NCBI RefSeq assembly: GCF_034522235.1
Contig: NZ_JAXHLN010000003.1
Span: 2,232,001 to 2,296,000, forward strand
Direction of reading: 5' to 3'
Source: Thiohalophilus sp.
GTDB taxonomy: Bacteria > Pseudomonadota > Gammaproteobacteria > UBA6429 > Thiohalophilaceae
DNA: 64,000 bases
In this document: piece by piece, positions 1-64,000 of the stretch
How positions within the stretch are numbered: position 1 is the first letter of the stretch
Layout of the letters: every line of letters starts with the position of its first letter
Notes under the pieces: generated by a model
The model's database searches: none
Told to the model about the DNA's origin: nothing
Seen by the model: only the letters and a program-made list of their open reading frames with translations
Program-made: the position numbers and the translations under genes

Positions 1-1685
1 GCGCTCTGGGTCTTGGGGAAGGCCATCACGTCGCGGATCGACTGGGCACCGACCATCAGCATCACCAGCCGGTCCAGACCAAAGGCCATGCCGCCGTGGG
101 GCGGACAGCCGTAATGCAGCGCATCCAGCAAAAAGCCGAATTTCTCCTGCGCCTCGGCCTGCCCGATACCCAGAGCAGAGAACACCTTGCGCTGGACTTC
201 CTCGCGATAGATACGCATGGACCCGCCGCCGATCTCGGTGCCGTTGAGCACCATGTCGAAGGCCCGCGAGCCGCAGTTGCCCGGATCCGATTCGAGCTTG
301 TCGAGATCGACCTCTGCAGGGGAGGTAAACGGGTGGTGCAGGGAATACCAGCGCCGGGTCCCCTCGTCCCACTCGAACATGGGAAAATCGACCACCCACA
401 GCGGCTGCCAGCCGTGCTCCAGAAGCCCCTTGTCGTGGCCCAGCTTGACCCGCAGGGCACCGAGCGCCTCGTTGACCACGCTGGCCTTGTCGGCGCCGAA
501 GAAGATCAGATCGCCGTTCCCGGCACCGGTGCGCTGCAATATGGCCTCGACGGCCTCATCCGGCAGGAATTTGAGGATCGGTGATTGCAGCCCTTCGCGG
601 CCTTTGTCCATGTCGTTGATCTTGATATAGGCCAGGCCGCGCGCGCCGTAGATGCCGACAAAATCGGTGTAATCGTCGATCTCCTTGCGAGTCAGCTCGC
701 CGCCTTTGGGCACCCGCAGGGCGACCACCCGGCCGGCCGGATCCTTCGCCGGGCCGCTGAAGACCTTGAACTCCACGCTCTGCATCACATCCGCCACATC
801 CACCAGCTCCAGCGGGATGCGCAGATCGGGCTTGTCCGAACCGAAACGGCGCATCGCCTCGGCCCAGGTCATGCGCGGGAAAGGATCGTGCAGCGGGATT
901 TCCAGCACATGGGCGAAGACGTGGCGCAGCATACCCTCCATCATCTGCATGATGGCCTCCTCGTCGAGGAACGAGGTCTCGATATCCAGCTGGGTAAATT
1001 CGGGCTGGCGATCGGCGCGCAGATCCTCATCGCGGAAGCAGCGGACAACCTGGTAATAGCGGTCCATGCCGGCAACCATTAGCAGCTGCTTGAACAGCTG
1101 CGGCGACTGCGGCAGGGCGAAAAAGGCGCCATCGTGGGTGCGACTCGGTACCAGGTAATCACGCGCCCCTTCCGGGGTCGCCCGGGTCAGCATGGGCGTC
1201 TCGATCTCGAGAAAGCCGTTGTCGTTCAGATAATTGCGAAACTCGGTGGTAATCTTCGAGCGCAGCTTCATGCGCTGTAGCATCTCGGGCCGGCGCAGAT
1301 CGACATAGCGATAGCGCAGGCGGTGCTCCTCGGAGACATCCTCATCATCGAGCTGGAATGGCGGAGTTTCCGAGTGATTGAGAATCTCCAGCTCCAGGCC
1401 CAGCAGCTCGATCTGCCCGGTCGGCATGTTGGCGTTCTCGGTCCCCTCGGGACGGCGGCGCACCCGACCGGTAACCCGCAGCACATACTCACTGCGCACC
1501 TTCTCTGCCAGCATGAAGGAGTCGGGCTTGTCGGGATCGTAGACCACCTGCAGCAGCCCTTCGCGGTCGCGCAGATCAATAAAAATCACCCCGCCGTGAT
1601 CGCGACGCCGGTGAACCCAGCCGCAGACGGTGACTTGTTGATCGATATGAGATTCGTTGATCTCGCCGCAGTAATGGCTACGCAT
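1..1685 (-). CDS. aspS: Aspartyl-tRNA synthetase, C-terminus cut by window edge
   Basis: Class II aminoacyl-tRNA synthetase that charges tRNA-Asp (or Asp/Asn) in the cytosol. Reading the minus strand from ATG at 1685 gives an N-terminal OB-fold anticodon-binding domain ([11 protein letters not shown] near residue 20) and class II motif 2 ([18 protein letters not shown] near residue 215). The frame stays open for 561 codons to the left edge; bacterial enzymes are near 590 residues, so about 30 residues are missing. It lies just downstream of fmdB on the same strand, a common gammaproteobacterial order. Whether it is discriminating or not cannot be judged here. Confidence 0.97.
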
Positions 1686-1744
1686 GAGAATTCGGGGCCT
1701 TGTGCTTGGGACAAGGCGGGAATCTTACGGATTGGCGGGGGTCT

Positions 1745-1773
1745 GTGCAACCGGGGAATCACCCCGGTTGCAC
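1745..1773. terminator. Strong hairpin between fmdB and aspS
   Basis: A perfect 12-bp stem (GTGCAACCGGGG, 5-base loop, complementary arm) lies 27 bases past the fmdB stop and 60 bases before the aspS start. There is no T-run on either side, so it may be a processing or attenuating structure between the two co-oriented genes rather than a full intrinsic terminator. Confidence 0.5.
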
Positions 1774-1799
1774 GGGTTCGGGGCACAACCGGGCGGGTT

Positions 1800-2045
1800 T
1801 CAGGCGGTTTTCTTGCCTTCGCTGCTGCTTTTGCCACCCTCGCCGGCCAGATTCTTGCGATTGCCCGATTTGAAATCGGTTTCATACCAGCCTTTGCCCT
1901 TGAGCCGGAAACCGGAAGCGGAGATCAGTTTTTTCAGCGCCGGCTTGCCGCAGGCGGGGCACTCACTCAGTGGGGCATCACTCATTTTCTGGATCGCTTC
2001 CAGAACGTGATCGCATTGCTCACACTGGTATTCATAAATCGGCAT
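1800..2045 (-). CDS. FmdB-family zinc-ribbon protein
   Basis: Small regulatory-type protein of 81 residues of the FmdB/CxxC_CXXC_SSSS family. It begins MPIYEYQCEQC and has a four-cysteine zinc ribbon (C8, C11, C29, C32), then a conserved KLISASGFRLKGKGWYETDF segment and a Ser/Lys/Gly-rich tail. An in-frame upstream start exists at 2066, but MPIYEY at 2045 is the family start. Precedes aspS as in many gammaproteobacteria. The molecular function of the family is not established. Confidence 0.9.
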   Translation of the reverse strand: MPIYEYQCEQCDHVLEAIQKMSDAPLSECPACGKPALKKLISASGFRLKGKGWYETDFKSGNRKNLAGEGGKSSSEGKKTA

Positions 2046-2228
2046 GGGGCAGTTCCTCGTACGCAAGCGGATTAACGGACCAAAGTCAGGTTATTATATA
2101 ACCGGTTTGAGGCGGACACACCTGTTTAATTCAAAATAGGGCCGGATTTATCAAATTCAAGGCTCGACCGGGCAGTTGGGATTCGCCGCCCGGTGTGCCA
2201 CAATCCCTTTATTTCAAGCGGTTATAGC

Positions 2229-3794
2229 ATGACACAATCCCCTTCCCCGGACGACAACGACGACAAGGCCCGGCTCAAACTGCGTCGCGTGGCCATCGAC
2301 ACCTATCACGAAAACGTCGCCTACCTGCACCGCAATTGCGAACTCTACCGCGCCGAGGGCTTTCAGGCCCTGAGCAAGATCGTCATCCAGGCCAATGGCC
2401 GGCGCATCCACGCCGTGCTGAACGTGGTGGATGACGAGGCCATCGTCGGCACCGAGGAACTCGGCCTGGCCGAACAGGCCTTCGCCCAGCTGGACATGCA
2501 GCCGGGGGAGCCGGCCTGGGTGATCCATGCCGAGCCGGTCGAATCGATGGATGCGGTCCGTCGCAAGATTCGCGGTGAGCGGCTGTTGCGCGAGGATTAC
2601 CAGGACATCGCCAGTGACATCGCCGCCAGCCGCTATTCCAAGATGGAAATGGCCGCGTTTCTGGTGGCCTGCACCCAGTCGGGGCTGGATCGCGAGGAGA
2701 CGCTCTATCTGACCCGCGCCATGGCCGACACCGGCGAACATATGCACTGGGACGCTCCGCTGGTCACCGACAAACACTGCATCGGCGGCCTGCCCGGGAA
2801 CCGCACCACCATGCTGATCGTCCCGATCGTCGCCGCCCACGGCCTGCTGATGCCAAAAACGTCCAGCCGCGCCATCACCTCGCCGGCCGGCACCGCCGAC
2901 ACCATGTCGGTGCTGGCCAGGGTCGATCTCAGTCCGCGCAGCATGCACCAGGTGGTCAACAAAACCCGCGCCTGCCTGGCCTGGGGCGGCCGCGCGCATC
3001 TGGCCCCGGCCGACGACATCCTGATCTCGGTGGAACGGCCGCTGGGCATCGACTCCGAGGCGCAGATGGTCGCCTCCATCCTGTCCAAGAAACTGGCCGC
3101 CGGCGCCACGCATTTATTGATCGATATCCCGGTGGGCCCCACCGCCAAGGTGCGTCACATGAGTCAGGCGCTGCGCCTGCGCAAACTGTTCGAATACATC
3201 GGCGATCGCATCGGTATTCATCTGGAGGTGGTGATCAGCGACGGCAGCCAGCCCATCGGCTGCGGCATCGGCCCCATGCTCGAAGCCCGCGATGTCATGC
3301 AGGTGCTCGAAGGCGATTCGGATGCCCCCAGCGACCTGCGCCAGAAATCGCTGCGCCTGGCGGGCCGGATACTGGAATTCGACCCGGACGTGCGCGGCGG
3401 CCAGGGCTACGGCATCGCCCGTGACATCCTCGAGGACGGCCGTGCCCTGCGCAAGATGCAGGAAATCATCGTCGCCCAGGGCAAGATCGACTACGCCTTT
3501 ATTGCCGGCCCCCTGAATATCGAGATCAAAGCCGAGAAAGACGGTGTGGTCACCGACATCGACAATTTCCGACTGGCCAAAATCGCCAGCCTGGCCGGCG
3601 CGCCGATGGAGCGGGCCGCCGGGGTGGATCTGCTTAAAAAGCTGGGCGATCCAGTGACCCGGGGCGAGCCGCTGTATCGCATCCACGCCGCCTTCAGCGC
3701 CGACTTCAATTTCGCCCGCCATCTGGCCGAGCAGGACAGTGGCTACCGGATCGGTCACCCGGATGAGATCAGCCACACATACATGGAAATCTGA
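2229..3794 (+). CDS. AMP-phosphorylase-like / long-form thymidine phosphorylase family protein
   Basis: Nucleoside/nucleotide phosphorylase of 521 residues, longer than classical DeoA (about 440) because of an N-terminal extension of about 90 residues typical of the AMP-phosphorylase branch. The phosphate/substrate motif [17 protein letters not shown] (residues 210-226) and [14 protein letters not shown] are those of that branch rather than of DeoA. Expected reaction: phosphorolysis of a nucleoside 5'-monophosphate to base and ribose 1,5-bisphosphate, or of thymidine; the substrate is not decided by sequence. The start at 2229 is chosen over a GTG at 2193. Followed after 18 bases by a PRPP-synthase homologue, suggesting a joint role in ribose-phosphate metabolism (inference). 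Confidence 0.85.
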
Positions 3795-3812
3795 CCCGAT
3801 GGGGATCGACGT

Positions 3813-4694
3813 ATGACACTCGTCCTCGGTTTTCCCGACGAAGGGGCACCGGCGCAACGGCTGGCGGCGGCGTTGCAGCTCGATTATGCCACCATCGAGC
3901 TGCACCGTTTTCCCGATGGCGAAAGCCGCCTCACCCTGCCGCCGGCCCTGCCGCCGAGCGTGCTGCTGTATCGCAGTCTGGATCATCCCGATGCCAAACT
4001 CGTCGAGCTGCTACTGACAACCCGAACCGCCCGTCAGCTGGGCGCCGAACGGATTATCCTGGTCTGCCCCTATCTGTGTTACATGCGCCAGGACATGGCC
4101 TTTCATCCCGGCGAGGCCGTCAGTCAGCAAATCATCGGTCGTTTCCTGGCCGAGCTGGTGGACGGGGTGATCACCGTTGATGCCCATTTGCATCGCATTG
4201 CTCACCTGAATGAAGCGATACCCCTGCCCCAGGCCCGGAATCTCAGTGGTGCGCCACGGCTGGGGCAGTTTTTGTTGGAACAGACCCGTGACGCCCTGCT
4301 GCTCGGTCCGGACGAAGAGTCCCGCCAGTGGGTGGAACAGGTGGCCAGCGAAGGCGATTTTGAGTATGGCGTCGCCGACAAGGTGCGCCACGGCGATCGT
4401 CAGGTGGAGATTCGCCTGCCCGATCTGGATTACCGGCAGCGGCATGTGGTGCTGGTGGATGACATGATCAGCAGCGGCCACACCCTGGCGGAAACCGCCG
4501 GCCAGCTGTACCGCGCCGGGGCCGGCAAGGTCGACGCCCTGTGCACCCATGCCCTGTATGACCTTGAGGCAGCCCGGATGTTAAAACAGGCCGGGATTGA
4601 GACCATCTGGAGCTGCGACAGCGTCCAGCATCCGAGTAATGCGGTACAACTGGCTCCGCTACTGGCCGAGAGCTTCACGGAGATACTCAACTAG
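3813..4694 (+). CDS. Ribose-phosphate pyrophosphokinase family protein
   Basis: 293-residue homologue of PRPP synthetase. It keeps the ATP-contact segment (RQDMAFHPGEAVS), the DxHxH metal-site region (TVDAHLHRI), the flexible-loop Lys/Arg pair (K190, R192) and the PRPP-binding loop VDDMISSGHT at about 215-224. It is shorter and divergent from the housekeeping Prs (about 315), resembling archaeal forms. Four bases separate it from the DUF1614 gene, and it follows the AMP-phosphorylase-like gene, so the three probably form an operon. It is unlikely to be the main Prs; a specialised or salvage role is inference. Confidence 0.85.
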   Translation: MTLVLGFPDEGAPAQRLAAALQLDYATIELHRFPDGESRLTLPPALPPSVLLYRSLDHPDAKLVELLLTTRTARQLGAERIILVCPYLCYMRQDMAFHPGEAVSQQIIGRFLAELVDGVITVDAHLHRIAHLNEAIPLPQARNLSGAPRLGQFLLEQTRDALLLGPDEESRQWVEQVASEGDFEYGVADKVRHGDRQVEIRLPDLDYRQRHVVLVDDMISSGHTLAETAGQLYRAGAGKVDALCTHALYDLEAARMLKQAGIETIWSCDSVQHPSNAVQLAPLLAESFTEILN

Positions 4695-4697
4695 GTT

Positions 4698-5351
4698 ATG
4701 CGTTCCCCCGGCAATTATCTGCTGCTGTTTTTTGTCGCCCTGGTGGTGATCCTGTTCATCCAGATCCAGATCTTCTCGCTGGTATTGAGCAAGCTCGGGC
4801 TGTCCCCCCACTCGGCCGCGTTGTTATTGATCACCACCCTGCTGGGCAGCGCGGTCAATTTGCCACTGGCCAGGGTCAAAGCCGAGAAGCCGCCCGAACC
4901 GCCACCGCAACCGCCGGCTTACTGGCCGTTCAAACTGCCGCCGTTCACCGGTTATACCGTCATCGCCATCAACGTGGGCGGGGCCATGGTGCCGATCCTG
5001 TTCTCCCTCTATCTGTTTCTCAGCCAGCCGCTGCCGCTGCCAAGCGTCCTGCTGGCCATTGGTATCGTCAGCGCCATCAGTTACGGCTTCAGCCGGCCCG
5101 TTGCCGGGCTGGGCATCGGCATGCCGATCTTCATCGCGCCCCTGACCGCCGCCGTGGTTGCCCTGCTGCTCGCGCCGGAACACAGCCCGCCACTGGCCTA
5201 TATCTGCGGCACCCTGGGCGTGCTGATCGGCGCCGATCTGTTGCGACTCAAGGACATCCCCAAACTCGGCGCGCCCCTCGCCTCCATCGGCGGCGCGGGG
5301 ACCTTCGACGGAATATTTTTTACCGGCATCATCGCCGTGCTGCTGGCATAG
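4698..5351 (+). CDS. DUF1614 family membrane protein
   Basis: 217-residue integral membrane protein with about six or seven hydrophobic segments, a proline-rich cytoplasmic or periplasmic linker (PPEPPPQPPAYWPFKLPP, near residues 65-82) and a conserved C-terminus (GADLLRLKDIPKLGAPLASIGGAGTFDGIFF) characteristic of DUF1614. Function unknown. It starts 4 bases after the PRPP-synthase-like gene and is likely translated from the same transcript. Confidence 0.8.
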   Translation: MRSPGNYLLLFFVALVVILFIQIQIFSLVLSKLGLSPHSAALLLITTLLGSAVNLPLARVKAEKPPEPPPQPPAYWPFKLPPFTGYTVIAINVGGAMVPILFSLYLFLSQPLPLPSVLLAIGIVSAISYGFSRPVAGLGIGMPIFIAPLTAAVVALLLAPEHSPPLAYICGTLGVLIGADLLRLKDIPKLGAPLASIGGAGTFDGIFFTGIIAVLLA

Positions 5352-5360
5352 AGAGGAAAA

Positions 5361-5456
5361 AATTTTGAATTTTAAATGTTGAATTTTGAATGGTATGTGA
5401 TGCCGAAACTTAAAATTCAACATTCAACATTATATTTTTTTGCCTCTGCGTTAGAG
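5361..5456. repeat. Palindromic repeat family A, copy 1, with family B remnant
   Basis: Left arm 5361-5390 and right arm 5411-5437 are inverted copies made of AT-rich 7-mers (ATTCAAA / ATTCAAC). The right arm is followed by TGCCTCTGCGTTAGAG (5441-5456), a piece of a family B arm, so this is probably an A element lying in a decayed B element. It sits between DUF1614 and the SDR gene. Confidence 0.85.
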
Positions 5457-5488
5457 TTCTTTTTCATAAAGTGATGCGGCGTTAGATT

Positions 5489-6322
5489 ATGAATACGAAC
5501 AATAAAAGCGTTCTGATTACCGGCTGTTCGTCCGGCATAGGCCTGTGCGTGGCGCGGGGATTAAAACAACGCGGTTACCGGGTGTTTGCCACGGCGCGTC
5601 GACAGGAAGACGTCGAGCGTCTCAATAACGAAGGACTGGAGTCACTGCGGCTGGATCTGGATGATTCGGATTCGATTAATGTCGCGGTAGATGAAGTCCT
5701 GGAGCGCACCGGCGGCTCGTTGTATGCCCTGTTCAATAACGGCGCTTACGGTCAGGCCGGGGCGGTGGAAGATCTGCGCCGTGATGTTCTGCGTCGACAG
5801 TTTGAGACCAATCTGTTTGGCTGGCATGAACTGACCTGCCGGATCCTGCCCATCATGCGCCAACAGGGCTACGGGCGGATTATTCAAAACAGTTCCATCC
5901 TGGGACTGATCGCCCTGCCGTTTCGCGGCGCCTATAACGCCAGCAAGTATGCCCTGGAAGGCCTGTCCGACACCCTGCGCCTGGAACTGCGTGATACCGA
6001 CATTTATGTCTCACTCATCGAACCCGGCCCGATCGAAAGTCGCTTTCGCGCCAACTCCTTCGTTGCCTATCAGCAGAACATCGACCGCGACAGCAGTCCA
6101 TTCCGGGATCATTACCTGGCCATGGAACAACGCCTGCAAAAAGCAGGGCCCGCGGTGCCCTTCACCCTGCCACCGGAGGCGGTCTTGAAACGCGCCATCC
6201 ACGCCCTGGAAAGCCCCCGCCCCAGACCGCGCTATTACGTCACCTTCCCCACTTACCTGTTCGGCACCCTCAAGCGTTTTCTATCTACCCGACTCATGGA
6301 CAAACTGCTCTCAAGAGTTTAG
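5489..6322 (+). CDS. Short-chain dehydrogenase/reductase
   Basis: Classical SDR oxidoreductase of 277 residues. The NAD(P)-binding motif TGCSSGIG is at 11-18, the structural NNG motif (FNNGAYG) near 87, the active-site Ser in NSS near 136 and the catalytic YNASK at 149-153. An ARR after beta-strand 2 suggests NADP(H) preference. Closest in layout to the SDRs annotated as retinol or sterol-type dehydrogenases; the substrate is unknown. A single gene flanked on both sides by palindromic repeats. Confidence 0.88.
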   Translation: MNTNNKSVLITGCSSGIGLCVARGLKQRGYRVFATARRQEDVERLNNEGLESLRLDLDDSDSINVAVDEVLERTGGSLYALFNNGAYGQAGAVEDLRRDVLRRQFETNLFGWHELTCRILPIMRQQGYGRIIQNSSILGLIALPFRGAYNASKYALEGLSDTLRLELRDTDIYVSLIEPGPIESRFRANSFVAYQQNIDRDSSPFRDHYLAMEQRLQKAGPAVPFTLPPEAVLKRAIHALESPRPRPRYYVTFPTYLFGTLKRFLSTRLMDKLLSRV

Positions 6323-6340
6323 GAATGAATCTATAATTTC

Positions 6341-6512
6341 ACCGCAGAGACGTTTATGCCCGTTGTTTGGGTGCAGAGGACGTAAAGATATAATTTTGAA
6401 TGTTGAATTTTAAATTTTGGATTGCGACGCGGCATCTAATTCAAAATTCAACATTTAAAATTCAAAATTATTTTCCTCCGCGTCTTTGCGTCCTCTGCGC
6501 CTCTGCGGTAAA
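6341..6512. repeat. Nested palindrome: family A copy 2 inside family B copy 2
   Basis: Outer arms of family B are at 6341-6387 (ACCGCAGAGACG... and GTGCAGAGGACGTAAAG) and 6475-6512 (CCTCTGCGCCTCTGCGG). Between them lies a complete family A palindrome with arms 6392-6419 and 6438-6470. This fills the convergent junction between the SDR and the ABC permease gene. Confidence 0.88.
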
Positions 6513-6525
6513 ACGCTTTTGTCAT

Positions 6526-7299
6526 TCAGGTCCGGATGCCGACGCCCTTGTTGAGCAGGTAGAGGCAGAACAGGTAGAGCGCCACGACGAAGCCGGTGAT
6601 GATCAGCAGGGCCACGCTGATTTCAATATCGGAGACACCCAGCATGCCGTAGCGCATGGCGTTAATCATGTAGAGGATCGGGTTGATCAGTGACGCGTTC
6701 TGCCAGAATTGCGGCAGCATGTCGATGGAATAGAAAATCCCGCCCAGATAGGTCAGCGGCGTCAGCACGAAGGTAGGGATGATGGAGATGTCATCGAAGC
6801 TTTTGGCATAGACGGCGTTGACGAAACCGCCCAGCGCGAACAACAGTGAGGTCATCAGCACCACATACAATGTCACCAGAAGGTGATGCAGTTGCGGCTC
6901 GGCGAAGATCAGGGAGACAGCCGCGACGGCCAGCCCCACTACCAGACCGCGTGCCATGCCACCGACGGCATAGCCAAGCACGATAAGATAATTGGGCATG
7001 GGCGAGATCAGCATCTCCTCCACGTGGCGCTGGAACTTGGCACCGTAGAACGAGGAGACCACGTTGGCGTAGGAGTTGTTGATGATCGCCATCAGAATGA
7101 TCCCGGGGACGATATATTCCATGTAGGTCAAACCGCCGATGTCCGACAACTGGGAACCGATCAGGTTACCGAAGATAATAAAATAGAGCCCGGTGGTAAT
7201 CGCCGCCGGCAATACCGTCTGGATCCAGATGCGGATAAAGCGCAGAAACTCCTTGGTGAGAATAGTGCTGAAGGCGACATATTGCTGCGACAACTTCAC
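6526..7299 (-). CDS. yadH: ABC-2 type transporter permease (YadH-like)
   Basis: 257-residue permease with about six transmembrane helices and the ABC-2 signature segment (TYLGGIFYSIDMLPQFWQ and NPILYMINAMRYG). Its start overlaps the stop of the ATP-binding subunit by 4 bases (ATGA at 7296-7299), so the two are translationally coupled and form an exporter. Homologous to E. coli YadH; the substrate is unknown. Confidence 0.9.
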   Translation of the reverse strand: MKLSQQYVAFSTILTKEFLRFIRIWIQTVLPAAITTGLYFIIFGNLIGSQLSDIGGLTYMEYIVPGIILMAIINNSYANVVSSFYGAKFQRHVEEMLISPMPNYLIVLGYAVGGMARGLVVGLAVAAVSLIFAEPQLHHLLVTLYVVLMTSLLFALGGFVNAVYAKSFDDISIIPTFVLTPLTYLGGIFYSIDMLPQFWQNASLINPILYMINAMRYGMLGVSDIEISVALLIITGFVVALYLFCLYLLNKGVGIRT

Positions 7300-8216
7300 G
7301 CGTTGTCCTCCTCGACCATGCGCACGAATAACTCTTCCAGGCGATTGGTCTTGTTACGCATGCTCAGCACGTGCAGCCCCTGGCGGCTCAATGCTTCGAA
7401 CAGCTGATTGAGACTCTGCACCTTGCTGATATCGACACTAAGTGTGCTCTTGTCGAGCATAGACAGATTATAACCTTCCGCCTGCGGCACCGTATCGATG
7501 GTCTCGCGCAGATCCAGCACAAAAGTTTCCACTTGCAGTTTCATCAGCAGCGCTTTCATCTCGGTATGCTCGACTGCTTCACCATGATTGGTGATGGCGA
7601 TATGCCGGCACAGCTGTTCGGCTTCTTCCAGGTAATGGGTGGTTAAAATAATCGTGGTGCCCTGGGCGTTGATCTTGCTGAGGAACTGCCACATGGAACG
7701 GCGGATCTCGATATCCACCCCGGCGGTCGGTTCATCGAGTATCAAAAGCTTTGGTTCATGCACCAGTGCGCGGGCGATCATCAGCCGGCGCTTCATCCCG
7801 CCCGAGAGCTCGCGCGCCATGGTATGCCGTTTGTCCCACAGCTCCAGCTGGCGCAGATAGATTTCCGCCCGCTCGTAGGCCAGCTTGCGCTCGATACCGT
7901 AATAACCCGCCTGGTTAACCACGATCTCCACCACCGGTTCAAACTGGTTGAAGTTGAATTCCTGCGGCACCAGTCCGATACAGCTTTTGGCCGCTTCCAG
8001 TTCGCGATCGATATCGTGGCCGAATACCTCCACCGTACCCGCCGTCTTGTTGATCAACGAACAGACAATTCCGATGATGGTCGACTTGCCCGCCCCGTTC
8101 GGCCCGAGCAGTGCAAAAAAATCCCCCTCGCGCACATCCAGATCGACCCCCTTGAGGGCCTGCACCCCGCCGCGATAGGTCTTGGTCAAACCTCTGATGG
8201 TCAGCGCGTTGGACAT
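7296..8216 (-). CDS. yadG: ABC transporter ATP-binding protein (YadG-like)
   Basis: 306-residue ATPase. Walker A GPNGAGKST at 38-46, Q-loop PQEF, signature LSGGM near 135, Walker B LLILDEP and switch His (TTHYLEEAEQ). It has the C-terminal extension of CcmA/drug-type ABC-2 exporters. First gene of a two-gene operon with the permease. The upstream intergenic region is filled by a repeat, so the promoter is not obvious. Confidence 0.92.
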   Translation of the reverse strand: MSNALTIRGLTKTYRGGVQALKGVDLDVREGDFFALLGPNGAGKSTIIGIVCSLINKTAGTVEVFGHDIDRELEAAKSCIGLVPQEFNFNQFEPVVEIVVNQAGYYGIERKLAYERAEIYLRQLELWDKRHTMARELSGGMKRRLMIARALVHEPKLLILDEPTAGVDIEIRRSMWQFLSKINAQGTTIILTTHYLEEAEQLCRHIAITNHGEAVEHTEMKALLMKLQVETFVLDLRETIDTVPQAEGYNLSMLDKSTLSVDISKVQSLNQLFEALSRQGLHVLSMRNKTNRLEELFVRMVEEDNA

Positions 8217-8320
8217 AAACTCACTAGAAAAACCGAACCGGCGGGTATTCTAGCAAAAGACATTCCATTGAATACATACAAGTACCCAATTCAGCGTAAT
8301 ACCCGGGATAAAAAATATTT

Positions 8321-8469
8321 TACCGCAGAGACGCAGAGCTTTATCTTTATAAAGTGATCTGAGTCGATACGAAACAACCAGAAATAGCCTTGTTATTAAC
8401 AATCTTTTCTTCGTGTCTTGGTGTCTTCGTGGTTAATATTTTCTTTGCGTTCTCTGCGTCTCTGCGGTG
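8321..8469. repeat. Family B copy 3 enclosing a half family C element
   Basis: Family B left arm at 8321-8339 (TTACCGCAGAGACGCAGAG) and right arm at 8441-8469 (GTTCTCTGCGTCTCTGCGG). Inside, at 8404-8436, is the right arm of family C (CTTCGTGTCTTGGTGTCTTC words). The matching C left arm is not recognisable. It lies between the ABC ATPase gene and the HD-GYP gene. Confidence 0.8.
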
Positions 8470-8474
8470 AGGCT

Positions 8475-9716
8475 TCAGATCAGCGATTCGTCCTGGATGA
8501 CGGCCGGCAGGTCGATGTCGCATTCGTCGTTGTGGAGGATTTTACGGATTTCGAGTTTCTGCTTGCCCTCGCGCCAGCGGGGATGAGCCAGGTTGATCAG
8601 CTTGGGTTTGACGTAGCGCTCGCCCTTGCTGTTAATAACCAGCAGCACAATGGGGCGCAGGCGACTTTTCTCACTGGCGGAGACCACGATACCGGTCTGG
8701 CCCATATTGAGCTGCACCATGCTGCCAATGGGATAGATGCCCAGGCATTTGATGAACTGCTCGACCAGCTCCTGCTCAAAGTCTTCGCTGATCCATTCGT
8801 ACATGTTTTTCAGCGCCTCATAGGGCGGCATGCCGTCGTGGTAACAACGATCACTGGTAATAGCGTCGTACACATCGACGATAGAGACGATCTTGGTCAT
8901 CTGGTTAACCTGATCCCCATTCAATCCGTGCGGATAGCCCTTGCCACTGACCCGTTCATGGTGATGCAGGACGATGTCGAGCGACTCCTGCGGAATATCC
9001 CCCTTGGGCACCAGCAGTTCGTGACCTTTTGGTGCATGAGTCTTGACGATCTCGAACTCTTCCGGCGTCAGTCGAGCAGGCTTGTTGAGTATCTCCAGTG
9101 GAATGCGCATTTTGCCGATATCGTGTAACAGCGCACCCAGCCCCATCAATTCCAGCTCTTCCTTATCCATCCCCAGATAACGGCCAAAGGTAACCGCCAG
9201 AATACAGGTGTTCATGCAATGGGTGACGGTATATTCATCACGATGTTTGAGATGCGACAGCCAGGCCATGGCATTGGGGCTGTGGGTAATGCTTTCGGTA
9301 ATTTCAGTAACCAGATGACGGGCCGTGTTGGTATCCAGGCTGTTTCCCAGGCGCACATCTTCCATCAGGGTTTCGATATAGGTTTTGGTCCGACCGTGGA
9401 TCGGCCGGGCTTCCTCTAACGCTTCCTGAAAATGTTTCTCCTCGCGTTCGGCTTCCTTTTCCGCCTCGAATTTCGACGGTGTGGCTACCGCCGGTGGCGG
9501 GCGGCTGGCCAGTGTTTGCAGCTCGGGGATCACCGACTCATGGGAACGTTCGGTATCGACATAAACATGGGTGCAACAACGATTGAGCTCGGCCAGCTCC
9601 TCTTCACCGGAAACCAGCACGCCCTCGAGTAAAAACGAGGTTTGTGACCAACCGCAATCCAGGTCGCTAACAAACATCCCCTCCTTGAGACTGCCGACAT
9701 CGAGTTTAACCTTCAT
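8475..9716 (-). CDS. HD-GYP domain cyclic-di-GMP phosphodiesterase, DUF3391 N-terminus
   Basis: 413-residue cytosolic protein. Residues 1-130 form the DUF3391 domain often found before HD-GYP modules, with an acidic helical linker near 82-105. Residues about 150-330 are the HD-GYP domain: HDIGK at 198-202 and HHHERVSGKGYP at 251-262, so the metal ligands and GYP motif are intact and c-di-GMP hydrolysis is expected. No receiver domain or membrane segment is seen. Monocistronic between repeats and purL. Confidence 0.92.
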   Translation of the reverse strand: MKVKLDVGSLKEGMFVSDLDCGWSQTSFLLEGVLVSGEEELAELNRCCTHVYVDTERSHESVIPELQTLASRPPPAVATPSKFEAEKEAEREEKHFQEALEEARPIHGRTKTYIETLMEDVRLGNSLDTNTARHLVTEITESITHSPNAMAWLSHLKHRDEYTVTHCMNTCILAVTFGRYLGMDKEELELMGLGALLHDIGKMRIPLEILNKPARLTPEEFEIVKTHAPKGHELLVPKGDIPQESLDIVLHHHERVSGKGYPHGLNGDQVNQMTKIVSIVDVYDAITSDRCYHDGMPPYEALKNMYEWISEDFEQELVEQFIKCLGIYPIGSMVQLNMGQTGIVVSASEKSRLRPIVLLVINSKGERYVKPKLINLAHPRWREGKQKLEIRKILHNDECDIDLPAVIQDESLI

Positions 9717-9775
9717 CGTTCGCCATACCCCGAAACAGTCTGCTCAGCATACAGGCATGAGTCTGTCGCAATGTA

Positions 9776-12700
9776 TTAATCCAGCCAGCGGCGTGCGTTG
9801 CGGAACAAGCGCAGCCAGGGACCCTCTTCGCCCCACTCATCAGGATGCCATGAGTACTGAGCGCTGCGAAACACGCGCTCCGGGTGTGGCATCATGATGG
9901 TGAAGCGTCCATCCGTGGTGGTCAGGCCGGTAATCCCTTGTGGGGAACCATTGGGGTTGAAGGGATACCGTTCACTAGCCTCACCGTAATTATCAATATA
10001 GCGCAAGGCGACCAGTTGTTCAGCCTGCACACGCCCGATTTGCGCCCGCTTGTCAAAATGCGCCAGCCCCTCGCCGTGGGCCACGGCAATCGGCAGCCGC
10101 GAGCCGGCCATGCCGGCCAGCAGGATCGAGGGCGAATCGAGTACCTCGACCAGGGACAGTCGCGCCTCGAACTGTTCGGAGCGATTGCGCACAAAGCGGG
10201 GCCAGTGGCCGGCGCCGGGAATCAGATCCCGTAACTGGGAGAGCATCTGGCAACCGTTACACACCCCCAGCCCGAAACTGTCCGGACGGTTGAAAAACGC
10301 CTCGAACTCGTCGCGGGCGCGCGAATTGTACAGAATCGAACTGGCCCAGCCGCCGCCGGCCCCCAGCACATCCCCGTAAGAGAAACCACCACAGGCGGCC
10401 AGCCCGGAAAAGTCGTTGAGCGAGACCTGCCCGGCAATGATATCGCTCATGTGTACATCCACCGCCGCAAAGCCGGCCCGATCGAAGGCGGCGGCCATCT
10501 CGATCTGGCCGTTGACCCCCTGCTCGCGCAATACGGCCACCCGCGGACGGTACTCCAGGTTCAGATACGGTGCGGCAATATCCTCGCGGGGATCGAAACT
10601 CAATTGCACCGACAGCCCCGGATCGGACTCATCCAGCAGATTGTCGTACTCTTCCCGGGCACACTCGGGATTATCGCGCAGTGCCTGTAGCCGGTAGCTG
10701 GTTTCGCTCCAGACACGCCGCCAGTCGGTCTGTGTCGCCGTCAGTACCGTCTGGCCCCGGTGTTCGAAAACCAGCCGCTGATCGTCGCGCAGCGTGCCAA
10801 GCACATGGCTGTAATGGCCCAGGCCGGCTTCATGCAACGCCTCCTGCACCGCCGCCAGCTCGCTGTCGCGCACCTGGATGACCGCGCCCAGCTCCTCGCT
10901 GAACAGGCTGGCAACGGTGTCATCGCCCAGCTCGTCGAGCCGGATCTGCAGGCCGGTGCGCCCGGCAAAGGCCATCTCGCACAGGCTCGCAAACAACCCA
11001 CCGTCGGCCCGGTCATGATAGGCCAGCAAGCGCCCTTGTTCGTTAAGCCGTTGAATAACATCAAAGAAGTGTTTCAATGCCAGCGGATCGTCGAGATCGG
11101 CCGGATGGTGGCCGAGCTGTTTATAGACCTGCGCGAGACAGGAGCCCCCCAGGCGGTTGGCGCCCTTGCCCAGATCGATCAGGATCAGCCGCGTTGGTCC
11201 CCGGTCGGTGCGCAACTGCGGGGTCAGGGTCTGGCGCACATCGCTGACCGGCGCGAAGGCCGAGACGATCAGCGACAGCGGCGCGGTCACCGAGCGAGTC
11301 TCGCCCTGCTCCTGCCAGACGGTGCGCATCGACATGGAGTCCTTGCCCACCGGGATAGTGATACCCAGCGCCGGGCACAGCTCCATGCCCACCGCCTGCA
11401 CGGCCTCGTACAGGCCGGCATCCTCGCCCGGATGGCCGGCGGCGGCCATCCAGTTGGCCGACAGGACCACGCGCGACAATTCGGGGACCGGGGCGGCCGC
11501 CAGGTTAGTGAGTGCTTCGCCCACGGCCAGGCGCGCCGAGGCGGCGTGGTGCAGCAGCGCCACTGGCGTGCGCTCGCCCATGGCCATGGCCTCGCCGCAC
11601 TCACTGTCGAAACTGGTCGCGGTCACCGCCACGTCGGCCACCGGCACCTGCCAGGGTCCCACCATCTGATCCCGCGCCACCAGCCCGGTCACACTGCGAT
11701 CGCCGATGGTGATCAAAAACCCCTTGTCGGCGACCGTGGGCAGGGCCAGCACCCGTTCGGCCGCTTCCGCCAGATCCAGCCCGGCGGTGTCGAAGTCCGG
11801 TTTGGTAAACGGGGCATGATGGACGTCGCGCAACATCTTCGGCGGCTTGCCCAGCAGAACTTCCAGCGGCATGTCGATCGGCGTGTTGTCAAAATGGCCA
11901 TCGCCCAGCACCAGCCGCCGCTCCCCGGTGGCCTCGCCGACCACGGCCCAGGGGCAGCGTTCCCGCTGGCAGATATCGGCAAAGTGCTCCAGATCCTCCG
12001 GGCCCACCGCCAGCACATACCGCTCCTGGGCCTCGTTGCACCAGATCGCCATGGGCGACATGCCCGGGTCGTCGTTGGGCACCGCGCGCAGTTCAAAGCG
12101 CCCGCCGCGACCGCTGTCATTGACCAGCTCCGGCAAGGCGTTGGACAGGCCGCCGGCACCGACATCGTGAATACTGATGATGGGATTGGCCTCGCCCAGC
12201 TGCCAGCAACGGTCGATCACTTCCTGGGCACGGCGCTCCATCTCCGGGTTGCCGCGTTGTACCGAGGCAAAATCGAGATCCTCCAGACTTACCCCGGTGG
12301 CCATGGACGAGGCCGCCCCGCCCCCCAGGCCGATCAGCATGGCCGGGCCGCCAAGCACCACGATCTGCGCGCCGGGGGGAATGTCGTTCTTGGCGACATG
12401 ATCGTCACGGATATTCCCCAGCCCACCGGCCAGCATGATCGGCTTGTGATAACCGCGCACTTCCGCGCCCTGCGGCCCGGGCACCCGCTCCTCGTAGGTC
12501 CGAAAATAGCCACACAGGTTGGGCCGGCCGAATTCGTTATTGAAGGCGGCCGCACCGATGGGGGCTTCGAGCATGATCTCCAAAGCCGAGACAATGCGTC
12601 CCGGCTTGCCGTGATCGGTCTCCCACGGCCGGGGGCAATCGGGCAGGCGCAGGTTGGAGACCGAATAACCGCACAGGCCGGCCTTGGGCTTTGAGCCGCG

Positions 12701-13672
12701 GCCGGTTGCCCCCTCGTCGCGGATCTCGCCGCCGACCCCGGTGGCCGACCCCGGAAAGGGCGCGATGGCGGTGGGATGATTATGGGTCTCGACCTTCATC
12801 AGGATGTGGATGTCCTGGGCATGATAGGCGTACTCGCGGGTACCGGACTCGGGATAAAACCGTCGACCCACATGGCCTTCGATCACCGCCGAATTATCGC
12901 TGTAGGCCGAAAGAATACCGTCACTGTGCCGCTGGTAGGTGTTGCGAATCATCCCGAACAGGGACTTGTCGCGGGCCTGGCCGTCGATGACCCAATCGGC
13001 GTTGAAAATCTTGTGCCGGCAATGTTCCGAGTTGGCCTGGGCGAACATCATCAGCTCCACATCGCTGGGATTGCGTCCCAGAGCCTGGAAATTCTCCAGC
13101 AGATAATCAATTTCATCTTCGGCCAGCGCCAGTCCCAGCTCGGCATTGGCCCGCTGCAGGGCGTCGCGCCCGCCACCGAGCACATCGACCTCGGTCAGCG
13201 GCGCCGGATCCGGGTGACGGAACAGCCGTTGGGCCTCGTCGACGTCGCGGAATACCGATTCGGTCATGCGATCATGCAACGCCGCACCCAGGCGATGAAC
13301 CTGTTGCGCGGTCAGTTCATTGCCGTCGGTAAGTGTCAGGGTATAGAGAATCCCGCGTTCGATCCGCAGCACATTTTGCAGACCGCAATTGTGCGCGATA
13401 TCGGTGGCCTTGCTGGACCAGGGCGAGATGGTACCGGGACGGGGGATGACCAGAAATTCATGGCCTTCAAGCGGTGTGGCCGGTGCCTCGGCGTAATTGA
13501 GCAGGCTATCCAGCAGCTGTTGCTGCTCGGGATCCAGGCGCCGTTCGTGGTCAACAAAATGGAGATAGACCGCCTGCAAATCCGCCACCTCGGGCACTTC
13601 GGCCCGCAGGGCGACCAGGCATTTTTCCAGACGAAAAGAGGACAGAGCCGAGCCACCTCGGAGTTGCAACAT
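9776..13672 (-). CDS. purL: Phosphoribosylformylglycinamidine synthase
   Basis: Large single-chain FGAM synthase of 1298 residues (E. coli 1295) that converts FGAR, glutamine and ATP to FGAM in step 4 of purine synthesis. The central ATP-binding domains are followed by a C-terminal glutamine amidotransferase with nucleophile Cys in GVCNGCQML and the His/Glu pair in MPHPERVF. The frame extends to 13831, but the family start MLQLRGG at 13672 fits both length and homology; the extra upstream codons read through repeat sequence. Confidence 0.97.
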
Positions 13673-13776
13673 GCGCGTGAATCCCGGAATTGATGGATGT
13701 TGACGGTGAGTGCCAATGATACACCATCTCGGGGTCAGGTATCGAGATAGCCCGAGGGAGGTGCTAAAGAAAAAAT

Positions 13777-13925
13777 CCAACCACCAAGACACCAGGACGC
13801 CAGGTAAAGATATTGATACTGTCCCGGGCAAGCCTCATCAAATCGCGTAAAAAGACGACCCGGAACACCACAGGCGTTTGATTTCATTAGCCCTTGGTGT
13901 CTTTGTGTCCTGGTGGTGTGATTTG
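13777..13925. repeat. Palindromic repeat family C, copy 2
   Basis: Left arm 13777-13806 (ACCACCAAGACACCAGGACG words) and right arm 13891-13925 (TTGGTGTCTTTGTGTCCTGG words) are inverted copies built of 8-9-base words. The spacer of about 85 bases shows no other known repeat. It lies between the DUF2173 operon and purL and contributes the false N-terminal extension of purL. Confidence 0.85.
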
Positions 13926-13949
13926 CTGGCGGACTTTGCGTCCCGGGAA

Positions 13950-14282
13950 CTACCACTGCGAGGCGCTGCGCAGCTCCTGCATGACTTCATTGAGACGACC
14001 TTCAGTGCCGTCGAACAGGCAAACCACATTGCCGACACTGCAGACCGTGTAGCGTTCGCCGCGAACCACCCAACCGCCGGGTGGCGTCCAGCCGCGGATG
14101 CCGGTAAACATGGAGAGTTGATCGGCATTGCCCTGCACCAGACGTTTGTAGTCGTGGGCGAAATGGGCCAGACTCGCGAGTTGTTCCTGTCCGCCCATGC
14201 CGTAGCCTTCGACCAGCTCACCGTCGTCCCGAAAGTGTGCCACCGCCATCACCCCGTCAATGATCATGATCTGTTTAATCAT
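13950..14282 (-). CDS. DUF2173 family protein, paralogue 1
   Basis: 110-residue soluble protein. It shares with paralogue 3 the block GWVVRGERYTVCSVGNVVCLFD and a following LNEVM, both with two cysteines spaced by six residues. DUF2173 proteins have no established function; their size and alternating pattern resemble roadblock/longin-type small domains (inference). Third and last gene of a three-gene paralogous operon, 8 bases after paralogue 2. Confidence 0.82.
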   Translation of the reverse strand: MIKQIMIIDGVMAVAHFRDDGELVEGYGMGGQEQLASLAHFAHDYKRLVQGNADQLSMFTGIRGWTPPGGWVVRGERYTVCSVGNVVCLFDGTEGRLNEVMQELRSASQW

Positions 14283-14290
14283 GGCACCCC

Positions 14291-14629
14291 TCAGGCTTCC
14301 AGCGCCGCATAAGCTGCTTCGTAATCGACCTTGTCATTGGGCATGATCACCCCGGCCTCTTCGTTGGCGATGACCGTCCAGTCAAACCCGATTAATGAAA
14401 AACCCTTGACCGGATAGAACCCGCCGGAACCGGTGACATTCTCCCAGCCACGGGCCTGCATGGTGGCAATCGAGGTATTGGCAACGCAGACATGCGCGAC
14501 CAGATCCAGAATCGTGTCATTCATTTCACTGTCCGCACTGAGGCGGGATTCCTGTAACTCCCCTTTGCTGCTGAAACTGAATGCGGCAACCGCACCGTCA
14601 AGGTTGATCAATTTCTCCAGATCGGCCAT
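14291..14629 (-). CDS. DUF2173 family protein, paralogue 2 (divergent)
   Basis: 112-residue soluble protein starting MADLEKLINLDGAVAAF. A good ribosome-binding site (AGGAG 7 bases before ATG 14629) decides this start over one at 14644. It lacks the cysteine block of the other two paralogues, having FSLIGFDWTVIANEEAGV in the same place, so it may have a different partner or cofactor role. Middle gene of the operon. Confidence 0.8.
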   Translation of the reverse strand: MADLEKLINLDGAVAAFSFSSKGELQESRLSADSEMNDTILDLVAHVCVANTSIATMQARGWENVTGSGGFYPVKGFSLIGFDWTVIANEEAGVIMPNDKVDYEAAYAALEA

Positions 14630-14676
14630 TGCTAACTCCTTCAAGACTGATTGGTTTATTATTTTATTGCAGCCGC

Positions 14677-15033
14677 TCAGACCAGCATCTCTTCCGGGCC
14701 CGCCACATGTTCACGCATATACTCCATCACTTCATTCAGTGAACTGGAAGCATTGTCGATGAAGCAGAAGATGTTGGCCATGACACAGACCGTAACCTTG
14801 TCACCGCGAACCACCCAGCCGCGCGCCGGCGCACAGCCACAATCGGATTTGAGATGTTTGAGCATGTCCGTTTCCATATGCACGGCCATGGTGGTGGCGC
14901 GGCACATGATCGACGCCATGCGTGCGGTTTCATAATCGAGTTGGCCGTCGTAGGTAAATCGATCGCCCCGGTAGGTATACTCGCCTGCTGCGATGACGCC
15001 CGGTGTCGCCACCAGATCGGATATGACGCTCAT
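14677..15033 (-). CDS. DUF2173 family protein, paralogue 3
   Basis: 118-residue soluble protein, first gene of the trio, with ribosome-binding site AGAGGGG 5 bases before ATG. It has the GWVVRGDKVTVCVMANIFCFID block and LNEVM near the C-terminus as in paralogue 1, plus extra cysteines (DCGC near residue 65). Preceded at about 65 bases by a perfect FNR/ANR-type box, so expression in low oxygen is likely (inference). Confidence 0.82.
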   Translation of the reverse strand: MSVISDLVATPGVIAAGEYTYRGDRFTYDGQLDYETARMASIMCRATTMAVHMETDMLKHLKSDCGCAPARGWVVRGDKVTVCVMANIFCFIDNASSSLNEVMEYMREHVAGPEEMLV

Positions 15034-15052
15034 GCAGTCCCCTCTTGTGTTT

Positions 15053-15111
15053 TATAGTTATGTTGCCGCCTGGCAAGTTGCGGCTGATTGCCATTGCTTG
15101 ATATGGATCAA
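15053..15111 (-). promoter_or_regulatory. FNR/ANR box and promoter of the DUF2173 operon
   Basis: TTGATATGGATCAA at 15098-15111 matches the FNR/ANR consensus TTGAT-N4-ATCAA in all ten defined positions and is a perfect dyad in its arms. On the minus strand an AT-rich -10-like segment (ACTATA, 15053-15058) lies about 47-50 bases from the centre of the box, compatible with an activator site near -60. The divergent RDD gene starts 138 bases away on the other side, so the site is better placed for the DUF2173 genes. Confidence 0.75.
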
Positions 15112-15248
15112 TGACAACCGTTTTTTAATTAATAACAGACACCGACAGAGAATGCCATATAGAGTTTTTTTATAGGTCCCTATAAAATAGGGCGGCTTTT
15201 CGGCAGGCTGTCGGACCCGCACCGTTTATTGCTGCTCAGGATTTGACC

Positions 15249-15767
15249 ATGACCACATCAACACCCTCGCCTGCGCCGCTTTACCGGCGCCTGTTTGCCA
15301 TGCTCTACGACGGTCTGCTGCTTTTGGCAGTACTGCTTATCGCCTCGGCCATTCCCCTGATTTTCACCGGTGGTGAGGCGATCGAGGGACACAATCTGCT
15401 ATTGACCGGTTACTTTCTGCTCATCTGCTTCGGCTTTTTTGGCGGGTTCTGGACCCACGGCGGCCAAACGCTGGGCATGCGGGCCTGGCGTCTGCAACTG
15501 GTTCAAGACCATGCTGGCGCGCTGGACTGGCGCGCTGCCCTGTTGCGTTTTCTTAGCGGGTTGCCCGGCTGGCTGGTGTTGATTCTGGGGCTGGCGGTGT
15601 ACTTCAACCCGCAATTACAACTGCCGGGACTTCTGCACTGGCTGCAAAGCCTGCCCCACGGCAGCGTGGCCCTGATCGGTCTGATCTGGCTGGGATTCGA
15701 CAACTGGCCCAATGGTTGGCGGGAACGCGTGACCCACACCCGCGTCGTTCTCCTACTCAAATCCTGA
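15249..15767 (+). CDS. RDD family membrane protein
   Basis: 172-residue inner-membrane protein with three to four transmembrane helices. The N-terminal ...YRRLFAMLYDGLLLL... keeps the R..D pattern that names the family, and GQTLGMRAWRLQL is the second conserved block. Function unknown; some RDD proteins are cation antiporters. ATG 15249 is preferred over an in-frame TTG 6 bases upstream. Common neighbour of lptG in gammaproteobacteria. Confidence 0.85.
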   Translation: MTTSTPSPAPLYRRLFAMLYDGLLLLAVLLIASAIPLIFTGGEAIEGHNLLLTGYFLLICFGFFGGFWTHGGQTLGMRAWRLQLVQDHAGALDWRAALLRFLSGLPGWLVLILGLAVYFNPQLQLPGLLHWLQSLPHGSVALIGLIWLGFDNWPNGWRERVTHTRVVLLLKS

Positions 15768-15791
15768 CCCCTTTTCGCCAAGTCTGAAAAC

Positions 15792-15951
15792 TAACGCAGA
15801 GTTCGCGGAGACGCAGAGGCGCGGAGAAAATGATTTGTAACGCCCGGTTCACGGCTCGTTTTTCGTTCTTCCCGGTACCATTGTCGCTCAATGAAGTCAT
15901 TATCAAAACTCTGCGACTCTGCGACTCTGCGCCTCTGCGTCCTCCGCGTTA
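15792..15951. repeat. Palindromic repeat family B, copy 4
   Basis: Left arm 15792-15826 (TAACGCAGAGTTCGCGGAGA...) and right arm 15909-15951 (five CTCTGCG-type 8-base words ending CCTCCGCGTTA). The left arm is followed by GGAGAAAATGATTTGTAA and the right arm by TTTCCAGA, both shared with other B copies. It fills the convergent junction of the RDD gene and lptG. Confidence 0.9.
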
Positions 15952-15989
15952 ATTTCCAGAGCATCTGAGAAAAGTATGCGAATGGCGGT

Positions 15990-17051
15990 CTAGCGTAATC
16001 GCCGGAACCAGAACAGGGTAATGCCGATCACCAGTGCAGTCGGCAGGGCCGCCGCCAGGGCCGGTGGCAGGTTATAGACCAGTCCCATTTGCCCGGCCAG
16101 ACGGTTGCCGATGTAAAACACAATACCAATCAAAAAACCGATCAGAATCTGTTGCCCGATACTGGTGTGACGTTGTGCGCCGAACACGAACGGCACCGCG
16201 AGCAAGACCATGGCTGCCAGTGTAAACGGCATGACCAGTTTGCCCCACATCGCCAGCTCATACTGCCCCGAATCCAGGCCGTTCTCTTTGAGATAGTCGA
16301 TATAACTTTCCAGCTTCCAGACCGCCAGGGTATCGGGGTCCACCGAGACAACATTGATCAGGGCCGGATCCAGCAGGGTCTGCCAGGGTAATTCCTTGAC
16401 AGTCTCCTGGCGAACCGCCAGCCCCTCGAAATCATAACGCGTCACCTTGTTTAACAACCACTGCTCACCGTCATAACGGGCGCTTTTGGCCCGCAGCAGG
16501 GTGCGCATGCGCTGCCCTTCGAAGGTATACAGGTGGATACCCCGCAATTGCGCCTGACTGTCGACACGCCGCACATTGATATAGGTGTCCCCGTCCCGGG
16601 CCCACAAGCCATACTGGGTATTGAGGCTGATCTTCGCCCCCATCAATTGCAAACGTTTCTGCGAACCGTATTCCAGTGCCGGCGGTGCCACCACCTCACC
16701 GATCACCATGGCCAGCAGGATCAGCATCGCCGCGGTTTTCATCGTCGCCCAGACGATACGGTTCAAAGAGAGTCCGGCGGTACGCATCACCACCAGTTCC
16801 CGATTGTTGGCCAGCATCCCCAGTCCCAGCATGGTGCCCAGCAGCGTCGCCATGGGGAAGATCTCGTACATCTGTCGCGGCATGCTGAGCAGGGTATAGA
16901 CCAGCGCATGCCAAAGAGAGTAGGTTCCGCGACCGACCTGATCGAGCTCATCCACAAAACCGATCAGGGCGAACAGGGCTACCAATACCACCAGCACCGA
17001 CAAAACGCCGTTAGTGATCGCCTGTCCGATATAACGTTCGAGGATCTTCAT
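15990..17051 (-). CDS. lptG: LPS export ABC transporter permease LptG
   Basis: 353-residue YjgP/YjgQ-family permease, a half of the LptB2FG complex that extracts LPS from the inner membrane. Six transmembrane helices with a large periplasmic beta-jellyroll between helices 3 and 4 (about residues 95-265). Start MKILERYIGQAI at 17051 overlaps the lptF stop by 4 bases; the open frame upstream to 17147 is inside lptF. Co-transcribed with lptF. Confidence 0.96.
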   Translation of the reverse strand: MKILERYIGQAITNGVLSVLVVLVALFALIGFVDELDQVGRGTYSLWHALVYTLLSMPRQMYEIFPMATLLGTMLGLGMLANNRELVVMRTAGLSLNRIVWATMKTAAMLILLAMVIGEVVAPPALEYGSQKRLQLMGAKISLNTQYGLWARDGDTYINVRRVDSQAQLRGIHLYTFEGQRMRTLLRAKSARYDGEQWLLNKVTRYDFEGLAVRQETVKELPWQTLLDPALINVVSVDPDTLAVWKLESYIDYLKENGLDSGQYELAMWGKLVMPFTLAAMVLLAVPFVFGAQRHTSIGQQILIGFLIGIVFYIGNRLAGQMGLVYNLPPALAAALPTALVIGITLFWFRRLR

Positions 17052-18139
17052 CGAGATGCCGTGCTCCTGTTCAGCAGATGCCGGATACCGCTCTGGCGCA
17101 GCAGCAATGCAATCGCAATCACCAGCACCGTGCCGTGGACCCACCACAGCCCCAGGTAAGGTGAAATCTTGTCGTCAAACAGCCAGTTGCGGGAGACCGT
17201 CAACAGGTTGGTCAACAGCATGTACAAAACGATGGCGATCGCCAGCCTGCCGTAACGATTCTGTCGATGCGAGGTCACACTCAGTGGTACCGCCAGAACC
17301 GCCAGCACCAGACACATTAGCGCCGAGGAGATGCGCCATTGCAATTCGGCAGCATAGCCCCTTTTATCTTCCTTCCAGAGCTCGATTGAGGGAATCGCCT
17401 TGTGCTTGCGACTGGCCACTTCCGGTGCTTTTTCCTGAATACGAATGCCGTGCTTCTCAAATTCAATCACAGTGTAATTCTGCTGCCCCGATTTTCCGTC
17501 ATAACGAAAACCCGTCTCCAGCACCATAAACCGATCCCCGGTTTTCTCATCCAGCATCTGGTGTCCGGATTCCGCACGGATAAGTGAACTGCCTTGCGCC
17601 CGTTGTTGCTGCACAAACACATTGCGCATCCGGTTCTGTTCGCGATTCAGCTCTTCGACATACAGCACGCCATCCCCTTCGCGCATTTCCTGGAAGCGGC
17701 CGGGTGCAATACCCTGGATATCCCCCCGACTTTGCGCCGCCGCGGTCAGCAACTGGACCTGATGCTCGGCCCAGGGCGCCAGTTGCAGGCTGAGCAAGCC
17801 CTGCAGGACGGCGACCACCAACGCCAATCCCGACACGGCACGCAGAATATACCCGGTGCCGATGCCGCAGGCGGCGATGGCTGTCATTTCACTGTCCCGG
17901 TACAGCCGGCTCAGGGCAAGCAGAATCGCCAGATAGAGCGCCAGCGGCAGAATAAACACCAGAATACTGAGAGTGCGCAGGGCAAAGATATACAGCACCG
18001 TGTCCACCTGCAGCATGCCGCTGGCCACGTCACTGAACAGGCCGACCAGTTGCGCACTGAGGGCAATCAGCAACAGCACCAGCACCACGGCCAGCAGCGT
18101 GATAAAAATTTCCTTGACCAGATAGCGGGCTATAATCAC
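17048..18139 (-). CDS. lptF: LPS export ABC transporter permease LptF
   Basis: 363-residue YjgP/YjgQ-family permease, partner of LptG in LPS transport to the cell surface. The start is GTG (reads MIIARYLVKEIFITL). Six predicted transmembrane helices with a periplasmic domain between helices 3 and 4. Divergent from pepA, the standard gammaproteobacterial arrangement; the AT-rich 180-base gap between them must hold both promoters. Confidence 0.96.
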   Translation of the reverse strand: MIIARYLVKEIFITLLAVVLVLLLIALSAQLVGLFSDVASGMLQVDTVLYIFALRTLSILVFILPLALYLAILLALSRLYRDSEMTAIAACGIGTGYILRAVSGLALVVAVLQGLLSLQLAPWAEHQVQLLTAAAQSRGDIQGIAPGRFQEMREGDGVLYVEELNREQNRMRNVFVQQQRAQGSSLIRAESGHQMLDEKTGDRFMVLETGFRYDGKSGQQNYTVIEFEKHGIRIQEKAPEVASRKHKAIPSIELWKEDKRGYAAELQWRISSALMCLVLAVLAVPLSVTSHRQNRYGRLAIAIVLYMLLTNLLTVSRNWLFDDKISPYLGLWWVHGTVLVIAIALLLRQSGIRHLLNRSTASR

Positions 18140-18319
18140 GTTAGAATCAGGGGTTGAAAGCCGGTTCGTTCTTTATATACACAAACAATACTGTATTATA
18201 TTGCGCACCACGATGAATTAACCCTGTGTTTGGCGATTTTTTTACCGGTTGGCCAGCAAGGCAGTAACGGGGTTACGATCCGTCAAATCCGTTCAAAGCA
18301 GGCAAAAACAGGAATCCGT

Positions 18320-19822
18320 ATGAATATCACGCTCAAATCGACACCGGTCGAACAACAAGCCGGCAGTTGCCTCATCGTCGGCGTCTTTGACAAACGCCAG
18401 CCCGATCCTCACGCCAAATCGCTGGACAAGGCCAGTGGTGGCGAGATCAACCGTATTCTGAAACAGGGGGATATGGACGGCAAGGTCGGCCAGACGCTGA
18501 TGCTGCACAAACTGCCGGGCATCAAGGCCGCCCGTGTCCTGCTGGTCGGTTGCGGCAAAGCGGATGAATTCGATGCCGCTCAGTACGCCAAAACGATCAC
18601 CGCCGCCATCAAGGCGGCGCACGATTCCGGCGCCCGCGACGCCGCCTGCTATCTGACCGATCTGCCGGTCAAGGATCGCTCGCGCGCCTGGAATGTGCGC
18701 CGCGCGGCGGAGCTGGTCTACCAGACACTTTATCGCTACCACCAGACATTCAGCAAACCCGAGAAGCCCGATTACCCGCTAGGCAAACTGCAGCTGTGTG
18801 TAGAGGACAAGGCGCTCAAAGCGGCCCGCACCGGGCTGCAGATTGGCGAGGCCATCGGCAAGGGCGCCAACTTCACCCGCGACCTGGGGAATCTGCCCGG
18901 CAATATCTGCACGCCCACCTATCTGGCCAGCCAGACCAGCAAGCAGCTCAAAAGCTATAACAACATGAAAGTAAAGGTACTCAATCAAAAGGCCATTGAG
19001 GAGCTGAAGATGGGTGCCTTCCTGTCGGTGGCCAAAGGCAGCCGCCAGCCCCCCAAACTGATTGTCATGGAATATAACGGGGGTAAAAAAGGCGATAACC
19101 CGTATGTGCTGGTCGGCAAGGGCATCACCTTCGATACCGGTGGCATCTCCATCAAGCCGGCCGCCACCATGGACGAGATGAAATACGACATGGGCGGGGC
19201 CGCCGGGGTCATCGGGACCATGCAGGCCATTGGCGAACTGCAACCGCCGATCAATGTGGTGGCGATCGTGCCCAGCTGTGAAAACATGCCCGATGGCAAC
19301 GCCAACAAGCCGGGCGACGTGGTCACCAGCATGTCGGGCCAGACCATCGAAATCCTGAACACCGACGCCGAAGGCCGACTGATCCTGTGCGACGCCCTCA
19401 CCTACAGCGAGCGCTTCAAACCCAAAACCGTCATCGACACCGCCACATTGACCGGTGCCTGCATCATTGCCCTGGGCAACCACCCCTGCGGGCTACTGAG
19501 CAATGACCAGCCGCTGGCCGACGCCCTGCTTGCCGCCGGCCAGACCAGTCAGGATCGCGCCTGGCAATTGCCGTTGTGGGAGGAATACCAGGAGCAGCTC
19601 AAGAGCAACTTTGCCGACATGGCCAACATCGGCGGCCGCGAGGCCGGCACCATTACCGCCGCCTGCTTCCTCTCCCGTTTCACCAAAAAGTTCAAGTGGG
19701 CTCATCTGGACATCGCCGGCACCGCCTGGAAAAGCGGCAATGAGAAGGGCTCCACCGGTCGTCCGGTACCGCTGCTGACCCAGTACCTGCTTGACCAGTG
19801 CGGCAAGAAATACCAGCTCTGA
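18320..19822 (+). CDS. pepA: Leucyl aminopeptidase
   Basis: 500-residue M17 dizinc aminopeptidase; hexameric and cytosolic, and in E. coli also a DNA-binding protein for Xer recombination and carAB control. Signature NTDAEGRL at 347-354; metal ligands in GKGITFDTGG and DMGGAAGV. ATG 18320 has AGGA 6 bases upstream; an upstream in-frame start at 18230 lacks homology. Its stop overlaps the holC start (TGATG). Confidence 0.96.
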   Translation: MNITLKSTPVEQQAGSCLIVGVFDKRQPDPHAKSLDKASGGEINRILKQGDMDGKVGQTLMLHKLPGIKAARVLLVGCGKADEFDAAQYAKTITAAIKAAHDSGARDAACYLTDLPVKDRSRAWNVRRAAELVYQTLYRYHQTFSKPEKPDYPLGKLQLCVEDKALKAARTGLQIGEAIGKGANFTRDLGNLPGNICTPTYLASQTSKQLKSYNNMKVKVLNQKAIEELKMGAFLSVAKGSRQPPKLIVMEYNGGKKGDNPYVLVGKGITFDTGGISIKPAATMDEMKYDMGGAAGVIGTMQAIGELQPPINVVAIVPSCENMPDGNANKPGDVVTSMSGQTIEILNTDAEGRLILCDALTYSERFKPKTVIDTATLTGACIIALGNHPCGLLSNDQPLADALLAAGQTSQDRAWQLPLWEEYQEQLKSNFADMANIGGREAGTITAACFLSRFTKKFKWAHLDIAGTAWKSGNEKGSTGRPVPLLTQYLLDQCGKKYQL

Positions 19823-20262
19823 TGACCCGGGTCGATTTCTACATCGTCGAGGATAATCACGCTCAGGCCCGCCAGCGCCTGGCCTGTCGCCTGGCTGAAA
19901 AAGCCTACGCGATGAACCATACTATATATATACACGCCGACGACCGGCGGCAGGCCGAACAGCTCGATCAACTGCTGTGGACGTTTCGTGACGGCAGTTT
20001 CATCCCGCACAGCCTGCAGAGTGATAAAGTGGCGTCCCAGGCCGCCATTGTGATCGGCTATGACAATGAGCCGCAGGAGCACAATCAGGTGTTGATCAAT
20101 CTTGGCGAAACGGTCCCATCCTTTTTCAGCCGCTTCGAACGGGTGGCCGAACTCATCGCCGGGGATGAACAGGCACGGCAGGCCGGACGGAAGCGTTTTC
20201 GGTTTTATCGTGACCGTGGTTATGAACTTAACACCCATAACCTTGATGACAAGACATCATGA
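19822..20262 (+). CDS. holC: DNA polymerase III subunit chi
   Basis: 146-residue chi subunit, the clamp-loader partner that contacts SSB through psi. The N-terminal TRVDFYIVED and central LLWTFRDGSFIPH blocks are typical. Located between pepA and valS as in E. coli. Overlaps pepA by one base and the following coiled-coil gene by 4 bases (ATGA), so translation is coupled. Confidence 0.94.
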   Translation: MTRVDFYIVEDNHAQARQRLACRLAEKAYAMNHTIYIHADDRRQAEQLDQLLWTFRDGSFIPHSLQSDKVASQAAIVIGYDNEPQEHNQVLINLGETVPSFFSRFERVAELIAGDEQARQAGRKRFRFYRDRGYELNTHNLDDKTS

Positions 20263-20768
20263 GCAAACAGAACGACAAAAGCGACCCGGCCACAGAAGAT
20301 AACCTGCTCAATGCGCTGGAGTCGATCAAGAGTCTGCTCGAACAGAGCGAGACCAAGCTCACTGCCGCGCGCGACAGTATCACACGTGCCAATGAACCCG
20401 GCGACTTGCAAAAGTCCCGTCGGCAAACCGGTAACGAGCCGGTCGTGCCGGTGCTGGAGGATATTATTGAGCCCGGCACCTATAAAGCGCCGGCCGAGCA
20501 GATGGAAATCCCGGAAATTACCGACGAAGCCGATATTGCAAACGACGGAACTTTCTCACCCAACAGTGAAGAACCTGCGACCATGAGCAATCCGACCCAA
20601 ACCGACAGCGACACCATGCTGGAGTTTCTCGATCATCTGCAGGCAAGCCTGGAAAAAGAGGTCCGCAACACGCTGATGCGCACCGTGGTCAACATTGAAA
20701 AAGAGGTCAAAAAAACCATCGCCGAACAGCTGGACACCATTCGGGAACAAATCCGCAACAAGGAATGA
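20259..20768 (+). CDS. Hypothetical coiled-coil protein between holC and valS
   Basis: 169-residue acidic, low-complexity protein without signal peptide or membrane segment. Two amphipathic helical regions are visible: residues 12-45 (NALESIKSLLEQSETKL) and 118-168 (MLEFLDHLQASLEKEVRN and onward), joined by a Pro/Glu-rich linker. Proteins of this look sit after holC in related genomes, but no function is assigned. Coupled to holC by a 4-base overlap. Confidence 0.75.
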   Translation: MSKQNDKSDPATEDNLLNALESIKSLLEQSETKLTAARDSITRANEPGDLQKSRRQTGNEPVVPVLEDIIEPGTYKAPAEQMEIPEITDEADIANDGTFSPNSEEPATMSNPTQTDSDTMLEFLDHLQASLEKEVRNTLMRTVVNIEKEVKKTIAEQLDTIREQIRNKE

Positions 20769-20774
20769 AAAGAT

Positions 20775-20855
20775 AATTTTAAATGTTGAGTTTTGAATGC
20801 TGAATTAAGTACCAACCCGCAATTCAAAATTTAAAATTCAACATTCAAAATTATT
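20775..20855. repeat. Palindromic repeat family A, copy 3
   Basis: Arms 20775-20806 and 20821-20855 with a 14-base spacer, made of ATTCAAA/ATTCAAC 7-mers. The right arm contains the TAA stop of the glycosyltransferase gene (20851-20853), so the element abuts and partly forms the 3' end of that gene. Convergent junction. Confidence 0.88.
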
Positions 20856-22362
20856 TAAAGCCGTAGCGTTCGTACATATAGCAACTGCCCACCGGCAGGT
20901 AATCGGGGATGCGGTAGTAGCGCTGAACGATATCGCTCAGGACTTCCTCGCGGTATTTCTGGTAATCAAACCCCTTGCCGACAAACAGGTGATAGTGCGT
21001 TTGTTCGATATGGAGCTGCTTGATTGTCGACTCGCGAAAATAGGGTCGATACGCTTCTTTTGAATGATGACTGAACACCAGGATATTCTTGCCATCAAAG
21101 CGGCGAAAATCGGTAATCTTGTCATCTTCCCGGCCATGATAGGAGCTGATACCGAATACCGGAATGTGTCGGCCCGAGTGATAGGCCAGCAGCGCCGACT
21201 CGCTGTAACTGTCTGTCATCAATACAAAATCCTCATATTCCGCCGCCGCTTCAAGGATTTGTGAGGTGCGCATACCCAACACCACATCGCGATAGGTATT
21301 CTCGCTGTAACCTTTGAAAACCCCCGGCGCCAATATCAGCAGCGCCCCCACCAATACCAGATGCAGGATCGTAAACGGCAACATGAAATAGAAGCATTTG
21401 CGCAGCTGCTGGGTGCTCAGAATCGGTGCCAGCGCCAGAAACAGAAACGGATAGAAACTCAACAGCCAGTGAAGCCCGATGGACTTCCAGAATGACAGCA
21501 GAAAGAACAGCCCGATGGGAATAAAAAACAGCCCGCCGAAGACGCTCTGGCGGCTGGTCAGACTCTCCCTGAACTCCCGCCACTGGCGTATCAGGTAATA
21601 GAGAATCGGCGGTGTCACCAGATAAACCAGCAAGACCAGATATTTGAGCGTCAGCTCCGGTGAGACTCCTGATCCGGCGGTGCGATTGACCAGGTTGAAC
21701 AGGTAGTTGTTCCAGCAGTTGTTATAGTTCCACCACAGGTTCAGTCCGATAAACGGCAAGGTGCCGAGGATAATCAGCAGCAGACCAAGATAGGGTCGCA
21801 AGCCACGACGGGTATACAGCACGATATACAGGAAATAGGCAATACCCAGCAGCCCGGCAAAGAACTTGGAGAAAAACGCCGCGCCCAGGAACAGGCCACA
21901 CAGCAGATACCACCAGAAATTATCGCGGCGCCGGGCAAAATAGAAACTGACGGCCGAGAGGAAGGACCAGAAAATCAGCGGTGTATCCGTGGTGGTCAAC
22001 ACACCCAGCACATTGACCGGTGCCACCAGATAGAGCACCGCCACCGCCACGGCGACCGCCTCATGAGTGCGCCGCAGCAACAGATAAATCGCCAGACCGA
22101 TAAAGCTGGTGAGCAATATCTGCGGCAGACGCAGCCACAGTGGTGCATCGCTGACCGCCAACATGGCGGAGAGCAACCAGCCCACCATGGGCGGATGATC
22201 GTAATAGCCGTAATCGGGATAATTACCCCAGAGAATGAAATAGGCCTCATCCCCGGTCATTGGCAGGTAATGGGCCAGCACCAGCTTCGCCACCAGGGTC
22301 AGCAGCAGATACACCCACAGTCGCGTGTGCCAGAAGTGTAAATCGGGAGCCAGCACATTCAT
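20851..22362 (-). CDS. Glycosyltransferase family 39-like (ArnT/PMT type) membrane protein
   Basis: 503-residue polytopic inner-membrane protein with 10-12 hydrophobic helices followed by a soluble periplasmic C-terminal domain (about residues 370-503). The first periplasmic loop has the catalytic acidic motif DEAYFILWGNYPDYGYYDHPP seen in PMT_2/ArnT enzymes that use polyprenyl-phosphate sugars. The acceptor could be lipid A or another glycolipid; not decided. Start uncertain: ATG 22362 (MNVLAPD) or 22380; neither has a strong ribosome-binding site. Confidence 0.82.
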   Translation of the reverse strand: MNVLAPDLHFWHTRLWVYLLLTLVAKLVLAHYLPMTGDEAYFILWGNYPDYGYYDHPPMVGWLLSAMLAVSDAPLWLRLPQILLTSFIGLAIYLLLRRTHEAVAVAVAVLYLVAPVNVLGVLTTTDTPLIFWSFLSAVSFYFARRRDNFWWYLLCGLFLGAAFFSKFFAGLLGIAYFLYIVLYTRRGLRPYLGLLLIILGTLPFIGLNLWWNYNNCWNNYLFNLVNRTAGSGVSPELTLKYLVLLVYLVTPPILYYLIRQWREFRESLTSRQSVFGGLFFIPIGLFFLLSFWKSIGLHWLLSFYPFLFLALAPILSTQQLRKCFYFMLPFTILHLVLVGALLILAPGVFKGYSENTYRDVVLGMRTSQILEAAAEYEDFVLMTDSYSESALLAYHSGRHIPVFGISSYHGREDDKITDFRRFDGKNILVFSHHSKEAYRPYFRESTIKQLHIEQTHYHLFVGKGFDYQKYREEVLSDIVQRYYRIPDYLPVGSCYMYERYGFK

Positions 22363-22504
22363 AACGGCGCAGTTTAGCATGGCCCGCAGCCCGCGGCGGA
22401 AATTTTGGGCTTTTCGGCCACCGCAGCATATGGCCGCACGGCGTGATTCGGTATAATGCCGGTTTTCCGGCCATCAACTCGCAAGCAACCGAATCGGATC
22501 TTTC

Positions 22505-25321
<2,817 letters not shown>

Positions 25322-25350
25322 TTAGCAGCCCTGTTTTCCACAGTCAAAAA

Positions 25351-25382
25351 AAAATGCCCCGCGATTTCTCGCGGGGCATTTT
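25351..25382. terminator. Bidirectional intrinsic terminator between valS and csp
   Basis: A 14-bp perfect stem (AAAATGCCCCGCGA, loop TTTC, complementary arm) with A-run on one side and T-run on the other, so it can end both valS and the convergent cold-shock gene. Confidence 0.93.
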
Positions 25383-25404
25383 TAAGACAGCAGATGTTTA
25401 AGGC

Positions 25405-25605
25405 TTAGGCCTGGACATCTGTCGCTTGCGGGCCCTTCTGGCCGTTCTCGACGTTGAAAGTCACTGATTGACCTTCAGTCAGAGTACGGAAGCCTGATCC
25501 GGTGATAGCCGAAAAGTGAACAAATACGTCATTGCTTCCATCAGAAGGAGCGATAAAGCCGAAGCCCTTGGATTCGTTAAACCATTTAACGGTTCCTGTT
25601 GCCAT
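25405..25605 (-). CDS. Cold-shock domain protein (CspA family)
   Basis: 66-residue single OB-fold RNA/DNA-binding protein. RNP1 is KGFGFI (about 13-18) and RNP2 is VFVHFS (about 27-32), both intact. Which Csp it corresponds to cannot be told. A long leader of about 110 nucleotides is implied by the upstream promoter, as is usual for csp genes under post-transcriptional cold control. Confidence 0.95.
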
Positions 25606-25717
25606 GATAATTTACCTATTCAAAAGTTATTAATAAAAGTCCGATACACGTCTTGCGAGGTTTTCAACAGGTATTATCTTGGAAAGAAATACTGACAAGA
25701 ACCAGAGAGATGTAGCG

Positions 25718-25754
25718 TGAGTGTATTATACACCGAAATTTAACCGGATATACT
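25718..25754 (-). promoter_or_regulatory. Probable csp promoter
   Basis: On the minus strand TATAAT (complement of 25725-25730) is a consensus -10 within GTGTATAATACAC; a weak -35 lies about 17 bases upstream. Transcription would start near 25718 and give a leader of about 113 nucleotides before the csp ATG. Confidence 0.6.
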
Positions 25755-26046
25755 ACACATTTTTACTATATTGAGCCAAAAATCAGCATTACAAGCCTCC
25801 AGACCACAAAATAGCAAAAAACACCGGTTTAATCCCTGCTCGAAAGCCTGCCCCGGACTTCAACGCCGGCACACCCTGCGCAGCCCGTCCTGATCCCTCA
25901 ATACGGCTAATGGCTGGTCCGGTGTATCACAAACTCGCAACGTGTCGCGGATTTGTCACAAAGCGTATAGACGAGCCCGGTGTGACATCCCGAAAAGGCA
26001 TGCTAGGCTAATAGGACTTCATACAATGAAGATAAGGAGTCTCCCC
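25755..26046. other. Intergenic region upstream of the 2Fe-2S remnant
   Basis: About 290 bases with no gene or recognised repeat, part of a 440-base gap that also holds the csp leader. Just before the remnant there is AAGGAG at 26034-26039. No conserved operator was recognised. Confidence 0.5.
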
Positions 26047-26340
26047 TTGGTCACACTTTTCGCTAATGGCGACACCCACTCTCTCAATGTCGATGCCGAC
26101 ATGCCGTTGCTCTGGGCACTGCACGATGCACCGGGTCTGATCGGCACCCAATACGGTTGCGCCATCGCGGTCTGTGGCCCCTCCTCCGTGCTGGACAAGT
26201 CGATCACCCCCATCGAAAAAGTCAGCTCACCGGTCGCCGAGGCGGTGCAGAGTGTCAGGGAGAAACACGACGTGGTGCCGGGTAGCGATGGCCAGTCCAA
26301 CCCGGCGCGTCAACGGCGGCCATGGACACTGTCCGCCTGA
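26047..26340 (+). pseudogene. Remnant of a 2Fe-2S subunit of a molybdenum hydroxylase (IorA/CoxS type)
   Basis: The frame reads VTLFANGDTHSLNVDADMPL followed by LLWALHDAPGLIGTQYGCAIAVCG, a good match in pattern to the plant-type ferredoxin domain of IorA/CoxS small subunits. After the second cysteine the usual GACTVH segment with the remaining cysteines is missing, and the C-terminal CGYCQSGQ helical domain is reduced to a diverged stretch (DVVPGSDGQSN). At about 97 residues it is two thirds of the normal length and cannot bind its clusters. Start: TTG 26047 with AAGGAG, or ATG 26026. No large catalytic subunit is present nearby. Confidence 0.72.
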
Positions 26341-26353
26341 GGAAGAAACAGCC

Positions 26354-27337
26354 ATGGAAACCTGGGGAACCGACCGTGAAGTCATCCAGACCGCCCACCA
26401 GTGGCTGCAAGAAGGCCATGCGCTGGTACTGGTGACCGTATTGAAAACCTGGGGCTCCTCGCCCCGCCCGCCCGGCTCGCTGCTGGTGATGCGCCCGGAC
26501 GGCGTGCATGCCGGCTCGGTCTCCGGCGGTTGCGTGGAAGAGGACCTGCTGGCCCGCTATCGGCAGAATGAGTTGAGCGAGCTGCCCGTTCGACTCGATT
26601 ACGGGGTCGATCGCCAGGAGGCGACCCGCTTCGGCCTGCCCTGCGGCGGGCGGCTGGAGCTGTTGCTGGAACCGTTAAACGATCCGGATCAGCTGCAGCC
26701 GTTGCTGAGTGCCATGGAACAGGCCGAGCTGATGGCGCGTCGGGTGGATCTGGCCAGCGGCGAAGTCACCCTGGCGCCGGCCAGCGCCGATCAGGAATTC
26801 AGTTACACCGAGGACGCGGTGAGCAAGGTCTTTGGACCGCAATGGCAGATGCTGCTGATCGGCGCCGGCCATTTGTCACACTATGTCTCGCAACTGGCCC
26901 TGATGCTCGACTACCGGGTGATCGTCTGCGATCCGCGCGAGGAGTATGCCGCCGGCTGGCAGGTTCCCGGCACCCGGCTGATCGGCATGATGCCCGACGA
27001 GGCGGTCGACGAATACGCCGAGCATGAGCGCAGCATCGTGCTGGCCCTCACCCACGATCCCAGGCTGGACGACATGGCCCTGCTCGATGCACTCAGCTCC
27101 AACGCCTTTTATATCGGCGCCATCGGCTCGCAGCGCAACTGCGACGCCCGCCGCCGGCGCCTGCGGGAACTGGGGCTGAGCAAGACGCAGATCCGCCGCC
27201 TGCACGCCCCGGTCGGACTGGACATCGGCAGTCACACCCCGCCGGAGATCGCCGTGGCCATCCTCGCCGAGATCACCGCCTTGCGTAATGCCGCCACCGC
27301 GGTCGTGCGCAACCCGGATGCGGTCAGCGTGGCATGA
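26354..27337 (+). CDS. XdhC-family protein
   Basis: 327-residue XdhC/CoxI-family protein. Known members bind and sulfurate molybdenum cofactor for insertion into xanthine dehydrogenase-type enzymes. N-terminal XdhC_CoxI domain (TWGSSPRPPGSLLVMRPDG, GSVSGGCVEEDLL) and C-terminal Rossmann-type domain (LLIGAGHLSHYVSQLA; ALTHDPRLDDMALL; IGAIGSQRN). GAGGAAG precedes ATG 26354; the open frame continues upstream without homology. Overlaps the next gene by 4 bases (ATGA). Its expected client enzyme is not in the window. Confidence 0.9.
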   Translation: METWGTDREVIQTAHQWLQEGHALVLVTVLKTWGSSPRPPGSLLVMRPDGVHAGSVSGGCVEEDLLARYRQNELSELPVRLDYGVDRQEATRFGLPCGGRLELLLEPLNDPDQLQPLLSAMEQAELMARRVDLASGEVTLAPASADQEFSYTEDAVSKVFGPQWQMLLIGAGHLSHYVSQLALMLDYRVIVCDPREEYAAGWQVPGTRLIGMMPDEAVDEYAEHERSIVLALTHDPRLDDMALLDALSSNAFYIGAIGSQRNCDARRRRLRELGLSKTQIRRLHAPVGLDIGSHTPPEIAVAILAEITALRNAATAVVRNPDAVSVA

Positions 27338-27912
27338 GCCCCGTGACCGGGATCCTGCTGGCCGCCGGCCTCAGCCGGCGCTTTGGCAGCAACAAACTGC
27401 TGCAGCCCCTCCCCGATCAGATCCCCATGGTGGTGCAGGCCGCGCGCAAACTCAAAGCCGTGTTACCCGAAAGCGTGGCCGTGATCGGCCCCGATGATCC
27501 GCGCACCGCGGAATTATTAAGCAAAGAAGGCCTGCAGATTGTGATCAACCCGCAGCCCGAAGCCGGCATGGGCCGCAGCCTGGCCTGCGCCATCCGCGCC
27601 AGCCATGACGCCCCGGGCTGGTTGATCACCCTCGCCGACATGCCCTGGATCGACAAACAAACGATCCGCACGGTCGCCACGGCCGTGCAACAACCCCGGG
27701 ATATCGTTGCCCCCCTCTACGGCGATCGCCGCGGCCATCCGGTCGGCTTCGGCAGCGCCTATGTCCGGGATCTGTTGGCCCTGGACGGGGACAACGGCGC
27801 CCGTTCCATTCTCAACGCCAACCGGCAACATCTGACGCTGATTCCGGTCAACGATCCGGGTGTATTGCGGGATGTGGATTACCCGGAGGACATATCGAGT
27901 GCTGAGTGCTGA
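27334..27912 (+). CDS. MocA/MobA-like nucleotidyltransferase
   Basis: 192-residue NTP transferase of the MobA-like family; MocA attaches CMP to molybdopterin. Motif LLAAGLSRRFGSNKLL at the N-terminus, DMPW in the centre, and GHPVGFGSAY (RGHP motif) follow the CTP:molybdopterin cytidylyltransferase pattern. Coupled to xdhC, which supports a role in molybdo-hydroxylase maturation. The last five codons and the stop are read from a GAGTGCT tandem repeat, so the original C-terminus may have been altered. Confidence 0.87.
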   Translation: MSPVTGILLAAGLSRRFGSNKLLQPLPDQIPMVVQAARKLKAVLPESVAVIGPDDPRTAELLSKEGLQIVINPQPEAGMGRSLACAIRASHDAPGWLITLADMPWIDKQTIRTVATAVQQPRDIVAPLYGDRRGHPVGFGSAYVRDLLALDGDNGARSILNANRQHLTLIPVNDPGVLRDVDYPEDISSAEC

Positions 27913-28081
27913 GTGCTGAGTGCTGAGTGCTGAGTGCTGAGTGCTGAGTACTAAGTACTAAGAGCCGGGCACAAAATTAATTTTTAATTGACCACAAGCT
28001 ATCATTTAGCCAGTTTGTCAGGGAGCGCTATGCGCACCCTGACCTACCCGACTTGGTAATAAGTACTCAGAACTCGGCACT
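27897..28081. repeat. Heptad tandem palindrome, family E
   Basis: Seven perfect GAGTGCT units at 27897-27945, then GAGTACT and AAGTACT variants to 27960. The right arm at 28050-28081 (TAAGTACTCAGAACTCGGCA) is the inverted, diverged copy of the same heptads. About 90 bases of AT-rich spacer lie between. It ends 3 bases before the DUF2970 stop and supplies the stop codon of the mocA-like gene. Confidence 0.9.
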
Positions 28082-28084
28082 GAT

Positions 28085-28300
28085 TTACACTCCGGCCATC
28101 GACAGCACCAGATTGACAATGCCGATGATTATGGCGATAAAGATCACTACCCCGACAATACCCAGGGTGATGTACTGCCAGGGTTTGCCATGGGTAAAGT
28201 CCCGCTCATAATGACTGCTTTTCTGTACGCCGAGAAACCCCGCCATGACGCTCTTGGCAACATCCCATAAACTCGGGGCCTGGTTATTATCCTTATCCAC
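28085..28300 (-). CDS. DUF2970 family small membrane protein
   Basis: 71-residue protein with one C-terminal transmembrane helix (about 45-68). The conserved pattern LWDVAKSVMAGFLGVQ then ERDFTHGKP is that of DUF2970, a small proteobacterial inner-membrane family without known function. Convergent with the mocA-like gene across a heptad repeat. Confidence 0.82.
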   Translation of the reverse strand: MDKDNNQAPSLWDVAKSVMAGFLGVQKSSHYERDFTHGKPWQYITLGIVGVVIFIAIIIGIVNLVLSMAGV

Positions 28301-28357
28301 TACAACACCTGCCTTCTTTGACTATTCTGGATTCGAAGTCTGATTATATCATCCATT

Positions 28358-29629
28358 TCATAACTGCCGCGCCATGCGCTCGCCTTCCTTGACGTTGACC
28401 AGTAGTAACAGTCCGCCGCCAATCATGAATAACACCGTGATCGAAAGAATCGCCAGACGCGAGCTGTCGGTCAATACGGCGACCGACCCCATCATCACCG
28501 GGCCGATCACGGCGGCGAACTTGCCCATCATGTTGTAAAAGCCGAAAAACTCGCCGGATTTCTCTGGCGGGATGATACGCGCGTACAATGATCGGCTCAG
28601 TGACTGCACGCCCCCCTGCACCAGACCGATCACCACGGCCAGCAGATAGAACTCATACACCTCTTGCATGAAATAGGCCCAGGTGGTCACGAGAAAATAG
28701 ACACACAAAGCAATCAGAATCCCTGCCTTGGCGCCGATCTTCTGTCCCAGTATGCCAAACAACAAGGCGGCGGGGAAACCGACGAACTGGGTGATCAGCA
28801 GTGCGACGATCAGATCGTTACTGTCAAAGCCGATCGACATGCCGTAATCGACCGCCATGCGCACCACGGTATCGACCCCGTCGATATAGAGCCAGTAGGC
28901 TACCAGGAACAGGGACACCACTTTCAGTCGGCGAATTTCGGCAAAGGTATTGCGCAATTGCCGAAAGCCGCCGCGCACCGCCTTAAACACCGGCAACCGC
29001 AACCCTTCATCGGCCGGCACGTTGAATGCCAGCGGCAGGGTAAAGAGTGCCCACCAGATGGCCACGGTAATAAAGGCAAAGCGCACCGCCTCGCTGGTAT
29101 CGGCAAAACCGAACCAGGCCGGATAGAGTGTCATCAGCACATCCAGGCTAAACAACAATCCGCCGCCGAGATACCCCAGGGAAAAACCGTAACCGGAGAC
29201 CAGGTCATAATGCTCCGGGCGGGTGACCTTGACGATCAGTGCATCGTAGAAGATCACGCTGCCCATAAAGCCGATCACACCCAGCGCATACAGGACGGCC
29301 GCCGCCAGCCAGGCGCCTTTTTCCACGCCGTACAGTGCCGCGGTCATGATCATGCCAAGCGCGGCAAACGACAATAACAGCCGCTTGCGGGCCTGACCGG
29401 CATCGGCGATGGCGCCGAGAATCGGTGCCAGCAGGACAATCACGATACCGGCGGCGGAGTTGGCCACTCCCAGGTGAAAAGTACTGGTGGTCGCCGCCTG
29501 TCCGGCACTCCAGTACTGTTTGAAAAAGACCGGAAACAGTCCCGCCAGCATGACCGTGGCAAAGGCCGAATTGGCCCAGTCATACAATGCCCAGGAAAGA
29601 ACCTTTTTCTCGGTAAGCAGCTTCCACAT
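28358..29629 (-). CDS. MFS transporter, UMF1 family
   Basis: 423-residue carrier with 12 predicted transmembrane helices. It begins with the UMF1 signature (LSWALYDWANSAFATVMLAGLFPVFF) and has GGVQSLSRSLYARIIPPEKSGEFFG in the second half. Related to eukaryotic Atg22-like vacuolar effluxers; the bacterial substrate is unknown. Located between DUF2970 and aas on the same strand. Confidence 0.9.
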   Translation of the reverse strand: MWKLLTEKKVLSWALYDWANSAFATVMLAGLFPVFFKQYWSAGQAATTSTFHLGVANSAAGIVIVLLAPILGAIADAGQARKRLLLSFAALGMIMTAALYGVEKGAWLAAAVLYALGVIGFMGSVIFYDALIVKVTRPEHYDLVSGYGFSLGYLGGGLLFSLDVLMTLYPAWFGFADTSEAVRFAFITVAIWWALFTLPLAFNVPADEGLRLPVFKAVRGGFRQLRNTFAEIRRLKVVSLFLVAYWLYIDGVDTVVRMAVDYGMSIGFDSNDLIVALLITQFVGFPAALLFGILGQKIGAKAGILIALCVYFLVTTWAYFMQEVYEFYLLAVVIGLVQGGVQSLSRSLYARIIPPEKSGEFFGFYNMMGKFAAVIGPVMMGSVAVLTDSSRLAILSITVLFMIGGGLLLLVNVKEGERMARQL

Positions 29630-29688
29630 GCCGGTCTCGTTGTGCGTTTGTTGTTATTCCCGCAGGGCTCATACCCTGCGGGTATCGA

Positions 29689-31857
29689 TCAGGCCGCTGG
29701 CGATTGACCGTATTGCTGTTGCAATTGCCGATAATCGATCTTGCCGCTGCCCAGTTGCGGCAGCTTCGTCACAGAGACCAGCCTCTGCGGCACACCGGCC
29801 TCGGGGATACCCTGCTCGCGCGCGGTATCCAGCAGCTCATCGCGTTGCGGCCGTGACTGTGTGGTAACCAGTACCAGTTGTTCGCCGCCACGGTCATCGC
29901 TCACGCTGATGATGGCATGAGTCGCCCGCGGCCAGACACGGCTGACAAACTCTTCCATCTGCGCCAGTGACACCGTCCCGCCGTCGATCCGGGCAAAACG
30001 CCGGGCCCGGCCAATGATGGTCAAAAACCCGCGCTCATTCATAGTTACGATATCGCCGGTATCATACCAGCCCGGTCCGGCGGCGGTGGCTGGCGGCTGA
30101 ACCGTTGTGGGCTGGTCGGGTTGCAGATAGCCGCGCATCACGTTGGGCCCTTTCACCCACAGGCGTTCGCCGACTTCCACTCCCGGTTCGGCCACCAGCC
30201 GGTATTCCATGCCCGGGAGCAGTCGACCGACCGTGCCGGGGCGATTTTCCATTGCGGTATTGATGGCAATCATTGAGCTGGTCTCTGTCGTACCGTAACC
30301 TTCGAAAATGCGCACCCCGAACCGTTCGCTCCAGATCCGGCGGGTTGTCGCCTGCAGTTTTTCCGCGCCGGCAAACACATACCGAACACTGTAAAAATCA
30401 TAGGGATGGGCGAAACGGGCATAGCCGGCCAGAAACGTGTCGGTACCGAACAGGATGGTGGCATTGATGTCGTAGGCGATCTCCGGAACGATGCGATAGT
30501 GCAACGGGTTGGGATAGAAAAAGACCCGCACTCCGGATATCACCGGCAATATTGTGCCACAAGTCAGGCCGAAAGCATGGAACATGGGCATGGTATTGAG
30601 TACCACATCCCGCGAGCTGAAATCGGTGCGGCTGACCAGCTGCGAACAGTTGGCCAGCAGATTGGCGTGCGACAGCACCACGCCTTTGGACTCGGCTTCG
30701 GAGCCGGGGGTAAACAGCAGCACCGCCGGATCGTCCGGCCCGGCCTCGCCGGCACGACCGCGATACCCCAGCCGCGGAAACCAGGCCGCGAACATGCCGC
30801 GCAGTTTATGGTGCCAGCGAAGCGCACTGACGACCTCTTCGAGGTAAATCACCTTCACTTCCCGACCCAGTTCAGTGAGCAGCTCATGCAGACGGACATA
30901 ATCGGCAAACTGGCGCGAGGTATAGATCGTGTTGATGCGCCCGATGCGACAGGCCTCGAGCAGGTTTTTCACCCCGTCGGAATAATTGAGCAGCGCCGGC
31001 ACCCGGTGATAGATCTGCAGTGCAAACAGGGTGATCAGCGTCGCGGTGGTGTTGGGTAACAAAATACCGACGTTCTCGCCTCGCCGGGTACGGGCAGCAA
31101 GGGCGTCTGCCAGGATAAAACTGCGCCGGATCAGCTGACGATAGTTAATCGGCACCCGCTCGAAGTCCTCGGCGATCTTGTGCCGGCCGCCGTGAATGCG
31201 CTGCGCATCCAGTAATGCCTCGAAAATCGTGCAACGATAATGGCTGGTGGCGAACATCATCTCGGTCATAATGTCGGTCAGCTGCTCGCCGGCGTAGATC
31301 CGTCGCGCGCGCCCACGCACCTCGGCCGGCGCCCTGATCTTGCGCGGTGGCAAAACGGTCAGGGTAATGCGCGGGAACCAGCGCACCCGGATCCGCTTGC
31401 GCAGGCGGGAGAACGGCGAATACTGGGCACCATCGATGCGTACCGGCAATACATCGGCATCGACCTTGTCCGCCACCAGCCCCGGGCCGTGATAGATCTT
31501 CATCAACGCCCCGGTCACGGTGATCCGTCCTTCGGGAAACAGCACCACGCTGTGGTCGTCCTGCATATAGCGAATCAGCGATTTGAGGGAAAACGGACTG
31601 GTCGGGTCCATCACAAACAGCGTCACCAGCGGCTTGAACGGACGTATGAACCATTGATTGACCATGCGGGTATGGATGGCAAAACTCAACTCCCGCGGCA
31701 GAAACACCGTCAGCAAAAGACCGTCGAGAAAGGAGGTATGGTTGGCTATCAGCAGGGTGCGCGGACCGGCCTGCTGCAGGTTTTCCAGTCCCTGCACCTC
31801 GACCCGATAGAGCAATCTGAGTAAGGTGCGGAAAACGATCTTGAGTAGCGTTAACAT
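29689..31857 (-). CDS. aas: Acyltransferase / acyl-ACP synthetase fusion (Aas-like)
   Basis: 722-residue two-domain inner-membrane enzyme. Residues 1-190: PlsC-type acyltransferase with HX4D (NHTSFLD, H40-D45) and FPEGRIT near 109. Residues about 220-715: AMP-forming ligase of the ANL family with P-loop LFTPGSEAESKGVVLSH, the GYGTTETSS motif and a C-terminal lysine (GSGKIDYRQ). E. coli Aas reacylates 2-acyl-lysophosphatidylethanolamine and loads fatty acids onto ACP; the same role is expected here. Confidence 0.9.
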   Translation of the reverse strand: MLTLLKIVFRTLLRLLYRVEVQGLENLQQAGPRTLLIANHTSFLDGLLLTVFLPRELSFAIHTRMVNQWFIRPFKPLVTLFVMDPTSPFSLKSLIRYMQDDHSVVLFPEGRITVTGALMKIYHGPGLVADKVDADVLPVRIDGAQYSPFSRLRKRIRVRWFPRITLTVLPPRKIRAPAEVRGRARRIYAGEQLTDIMTEMMFATSHYRCTIFEALLDAQRIHGGRHKIAEDFERVPINYRQLIRRSFILADALAARTRRGENVGILLPNTTATLITLFALQIYHRVPALLNYSDGVKNLLEACRIGRINTIYTSRQFADYVRLHELLTELGREVKVIYLEEVVSALRWHHKLRGMFAAWFPRLGYRGRAGEAGPDDPAVLLFTPGSEAESKGVVLSHANLLANCSQLVSRTDFSSRDVVLNTMPMFHAFGLTCGTILPVISGVRVFFYPNPLHYRIVPEIAYDINATILFGTDTFLAGYARFAHPYDFYSVRYVFAGAEKLQATTRRIWSERFGVRIFEGYGTTETSSMIAINTAMENRPGTVGRLLPGMEYRLVAEPGVEVGERLWVKGPNVMRGYLQPDQPTTVQPPATAAGPGWYDTGDIVTMNERGFLTIIGRARRFARIDGGTVSLAQMEEFVSRVWPRATHAIISVSDDRGGEQLVLVTTQSRPQRDELLDTAREQGIPEAGVPQRLVSVTKLPQLGSGKIDYRQLQQQYGQSPAA

Positions 31858-31916
31858 TCGCTATTGATACCGGGTCACTGCCCGGTTTGTAAAGGGCTTT
31901 ACGTACTGTCTTTTAA

Positions 31917-32056
31917 CCGGCAGTTGAAAAACGTTAGCGAGGCCGCCGATGCAAGACAAAAATGGCCGAAAAAGCGGCGTTTATAGACAATAAATGAGCA
32001 TTTTGAGGGCATTGTTGACGCCGCAGCAGCAACGCAAGCAGTTTTTCAACGGCCTG
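31917..32056. repeat. MITE-like inverted-repeat element, family H
   Basis: 140-base element with terminal inverted repeats: left 31917-31933 (CCGGCAGTTGAAAAACG) and right 32040-32056 (complement CAGGCCGTTGAAAAAC). The interior is non-coding. Its right end touches the TAA stop of prfC. No target-site duplication is evident. Confidence 0.7.
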
Positions 32057-33637
<1,581 letters not shown>

Positions 33638-33769
33638 GAAGGGTCCAGCTATTAAAAGAGCGCTATTGTACAAAAAAGCGGTCGGGTTGGGCAGAGGCCT
33701 CTGCCCGGAAGTGGCATCAACCGGATCTGCCGTGCCTGCAAACGGCCTGATTGTCAAACGCCTGTCAGC

Positions 33770-34375
33770 TCACGGTTTGGCCGTGGCACCGGACTTGGAC
33801 AACTCGGCAGTGAGCACCCGGCGCATGGCATCTTCCATCGACATGGGTACCGGCTCCACTTTGGAGCGGGGCAGATAGAGGGTGTAACCGCCAATCTGGT
33901 AACTAAGCGGCAGATAGATGGCCACAATATCATCCCCCTCTTCGGCGCTCAGGCCGAGGATATCCTCGATCCGCTCCCGGGTCAAAAAACCCAGTAACTT
34001 TGCCTCGCCGATCGATACCAGCACCACCTGCTTGAGCCCGCCCCGGCTCTTGCCCGCGGCGAAATAGTCCATGAAATCATGCAGCGAACCGTAAATCGAT
34101 TTGACCAGCGGAATCCGCTCCAGCAGCTTCTCCACCAGCCAGATCAAGCGCTGGATCACCCAGGCATTGACCGCCAGTCCCAGGAAAAACAGCACCACCC
34201 CGCCGGCCACCAGCGCCATCCCCGGAATATAGTACGCCTCCGGCACAACCGAGGTGATCACCGGATGCAGCCCGTTTTCGATAGTCAGTCCCAGCCAGTA
34301 AATCAGATACAGGGTCAATGCCACCGGCAGTACCGTGGCCAGCCCTTTTAAAACGTTCTTCCATAGATAAGACAT
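33770..34375 (-). CDS. DUF502 family membrane protein
   Basis: 201-residue inner-membrane protein with two N-terminal transmembrane helices (about 8-30 and 52-76) and a soluble domain containing PLVKSIYGSLHDFMDYF and TRERIEDIL. The sequence fits DUF502, of unknown function in bacteria (related to plant LIKE-COV proteins). Start at 34375 supported by AGGAGAG upstream. Confidence 0.87.
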   Translation of the reverse strand: MSYLWKNVLKGLATVLPVALTLYLIYWLGLTIENGLHPVITSVVPEAYYIPGMALVAGGVVLFFLGLAVNAWVIQRLIWLVEKLLERIPLVKSIYGSLHDFMDYFAAGKSRGGLKQVVLVSIGEAKLLGFLTRERIEDILGLSAEEGDDIVAIYLPLSYQIGGYTLYLPRSKVEPVPMSMEDAMRRVLTAELSKSGATAKP

Positions 34376-34557
34376 AGTGCTCTCCTGCTGGCCAAACGGC
34401 GAAACCGGCAAGGGTAATGATTCGTCCTGGCGACTATAACAGCCAAGGTAGACCCACAACACGATCCGTTACCCGCTTTTGCGCAAAACAGCGTTCCGAA
34501 CAGTCGATCAGCTAGCGTTTGCAAGGGGACTCGGAATGCGTGTCCGAAGCCCTTGTC

Positions 34558-35343
34558 TCAGCAGTGGATTCCCAGCCAGTCGGTCCAGGCGGCAAACAAC
34601 GCGGGATCCAGTGCCGCCACCGCCGAGCGCGGTTGCAAACTGTTGTTAAACACGGCCTCCCCCTCCAGGGTGCACGACCGTCCCCCCACTTCGGCCAGAA
34701 TCAGGTGGCCAGCGGCGTAATCCCACAGATTTTGCTTGCCGTGCAGATAGACATGACTGCGGCCGATGGCAATCCAGCACCAGTCCAGCGCCACCGAACC
34801 GAAACTGCGTTGCGATGAATAGGGGATCTCGCTAACCAGCCGGGTTGCCAGCTCTGGTGCCAGCCGTTTGAAGTCGATGAGGCCGGTACTTTGTTTCAGA
34901 CTCAGACCGGTGTCGAAGGGAACAAGCCGCTCGCCATTGAGCCAGGCGCCCTGGCCCTGTTGCGCGAAGAAGCATTCGTCACGCACCGGATCGTAAACCA
35001 GGCCGAGTTTCAACACGCCCGCCTCGATCAGCGCCAACGATACCGAGAAACAGGGAATGCCCGAAGCATAGTTACTGGTGCCATCGAGCGGATCCAGCAC
35101 CCATAGCGGCTTGCCACCTTGCAACAATCCCTGCTGTTCTTCGGCGGGCATCTCCTCACCCAGGAATAATATATCCGGCTCGTGACTGCTTAATTCACTG
35201 GCGAGCCGTTCCTGCATGGCGAGATCGGCCTCGGTCAGAAAACTACCGTCGGCCTTGATGCCGCGTTTGACGTGGGTAAAGCGGGTCATCAGTTCCTCGC
35301 GCGCGGCAATGCGCACAAGCGATGTCATCGTGTCTGAATTCAT
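34558..35343 (-). CDS. Inositol monophosphatase family protein
   Basis: 261-residue Mg-dependent phosphatase of the IMPase fold. Metal-site motifs are all present: LGEEMP near 63, WVLDPLDGTSNY near 83, and WDYAAGHLILAEVGG near 210. Could act on inositol-1-phosphate, histidinol phosphate or 3'-phosphoadenosine phosphate; sequence alone does not tell. Starts at ATG 35343 (MNSDTMTSL), with MTSL 15 bases later as an alternative. Confidence 0.9.
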   Translation of the reverse strand: MNSDTMTSLVRIAAREELMTRFTHVKRGIKADGSFLTEADLAMQERLASELSSHEPDILFLGEEMPAEEQQGLLQGGKPLWVLDPLDGTSNYASGIPCFSVSLALIEAGVLKLGLVYDPVRDECFFAQQGQGAWLNGERLVPFDTGLSLKQSTGLIDFKRLAPELATRLVSEIPYSSQRSFGSVALDWCWIAIGRSHVYLHGKQNLWDYAAGHLILAEVGGRSCTLEGEAVFNNSLQPRSAVAALDPALFAAWTDWLGIHC

Positions 35344-35370
35344 AAAAACCAATCCGTTAAAAAGAAGGAA

Positions 35371-35841
35371 TCAGTTGCCGAACGTCAACGCCATCACCAT
35401 CGCATCCTCGCGGCCGAACGCATCGGGATAGTAATCGGGGCGGATGCCGATCTCCTGAAAACCGGTTTTCTCATACAGACGAATGGCCCCCTGGTTGGAG
35501 GGACGCACTTCAAGATAGATGGATCCGGCGTGGCGTTCACGGGCCAGTTGCAGCAGATCATCGAGCATCAGCTGGCCGTAACCGCGACGGTGCGCATCCG
35601 GATTGACGCAGAGAGTTAGAATATGCGCCTCGCCGGCGGCCACCGAGAGAATGGCATAGGCCTGTACTTCCCCCTCGACTTGCAACACCCGGCAGCTGTA
35701 GCCTACGTTCAGGCAATCGCGGAATATCCCCCGGGTCCAGGGAAAGTTATAGATCGTCTTTTCGATCGCCATGATCGCGTCCAGATCGGCGATCCCCATG
35801 GAGCGTATTCCGTCATCAGCCTGTTTGAATACCGCGCTCAT
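35371..35841 (-). CDS. rimI: Ribosomal protein S18 alanine N-acetyltransferase
   Basis: 156-residue GNAT enzyme. The acetyl-CoA loop is NPDAHRRGYGQLMLD (about 80-94), followed by LEVRPSNQGAIRLYEKTGFQEIGIRPDYY, the RimI-type C-terminal signature. Acetylates the N-terminal Ala of S18. Adjacent to a uracil-DNA glycosylase gene 18 bases upstream, probably one transcript. Confidence 0.93.
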   Translation of the reverse strand: MSAVFKQADDGIRSMGIADLDAIMAIEKTIYNFPWTRGIFRDCLNVGYSCRVLQVEGEVQAYAILSVAAGEAHILTLCVNPDAHRRGYGQLMLDDLLQLARERHAGSIYLEVRPSNQGAIRLYEKTGFQEIGIRPDYYPDAFGREDAMVMALTFGN

Positions 35842-35859
35842 GCTCGTCTCCGTTTCGAC

Positions 35860-36579
35860 CTAGTGGTCGCGGGTCAGTGACTGGGCAAACAACAGATCCT
35901 CCCACGCCTTGCGTTTGTCCGCCGGGGTCCGCAACAGATAGGCCGGGTGATAGGTCACCACCACCGGGGTGCCGGTGGCTTCGAGCCGGTGTACCGTGCC
36001 GCGCAGCCGGGCCAGGCTGGTCGTGCAATCCAGCAGCCGCTGTGCGGCGACACGGCCCAGGGCGATAATGAGATCGGGCTGGATCAGCTCAATCTGCCGC
36101 CGCAGATAGGGAAAACAGGCCGCCGCCTCTTCCGGGCGGGGATCCCGGTTGTTGGGCGGACGGCATTTGAGAATGTTGGCGATATAGACCTGCTCGCGGG
36201 AGAGCCCCACCGCCTGCAGCATGGCATTGAGCAGCTTGCCGGCCCGGCCGACGAACGGCTCGCCCTGGCGATCCTCATCAACTCCGGGCGCCTCGCCGAT
36301 GATCAGCCAGCGGGCCTGCTCATTGCCCACCCCGAATACCGTCTGGGTCCGGCTCTGGTGCAACTCGCACAACTGACAGACCGCCACCTGCTGGCGCAGC
36401 GCCGACCAGTCCAGTTCACTGACATCGGGCCGCCCCTCGCCCGCGGGCACCGCCGGTTCCGTGGCCGGTTGTGACAGCGGCGCCATCTCCTCGGCCGGCA
36501 TCACCCGATCCCGCCGCACCCAGACATCGATCCCCATCGCGTCCAGGTAGCGGCGTTGTTGTGGCGTGACAGGAGACAT
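35860..36579 (-). CDS. Type 4 (4Fe-4S) uracil-DNA glycosylase
   Basis: 239-residue family 4 UDG. After a 60-residue variable N-terminal region come the cluster cysteines (CQLC, then ILKC and AACF), motif 1 [20 protein letters not shown] and motif 3 TYHPAYLLR. Removes uracil from deaminated DNA. First gene before rimI; the family was once annotated as a phage SPO1 DNA polymerase-related domain. Confidence 0.92.
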
Positions 36580-36608
36580 GGGATGAGTTTACCACCTCCG
36601 ACAGAAAA

Positions 36609-36769
36609 GGGACGAGGTACGAGTGACGAGTAACGAGGCAAAGAGCACAAAAATTCACCACGAAGACCCGAAGTCACGAAGCAATCAATTCGTTTTCTTC
36701 GTGTCTTCGGGTCTTCGGGTCTTCGTGGTTAACGCTTTTCCTCGTCCCTCGTCACTCGTACCTCGTCCC
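36609..36769. repeat. Nested palindrome: family C copy 3 inside family D copy 1
   Basis: Outer family D arms 36609-36638 and 36740-36769 are 30 bases each, made of ACGAGTG/ACGAGGT 7-mers, and differ at about three positions. Inside lies a full family C palindrome with arms 36657-36681 (CCACGAAGACCCGAAGTCAC...) and 36697-36729 (GTCTTCGG repeated). The whole can fold into one long stem. Between leuA and the UDG gene. Confidence 0.93.
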
Positions 36770-36783
36770 TGGCCGCGGATGTG

Positions 36784-38334
36784 TTACACATCCGCGGCCT
36801 GCGGATGTTCCCGCTCGACCGGCGAGACGATCTTGTTCAGCGCGTTGATGTAGGCCTTGGCGGAGGCGATGACGATATCGGTATCGGCGCCCTGGCCGTT
36901 GACGATACGCCCGTCTTTTTCCATGCGCACGGTGACCTCGCCCTGGGCGTCGGTACCGCTGGTGATGTTGTTCACCGAGTAGAGCAGTAGCTCGGCACCG
37001 CTGTTGATCACCTGCTCAATCGCCCGAAAGGCCGCGTCCACCGGCCCGCCGCCGTCAGCCTCGGCCTGCTGTTCCTGACCATCCACATTGAGGGTGACGT
37101 TGGCGTGCGGGGTCTCGCCGGTTTCGGAACAAACCCGCATGGCGACCAGATGGATATGCTCGTTCTCGGCGGAAATGCCGGTTTCGGTCACCAGCGCCTG
37201 CAGATCCTCGTCGAAGATCTCGTGTTTCTTGTCGGCCAGATTCTTGAAGCGGGCGAAGGCGTCGTTCAACTCGTCCTCGGAATCGAATTCCACGCCCAGC
37301 TCCTTGAGCCGCGAACGGAAGGCGTTACGCCCCGAATGCTTGCCCAGCACCATGCGGTTGGCCGACCAGCCGACATCCTCGGCGCTCATGATCTCGTAGG
37401 TCTCGCGGCTTTTGAGCACACCGTCCTGATGAATACCCGACTCATGGGCAAAGGCGTTGGCACCAACGATCGCCTTGTTGGGCTGCACCGCAAAGCCGGT
37501 GATGCCGGCGACCAGCTTGGAGGTCGGGACGATCTCGCGAGTATCGAGATGATCGACACTGCAGGGGAAGATGTCCTTGCGGGTCTTGACCGTCATGACG
37601 ATCTCTTCCAGCGAGGCGTTGCCGGCCCGCTCGCCCAGGCCGTTGATGGTGCACTCGACCTGGCGTGCGCCGTTCAACACCGCGGAGAGGGAGTTGGCCA
37701 CGGCCAGACCCAGATCGTTATGACAATGCACGGAGAAGACCGCCTTGTCCGAGTTGGGCACCCGTTCGATCAGGCTGCGAATCGTCTCGCCGAACTGCTG
37801 CGGCACATTATAGCCGACGGTGTCGGGAATATTGATGGTGGTGGCGCCGGCGTCGATTACCTGCTCGACAATGCGGCACAGAAAATCCAGCTCGGAACGT
37901 CCGGCGTCCTCGGCGGAGAACTCGACGTTGTCGGTGTACTGGCGCGCGCGCTTGACCGCGCGTACCGCCTGCTCGACCACCTGGTCCGGCTCCATGCGCA
38001 GCTTCATCTTCATGTGGATGGGCGAGGTGGCGATGAAGGTGTGGATGCGCGCGCTGTTAGCCTCCTTCAATGCCTCACCGGCACGATCGATGTCCGTGTC
38101 CAGCGCCCGCGACAGACCGCAGACGGTGCTGTCCTTGATGCTGCGGGCCACCGCACGTACGGCATCGAAGTCGCCGGTACTGGCGATGGGGAAACCGGCC
38201 TCGATCACATCCACATGCATGCGCTCCAGGGCGCGGGCGATTCGGATCTTCTCCTCCTTGGTCATGGAGGCGCCGGGGCTCTGTTCGCCATCGCGCAAGG
38301 TGGTATCGAATATGATTAATCTGTCGTCACTCAT
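36784..38334 (-). CDS. leuA: 2-isopropylmalate synthase
   Basis: 516-residue enzyme of the first committed step of leucine synthesis. Catalytic TIM barrel with [11 protein letters not shown] at 10-20, [12 protein letters not shown] and NGLGERAGN; the C-terminal LeuA allosteric domain (about 390-516) binds leucine for feedback inhibition. Preceded by a leucine-rich leader ORF, so regulation by attenuation is likely. Downstream of pssA and the ilv genes on the same strand. Confidence 0.97.
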
Positions 38335-38453
38335 TGTCTCTCTCCTGATTACCCATTATGGCATGGGTTGGCAGTTAACCTGAAAATTCTGTGCTTGTTG
38401 GGCTGTGAGGTTGTGGCGCCCAGCCCGGCGCGTCGTCTGCTGTTATTTGCCCC

Positions 38454-38576
38454 TCAGGGCAGCAGTCGTAGATTCAGGAGAGAATCGAGGGAGGTGAACC
38501 GGGCGAACAGGGGCATACCCTGCACCGCCGGTGCAGTGACAGAGATGTCGCGAGAAGTCGGGTCCGTCAATGTCAT
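38454..38576 (-). CDS. leuA leader peptide (leuL-like), probable attenuator
   Basis: A small ORF ending at a TGA at 38454-38456 has six leucines among its last 11 residues (SLDSLLNLRLLP), using CTC, CTG and the rare CTA. The ATG at 38576 fits a start about 20 bases after the predicted transcription start; ATG 38594 or 38516 are alternatives. The last leucine codons pair with the following CTGCTG/GCCC segment (hairpin 38437-38465), and a second hairpin at 38400-38426 follows. The ORF ends 120 bases before leuA. The pattern is that of ribosome-mediated attenuation, but no good T-run is seen after the second hairpin. Confidence 0.65.
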   Translation of the reverse strand: MTLTDPTSRDISVTAPAVQGMPLFARFTSLDSLLNLRLLP

Positions 38577-38602
38577 GGTATTTCGCTCAGTCATTACAAA
38601 TT

Positions 38603-38631
38603 ACTATAACGCCTGATCAGGGATTTTCCAA
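38603..38631 (-). promoter_or_regulatory. leuA promoter inside the end of pssA
   Basis: On the minus strand TTGGAA (complement of 38626-38631), a 17-base spacer and TATAGT (complement of 38603-38608) form a good sigma-70 promoter. The -35 lies in the last codons of pssA. Start of transcription would be near 38596. Confidence 0.65.
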
Positions 38632-39408
38632 GTCCTGCTCATCTTTTTCATCAGGGTGCCGATGGGCCTGATCCCGTTCGGCGCGCCGCTGGCGCAGTTG
38701 CACCAGGGTCAGTACCGGCCCGGACAGGGCGTAGGCGAAGAAGACACTGAACAGCACCACCGGCGGGTTGGAGGAAACCAGCACCAGAATCAGGACAATC
38801 ACCAGAATGGCCACAAACGGGACCTTGTCGCGCAGGTTGAAGGTCTTGAAGCTGTAATAGCGCACATTGCTGACCATCAGCAGGCCGATTACCACCGTCA
38901 GCCCCCAGGCCAGATAACTGAGCTGGCCCGGCACCATCTCGTAGGTCTCGCCGACCCAGACACTGCCGGCGATGATCGCCGCCGCCGAAGGACTGGCCAG
39001 CCCCTGAAAGTAACGCTTGTCGGCATGCTCCACCTGGGTGTTGAAACGGGCCAGACGCAACGCGGCGGTGGCCGTGTAGATGAAGGCGGCCAGCCAGCCA
39101 AGCTTGCCCAGATCCGACAGGGCCCACTCGTAGATCACCAGTGACGGGGCCAGACCAAAAGAGACCATGTCCGACAGGCTGTCATACTCGGCGCCGAAGT
39201 CGCTCTGGGTGTTGGTCATGCGCGCCACCCGCCCGTCGACGCCATCCAGCAACATGGCCACGAAAATGGCAATCGCCGCCGGCTCAAAGCGGCCGTGCAT
39301 GGCGGCCACGATCGCATAAAACCCGGAGAACAGCGCCGCCGTGGTAAACAGGTTGGGCAGCAGGTAGATACCGCGTCGACGTGAGTCTGTAGTGGTTTTT
39401 CGGGTCAT
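38617..39408 (-). CDS. pssA: CDP-diacylglycerol-serine O-phosphatidyltransferase
   Basis: 263-residue integral membrane CDP-alcohol phosphatidyltransferase making phosphatidylserine. The catalytic signature DGVDGRVARMTNTQSDFGAE continuing to YDSLSD shows all required aspartates. Several transmembrane helices, charged C-terminal tail. Start MTRKTTTDSRRRG at 39408; the open frame continues to 39522 without homology. Between ilvC and leuA, a frequent proteobacterial order. Confidence 0.94.
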   Translation of the reverse strand: MTRKTTTDSRRRGIYLLPNLFTTAALFSGFYAIVAAMHGRFEPAAIAIFVAMLLDGVDGRVARMTNTQSDFGAEYDSLSDMVSFGLAPSLVIYEWALSDLGKLGWLAAFIYTATAALRLARFNTQVEHADKRYFQGLASPSAAAIIAGSVWVGETYEMVPGQLSYLAWGLTVVIGLLMVSNVRYYSFKTFNLRDKVPFVAILVIVLILVLVSSNPPVVLFSVFFAYALSGPVLTLVQLRQRRAERDQAHRHPDEKDEQDLENP

Positions 39409-39520
39409 GCTTACGTGTATACAAATAAAAGTGAGATTGCCATCATAACGTAATCCGCGATGCTGTGAAGCGGGCTTTGCCCGGATCCGTTGTCGCGTTT
39501 TTCCCGGTGCCAGACATGAC

Positions 39521-39545
39521 AAGACCGGTTACCCGAACCGGCCTT
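39521..39545 (-). terminator. Hairpin downstream of ilvC
   Basis: A 10-bp stem with one mismatch (AAGACCGGTT / AACCGGCCTT, loop of five) lies 56 bases past the ilvC stop. There is no T-run, so termination may be partial, letting some ilv transcripts enter pssA. Confidence 0.5.
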
Positions 39546-39600
39546 GCAGAATCGCCCTGGCATTCAATCCTGTCTGTCAGGGCCCGGTGGCGTGACCGCC

Positions 39601-40647
<1,047 letters not shown>

Positions 40648-40653
40648 TTAAAA

Positions 40654-41148
40654 TTAAATGCGTAGTGCCCGGCTGCCGCGTGCGACACCCGTGGCACCGG
40701 AACGAACCGTTTCGATAATCAGCTCCGCGTCAATAGCGCCGAGAAAGGCGTCCAGCTTGGAGCCGTTGCCGGTCAGCTCGATGATGTAGGTCTCATCGGT
40801 CACATCCAGAATCCGGCCGCGAAAAATATCGGCCATGCGTTTGAGCTCGGCACGCACTTTGTCCGTTGGTGTAGCCACCTTGACCATCATCAGCTCCCGC
40901 TCGATATGGTTGCCCTCGGAGATATCCGCCAGCTTGACCACGTCGACCAGCTTGTTCAGTTGTTTAAAGATCTGCTCGATGATCTCCTCCGAACCGCTGG
41001 TGACTACGGTCATGCGCGACAGGGAGGGATCCTCGGTCGGTGCCACAGTCAATGATTCGATGTTGTAACCGCGCGCCGAGAACAACCCCGCCACCCGGGA
41101 CAGGGCCCCCGCTTCGTTTTCCATCAACAGTGAAATAATATGTCGCAT
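40654..41148 (-). CDS. ilvH: Acetolactate synthase small subunit
   Basis: 164-residue regulatory subunit. N-terminal ACT domain starting [19 protein letters not shown] and the ALS_ss C-terminal domain; the valine-binding N-terminal residues look conserved, so feedback inhibition is expected. The start shares one base with the ilvB stop. The open frame upstream to 42054 is a shadow inside ilvB. Confidence 0.96.
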   Translation of the reverse strand: MRHIISLLMENEAGALSRVAGLFSARGYNIESLTVAPTEDPSLSRMTVVTSGSEEIIEQIFKQLNKLVDVVKLADISEGNHIERELMMVKVATPTDKVRAELKRMADIFRGRILDVTDETYIIELTGNGSKLDAFLGAIDAELIIETVRSGATGVARGSRALRI

Positions 41149-42866
41149 CAGGCCAGCTCTCTTTCCGGTGACAGGTGCATCTCGTGGTGCCCCTTGCCGG
41201 CGGCAATCATCGGATAGACATTTTCGGTCTGATCGGTGATGAAGTCCATGAAGACCAGCCGGTCCTTCATGGCGAAGGCTTCCTTGAGTGCACCTTCCAC
41301 ATCCCCCGGCTGCTCGATGCGCATGCCCACGTGGCCGTAGCTTTCCGCCAGTTTGACGAAATCGGGCAGCGCATCCAGATAGGAGTGCGAATAGCGGCTG
41401 TCGTAGAAGAACTCCTGCCACTGACGCACCATGCCCATGTAACGGTTGTTCAGATTGACGATCTTGACCGGCAGCATGTATTGCAGCGCGGTGGACAGCT
41501 CCTGGATACACATCTGGATACTCGCCTCGCCGGTGACGCAGGCCACCTGACTGTCGGGATAGGCCAGCTGCACACCCAGCGCGGCCGGCAGGCCGAAGCC
41601 CATGGTGCCCAGGCCGCCGGAGTTGATCCAGCGCCGCGGCTTGTCGAACGGATAGAACTGGGCGGCGAACATCTGGTGCTGCCCCACATCGGAGGTCACA
41701 TAGGCATCGCCACCGGTCACCTCGTGCAGCTTTTCGATCACGAACTGCGGCTTGATCAGCGCGCTGTTTCGATCGTAGCGCAGACAGTTTTTGCTCTTCC
41801 AGGCATCGATTTGCTGCCACCACTGCTCCAGCAGCTTGGCATCCGGTTTTTTCTTCGATGCCTTGATCGCCTTGTTCATATCCGCCAGCACATGTTTGAT
41901 GTCGCCGACGATGGGGACGTCCACCCGCACGTTCTTGGAGATGGACGAGGGGTCGATATCGATGTGAATGATCTTCGCATCGGGACAGAACTGTTTGACG
42001 TCGCCGGTCACCCGATCGTCGAAGCGCGCGCCGATGGCAATCAGCACATCGCACTCGTGCATGGCCATGTTGGCCTCATAGGTGCCGTGCATGCCGAGCA
42101 TGCCCAGGTGCTGTTTGTCGCTGGCCGGATAGGCACCCAGCCCCATCAGGGTCTGGGTAATGGGATAGCCCAGGGTGCGGGTGAATTCGATCAGCTCGGC
42201 ATCGGCATTGCTCAACACCACCCCGCCGCCGGTATAGATCATCGGCCGGCGCGCCGAAAGGATCAGTTCCATCGCCCGGCTGATCTCGCCGGGGTGCGCC
42301 TTGACCACCGGTTGATAGGAGCGCATCTCGATTTCACCGGGGTAGACATAGTCGATCTTGATATTCGGATCGGTCGTATCCTTGGGAATATCCACCACCA
42401 CCGGTCCCGGACGCCCGGTGGTGGCCACATGAAATGCCTTGCGCAGGGTATCGCCCAGGTCTTCGGCATTTTTCACCAGGAAGTTATGTTTCACGCAGGG
42501 GCGGGTAATGCCGACCGCATCGACTTCCTGGAAGGCATCACTGCCAATGAACTGAGTGGCCACCTGCCCGGTGATGATCACCATCGGGATGGAGTCCATA
42601 TAGGCAGTCGCGATCCCGGTCACCGCGTTGGTGGCCCCCGGTCCGGAGGTCACCAGTACCACGCCCGGCTTGCCGGTGGCGCGGGCATAGCCGTCGGCGG
42701 CATGGGTCGCACCCTGCTCGTGGCGCACCAGAATGTGTTTGACTTCATCCTGATTGAACAGGGCGTCATAGATATGCAGAACCGCACCGCCCGGATAGCC
42801 GAAGACGTATTCAACGCCCTCGTCCTTCAGGAACTGGACTACGATTTCGGCTCCACTGAGTTTCAC
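41148..42866 (-). CDS. ilvB: Acetolactate synthase large subunit
   Basis: 572-residue ThDP-dependent catalytic subunit (IlvB/IlvI type). It has the [14 protein letters not shown] start region, catalytic Glu in [15 protein letters not shown], and the ThDP motif region [18 protein letters not shown] ending NLNN. In the last, Glu stands where many homologues have Asp (GDG); related proteobacterial enzymes also carry GE here, so activity is expected. First gene of ilvBHC, preceded by a putative attenuator. Confidence 0.97.
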
Positions 42867-42910
42867 GTTATATACTCCCAGATACTTTCCAGCAATTTGG
42901 CGTCGGCACG

Positions 42911-43008
42911 AAAAAAATACCCGTCACAACGGGCAGAAACGCCCATTATAATCAGTAAACCGGTATAAATACACGAAGTTGCCGCAGAAACCTGGCCGAT
43001 GTTGCCAT
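42911..43008 (-). promoter_or_regulatory. Putative ilvBHC attenuator with leader peptide
   Basis: A minus-strand ORF of 18 codons (43008 to 42952, MATSARFLRQLRVFIPVY) has Leu, Leu, Val, Ile and Val among its last 12 residues. It is followed by two mutually exclusive hairpins: GGGC/GCCC at 42931-42944, and CCCGT-TGTG-ACGGG at 42920-42933 with seven T (42911-42917). Ribosome release at the stop would cover the first strand and favour the terminator; stalling upstream would favour the antiterminator. The terminator stem is short, so this is a proposal from sequence only. Confidence 0.55.
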
Positions 43009-43127
43009 TTCCCGGTCCCGGCAATGGTTGTTGGGCCAGGTAACCGGTCTCGGAAACGCTATGTTGAAAAACCGCTCCTGTGATAGGCTTAACAACAACT
43101 CAACCGCAACCGGCGCATAATACGGTC

Positions 43128-43577
43128 ATGAAAACAGTCAGTCAGATACTCGGCCTGCTTCTGATCCTCGCTCTGGCGAGCCCAGCCGCCCTGGCCGCGA
43201 CCTACAAGTACCAGGATGAGTCGGGCAACACCGTCTACTCCCAGAATCCGCCCGAAAATCGCGACATCCCTTACGAGGTGATGGGTGATATCCCTTCCCG
43301 CGCCAAGCCCGGCAGCGACTCTCCGCCACTTAACAATACCAGCTCTGCGCCATCGCTGCAGCAGGATGAAGAGCAGAGTGACACGATCGCCCGGGAGCAG
43401 CAACAGGCCGAACAGATGCGCGAGGAAAACTGCGAAGCCGCGAAAAAGAACCTGGAGATTTACACCGTCTATCGCCGGATTCGCAATGAAGAGGGCGAGG
43501 TGGTGCGTATCGACGACGAGGAACGTCAACAGAAGATCGACGAAGCCAAACAGGCGATCCGGGATTTCTGTGACTGA
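43128..43577 (+). CDS. DUF4124 domain exported protein
   Basis: 149-residue protein with a clear signal peptide (MKTVSQILGLLLILALASPA, cleavage after ALA near 23) followed by the DUF4124 core (ATYKYQDESGNTVYSQNPP) and a charged coiled-coil C-terminal half. Periplasmic; function unknown. ATG 43128 is chosen because it gives the signal peptide. Divergent from ilvB. Confidence 0.85.
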   Translation: MKTVSQILGLLLILALASPAALAATYKYQDESGNTVYSQNPPENRDIPYEVMGDIPSRAKPGSDSPPLNNTSSAPSLQQDEEQSDTIAREQQQAEQMREENCEAAKKNLEIYTVYRRIRNEEGEVVRIDDEERQQKIDEAKQAIRDFCD

Positions 43578-43612
43578 CTTACGGGGACTGACCTGCGTGA
43601 GGGAGTTTTAGC

Positions 43613-43956
43613 ATGCCGCTACTCAAGATTCAGAGCAATCAAGCCGTCGAACCGGCGCGGGCCGAACAGCTGGTTAGTGCCGCCTCCGCCCTGGTGGCCG
43701 GGCAACTGGGCAAGCCCGAGCGCTACGTGATGGTGGCCCTGGAGCCGCCGGTCCCCATGTCCTTCGGCGGCAGCACCGACCCGCTGGCCTACCTGGAACT
43801 GAAAAGCATCGGCCTGCCGCAGGACAAGACCCCGGCCCTGTCCGAGGCCCTCTGCGGCCTCATCCAGGAACAGCTGGGCATCGATCCCGAACGGGTCTAC
43901 ATCGAATTCGCCGACGCCCCCGCGCCATGTGGGGCTGGAACAGTGGCACCTTTTAA
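43613..43956 (+). pseudogene. MIF/phenylpyruvate tautomerase family gene with a C-terminal frameshift
   Basis: The N-terminus MPLLKIQSNQ has the catalytic Pro next to the initiator Met, and RYVMVALEPPVPMSFGGST is the family's active-site block. The frame then runs ...YIEFADAPAPCGAG and on to 43972, overlapping the next gene. In another frame, bases 43927-43956 read exactly MWGWNSGTF then stop, the conserved family ending. A one-base loss in the C/G-rich stretch 43913-43926 explains this. Either a true mutation or a sequencing error. Confidence 0.82.
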
Positions 43957-43968
43957 GCTGTCACGAGC

Positions 43969-44244
43969 ATGAAAAAGGCCCTGCTTATCCTGCTGGGCCT
44001 CCTCCTTGGCGCCGGGCTGTATCTCTATACCGAGCCCGATCTCCAGCGCCAGGCCCGTCAGCAGCTCGATAAACTGACCGGCGCCGACCAATCCCACCGT
44101 CTCTATCGCTGGCAGGATGCCGAGGGGCAATGGCAGGTAACCGACCAGCCACCCCCGGTCGGAACCGCTTACGAGACCCTGCAATACGATCCCGACACCA
44201 ATGTCATCCCGTCCGAAAACCTGACCGAGCAGAAACAGGACTAG
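43969..44244 (+). CDS. Small DUF4124-like membrane-anchored protein
   Basis: 91-residue protein with an N-terminal hydrophobic helix (residues 4-22, no obvious cleavage site) and a DUF4124-like segment (HRLYRWQDAEGQWQVTDQPP, about 43-62). Likely inner-membrane anchored with a periplasmic domain; function unknown. With the first DUF4124 gene and the tautomerase remnant it forms a short co-oriented group. Confidence 0.75.
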   Translation: MKKALLILLGLLLGAGLYLYTEPDLQRQARQQLDKLTGADQSHRLYRWQDAEGQWQVTDQPPPVGTAYETLQYDPDTNVIPSENLTEQKQD

Positions 44245-44280
44245 ATGCCTCCGGCCAGGATGCCATTTCCGCCAAAAACC

Positions 44281-44609
44281 TTAACCACCAAGACACGAAG
44301 ACACCAAGTTAATGTGGATGTCGCAGACCCAAGCTCCTCTTCCTTGTTAGAGATAGCTTGATTAACTGCCTGTTACCATTACGGCGAAGGCCGGAATCCG
44401 TATCGGGTTGGAAACGCTGGACTCCGGGTCATCGCTGCGCTCCGCCCGGAATGATGATGTGTTCAGGGATGGCCAACCGGCAATACAATCACCATCAGCC
44501 TCGAAGGCGCGCGAAACAGATCAACAACTTATTCCTGGTGTCTTTGTGTCCTGGTGGTGAGATTTTGTGCTGTTTTCCTCGTAACTCGTCCCTCGGCCCT
44601 CGTCCCTGA
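44281..44609. repeat. Composite repeat region: family C copy 4 around family F, plus family D half
   Basis: This fills most of a 423-base gap before proS. Family C arms are at 44281-44311 (ACCACCAAGACACGAAGACA...) and 44533-44566 (TGGTGTCTTTGTGTCCTGG...). Between them is a different palindrome, family F, at 44377-44457 (CATTACGGCGAAGGCCGGAA; complement ends in CCGCCCGGAATGATG). Directly after C is one arm of family D at 44578-44609 (CCTCGTAACTCGTCCCTCGG). No gene is seen here. Confidence 0.85.
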
Positions 44610-44667
44610 CTGACAGTTTGGGATAAACTAGCAACCAGTTCTCAATCACATAACAAAGCGAAAAACT

Positions 44668-46380
44668 ATGCGAACGTCCCGTTTGTTGCTCTCCACCCTC
44701 AAGGAAACCCCCGCCGATGCCGAGGTACTCAGCCATCAGCTGATGCTGCGCGCCGGGATGATTCGCAAGCTTGCCTCCGGGCTGTATACCTGGCTGCCGA
44801 TGGGGTTGCGGGTGTTGCGCAAGGTAGAGCACATCATCCGCGAGGAGATGGATCGCGCCGGCGCCCAGGAAGTCCTGATGCCGGCGGTGCAGCCGGCCGA
44901 GCTGTGGCAGGAATCGGGCCGCTGGGAACAGTACGGGCCGGAGCTGCTGCGCCTGACCGATCGCCACAGCCGGGAATTCTGTTTTGGTCCCACCCATGAA
45001 GAGGTGATCACCGATCTCATCCGCCGCGAGATCCGCAGCTACAAACAGCTGCCCGCCAACCTCTACCAGATCCAGACCAAGTTTCGCGATGAGATTCGCC
45101 CCCGTTTCGGGGTGATGCGGGCGCGGGAATTTCTGATGAAAGACGCCTACTCCTTTCATCTGGACGACGCCTCGCTGGATGAAACCTATCACCAGATGCA
45201 CGAGGCCTATTGCCGCATCTTTTCGCGCCTGGGACTCGACTACCGCCCGGTCCAGGCCGACACCGGCTCTATCGGCGGCAAGCTGTCACACGAATTTCAT
45301 GTGCTGGCTGAATCGGGCGAGGATGCCATCGCCTTCAGCAGCGACAGCGACTACGCCGCCAACGTGGAACTGGCGCCCACGCTGCCGGCCAGCGACAGCC
45401 TGCCGTCCGCCGGCGCGGCGATGCAGACCGCGGAGACGCCCGGCCAGCACACCATCGAACAGCTGGCCGCCTTTCTCAACGTCCCCGCCAGCCAGTGTCT
45501 GAAGACCCTGCTGGTGGTTGATGCCGAAGAGCAGACCCATGCGCTGGTACTGCGCGGCGATCATGAGCTGAACCTGCTCAAGGTCGAGAAGCTCGACGGC
45601 ATGGCTCCGCCGCTGCGTTTTGCCAGCGACGCGGAAATCAGGCAGGCCTGTGATTGCGAGGTGGGCTCCCTCGGTCCGGTAGGCCTGAGTGTACCGTTGC
45701 ATGTGGATCACGGTGCTTTGATCGCCGATTTTGTCTGCGGCGCCAACCTCGCCGACAAACACCTGACCGGCGTCAACTGGGGCCGCGATTTGCCGCAACC
45801 GCAGACGGTCGACATTCGTAACGTCGTGGAGGGCGATCCCTCGCCCGATGGCCAGGGCACCCTGTCTATCAAACGCGGCATCGAAGTCGGGCACATTTTC
45901 CAGCTGGGCACCAAATACAGCGAAGCCATGAAAGCGACCGTCCTGGATGAAAACGGCCAGTCGGTGGTGATGACCATGGGCTGCTATGGCATTGGCGTCT
46001 CCCGCGTGGTCGCCGCCGCCATCGAGCAGAACCACGACGAACGCGGCATCATCTGGCCCGACGCCATCGCGCCGTGGCAGGTGGTGATTTTGCCGATGAA
46101 CATGCACAAGTCGCAGCGTTTGCGCGACACGGTCGATCAGCTCTACCGCGAGTTACAGCAAGCCGGTATCGATGTGCTGGTGGATGATCGCAAGGAGCGC
46201 CCAGGGGTGATGTTCGCCGACATGGAACTGATCGGGATTCCGCACCGCCTCGTGATCGGTGAGCGCAGCCTGGACAAGGGCGTAGTCGAATACAAGACCC
46301 GCCGGGAAACCGAAGCCGGGGAAATTCCCGTCGATCAGATCGTCGAGCGGCTTAAACAGCAACTCCAGACGAACGGCTAA
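44668..46380 (+). CDS. proS: Prolyl-tRNA synthetase
   Basis: 570-residue bacterial-type ProRS (E. coli 572). Class II motifs 1-3 around an inserted YbaK-type editing domain (about 240-390) that clears Ala-tRNA-Pro; motif 2 in [20 protein letters not shown]-terminal anticodon-binding domain (about 470-570). No strong ribosome-binding site is visible before ATG 44668. Confidence 0.97.
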
Positions 46381-46412
46381 TCTGCTATAACGATCTTATA
46401 CAGGGATCCAAC

Positions 46413-47012
46413 ATGAGGCTGAGGATGCTGCATGCTGCATCGATAATCCGGGCGAGCGTCCTGCTGCTGGTCGCGGGTCTGTTCACCGGCCCGTCGCTGG
46501 CGGCGGACAACGGCCATGTCGATCCCGAACTGCGCCAGCTGTTACAGCAGGCCATCAACGATAACGACAGTTTCGAGGATCGGTTCGACGCGGAAGTGTG
46601 GCTGGTCGACATGTCCCACCGGCTCAAAGCCCGAGTGCCCGATCCGCAGCGCCGCCTTGCCCTGCTCAAACAGATCCACTACGAAGCCACCCGCGCCGAT
46701 CTGTGGCCCGAACTGGTGCTGGCGGTCATCGAGGTGGAAAGCAACTTCGACCGCTTTGCCATCTCCAGTGCCGGCGCCATGGGCCTGATGCAGGTGATGC
46801 CCTTCTGGCTGGACGAGATCGGTCAGCCCGGCGACAACCTGTTCGACATTCGTACCAACCTGCGCATGGGTTGCACCATTCTCAAGTACTACCTGGACAA
46901 GGAAAACGGCAACCTCACCCCCGCCCTGGCCCGCTACAACGGCAGCTACGGCAGCCACCGCTACACCACCAAAATCTACACCGCCCTCGACAACCGCTGG
47001 CGGCGGTATTAA
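46413..47012 (+). CDS. Lytic transglycosylase (SLT domain)
   Basis: 199-residue exported murein hydrolase. Signal peptide to about residue 31 (ASVLLLVAGLFTGPSLAA), then an SLT/goose-lysozyme fold. Catalytic Glu is E109 in VIEVESNFDRFAISSAGAMG, followed by LMQVMP and the ARYNGSYG motif. Cleaves peptidoglycan to 1,6-anhydromuropeptides. Follows proS by 32 bases. Confidence 0.9.
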   Translation: MRLRMLHAASIIRASVLLLVAGLFTGPSLAADNGHVDPELRQLLQQAINDNDSFEDRFDAEVWLVDMSHRLKARVPDPQRRLALLKQIHYEATRADLWPELVLAVIEVESNFDRFAISSAGAMGLMQVMPFWLDEIGQPGDNLFDIRTNLRMGCTILKYYLDKENGNLTPALARYNGSYGSHRYTTKIYTALDNRWRRY

Positions 47013-47030
47013 TTCTCCGGTTTACTGGGA

Positions 47031-47191
47031 ATTAACGCAGAGGTCGCGGAGTCGCGGAGGCGCAGAGGAAAAAGATTTTAATTAACATGTGGTAGGCGCT
47101 TTCATCGGCGGCAAGCGTGTCGCGGCTGAAAGCCCCTCCCACAGTTTTATTATTCTTCTCCGCGACTCTGCGGCTCTGCGTCCTCCGCGTT
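47031..47191. repeat. Nested palindrome: family G inside family B copy 5
   Basis: Family B arms 47031-47070 (ATTAACGCAGAGGTCGCGGA...) and 47156-47191 (TTCTCCGCGACTCTGCGG...) surround an inverted repeat at 47087-47145 of the widely seen type GTGGGAGGGGCTTTCAGCCG (read on the minus strand). Convergent junction of the transglycosylase and acyP. Confidence 0.85.
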
Positions 47192-47231
47192 TGTTCCAGA
47201 TGCTCCCGAAAAGAGACGTGATGGAATAATG

Positions 47232-47501
47232 CTATTCAGTGGTGAAATGCGAAGGGGGCGGGGTGTCGATGGTCTGGCAGTCGACCTGGTCGACCTGCGC
47301 CATAGGCGGGCCTTCCCGGAGCCAGTCGCAGAGTTGGCGGACCTTGGCGTCGGAGCCGCAGGCGAAGACTTCGACCGAACCGTCTGCCAGGTTACGGGCG
47401 TAACCGGTCAGGCCCAGGCGCTGTGCTTCGTGGCGGGTGCTGTCGCGGAAGAACACGCCCTGTACCCGGCCTGTAACCCGGCATTGGCGACACAGATTCA
47501 T
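47232..47501 (-). CDS. acyP: Acylphosphatase
   Basis: 89-residue acylphosphatase. Phosphate loop [16 protein letters not shown] with the catalytic Arg, and the catalytic Asn in [12 protein letters not shown]. Hydrolyses carboxyl-phosphates. Starts on a 4-base overlap with the stop of the membrane fusion protein, so it is the last gene of that operon. Confidence 0.94.
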
Positions 47502-48271
47502 GGCAGTTCGATGGTGGCGGTTTGTCCGACCCGGTAACGCTGTCCCTCCTGCGGGAAGCTGACCGCGACCGCGTAGCGATCGCTGCCTTCGACCGGTTCC
47601 AGGCCGATACTTTTAATGCGACCGATATGCTCGCGCCCCCCAATCCTGACCGTCGCAGCCTGACCCAGCTCGAGAGGCTCGACCTGGCCTTCGCTCAGTT
47701 CGGCACGGGCAATCATGGAGTTGGCATCGGCCACAGTGACCAGGGTGACCGGCTGCAGATCATTGATCACCGTCTGTCCCTGGGCAGCCTGAACATTGAT
47801 AACCAGGGCATCGAACGGGGCGCGTACCGCGCTGTACTCAAGATTCAGACGCGCCTGAACCAAAGCGGCACGCGCCGCGGCGTAGTCGGCTTCGGTCTGC
47901 CTGGCGTCGTTTAGTGCCACTTGCAGCTCGTGATCCGAGAGGACCGTACGGTCATACAACTCCTCGGCCCGATCCCGTTCGCGCCGGGCTTCCTCACGTA
48001 CCGCTTCCAGACTCTGCAAGCGCGTATGCGCCTTGGACACATTGGCCCGGAATCCGCGATCATCCAGTTGCACCAGTACGTCTCCGGCCTCGACCCGCTG
48101 GCCGGTCTGCGCCCTGACTTCCGTGATCACCCCCTGTACCGGCGTACCGAGTTCAACGCGCCGCTCCCATTCAAGTCGCGCCTCGTAGTCGGCCGCCATC
48201 AGTTGACCACTGATCATCAGCAGCAAGATCGCCCAGCCGGGCGCCGCGATTGAGTTACTCTGCTTGTGCAT
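47498..48271 (-). CDS. Efflux membrane fusion protein (HlyD/RND adaptor type)
   Basis: 257-residue periplasmic adaptor with signal peptide ([19 protein letters not shown]...). Lipoyl half-motifs flank an alpha-hairpin ([36 protein letters not shown]), then beta-barrel. Short for the family (usually 330-400), lacking most of the membrane-proximal domain. Start at 48271 overlaps tolC by 17 bases. No inner-membrane pump is encoded nearby. Confidence 0.85.
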
Positions 48272-49625
48272 CCGTTTCGTCCTTCTGCGATAAATTCTTC
48301 GGAGGAACAAAGGCTTTGTCCAGATCCAGCCGGCCGAGCAACGCATTCAGACGCGCCCAGGCCAGCGCTGTTTCATAGTCGGTTTCGGTGCTATTCCGTT
48401 CCGCCTCTGTATAACGCACCATGGAGTCACCCAGATCGGCTTTGACCTCCAGTTCGTAGAGTGCGCGGCTGCGATCCAGATAGAGTTCACGATACCGTTT
48501 CTCGGTTTCTCGCTGTTCCCGCTTGGCTTTGAGCGAATCCAGTTGCAACCACAGTTCCAGCACCTGCTGGCGTACATCGCGCTCGACAAGGGTCAGGCGT
48601 GATTGCGTCTCGAACAACCGGGCCTTTTCCCGGGCTACGCCGGCATCAGTGCGGCTGCCGTCATACAAGGGGACCGTCAATTGCAATTCAGCGCGAAAAT
48701 CGTCGTAGCTGTTGCGCTCACGCGAGTAGGCGCCCGCCTGCAACTTGCCCTGGATGGTCGGGTTATTGCCAGCCCGGGCTTCGGCCACCCGCGCGCGAGT
48801 GGCCTCGACCTGTTCGCGCAGGGACTGGACCACCGGATTTTCCCTCAAGGCCAGGGTCTGCAGCGATTCCACTTCCGGCAGTTCCTGCTCGATAGTCGGC
48901 AGGGTGGGCGGGACGACATTGCGGGGCAGTTGTCCGGGGCGGTTGAGGGCCTGCGCCAGCCGGGCACGGGTTTCGCGCTGACGGTTCTGGCTTTGCGCCC
49001 GCAGATGCCGGGCGCGCTGGAAAACGGCATCCTGTTCAAGCAGCTCCAGATCGGAAATCTGTTTGAGCTCGTGGCGATCGCGCATTTTATCCAGCTCCAC
49101 AAACTCCACAGCCATCTCTTCGTTGTAGCGATAGTACTGGAGATCGGCGAGTACCACGTCGAAAAACCGCTGCATAATCGCCAGCCGCCGTTGCTGACGG
49201 GTGTTGACCTGCAATAATTTACTGCTGTCCAGTTGCCGGGCGGCCGCATCACTGGCCGAACGGGTACGCCCGAAGTCGTACAGGGTCTTGTCGAGGTTCA
49301 GGATCAGGCGATGATCGTCATTATCCTGATTCAGTGCGTAATCAGGGGGCGCCACATAGGCCAGCGCACCATCCACATAGATTGCCGTATCATCACCGGC
49401 CCGCGCCCCCTGCAGCTCCGCTTCCGCCGCCCTGATTCGCGCCTCGGCAATTTGCAACTCGGGATGGGGCTCGTCCGCCAGCGCCAGCGCTTTTTCCAGC
49501 GTCAGGGGTTCAGGTAACGGCGCCGGCTTTTCATCAGCCTGTTGCTGGGCAAAACCGGTTGTCAGCCCGCAAAACAACAGCAGAGCCAGCCAGCCGGTCT
49601 GGCGAAACGCGGTATCTGATAGCAT
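48255..49625 (-). CDS. TolC-family outer membrane efflux protein
   Basis: 456-residue exported protein. Signal peptide (about 1-26), then two OEP repeats of coiled-coil helices and beta strands (LTLEKALALADEPHPELQ and ALRENPVVQSLREQVEATRA). ATG 49625 is preferred; a TTG 9 bases upstream is in frame. Sits between a thioredoxin-like gene and the membrane fusion protein gene in one operon. Confidence 0.9.
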   Translation of the reverse strand: MLSDTAFRQTGWLALLLFCGLTTGFAQQQADEKPAPLPEPLTLEKALALADEPHPELQIAEARIRAAEAELQGARAGDDTAIYVDGALAYVAPPDYALNQDNDDHRLILNLDKTLYDFGRTRSASDAAARQLDSSKLLQVNTRQQRRLAIMQRFFDVVLADLQYYRYNEEMAVEFVELDKMRDRHELKQISDLELLEQDAVFQRARHLRAQSQNRQRETRARLAQALNRPGQLPRNVVPPTLPTIEQELPEVESLQTLALRENPVVQSLREQVEATRARVAEARAGNNPTIQGKLQAGAYSRERNSYDDFRAELQLTVPLYDGSRTDAGVAREKARLFETQSRLTLVERDVRQQVLELWLQLDSLKAKREQRETEKRYRELYLDRSRALYELEVKADLGDSMVRYTEAERNSTETDYETALAWARLNALLGRLDLDKAFVPPKNLSQKDETDAQAE

Positions 49626-49634
49626 GTGGCGCAA

Positions 49635-50165
49635 TTATTCTTTTCGTTTATCACGTTTGTAACGGGTGAAGGACGTATCCTTGTAGATCCCCTCGGCAAC
49701 ATATTCCCCCATCCACATAAACTCCTCGACACCCGAGGTTTTGCCGGTATGACGGTGAATTCGTTCCCCTTCCAGGTTAAAGAAGGCAAAAACGGGGGTT
49801 GCCCGTACCCGATTCTCACGGAAGGCAAAATCCTTCTGTTTTGTCTGTTCGCCCTGCATGTTGGTGATTTCGACATCCCCTTCGATATCGATCGGGAAGT
49901 TCAGAAAGTGCTCACGATAATATTCCTGTACTTCCGGGCGGTTCAGGACATTTTCCTTCATGTAATGGCAGAACGGACATTCATCCATTTCGAAAAATAT
50001 CAGAACGCCTTGCTTGCCCTGTTCCCGGGCATTATCCAGCTCTTCCTGAAAATTTCCCCAGGTTTCGTTGAAGAAATGCTTGTAGGGATCCCGGGTCTCC
50101 GCCGAAAGCGTCACGGATGGCAATAACAGCAACAGGACGGAAAAAAGACCAATCAGTTTACGCAT
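49635..50165 (-). CDS. Periplasmic thioredoxin-fold protein
   Basis: 176-residue protein with signal peptide (about 1-22) and a thioredoxin-like domain; redox motif CPFC at 63-66 in FFEMDECPFCHYMKENVL, cis-Pro in RATPVFAFF. Resembles SoxW-type thioredoxins of sulfur oxidisers, though no sox genes are in the window. First gene of the operon with tolC, the fusion protein and acyP, 10 bases before tolC. Confidence 0.85.
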   Translation of the reverse strand: MRKLIGLFSVLLLLLPSVTLSAETRDPYKHFFNETWGNFQEELDNAREQGKQGVLIFFEMDECPFCHYMKENVLNRPEVQEYYREHFLNFPIDIEGDVEITNMQGEQTKQKDFAFRENRVRATPVFAFFNLEGERIHRHTGKTSGVEEFMWMGEYVAEGIYKDTSFTRYKRDKRKE

Positions 50166-50432
50166 GATTACACCACTTCTCTGAGATTCCACAATGTATG
50201 ACCCGCGACAGGCGCAAAAATTCCCTTTTCGCCCGACAGGACTTATCCGCCGGCTATTCTATCGCGTTTCCCGGAGTTTTAAACCCGTTCCCGGATTTAC
50301 CAAAGCGGGCAACCGCCTTCAAGCGAGCTTTAACATTCGTAAAACAAAACAGCCGGGGGTTCCGAACGGATAACGGCCTCACGGGCAAGGGGGGGAGACG
50401 AAACAGTGAACTAAGCAGAAAGCGAACAAACA
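50166..50432. other. Intergenic region without recognised gene
   Basis: Upstream of the thioredoxin-like gene. Open frames here are in the frame opposite real genes and have no family resemblance. No repeat family of this window occurs here. It should contain the operon promoter, but no clear hexamers were found. Confidence 0.5.
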
Positions 50433-50456
50433 AAAAGGGCCCCGAAGGGCCCTTTT
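50433..50456 (-). terminator. Intrinsic terminator of the LysM gene
   Basis: Perfect 10-bp stem (AAAAGGGCCC, loop CGAA, GGGCCCTTTT) 30 bases after the LysM lipoprotein stop, with T-run on the minus strand. Symmetric enough to work in both directions. Confidence 0.9.
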
Positions 50457-50485
50457 GCAGTTACGGAATGACTCCGGAACTTGGT

Positions 50486-50941
50486 TTAGCGTGCCAGGTA
50501 ATCCTTATCGGAATCCTCGACCACACCCAGAGACCAGCTGCCGCGGGTTCTGGCATGACGTACAGCCGCGTCAACTTCCGCACTGGAGGGATCGTTGTCG
50601 ATATCCAGTACCTGACCGGGGTGAATCAGATCCGCATCGTCGATCTGATTACTGTTCTGTTTATAGATCAGCGGCCACTGGTAAGGATTGCCATAGATTT
50701 CCGACTTGCCGGAAATGTCCCACAGGTTGTCACCACGCACTACGGTGTATTCCGACATGGCGCCGGTATCCGGCCCGAGCAGCCCGGAATCACTCGTTTC
50801 AGTGGGTTGGGGTTCCGGCTCGTAGGTGGTTTCAGTGGGAGCCGGTTCCTGTGCTTCCTCAGTAGTGCCCGCACAACCGACAGAAAAACTGACCGCAGTG
50901 ATCAGCAGTCCTGCGATTTTCAGCGAGTTGACTATTTTCAT
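50486..50941 (-). CDS. LysM domain lipoprotein
   Basis: 151-residue lipoprotein: lipobox SVGC near residue 23, an acidic Pro/Glu/Thr-rich linker, then one LysM domain (YTVVRGDNLWDISGKSEIYG, about 64-113) binding peptidoglycan. GGAG 9 bases before ATG 50941 supports this start over ATG 50971. Could be a cell-wall anchoring or YgaU-type protein. Confidence 0.88.
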   Translation of the reverse strand: MKIVNSLKIAGLLITAVSFSVGCAGTTEEAQEPAPTETTYEPEPQPTETSDSGLLGPDTGAMSEYTVVRGDNLWDISGKSEIYGNPYQWPLIYKQNSNQIDDADLIHPGQVLDIDNDPSSAEVDAAVRHARTRGSWSLGVVEDSDKDYLAR

Positions 50942-51103
50942 TGTTATGGACTCCAGTTGATTTGAATTCATATAAAAAAGGCATTTTTACTTATTGCAAC
51001 CTAGCATTCGCTGTAAATGACTGTCAAGGCAGCAACTTTTAAACTTCGAAGCAAGGCGCTTTCACCCAAGTTTAGTGACTTGATCCCATATAGCAAGCGA
51101 AGA

Positions 51104-51418
51104 TCAGTCGTTTTGAGGCCTGTTTCCGCTTTTATCCACCGCTTTTTGCCGGGCCAACATCGCCTGCTCCTGGGCTTCGAGCGCAAAATCCCGGGCCACC
51201 GCGTAGTCGCCTTGCTCGAGCTTGCGGGCCGCCTTATCCAGCAGTTTTTCCGCAATCGACAACAGTTCGGGGGCATATTCCCCGGCGCCGACGTCCTTGG
51301 CCGCCTGGATGGTCTGGCGAGCGTTGCTCATTTCCTGAACAGGCGCAGAGATGGCACAGCCGGTGAGAACCAGGGCAACGTACCAGCCAAAAACCAGAAA
51401 CAGAGAGGGTAGGCGCAT
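51104..51418 (-). CDS. DUF4398 lipoprotein
   Basis: 104-residue lipoprotein with lipobox LTGC (Cys near 21) and an all-helical DUF4398 region of about 75 residues (ARQTIQAAKDVGAGEYAPEL... EQGDYAVARDFALEAQEQA). Outer-membrane or periplasmic; function unknown. Such proteins are often next to OmpA or LysM genes, as here. Confidence 0.82.
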   Translation of the reverse strand: MRLPSLFLVFGWYVALVLTGCAISAPVQEMSNARQTIQAAKDVGAGEYAPELLSIAEKLLDKAARKLEQGDYAVARDFALEAQEQAMLARQKAVDKSGNRPQND

Positions 51419-51532
51419 TTAACAGATTCGGGTAAATACAGAGTCCATCGAATGTATCCCCGCCCCTATAGGCTGTCAAGACAACAGCCGGTAGAATAGC
51501 CTGCAAACATTTTTATACAAGGTCAGGGAGTC

Positions 51533-52491
<959 letters not shown>

Positions 52492-52495
52492 ACGA

Positions 52496-52891
52496 TTGAA
52501 TATCATTATTTTTTCCCGCTGGCTGACGCTGGGCGCGTATTTTGCCCTGCTGATCCTGCTGATGCTGTGGCTGACCGTGCTGGCGCCACCGCAATCGGTG
52601 CCAGTCTCCGTAGCCCTGCTGCTGCTGGTCGGCCCCCTGTTGTTCCCGCTGCGGGGCCTGTTGCACGGTCGCCCCTACACCCATGCCTGGACCAGTTTTC
52701 TGGTGCTGATCTATTTCGTCCACGGCGTGGTGGAAGCCTACAGTAACCCCGATGAACGGCTCTACGCGGCGCTGGAGATCCTGTTCAGTGTGCTGCTCTA
52801 CAGCGGGGCGCTGCTCTATGCCCGCCACCGGGGCCGTCAGCTCAGGATCCAGAGCGGCGGAGCAGATACTCGCGCACAAAAGGAATCGTAA
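52496..52891 (+). CDS. DUF2069 family membrane protein
   Basis: 131-residue inner-membrane protein with four transmembrane helices; RPYTHAWTSFLVLIYFVHGV is the DUF2069 signature. Begins at TTG 52496, 4 bases after the wrbA stop, with AAGG upstream. Its last 50 bases overlap the 3' end of hda on the other strand. Function unknown. Confidence 0.85.
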   Translation: MNIIIFSRWLTLGAYFALLILLMLWLTVLAPPQSVPVSVALLLLVGPLLFPLRGLLHGRPYTHAWTSFLVLIYFVHGVVEAYSNPDERLYAALEILFSVLLYSGALLYARHRGRQLRIQSGGADTRAQKES

Positions 52892-53531
52892 GCCGGCGCT
52901 GCGCGGCCAGCGAGGCCTCGTCCAGTCCCTCCAGCAGGGCAAACAACGAGCCCATGTCCCGGGCACAGCGCGTCATCAGATAGGCGGCCACCTCATCATC
53001 CAGGCTCAGGCCGCGCGCCGCGGCACGCTGTTGCAACGCCTGACGTCTGGCGCTGTCACCCAGCGGCTGTAATTGAAACACCGGCCCCCAACCCAGGCGC
53101 GATTGCAGATCGGGCAGCTGGATCCCCAGCGCCGTCGGCGAACCGTTGGCGGTCACCAGCAATTGATGGCCAGCGGCGGTCAGGCGGTTGTAGGCGTGAA
53201 ACAGGGCGGTCTCCCACACGGGATCACCGGCCACCGCATCGAGATCGTCCAGACAGAGCCGATCGAACTGCTCCATACCTTCCAGCATGGCCGGATGCAG
53301 GCCGGGTTCGGCCAGCGGCAGATAGGCAGCACGCTGATCCTGCGCCGCCGCCTGATGACAGACCGCCTGCAGCAGATGGGACTTGCCGGTGCCGGCGGCG
53401 CCCCACAGATAGATCGAAGGGGCATCGGCGGTGTGCAGGGCATCAAGCACCCGCTCGTTGCCGGCGGGCAGAAAATTCTCGAAAGTTGCCGCGTCACGCA
53501 AGCGCACGCCTAACGGGAGCTGTCGGGTCAT
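52842..53531 (-). CDS. hda: DnaA regulatory inactivator Hda
   Basis: 229-residue AAA+ protein that with the sliding clamp stimulates ATP hydrolysis by DnaA and prevents over-initiation. Clamp-binding motif QLPLGV at 4-9, Walker A GAAGTGKS at 44-51, Walker B LCLDDLD. Last gene of the DUF2066-pgsA-perM-hda operon. The convergent overlap with DUF2069 means there is no terminator between them. Confidence 0.93.
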   Translation of the reverse strand: MTRQLPLGVRLRDAATFENFLPAGNERVLDALHTADAPSIYLWGAAGTGKSHLLQAVCHQAAAQDQRAAYLPLAEPGLHPAMLEGMEQFDRLCLDDLDAVAGDPVWETALFHAYNRLTAAGHQLLVTANGSPTALGIQLPDLQSRLGWGPVFQLQPLGDSARRQALQQRAAARGLSLDDEVAAYLMTRCARDMGSLFALLEGLDEASLAAQRRLTIPFVREYLLRRSGS

Positions 53532-54598
53532 GCCGACTCCGAACTGTCGTCCGTATAGAGGTCGCTTTGCCGGTACTGCTCGTGGGCATAGCGCAGCAAC
53601 ACCATCGCCACCGCCGCCACCGGCAGCGCCAGCAACACCCCGATAAAGCCGAACAACTGCCCGCCGGCCAGCACCGCGAAAATCACCGCCACCGGGTGCA
53701 TGCCGATCCGATCACCGACCAGCAACGGGGTCAGCACGGTCCCCTCCAGCACCTGGCCGATGCCAAAAACGATACCGACATAAACCAGGTACATCGGATC
53801 CTGAAACTGGACCATCGCTGCGATCAGGGCCAGCAGGATCCCGACGATGGTCCCCAGATAGGGCACAAAGCTGATCAGCCCGGCGATCGCGCCGATCAAC
53901 AGAGCAAAGTCGACCCCGATGAGCGACAGCCCGAGCGAATAGATCAGCCCCAGCGCCAGCATCACCAGCAACTGGCCGCGCAGAAAGGCCCCGAGCACTT
54001 CATCGGACTGCCGCGCCAGGCGCACGACAGTCTGTTCACTGCGTCGCGGCAGCAGGGCCCGCAGCCGTTCCAGCAGCGGTTCCCAGTCGCGCAATAAATA
54101 AAAGGTCACCACCACCATGATCAGCAGATTGACGATCCAGCCGACCAGCGCCAGCCCCGAGCGGGAAACCGAACTCAGCGTCTCGCGCACGATACCGCCG
54201 GCCTGTTGCCAGTTTTTCTGAATGGCGGTTTTGAGGGTATCCAGTTCCAGCGTGGTTTCGGCCAGGCCCAGCCGGGCGGTCAGCCAGGGCAGTCCTTCGG
54301 CCTGCAGCCAGTCGATATAGCGGGGCAGTTTCTGCACCAGCACCCGGATCTGCTCCTCGATGAGCGGGATCAGCACCAGCAGCAGCAACAGCGCCACAAT
54401 GGTGAGCAGCACAAACACCAGCACCACCGCCAGGGTGCGCGGCAGTTTCCAGCCCTGCAGGCGATCCACCAGCGGATCGGCCACATAAGCCAGGATCGCC
54501 GCGCCGATAAACGGCACCAGCACCGGCCCGAGCAGATACAGCACCGCCCCGGTCAGGGCGATCGCCCCCAGCACCCACCATCGTTGTTGTACACTCAT
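53528..54598 (-). CDS. perM: AI-2E family transporter (PerM-like)
   Basis: 356-residue inner-membrane protein with about eight transmembrane helices and a large cytoplasmic segment (about 90-170). Signature SFVPYLGTIVGILLAL in the second half. Family members are put forward as autoinducer-2 exporters or Na+/H+ antiporters; the role here is unknown. Overlaps hda and pgsA by 4 bases each. The start at 54598 (MSVQQRWW) is well inside a longer open frame running to 55333. Confidence 0.92.
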   Translation of the reverse strand: MSVQQRWWVLGAIALTGAVLYLLGPVLVPFIGAAILAYVADPLVDRLQGWKLPRTLAVVLVFVLLTIVALLLLLVLIPLIEEQIRVLVQKLPRYIDWLQAEGLPWLTARLGLAETTLELDTLKTAIQKNWQQAGGIVRETLSSVSRSGLALVGWIVNLLIMVVVTFYLLRDWEPLLERLRALLPRRSEQTVVRLARQSDEVLGAFLRGQLLVMLALGLIYSLGLSLIGVDFALLIGAIAGLISFVPYLGTIVGILLALIAAMVQFQDPMYLVYVGIVFGIGQVLEGTVLTPLLVGDRIGMHPVAVIFAVLAGGQLFGFIGVLLALPVAAVAMVLLRYAHEQYRQSDLYTDDSSESA

Positions 54599-55161
54599 GC
54601 CCCTCTTCTCCTTGTCGGCCACTGCTGCCAGGCCCGGTAGCCCCACAGGGCCACGTAGCTGGCCCCGCTCATGACGGTGGTGATGAACACCAGATACATG
54701 AGACCCTTGACCAGCATGGGCAGATCCAGCCAGCCGGCCAGGGACAGGATCACCAGCAGCACCAGCACAATCTGCAAACCGGTATTGAGCTTGCTGATTA
54801 ACAGCGGCTGCGCCGTCACGTTGGCGATCAGCCAGCGATACGACAGGGTCCCGAGCACGATGATCACATCCCGGGCGATCACCGTGCCCACCAGCCAGCC
54901 CGGCAAGGCGCCGATCCAGCCCAGGGTCAGATAACCGCAGACCATCAGCAGCTTGTCGCCCAGCGGATCGAGAAACCCGCCCAGACGGGTAATCCACTGG
55001 TAACGCCGGGCCAGGTAACCGTCCAGCCCGTCCGACAGCCCCGCAATCAGAAACAGGATCAATGCCGTGGTATAGGCGCCCTGCAACAGGCTCCAGACCA
55101 CCGGCACCACCAGCAGGATACGCAGGAGACTGATCAGATTGGGCAGCTGGCGCAGATTCAC
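54595..55161 (-). CDS. pgsA: CDP-alcohol phosphatidyltransferase (PgsA-like)
   Basis: 188-residue membrane enzyme with the complete motif DGLDGYLARRYQWITRLGGF followed by LDPLGDK. Compatible with phosphatidylglycerophosphate synthase; the position before perM-hda matches the second, shorter PgsA-like copy of gammaproteobacteria, so it may be a paralogue of the main enzyme. Overlaps both neighbours by 4 bases. Confidence 0.88.
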   Translation of the reverse strand: MNLRQLPNLISLLRILLVVPVVWSLLQGAYTTALILFLIAGLSDGLDGYLARRYQWITRLGGFLDPLGDKLLMVCGYLTLGWIGALPGWLVGTVIARDVIIVLGTLSYRWLIANVTAQPLLISKLNTGLQIVLVLLVILSLAGWLDLPMLVKGLMYLVFITTVMSGASYVALWGYRAWQQWPTRRRGA

Positions 55162-56288
55162 GGCAACAAGCGATACTGCAGATCGACCTGGCGCGTGGGC
55201 AGCGGCATACCGCTATCATCGCCCTGCACCGGCTCAGCCAACGGGTTCTGAAGCCCCGACCGGGCCATCGGGACGGTTTCCGCCTCGAGCGTACGCCCCA
55301 GCGAAATGGCCTGATTGATCGCCATCCGGCCATGCCGGCTGGTCAGAATCAGGCTCACACTGTCCGCCTCAATCTGGTCGATGCGCACATCCTCCACCAG
55401 CGCCAGGTCGTTCAGATAGTTCATCACCCGGCTGAACGCATCCAGCCCCTTGACGCCGGTAACCCGCACTCGCAGTGACTCGCTCTGGTCATTCTGCCCG
55501 ACCCGGGCATACTGTTCCGCCAGCAGATCAGCCAGCTGATCGATGGCGGGTGTGAGCGCCTCTGCCAGTGCCTGTCCCGAGGCGTTCCACGTCTGGCGCC
55601 GTCCATCCTGGTACAGGGTCCAGCGGCCGCGCCAGTCACCCGAGCCCGTTCTGGTGACCCGTCCGGCCAGCACCGCCTCGGCGTCGTAACGCTTCGAGGC
55701 CTGCAGCAGGTTGTCCTCAAAATTGCCCCAGACATCGCTGACGCTGATCGCCTGGCGATCGGTCAGATCCATCAGGGGGAAACGCAACGGCAGCCCGCGC
55801 AGGCGTGCCTGTTCTTCCAGGGCTCGCCGCGCTCGCGTGTTCATGTCATTACTCAGCAATTCACGCTCCCGGCCATCATCCACGACCAGCCAGATCAATG
55901 TCGCCGGGCGGGTGCGCCCCCACACCGGCAGGCGGTTCTCATGCAACAGGCGGTCGATCGCCTGCTTGTCAAAGCGAACCCACAGGACATCGGTCGGTTT
56001 ATCCTCGCCTTCCACCTCCCGGCTTTGATAACGGAACTGCTGCACATAGCGCGGTGCCTTTTCCAGCAACGGCTCGATATCGGTCACCGTCAGCACCCGG
56101 CGTCGGCCGGTCACCCGCACCAGCACCTGTTGCAGTGCCACGCGCAGCGCCACTTCGCGCACATCCCGGGCCTGGGATTCGACCGGAACCCGGGCTTCGT
56201 ACAGGCCGCTCACTTGCTCCGCCTGCAACGGTGTCACCAGCCACAGCAATCCCGCGACGGTCATCCCCAGCTGTTTGTAATACTTCAT
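55158..56288 (-). CDS. DUF2066 exported protein
   Basis: 376-residue protein with signal peptide (KQLGMTVAGLLWLVTPLQA, to about residue 21) and a DUF2066 domain (LYEARVPVESQARDVREVAL, VLVRVTGRRRVL). Function unknown. First gene of the operon with pgsA, perM and hda and divergent from purM, as in many gammaproteobacteria. ATG 56288 chosen for its signal peptide; AAGGA upstream. Confidence 0.88.
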   Translation of the reverse strand: MKYYKQLGMTVAGLLWLVTPLQAEQVSGLYEARVPVESQARDVREVALRVALQQVLVRVTGRRRVLTVTDIEPLLEKAPRYVQQFRYQSREVEGEDKPTDVLWVRFDKQAIDRLLHENRLPVWGRTRPATLIWLVVDDGRERELLSNDMNTRARRALEEQARLRGLPLRFPLMDLTDRQAISVSDVWGNFEDNLLQASKRYDAEAVLAGRVTRTGSGDWRGRWTLYQDGRRQTWNASGQALAEALTPAIDQLADLLAEQYARVGQNDQSESLRVRVTGVKGLDAFSRVMNYLNDLALVEDVRIDQIEADSVSLILTSRHGRMAINQAISLGRTLEAETVPMARSGLQNPLAEPVQGDDSGMPLPTRQVDLQYRLLP

Positions 56289-56554
56289 TCGATTCACATC
56301 CTTCTGCGTTAAGCGCGAAGCCATTGTACCGGCCCACCGGCAATGGATTCCAAGCCAGTAGCCGACTTGCTAAACTACGCGGCGTCCCGAAAGGCGATTG
56401 GGCGCCCATCCGCCCTCTGCCCGGTTTTGCAGAAAGCGTGCGGATCGACGGCCCGATCGCCCGGCCGAAACAGCCATTAACCGACAATTGGCGTATTATG
56501 CCTTGAAGCGACCCGAAAAAGGTGCGCCCCATTCTCTAATTTCAGGAGTCTTTT

Positions 56555-57610
56555 GTGTCCAATGATACCGCCCCACCGGCATCGGGTGGCCTGAGTTACC
56601 GTGATGCCGGTGTCGACATCGACGCCGGGAACCGTTTGATCGACCGCATCAAGCCCTACGCCGCCAGTACCCGGCGCCCGGAAGTCATGGGCGGGCTGGG
56701 GGGCTTCGGCGCGCTGTTCGAATTGCCGCCGGGACGCTATCGCGAGCCGGTACTGGTCGCGGGCACCGACGGCGTCGGCACCAAGCTCAAACTGGCCATG
56801 CAGATGCAGCGCCACGATACCATCGGCATCGATCTGGTGGCCATGTGCGTCAACGATCTGATCGTACAGGGCGCCGAACCACTGTTCTTTCTGGATTATT
56901 ACGCCACCGGCCAACTGGATGTCGAGACCGCCAGCGATGTCATCAAGGGTATCGCCGAGGGTTGCCGTCAGGCCGGCGCCGCCTTGAGCGGCGGCGAGAC
57001 CGCCGAAATGCCCGGCATGTATCAGGCCGGAGATTATGATCTGGCCGGCTTTTGCGTCGGGGTGGTGGAAAAAAGCCGCATCATCGACGGCAGCCAGGTC
57101 CAGGCCGGCGATGTGTTGATTGGCCTGCCCGCCAGCGGCCCTCACTCCAACGGTTATTCGTTGATCCGCAAGATTCTGGAAGTCAGCGGCGTCGCACTGG
57201 ACAGCCCGTTGGGCGACACCACGTTGGGCGAGGCGCTGCTGGCGCCGACCCGGATCTATGTCAAACCGTTGCTGGCCCTGTTCGAGCAGATCAACGTCCA
57301 TGCCCTGGCGCATATCACCGGGGGCGGGTTGAGTGAAAACCTGCCACGAGTCATGCCCGAGAACACCGCCGCGATCATCGACCGGCAAAGCTGGCAACAC
57401 CCGCCCGTGTTCGACTGGCTACAGGAACAGGGCAACATCGCTGACGAGGAGATGTTCCGCACCTTCAACAACGGACTGGGGATGGTGCTGATGGTAGCTG
57501 CCGACGACGCCGACGCCTGTCTGAACGTCTTGCAGGAACAGGGCGAGGCCCCGGTGGTCATTGGCCGGATCGACAGCACGGATGGCGATCCGCAGGTTCT
57601 CATTCGCTGA
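56555..57610 (+). CDS. purM: Phosphoribosylformylglycinamidine cyclo-ligase
   Basis: 351-residue AIR synthetase, step 5 of purine synthesis. N-terminal [23 protein letters not shown]-binding [12 protein letters not shown], and [11 protein letters not shown]. Starts at GTG 56555 with AGGAG 6 bases upstream. purN follows after 5 bases. Confidence 0.97.
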
Positions 57611-57615
57611 GTCTC

Positions 57616-58284
57616 ATGCGCGACTCTACGGCACAGGACCTGCTGCGCATCGTGGTATTGATCTCCGGCAGCGGAACCAATCTGCAGGCGATGATCGATC
57701 AGATTCACCAGGGTGATAGCCCGGCCCGGATCGTCGCGGTGATCAGTAACAAGGCCGAGGCCTACGGTCTCAAACGGGCCCAGCAGGCCGGGATTCCGGC
57801 CAAGGTACTCAGTCACCGGGACTATGCCTCCCGTGAGGAATACGATGCGGCGCTGCAGCGGTTAATTGACGGCTATCAACCGGATCTGCTGGTGCTGGCC
57901 GGTTTCATGCGGATTCTGACCGATGACTTCGTGCGTCATTACCAGGGGCGGATGATCAACATCCACCCCTCCCTGCTGCCCCGCCACAAGGGCCTCAATA
58001 CCCACCAGCGCGCCCTGGAAGCCGGCGATGCCGAGCACGGCTGCAGCGTGCACTATGTCACCCCGGAACTCGATGGCGGCCCGGTCATTTTACAGGCCAG
58101 CGTCCCGGTGGAGGCCAGTGACACCCCCGAAAGTCTGGCGCAAAAAGTCCATGCGCAGGAGCACCGTATCTATCCCCGGGTAATCGAGTGGATCGCCCGC
58201 GGTCGCGTGCGCCTCGAAGAGGATACCGTATTGTTCGACAACCAGCCCATCAACGACCAGCCGCGCCGGGCAACACCTGATTGA
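57616..58284 (+). CDS. purN: Phosphoribosylglycinamide formyltransferase
   Basis: 222-residue GAR transformylase using 10-formyl-THF. Phosphate loop ISGSGTNLQAM, catalytic Asn/His in RMINIHPSLLPRHKGLNTH and Asp in TPELDGGPV. In operon with purM; the pathway's purL is elsewhere in the window. Confidence 0.97.
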   Translation: MRDSTAQDLLRIVVLISGSGTNLQAMIDQIHQGDSPARIVAVISNKAEAYGLKRAQQAGIPAKVLSHRDYASREEYDAALQRLIDGYQPDLLVLAGFMRILTDDFVRHYQGRMINIHPSLLPRHKGLNTHQRALEAGDAEHGCSVHYVTPELDGGPVILQASVPVEASDTPESLAQKVHAQEHRIYPRVIEWIARGRVRLEEDTVLFDNQPINDQPRRATPD

Positions 58285-58305
58285 ACTTCCCGTATCAGTT
58301 CAAAT

Positions 58306-58394
58306 CAAACACCCAGGACACCAAGGCATCTGGAAACCCTCAAGTGAGTGTACAAAACAGTTCAAAAGATCGACTTAATAACGCCTTGGTGACC
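58306..58394. repeat. Probable degenerate family C element
   Basis: ACACCCAGGACACCAAGGCA at 58310-58329 resembles a family C left arm, and CGCCTTGGTGACCT at 58382-58395 its eroded right arm. The spacing of about 50 bases fits. The match is weaker than in other copies. Confidence 0.45.
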
Positions 58395-58421
58395 TGCTGC
58401 TCTGATGATAGATTGGCTCTT

Positions 58422-59126
58422 GTGTCATTACTGCGATTTTCCCTGTTAAGTCTCTTGCTCGCCCTGCCCGGGTGGGTCAGCGCACAATTGCCGGCGCTGG
58501 ATATTGAATACAGTGTCAGCAGGAATAATCTCAATCTGGGCGGTACCCACCGCAAGTTACTGCAGACGGGTAGTGATGAATATGTCATGCGGGCGAAGAC
58601 CAAAGCGGAAGGCTTTGCCGCGATCTTCGTCTCCGACATTGTGCGCGAGACCAGCCATTTCCGGCTCGTGGATGGACAGATCCAGCCGTTACACTACCGC
58701 TATCATAAAAACGGTAAAGACCCGGAAACCTTCGAAGTCGACTACGATCGCCAGGCACAGGTTCTGCGCCACAGCCTGCTCGATAAAACCCTGACCCTGC
58801 AGGACAACGATCAGGATTTGATCAGTTTCCAGTTCGCCATGATGCTTGATTTGCAACAAAGCGTGCGCAAGCTGGAATACCGGATTGCCGATAAAAAACG
58901 GATTGAGAACTACAGCCTGATCCCGCGAGGCGAAAAAGTTTTCGACACCAATATAGGCAAACTGCACACGGTAGTGATGGAGTATTACGACCAGAAGCGC
59001 AACCGTACCTACACTTTCTGGTGCGCCAAAGAACTGGATTACCTGCCCTATCAAACCCGACGCCTGGATTCCGATGGCGATACCATCGAATTAAAATTGC
59101 GCCGTTACAACGGCAAGTCTCTTTAG
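58422..59126 (+). CDS. DUF3108 exported protein
   Basis: 234-residue protein with signal peptide (RFSLLSLLLALPGWVSAQ) and a DUF3108 beta-rich domain (EYSVSRNNLNLGGTHRKLLQ; HYRYHKNGKDPETFEVDYDR). Periplasmic, function unknown; a usual gammaproteobacterial neighbour of purMN. The start is uncertain: GTG 58422 gives the best signal peptide, TTG 58413 is possible, and the open frame to 58281 runs into repeat sequence. Confidence 0.82.
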   Translation: MSLLRFSLLSLLLALPGWVSAQLPALDIEYSVSRNNLNLGGTHRKLLQTGSDEYVMRAKTKAEGFAAIFVSDIVRETSHFRLVDGQIQPLHYRYHKNGKDPETFEVDYDRQAQVLRHSLLDKTLTLQDNDQDLISFQFAMMLDLQQSVRKLEYRIADKKRIENYSLIPRGEKVFDTNIGKLHTVVMEYYDQKRNRTYTFWCAKELDYLPYQTRRLDSDGDTIELKLRRYNGKSL

Positions 59127-59177
59127 CCCAGCCCTTACGGACAGGGACGAGTCGCCTCTTTTCGGGTTCGTTGCAAT

Positions 59178-59290
59178 AAAACGCGGAGTTCGCAGAGGCG
59201 CGGAGCCGCGGAGCCGCAGAGGAGATTTTGTCAAAACCCACAAAAACCTTTTCTCCGCGTCTCCGCGACTCTGCGTCCTCTGCGTTATTT
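59178..59290. repeat. Palindromic repeat family B, copy 6
   Basis: Arms 59178-59228 (AAAACGCGGAGTTCGCAGAG...) and 59249-59290 (TTTTCTCCGCGTCTCCGCGA...) made of 8-base words, spacer about 20 bases. Right arm followed by TTATTTCCCAG as in copies 4 and 5. Convergent junction between DUF3108 and the Fur-box gene. Confidence 0.9.
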
Positions 59291-59364
59291 CCCAGTGAGG
59301 TTGAAAAATAGCAGACAGGTAAACGCCACCCGCTATCCGCAATGACACGGAGGGTTCGAGGGGC

Positions 59365-59619
59365 TCAACCGGCTGCGGCCGGGACATTCAGGCAGCCACG
59401 CACGAAGTCGCGCCAGCAACCGAGCCGGTCCACTAGCGCCATGATCTGCCGGTCCGAACCGTGGCAGGTGTCCAGCTCGACGGGCGTCACCGCGCCCCGT
59501 TCCAGCAGCGCCTGCAGGCGCGCTCGTTCCAGCTCGACCAGGATACGGCCGCTGTCGGCCGCGCGAATACGCAGGCTCGGATGTGCGTCACCGAGGCGGG
59601 ATTCCAGTTGCAGATGCAT
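59365..59619 (-). CDS. Small hypothetical protein under a Fur box
   Basis: 84-residue soluble protein beginning MHLQLESRLGDAHPSLRI, with two or three cysteines (DTCHGSDRQ, RLGCWRDFVRGC) and no signal peptide. Not recognised. GGAGG 5 bases before ATG 59619 is a strong start signal, and a 15/19 Fur-box match lies just upstream, so it is probably a real iron-regulated gene. It is not HemP, FeoA/C or Bfd by sequence. Confidence 0.68.
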   Translation of the reverse strand: MHLQLESRLGDAHPSLRIRAADSGRILVELERARLQALLERGAVTPVELDTCHGSDRQIMALVDRLGCWRDFVRGCLNVPAAAG

Positions 59620-59634
59620 GCGATCCTCCATAAT

Positions 59635-59702
59635 GATAATGATTCTCATTTGCAATATTACCAGACCCGTCCGGCATTGCAATAGGAATAATTCTCATTT
59701 GG
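59635..59702 (-). promoter_or_regulatory. Fur boxes and promoter of the small gene
   Basis: GATAATGATTCTCATTTGC at 59635-59653 matches the 19-base Fur consensus in 15 positions. A second, weaker site (10/19) at 59684-59702 shares the 11-mer ATTCTCATTTG. Between them on the minus strand are TTGCAA, a 16-base spacer and TAATAT, a possible promoter flanked by the two boxes. Repression by Fe-Fur is expected. Confidence 0.72.
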
Positions 59703-59729
59703 AGAAGTCCGTCACTCTTCGAGGCGCCC

Positions 59730-60296
59730 TCAGGCTTTGGGCAGGGTTACTCCGCGCTGGCCCTGGTACTTGCCGCCGCGATCCTTGTAGGAGGTCTCGC
59801 AGACCTCATCGGATTCGAGGAACAGCATTTGCGCCACACCCTCGTTGGCATAGATCTTCGCCGGCAGCGGCGTGGTGTTGGAAAACTCCAGCGTGACATG
59901 CCCTTCCCAGTCCGGCTCCAGCGGAGTGACGTTGACGATGATGCCGCAACGGGCATAGGTGGACTTGCCCAGGCAGATGGTCAGCACGCTGCGCGGGATG
60001 CGGAAATATTCCACGGTGCTGGCCAGGGCAAAGGAGTTGGGCGGGATGATGCAGACCTCGCCCTTGAAATCGACGAAGCTCTGATGATCGAAGTCCTTGG
60101 GATCGACGATGGCGGAGTTGATATTGGTGAAGATCTTGAACTCGTCGGAACAGCGCACGTCATAGCCGTAACTGGAGGTCCCGTAGGAGACGATCTTCTG
60201 ACCGTTTACCTCGCGCACCTGGCCCGGTTCAAAGGGCTCGATCATCCCCTCCTGCTCCGCCATGCGCTTGATCCACTTGTCCGCCTTGATACTCAT
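59730..60296 (-). CDS. dcd: dCTP deaminase
   Basis: 188-residue trimeric dCTP deaminase (E. coli 193) making dUTP for dTMP synthesis. [19 protein letters not shown], the KSTYARCG phosphate-binding block and catalytic Glu in [19 protein letters not shown]. Start [12 protein letters not shown] at 60296; an in-frame start at 60320 lacks homology. Confidence 0.96.
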
Positions 60297-60340
60297 GCTG
60301 CCCCACTCCTCGAAAAACAAGGGGCTATTCTAATCCAAAA

Positions 60341-60655
60341 CAGGGCCGAGGGACGAGTGACGAGTGACGAGGAAAAGCAGGTTTGCTGGCTCTCGCGACA
60401 CTTGTACATCCTGTACATCGCGCGGATTGGTACTATGCAAATTTAGAGGCGTGGAGAAAATTATTTGTGAAGCCCCACAAAGTCTTGCTCTGCGACTCCG
60501 CGCCTCCGCGACCTCTGCGTTTTTCCAGAAAAATCTGAAAAATGGGACCACCGGAAATGAAACGGGACACCGAAGTGCCCCGTTACAGGAACTAACGAGT
60601 AAGGCAAAGCCGGGTTGGCTTTGCCTCGTCCCTCGTAACTCGTCCCTCGGCCCTG
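60341..60655. repeat. Nested palindrome: family B copy 7 inside family D copy 3
   Basis: Family D arms 60341-60372 (CAGGGCCGAGGGACGAGTGA...) and 60624-60655 are 32 bases each and complementary except at two positions. Between them are a family B element with short left arm (60444-60461) and clear right arm (60486-60520, CTCTGCGACTCCGCGCCTCC...), then the apbC terminator and a GGCAAAGCC hairpin. It accounts for nearly the whole 369-base gap between dcd and apbC; no gene is seen. Confidence 0.88.
60563..60582 (-). terminator. Probable terminator of apbC
   Basis: 8-bp stem with one mismatch (CGGGACAC, loop CGAA, GTGCCCCG) followed on the minus strand by TTTCATTT. Located about 84 bases past the apbC stop, within the composite repeat. 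Confidence 0.55.
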
Positions 60656-60665
60656 AGATCGTGGT

Positions 60666-61757
60666 TCAGTTGTTCTGAATCACGATCTTGGGGAAGCTCG
60701 CGCTGTGGTCCTTGGCCTTGAGTGCCAGTTTGGCCGCGACGTGGCGGGCGATGTCGCGATAGATTTCCGTGATGCGGCTGTCCGGATCGGCCACCACGGA
60801 AGGCTTACCGGCGTCCGTGGAGCTGCGGATGGACATATCCAGCGGCAGGGAGCCCAGCAGGTCGACCTGGTTTTCGTCGGCCATGCGCTGACCGCCGCCT
60901 TCACCGAAGACATGCTCTTCGTGACCGCAGTTGGAGCAGATGTGGGTGCTCATGTTCTCGATGATCCCCAGCACCGGTACTTCGACCTTCTCGAACATTT
61001 TCAGACCCTTGCGGGCGTCGAGCAGGGCAATGTCCTGCGGGGTGGTGACGATAAGCGCACCGGTGACCGGCACCTTCTGCGCCAGCGTCAGCTGGGTGTC
61101 GCCGGTGCCCGGCGGTAAGTCGATGATCAGGTAATCGACATCGTTCCACTGGGTATCGTTAAGCAACTGTTCCAGTGCCTGGGTGACCATGGGACCCCGC
61201 CAGATCATCGGGGTCTCTTCATCGATCAGATAACCGATGGACATGGACTGGACGTTATGACTTTTCATCGGCTGCATGGTCTTGCCGTCACTGGACTCGG
61301 GCTGGCCGGTGACACCCAGCATGCGCGGCATGCTCGGACCGTAGATGTCCGCGTCCAGGATACCGACGTTGGCGCCTTCGGCCGACAGGGCCAGGGCCAG
61401 GTTGACCGCGGTGGTGGATTTGCCCACGCCACCCTTGCCGGAGGCCACGGCGATGATGTTCTTGACGCCCTTGAGGGGTTCGACGCCTTTTTGCACGCTG
61501 TGGGATACGATCTTCCAGCTGATGTTGAACTCGGCGCTGCTCACACCGTCGACCGCTTCGACCTTTTCCTTGAGCCGGGCGGCCAGCTTGTCTTTGTAAC
61601 CGGCGGCCGGGTAACCGAGTACGATGTCGACGCTCACCTTGTCACCATCGATCTTGATGTCCTTGACCGCTTTGGCGCTGACCAGGTCCTTTTCCATATT
61701 CGGATCGGTGACCTGTTTCAGTGCTTCTTCAATCTGTGTCTGGGAGACGTCTGCCAT
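60666..61757 (-). CDS. apbC: Iron-sulfur cluster carrier protein ApbC (Mrp)
   Basis: 363-residue P-loop ATPase of the Mrp/NBP35 family delivering Fe-S clusters. N-terminal MIP18/DUF59 domain (about 1-80), deviant Walker A GKGGVGKST at 107-115, and the cluster-binding CxxC (HICSNCGHE, near 270). Divergent from metG, the conserved gammaproteobacterial arrangement. Confidence 0.96.
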   Translation of the reverse strand: MADVSQTQIEEALKQVTDPNMEKDLVSAKAVKDIKIDGDKVSVDIVLGYPAAGYKDKLAARLKEKVEAVDGVSSAEFNISWKIVSHSVQKGVEPLKGVKNIIAVASGKGGVGKSTTAVNLALALSAEGANVGILDADIYGPSMPRMLGVTGQPESSDGKTMQPMKSHNVQSMSIGYLIDEETPMIWRGPMVTQALEQLLNDTQWNDVDYLIIDLPPGTGDTQLTLAQKVPVTGALIVTTPQDIALLDARKGLKMFEKVEVPVLGIIENMSTHICSNCGHEEHVFGEGGGQRMADENQVDLLGSLPLDMSIRSSTDAGKPSVVADPDSRITEIYRDIARHVAAKLALKAKDHSASFPKIVIQNN

Positions 61758-61970
61758 CTCGTATCTCCTGATAGTTTATGTGACTAAATAACCGAGTAAA
61801 ATAGACAACTAATCACGGGGTCGCGTATGTTACACAAATTCCTCGACGAGTGCGAATTTCACCGCAAAACCCGGCAAGAAACAACGGAAATAATTTGCAA
61901 CTGGCTGCAAACGCCCATTCCTGCTAGGGTAGGCGGCTTTTGAGCCTCACGATTTCGGTGCTTTGAAACC

Positions 61971-64000
61971 ATGTCCACGCCGCGTCATATCCTCGTCACC
62001 AGCGCCCTGCCGTACGCCAACGGCTCGATACACCTTGGCCATCTGGTGGAGTATATCCAGACCGATATCTGGGTTCGCTTTCAGAAAATGCAAGGTCACC
62101 AGTGCACCTATGTCTGCGCCGACGACGCCCACGGCACGCCGATCATGCTGCGCGCCCAGAGCGAAGGCATCGAGCCTGAAACGCTGATCGCCCGTACCCA
62201 CGAGGAGCACACCGCCGATTTTGCCGCCTTCGACATCGGCTTCGACAATTACCACACCACCCATTCTGACGAGAACCGCGAGCTGGCCACGCTGATCTAT
62301 CGTCGCCTGCGCGATGCCGGTCATATTCACACCAGGGTCATCAAGCAGGCATTCGACCCGGAAAAACAGATGTTTCTGCCGGACCGCTTCATCAAGGGCG
62401 AATGTCCCAAATGCGGCGCCGCGGACCAGTATGGGGACAGCTGCGAGGCCTGCGGCGCCACTTATACGCCGACCGAACTGAAAAACCCGGTCTCGGCCCT
62501 CTCCGGCGCCACGCCCGTAGAAAAGGAATCGGAGCACTACTTTTTCGCGCTGAGCGACTTCGAAGCCATGCTCCGCGACTGGACGTTGGGCGACCACGTG
62601 CAGCCGGTCATCGCCAACAAGCTGCACGAATGGTTCGACGCCGGGCTGAAGGAGTGGGACATCTCCCGCGATGCGCCCTACTTCGGTTTCGAGATCCCCG
62701 ACGCCCCCGGCAAGTATTTCTATGTCTGGCTGGACGCGCCCATCGGCTATATGGCCAGTTTCAAGCAACTGTGCGAGCGACGCAAGGATCTCGACTTCGA
62801 CCGCTATTGGGACAGGGAAAGCGACTACGAGGTGTATCACTTCATCGGCAAGGACATCGCCTATTTCCATACCCTGTTCTGGCCGGCCATGCTGCATGGT
62901 GCCGGGTTTCGCACGCCCAGCGCGGTTTTCTGCCACGGCTTTTTGACCGTCAACGGCCAGAAGATGTCCAAATCGCGCGGCACCTTTATTCAGGCGCGGA
63001 CCTATTTAAAGCATCTCAATCCCGAATACCTGCGCTATTACTTTGCGGCCAAGCTGGGCAGCGGGATCGAGGACATCGATCTGAGCCTGGAAGATTTCCA
63101 GCAGCGGGTGAACTCGGATCTGGTGGGCAAGGTGGTCAATATTGCCAGTCGTTGCGCCGGCTTTATCCACAAGCGCTTCGAAGGTCGGCTCGCCGACACC
63201 TGCAGCGAGCCCGAACTCTATCAGCAGTTTGTCGAGGCGCGCGAATCGATCGCGGAGTTGTATGAAAACCGCGAGTTCGCTCAGGCCATGCGCGAGATCA
63301 TGGCCCTGGCCGATCAGGCCAACCAGTACATCGACATGGAAAAACCGTGGGTCATCGCCAAACAGGCGGGCAGCGATCAGACCCTGCAGGCCATCTGCAG
63401 CGTCGGGCTCAACCTGTTTCGGGTGCTGGTCACCTACCTCAAGCCGGTATTGCCCAAACTGGCCGCCGGCGCCGAGGCATTTCTCAACATCGACGCCCTG
63501 CATTGGGACGACATGAGTGAACCGCTGATCGACCACGGGATCAACAAGTTCAAACCGCTGATGACCCGCATCGAAAAGGAGCACATCGACGCCATGATCG
63601 ACGAATCGAAACAGGATCTGCAGCAAACCGCGCCCGCCGCCTCAAAACCGGCCGCCAATATCGAGCCGATCGCCGAGCAAATTGAATTCGACGATTTCGC
63701 CAGAATCGATCTGCGCATCGCCCGCATCGTCAAGGCTGAACACGTGGAAGGTGCCGACAAGCTGCTGCAACTGACTCTGGATATCGGCGACGGCACCCGC
63801 AATGTCTTCGCCGGTATCAAGTCCGCCTATCAGCCGGAAGATCTCGAGGGCAAGCTCACCGTGATGGTCGCCAACCTCAAACCGCGTAAAATGCGCTTCG
63901 GCGTCTCCGAGGGCATGGTGCTGGCCGCCGGGCCCGGTGGCCAGGATCTGTGGATCCTCGAACCGCACGCGGGGGCGCAGCCGGGTATGCGCGTTAAATA
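61971..64000 (+). CDS. metG: Methionyl-tRNA synthetase (last base of stop codon outside window)
   Basis: 676-residue class I MetRS. HLGH at 21-24, zinc knuckle with C145, C148, C158, C161, KMSKS at 331-335, and the C-terminal Arc1p-like tRNA-binding domain (about 574-676, [20 protein letters not shown]). The protein ends GMRVK followed by TA at the window edge, which fits a stop codon at 63999-64001. The 213-base gap to apbC shows no other gene. Confidence 0.96.

Follow-up and report, generated by a model that had tools for sequence, protein, structure and literature searches.

Foldback-type elements have inverted arms of short tandem repeats around heterogeneous middles and transpose with target duplication. 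Small dispersed repeats of Nostoc that are nested and associated with heptad arrays were reportedly described by Elhai and others in 2008. Hepta- and octanucleotide repeats in intergenic DNA have been reported in several bacterial groups. In Geobacter metallireducens, paired sites of tandem octa- and heptanucleotides have been termed 'predicted global regulator binding sites' and divided into classes 1 to 3. Each site has three to five tandem units of the seven- or eight-nucleotide type, is paired with another on the opposite strand and is multicopy; the distance between paired sites varies in classes 1 and 2, and the insertion sequences ISGme8 and ISGme9 may lie a constant distance away from class 1 sites (PMC2700814). 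The GGGAATC heptads of Xanthomonas are dispersed and mostly intergenic, have variable positions, come mostly as four units near the end of the upstream gene and form 70 and 75 convergent inverted pairs in two species (PMC4692102). TAACTGA arrays in one marine Beggiatoaceae genome are nearly all direct, with 169 sets to one inverted (PMC4679880). Palindromes can also enclose other palindromes: REP dimers lie inside longer palindromes, as with GTAG-15 of Anabaena variabilis and others, and outer palindromes without a REP were not found in A. variabilis or H. neapolitanus but number hundreds in T. roseum (PMC3733652).

Here, we describe a nested palindrome built from two unrelated short-repeat families, D outside and C inside. 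Both families resemble the Geobacter sites in their tandem seven- and eight-nucleotide units, their opposite-strand pairs and their multicopy nature. However, the guest there is an insertion sequence, whereas here it is a second repeat hairpin, and protein binding at the Geobacter sites is a hypothesis of their authors (PMC2700814). Like the Xanthomonas heptads, D consists of dispersed convergent heptad pairs with variable positions, but the Xanthomonas unit is of the G-quadruplex type, and nesting is not mentioned in the consulted portion of that article (PMC4692102). The REP dimer case is likewise a repeat palindrome within another; its guest, however, is a REP with a tag, none of the quoted outer palindromes is a tandem array, and D, unlike the outer palindromes of A. 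variabilis and H. neapolitanus, is also found alone (PMC3733652). Paired arrays and nested palindromes are both known kinds of arrangement, and what may be new is the strict order described below. Geobacter belongs to another phylum, and its unit sequences are other than those of D and C. Among open-licence papers, we found none on the D or C sequences or on the D-C nest, and none reporting that two such families combine in a fixed order, with fixed partners and at a fixed junction.

The nest occupies positions 36608-36770 of the 64-kb stretch of DNA that was analyzed (the window), in the gap between leuA and the gene for a family-4 uracil-DNA glycosylase (udg). Its outer layer is D, a heptad repeat NCGAGNN with the core CGAG; its inner layer is C, an octad repeat ACGAAGAC. 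The features are as follows:

35860..36579, minus strand: udg, family-4 uracil-DNA glycosylase gene, downstream (TIGR00758, 229 bits, cut-off 125)
36608..36638, plus strand: D left arm, AGGG at the outer end, then heptads ACGAGGT ACGAGTG ACGAGTA ACGAGG
36639..36660, plus strand: long junction, CAAAGAGCAC followed by the C outer end AAAAATTCACCA
36661..36681, plus strand: C left arm, three octads (CGAAGACC CGAAGTCA CGAAG)
36682..36696, no strand: C loop, 15 nt separating the strict arms
36697..36725, minus strand: C right arm, four octads
36726..36739, minus strand: short junction, read on the minus strand as AAAAGCGTTAACCA, the C border directly abutting the D arm
36740..36770, minus strand: D right arm, read on the minus strand as AGGGACGAGGTACGAGTGACGAGGGACGAGG
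36784..38334, minus strand: leuA, 2-isopropylmalate synthase (NF002087, 919 bits, cut-off 729)

The order D-left, C-left, loop, C-right, D-right is the one given in a preliminary description of this DNA, which also had D arms of 30 bases with about three changes and both C arms in place. Our measurements agree. Extended by the search tool, the D arms run over 36608-36643 and 36735-36770 (36 nt, 92% complementary, three mismatches), with a tandem part proper of 31 nt per arm and two mismatches; the complementary C arms are 36661-36684 and 36694-36717 (24 nt, 92% complementary). C is not fully symmetrical, as its left arm has three octads and its right arm four. The D arm lies 13 nt from the leuA stop codon. 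A perfect 14-bp hairpin also spans that stop codon (36771-36799); in another species of the genus the stem there differs in sequence but keeps its pairing, the last codons and the 3' flank having changed together.

The single stem-loop of about 160 bases that had been proposed is supported by predicted folding: positions 36590-36790 fold into one long stem-loop at −111.2 kcal/mol, compared with −55.8 ± 4.4 for 200 dinucleotide shuffles (z = −12.7), none of which was as stable. The leuA transcript would presumably carry the D-C compound as a stable, putative 3'-end RNA hairpin. No Rfam family reached its gathering score anywhere within the window. Simple scans of 36560-36860 found no promoter pattern and no intrinsic terminator (a short GC-rich stem plus a T run, with loops of up to 8 nt covered).

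Both families are abundant in the source genome (G000, 3.06 Mb). Allowing one mismatch, the D pattern has 444 matches there, compared with 1 for its reversed-pattern control, and the C pattern has 255, compared with 8; the composite nest sequence has at least 103 matches (40 of 187 candidate places scored). Our sample comprised 89 stretches around pattern matches, 480 kb of continuous source-genome DNA including the window, and 470.5 kb of continuous DNA from one other species of the same genus (G001), the continuous stretches being picked by synteny. Both D and C consist of tandem seven- or eight-nucleotide units in which a core is conserved and other positions vary. D forms convergent pairs of opposite-strand arrays at a variable distance, with 62 arm pairings (some arms used twice) and spacers of 7 to 380 nt. 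A further 30 D arms have no partner within 400 nt by pattern, although a degenerate partner is visible for some. By inspection, D interiors look unrelated to one another, except in a few local duplicates that share theirs; they hold small loops, terminator-like hairpins, REP pairs, C hairpins or other intergenic DNA, and at D places common to the two species the interior is mostly ordinary orthologous DNA. At L119 813-881, L148 1628-1697 and L165 476-545, one arm has about nine units, mostly alike, and its partner two or three.

The borders of D and C, by inspection about AGGG and AAAANNTTMACCA, are not the unpaired GTAG or CGTC tags that mark the 20-40 bp palindromes of REPs; REPs of the GTAGGAGC type are separate from both families and lie inside some D pairs. 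In the source genome at C3 ~1.518-1.529 Mb (L159 and L160), a long repeated cluster has D arms and GTAG-type REP pairs in alternation; a Y1 transposase gene lies at C3:1516055. C has two subfamilies, CGAAG and CCAAG, and both occur inside D. Four other tandem families have the same build: A (CGCAGAGN), N (TTGAATN), M (CTAGGTG) and T (GAGTGCT). Under a crude longest-ORF annotation of both species, 20 intergenic gaps contain D and 14 contain C, 2 being divergent in each case, compared with 70 divergent among 277 background gaps of at least 60 nt; seven source-genome D arms fall within called ORFs. Placement leans toward gene ends, on small numbers.

The layers follow a strict order. Among arms no more than 60 nt apart in the stretches from the two species, there are 35 junctions with D outside C and none with C outside D; similarly, 19 have A outside N and none has N outside A. 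These counts are pattern-based, so degenerate arms escape them, and one C-then-D row (L137) was judged to be a degenerate D unit, not C outside D. The remaining adjacencies are A{C} (2), D{A} (2), N{D} (2) and seven in other orientations (A>N< 3; D>C<, M<C>, M<D> and C<D> 1 each). Gaps between D and C are 13-15 nt at 22 of the 35 junctions and 22-24 nt at 9, the others being 17, 30, 33 and 50 nt, and the nest at leuA has one junction of each main class: the short one (36726..36739) and the long one (36639..36660). The long junction can be read as a remnant of the D interior joined to the C border. In the short junction, the C border begins directly where the D arm ends. Its AAAA may be shared by D and C, because D arms without C are also mostly followed by A.

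Partners are also chosen. Continuous stretches alone hold 12 D{C}, no D{N}, 2 A{C} and 19 A{N} (Fisher P = 2.6 × 10−7, a value that is too small because orthologues of the two species were counted separately, which leaves fewer independent events). Here and among the 35 and 19 junctions, each identical sequence entered the count once and orthologues entered separately; six stretches overlapping larger ones were excluded from adjacency and C-pair counts. A D arm lies within 60 nt outside 8 of the 31 C arms in continuous stretches, compared with a rough expectation of 1.2 for random intergenic placement. C also stands alone: of 61 C pairs, 37 lack any D arm within 60 nt and keep their own border, and among the 24 with a nearby D, only 4 have D within 60 nt on both sides. 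The recurrence of one inside-outside order at many places suggests repeated settling of one family at a set position in the other. Strict order, fixed partners and a quantized junction are testable rules. By these rules, at least one family arrives, or becomes enclosed, at a particular point of another; they indicate array-directed insertion, not slippage alone.

D is the more widespread family. Exact D pattern matches number 242 and 164 in the two genus members, 142 in G028, 21 in G021, 20 in G022, 19 in G009, 13 in G023 and 12 in G018, and 0-3 in the other 32 of 40 genomes. C is concentrated in the genus, with 136 and 123 matches in its two members and 0-1 in the 12 other family genomes searched. 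Across 299 genomes of the phylum, 134 had a match to the C pattern, which is short and degenerate, most with 0-4 per strand, as for the reversed control; the largest totals besides the source genome were 14 (G201), 10 (G150), 9 (G189) and 7 (G213 and G280). At the D places of G028, C was absent by pattern from all 20 stretches.

We obtained the leuA-udg gap from 68 of 110 loci (the source locus included, and several genomes twice). By eye, G022 and G028, which share another genus, have D alone in this gap, without C; G023 has a D-like pair; L013, L017, L029 and L052 have D-like single arms; and most of the remaining loci have neither D nor C. The named loci whose udg genes are nearest belong mostly to uncultured gammaproteobacteria. 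Inheritance of D at this place is possible, and only that, because D-bearing loci are scattered on the leuA and udg tree, which we read without support values. Moreover, G010 and G012 have no D here, although their udg genes are 72-73% identical to that of the source genome, compared with 65% for G022 and G028, and the D of the latter two may be an independent arrival. The preliminary description had held that an empty D in sister strains would prove insertion. D without C does exist at this place, but at genus distance only, where independent arrivals are possible.

The other species of the genus has the D{C} nest at leuA-udg too. Between the two species, D is well preserved, with 51 of 54 positions identical in the left arm plus junction and 42 of 46 in the right arm plus junction (91-94%), whereas the C core is identical in 44 of 73 columns (60%; mean 47% and at most 58% in 300 shuffles). 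In both arms, one species has CGAAG as its strict C unit and the other has CCAAG, and 170-nt pieces of the two nests fold with nearly equal energies (−102.0 and −100.8). Sisters that carry both layers or neither, with co-varying arms, had been named as the outcome that would speak against insertion; half of this is seen here, since the second species has both layers and its C arms co-vary. Such covariation fits exchange between C copies or replacement in place as well as it fits selection for pairing. No clean site of D presence versus absence was found between the two species in the syntenic stretches, the candidates at C3 2155881 and 1672525 not being clean. At several intergenic places the species carry different families: window 5350-5442 (N versus A and C), 8263-8475 (A and C versus A and N) and 15745-15991 (A versus M), and source genome C3 ~1686320 (D versus M).

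A check for a small target duplication at 36639-36656 and 36730-36739 had been proposed; none is visible there by eye. For target duplication at 61 C elements, the mean longest match was 2.79, compared with 2.61 ± 0.12 when shuffled (14 of 200 as high); for 40 D elements, with L159, L160, L131 and L147 left out, it was 2.73, compared with 2.70 for shuffled pairs (98 of 200 as high). Old target duplications of C or D that have since decayed are conceivable. C and D differ from MITEs in showing no target-site duplications and, in D by inspection, no conserved shared interior. They are like foldback-type elements in their inverted short-tandem-repeat arms around heterogeneous middles, but not in transposition with target duplication. 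We sought a Y1 (RAYT) transposase, and no enzyme for C or D was identified by this search. Y1 was rejected as the driver of D, as it does not track D among the genomes searched: the source genome has 3 Y1 matches, three of the eight genomes with at least 10 D matches have none (G018, G021 and G023, the last 77% complete), and of the 27 genomes positive for Y1, 22 have under 10 D matches. No arms of the scanned families lie around one of the three source-genome Y1 genes, in the first 6.5 kb of L252.

On balance, we lean toward the view that the nest is a compound of two separate dispersed intergenic elements, with C placed inside D and D kept. D is a convergent pair of heptad arrays bracketing whatever stands between them, and C a compact octad hairpin. 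C would have been placed within D, against the inner edge of one of its arms, here the right one, leaving ~10 nt of the old D interior on its opposite side, before the split of the two species seen. Later, D would have persisted, and the C core would have been rewritten, or replaced by exchange with a different copy of C, its pairing retained. The wider spread of D, the loci with D alone and the C-free D places of G028 fit an entry of C into D in an ancestor of the genus. Counting against a clean insertion are the lack of a target duplication and the sole same-genus comparison, which is already nested. The D-C compound is real and common to the two species; most likely, C was placed into D, with a position-specific, recurrent tendency.

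The preliminary description had left the choice between insertion of one element into the other and a single hairpin that grew stepwise. We favor insertion, of C into D, because C is concentrated in the genus, D is not, and G022 and G028 have D alone. Growth by template switching, each layer copying the opposite flank, is disfavored by disagreement between arms at variable positions, and we regard it as very improbable. The D dinucleotides agree between arms, from the innermost outward, in 9 of 34, 10 of 28 and 10 of 20 cases, with shuffles giving 9.9, 7.1 and 7.2 (3581, 651 and 506 of 5000 as high; local duplicates L159, L160 and L131 left out). Because this agreement is no more than chance, one D arm was not copied from the other. 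C spacer bases likewise agree at chance level (36 of 61 versus 35.7 expected, and 23 of 46 versus 21.3), as do the middle C octads (P = 0.28). Copying would account for the strong pairing of both layers and for the type of the outermost C octad, which agrees in 57 of 61 pairs (P = 2 × 10−12), as the third or innermost also does above chance (P about 0.001). We read these agreements as subfamily marks, although some copying of C arms may have occurred. That C is dispersed on its own also speaks against growth in place. At several places, as judged by eye, the D elements of the two species differ by entire heptads in just one arm, and in G028 the left and right arms are often each uniform, with unlike unit types; both observations indicate slippage within a D arm.

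The reverse order, in which D came later, is unlikely. Single heptad arrays, always with the A-rich end inward, would have settled at the margins of hairpins already present (terminators, REP pairs or C), forming a shell around a core. D does bracket ordinary conserved intergenic DNA and terminator-like hairpins, with interiors that look unrelated; its arms are mutually discordant; unpaired arms, some with degenerate partners, stand beside the pairings; and one locus has, by eye, one D arm and an M-type arm opposite. However, at leuA-udg it is D that is better preserved, D is the wider-spread family with C concentrated in the genus, and D occurs without C in G028. More doubtful still is that the D-C compound arose once and then spread as a ready-made unit. 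Its strict order, fixed short junction and partner choice (D with C, A with N) would follow, and one locus has about three tandem copies of the D{C} unit in the second species, compared with one in the source genome. Yet D so rarely flanks C closely on both sides, the non-abutting sides and interiors look unrelated among copies, and both C subfamilies are found inside D.

Within the favored placement of C into D, D arms could tentatively be seen as landing pads, receiving repeated site-specific C insertions at a fixed inner step, as A would for N; we hold this to be possible, if somewhat doubtful. It recalls Geobacter, where insertion sequences can lie a set distance from arrays of a similar kind. 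If true, bacterial intergenic regions would accumulate ordered host-guest nests with fixed partners. The window holds a second nest at 60341-60655, an A-family arm enclosed by a D pair, and D and A arms are present at the matching place in the other species. At window 27897-28050, a GAGTGCT heptad pair has a hairpin in its interior, and the counterpart in the other species is a single array without the interior or the right arm.
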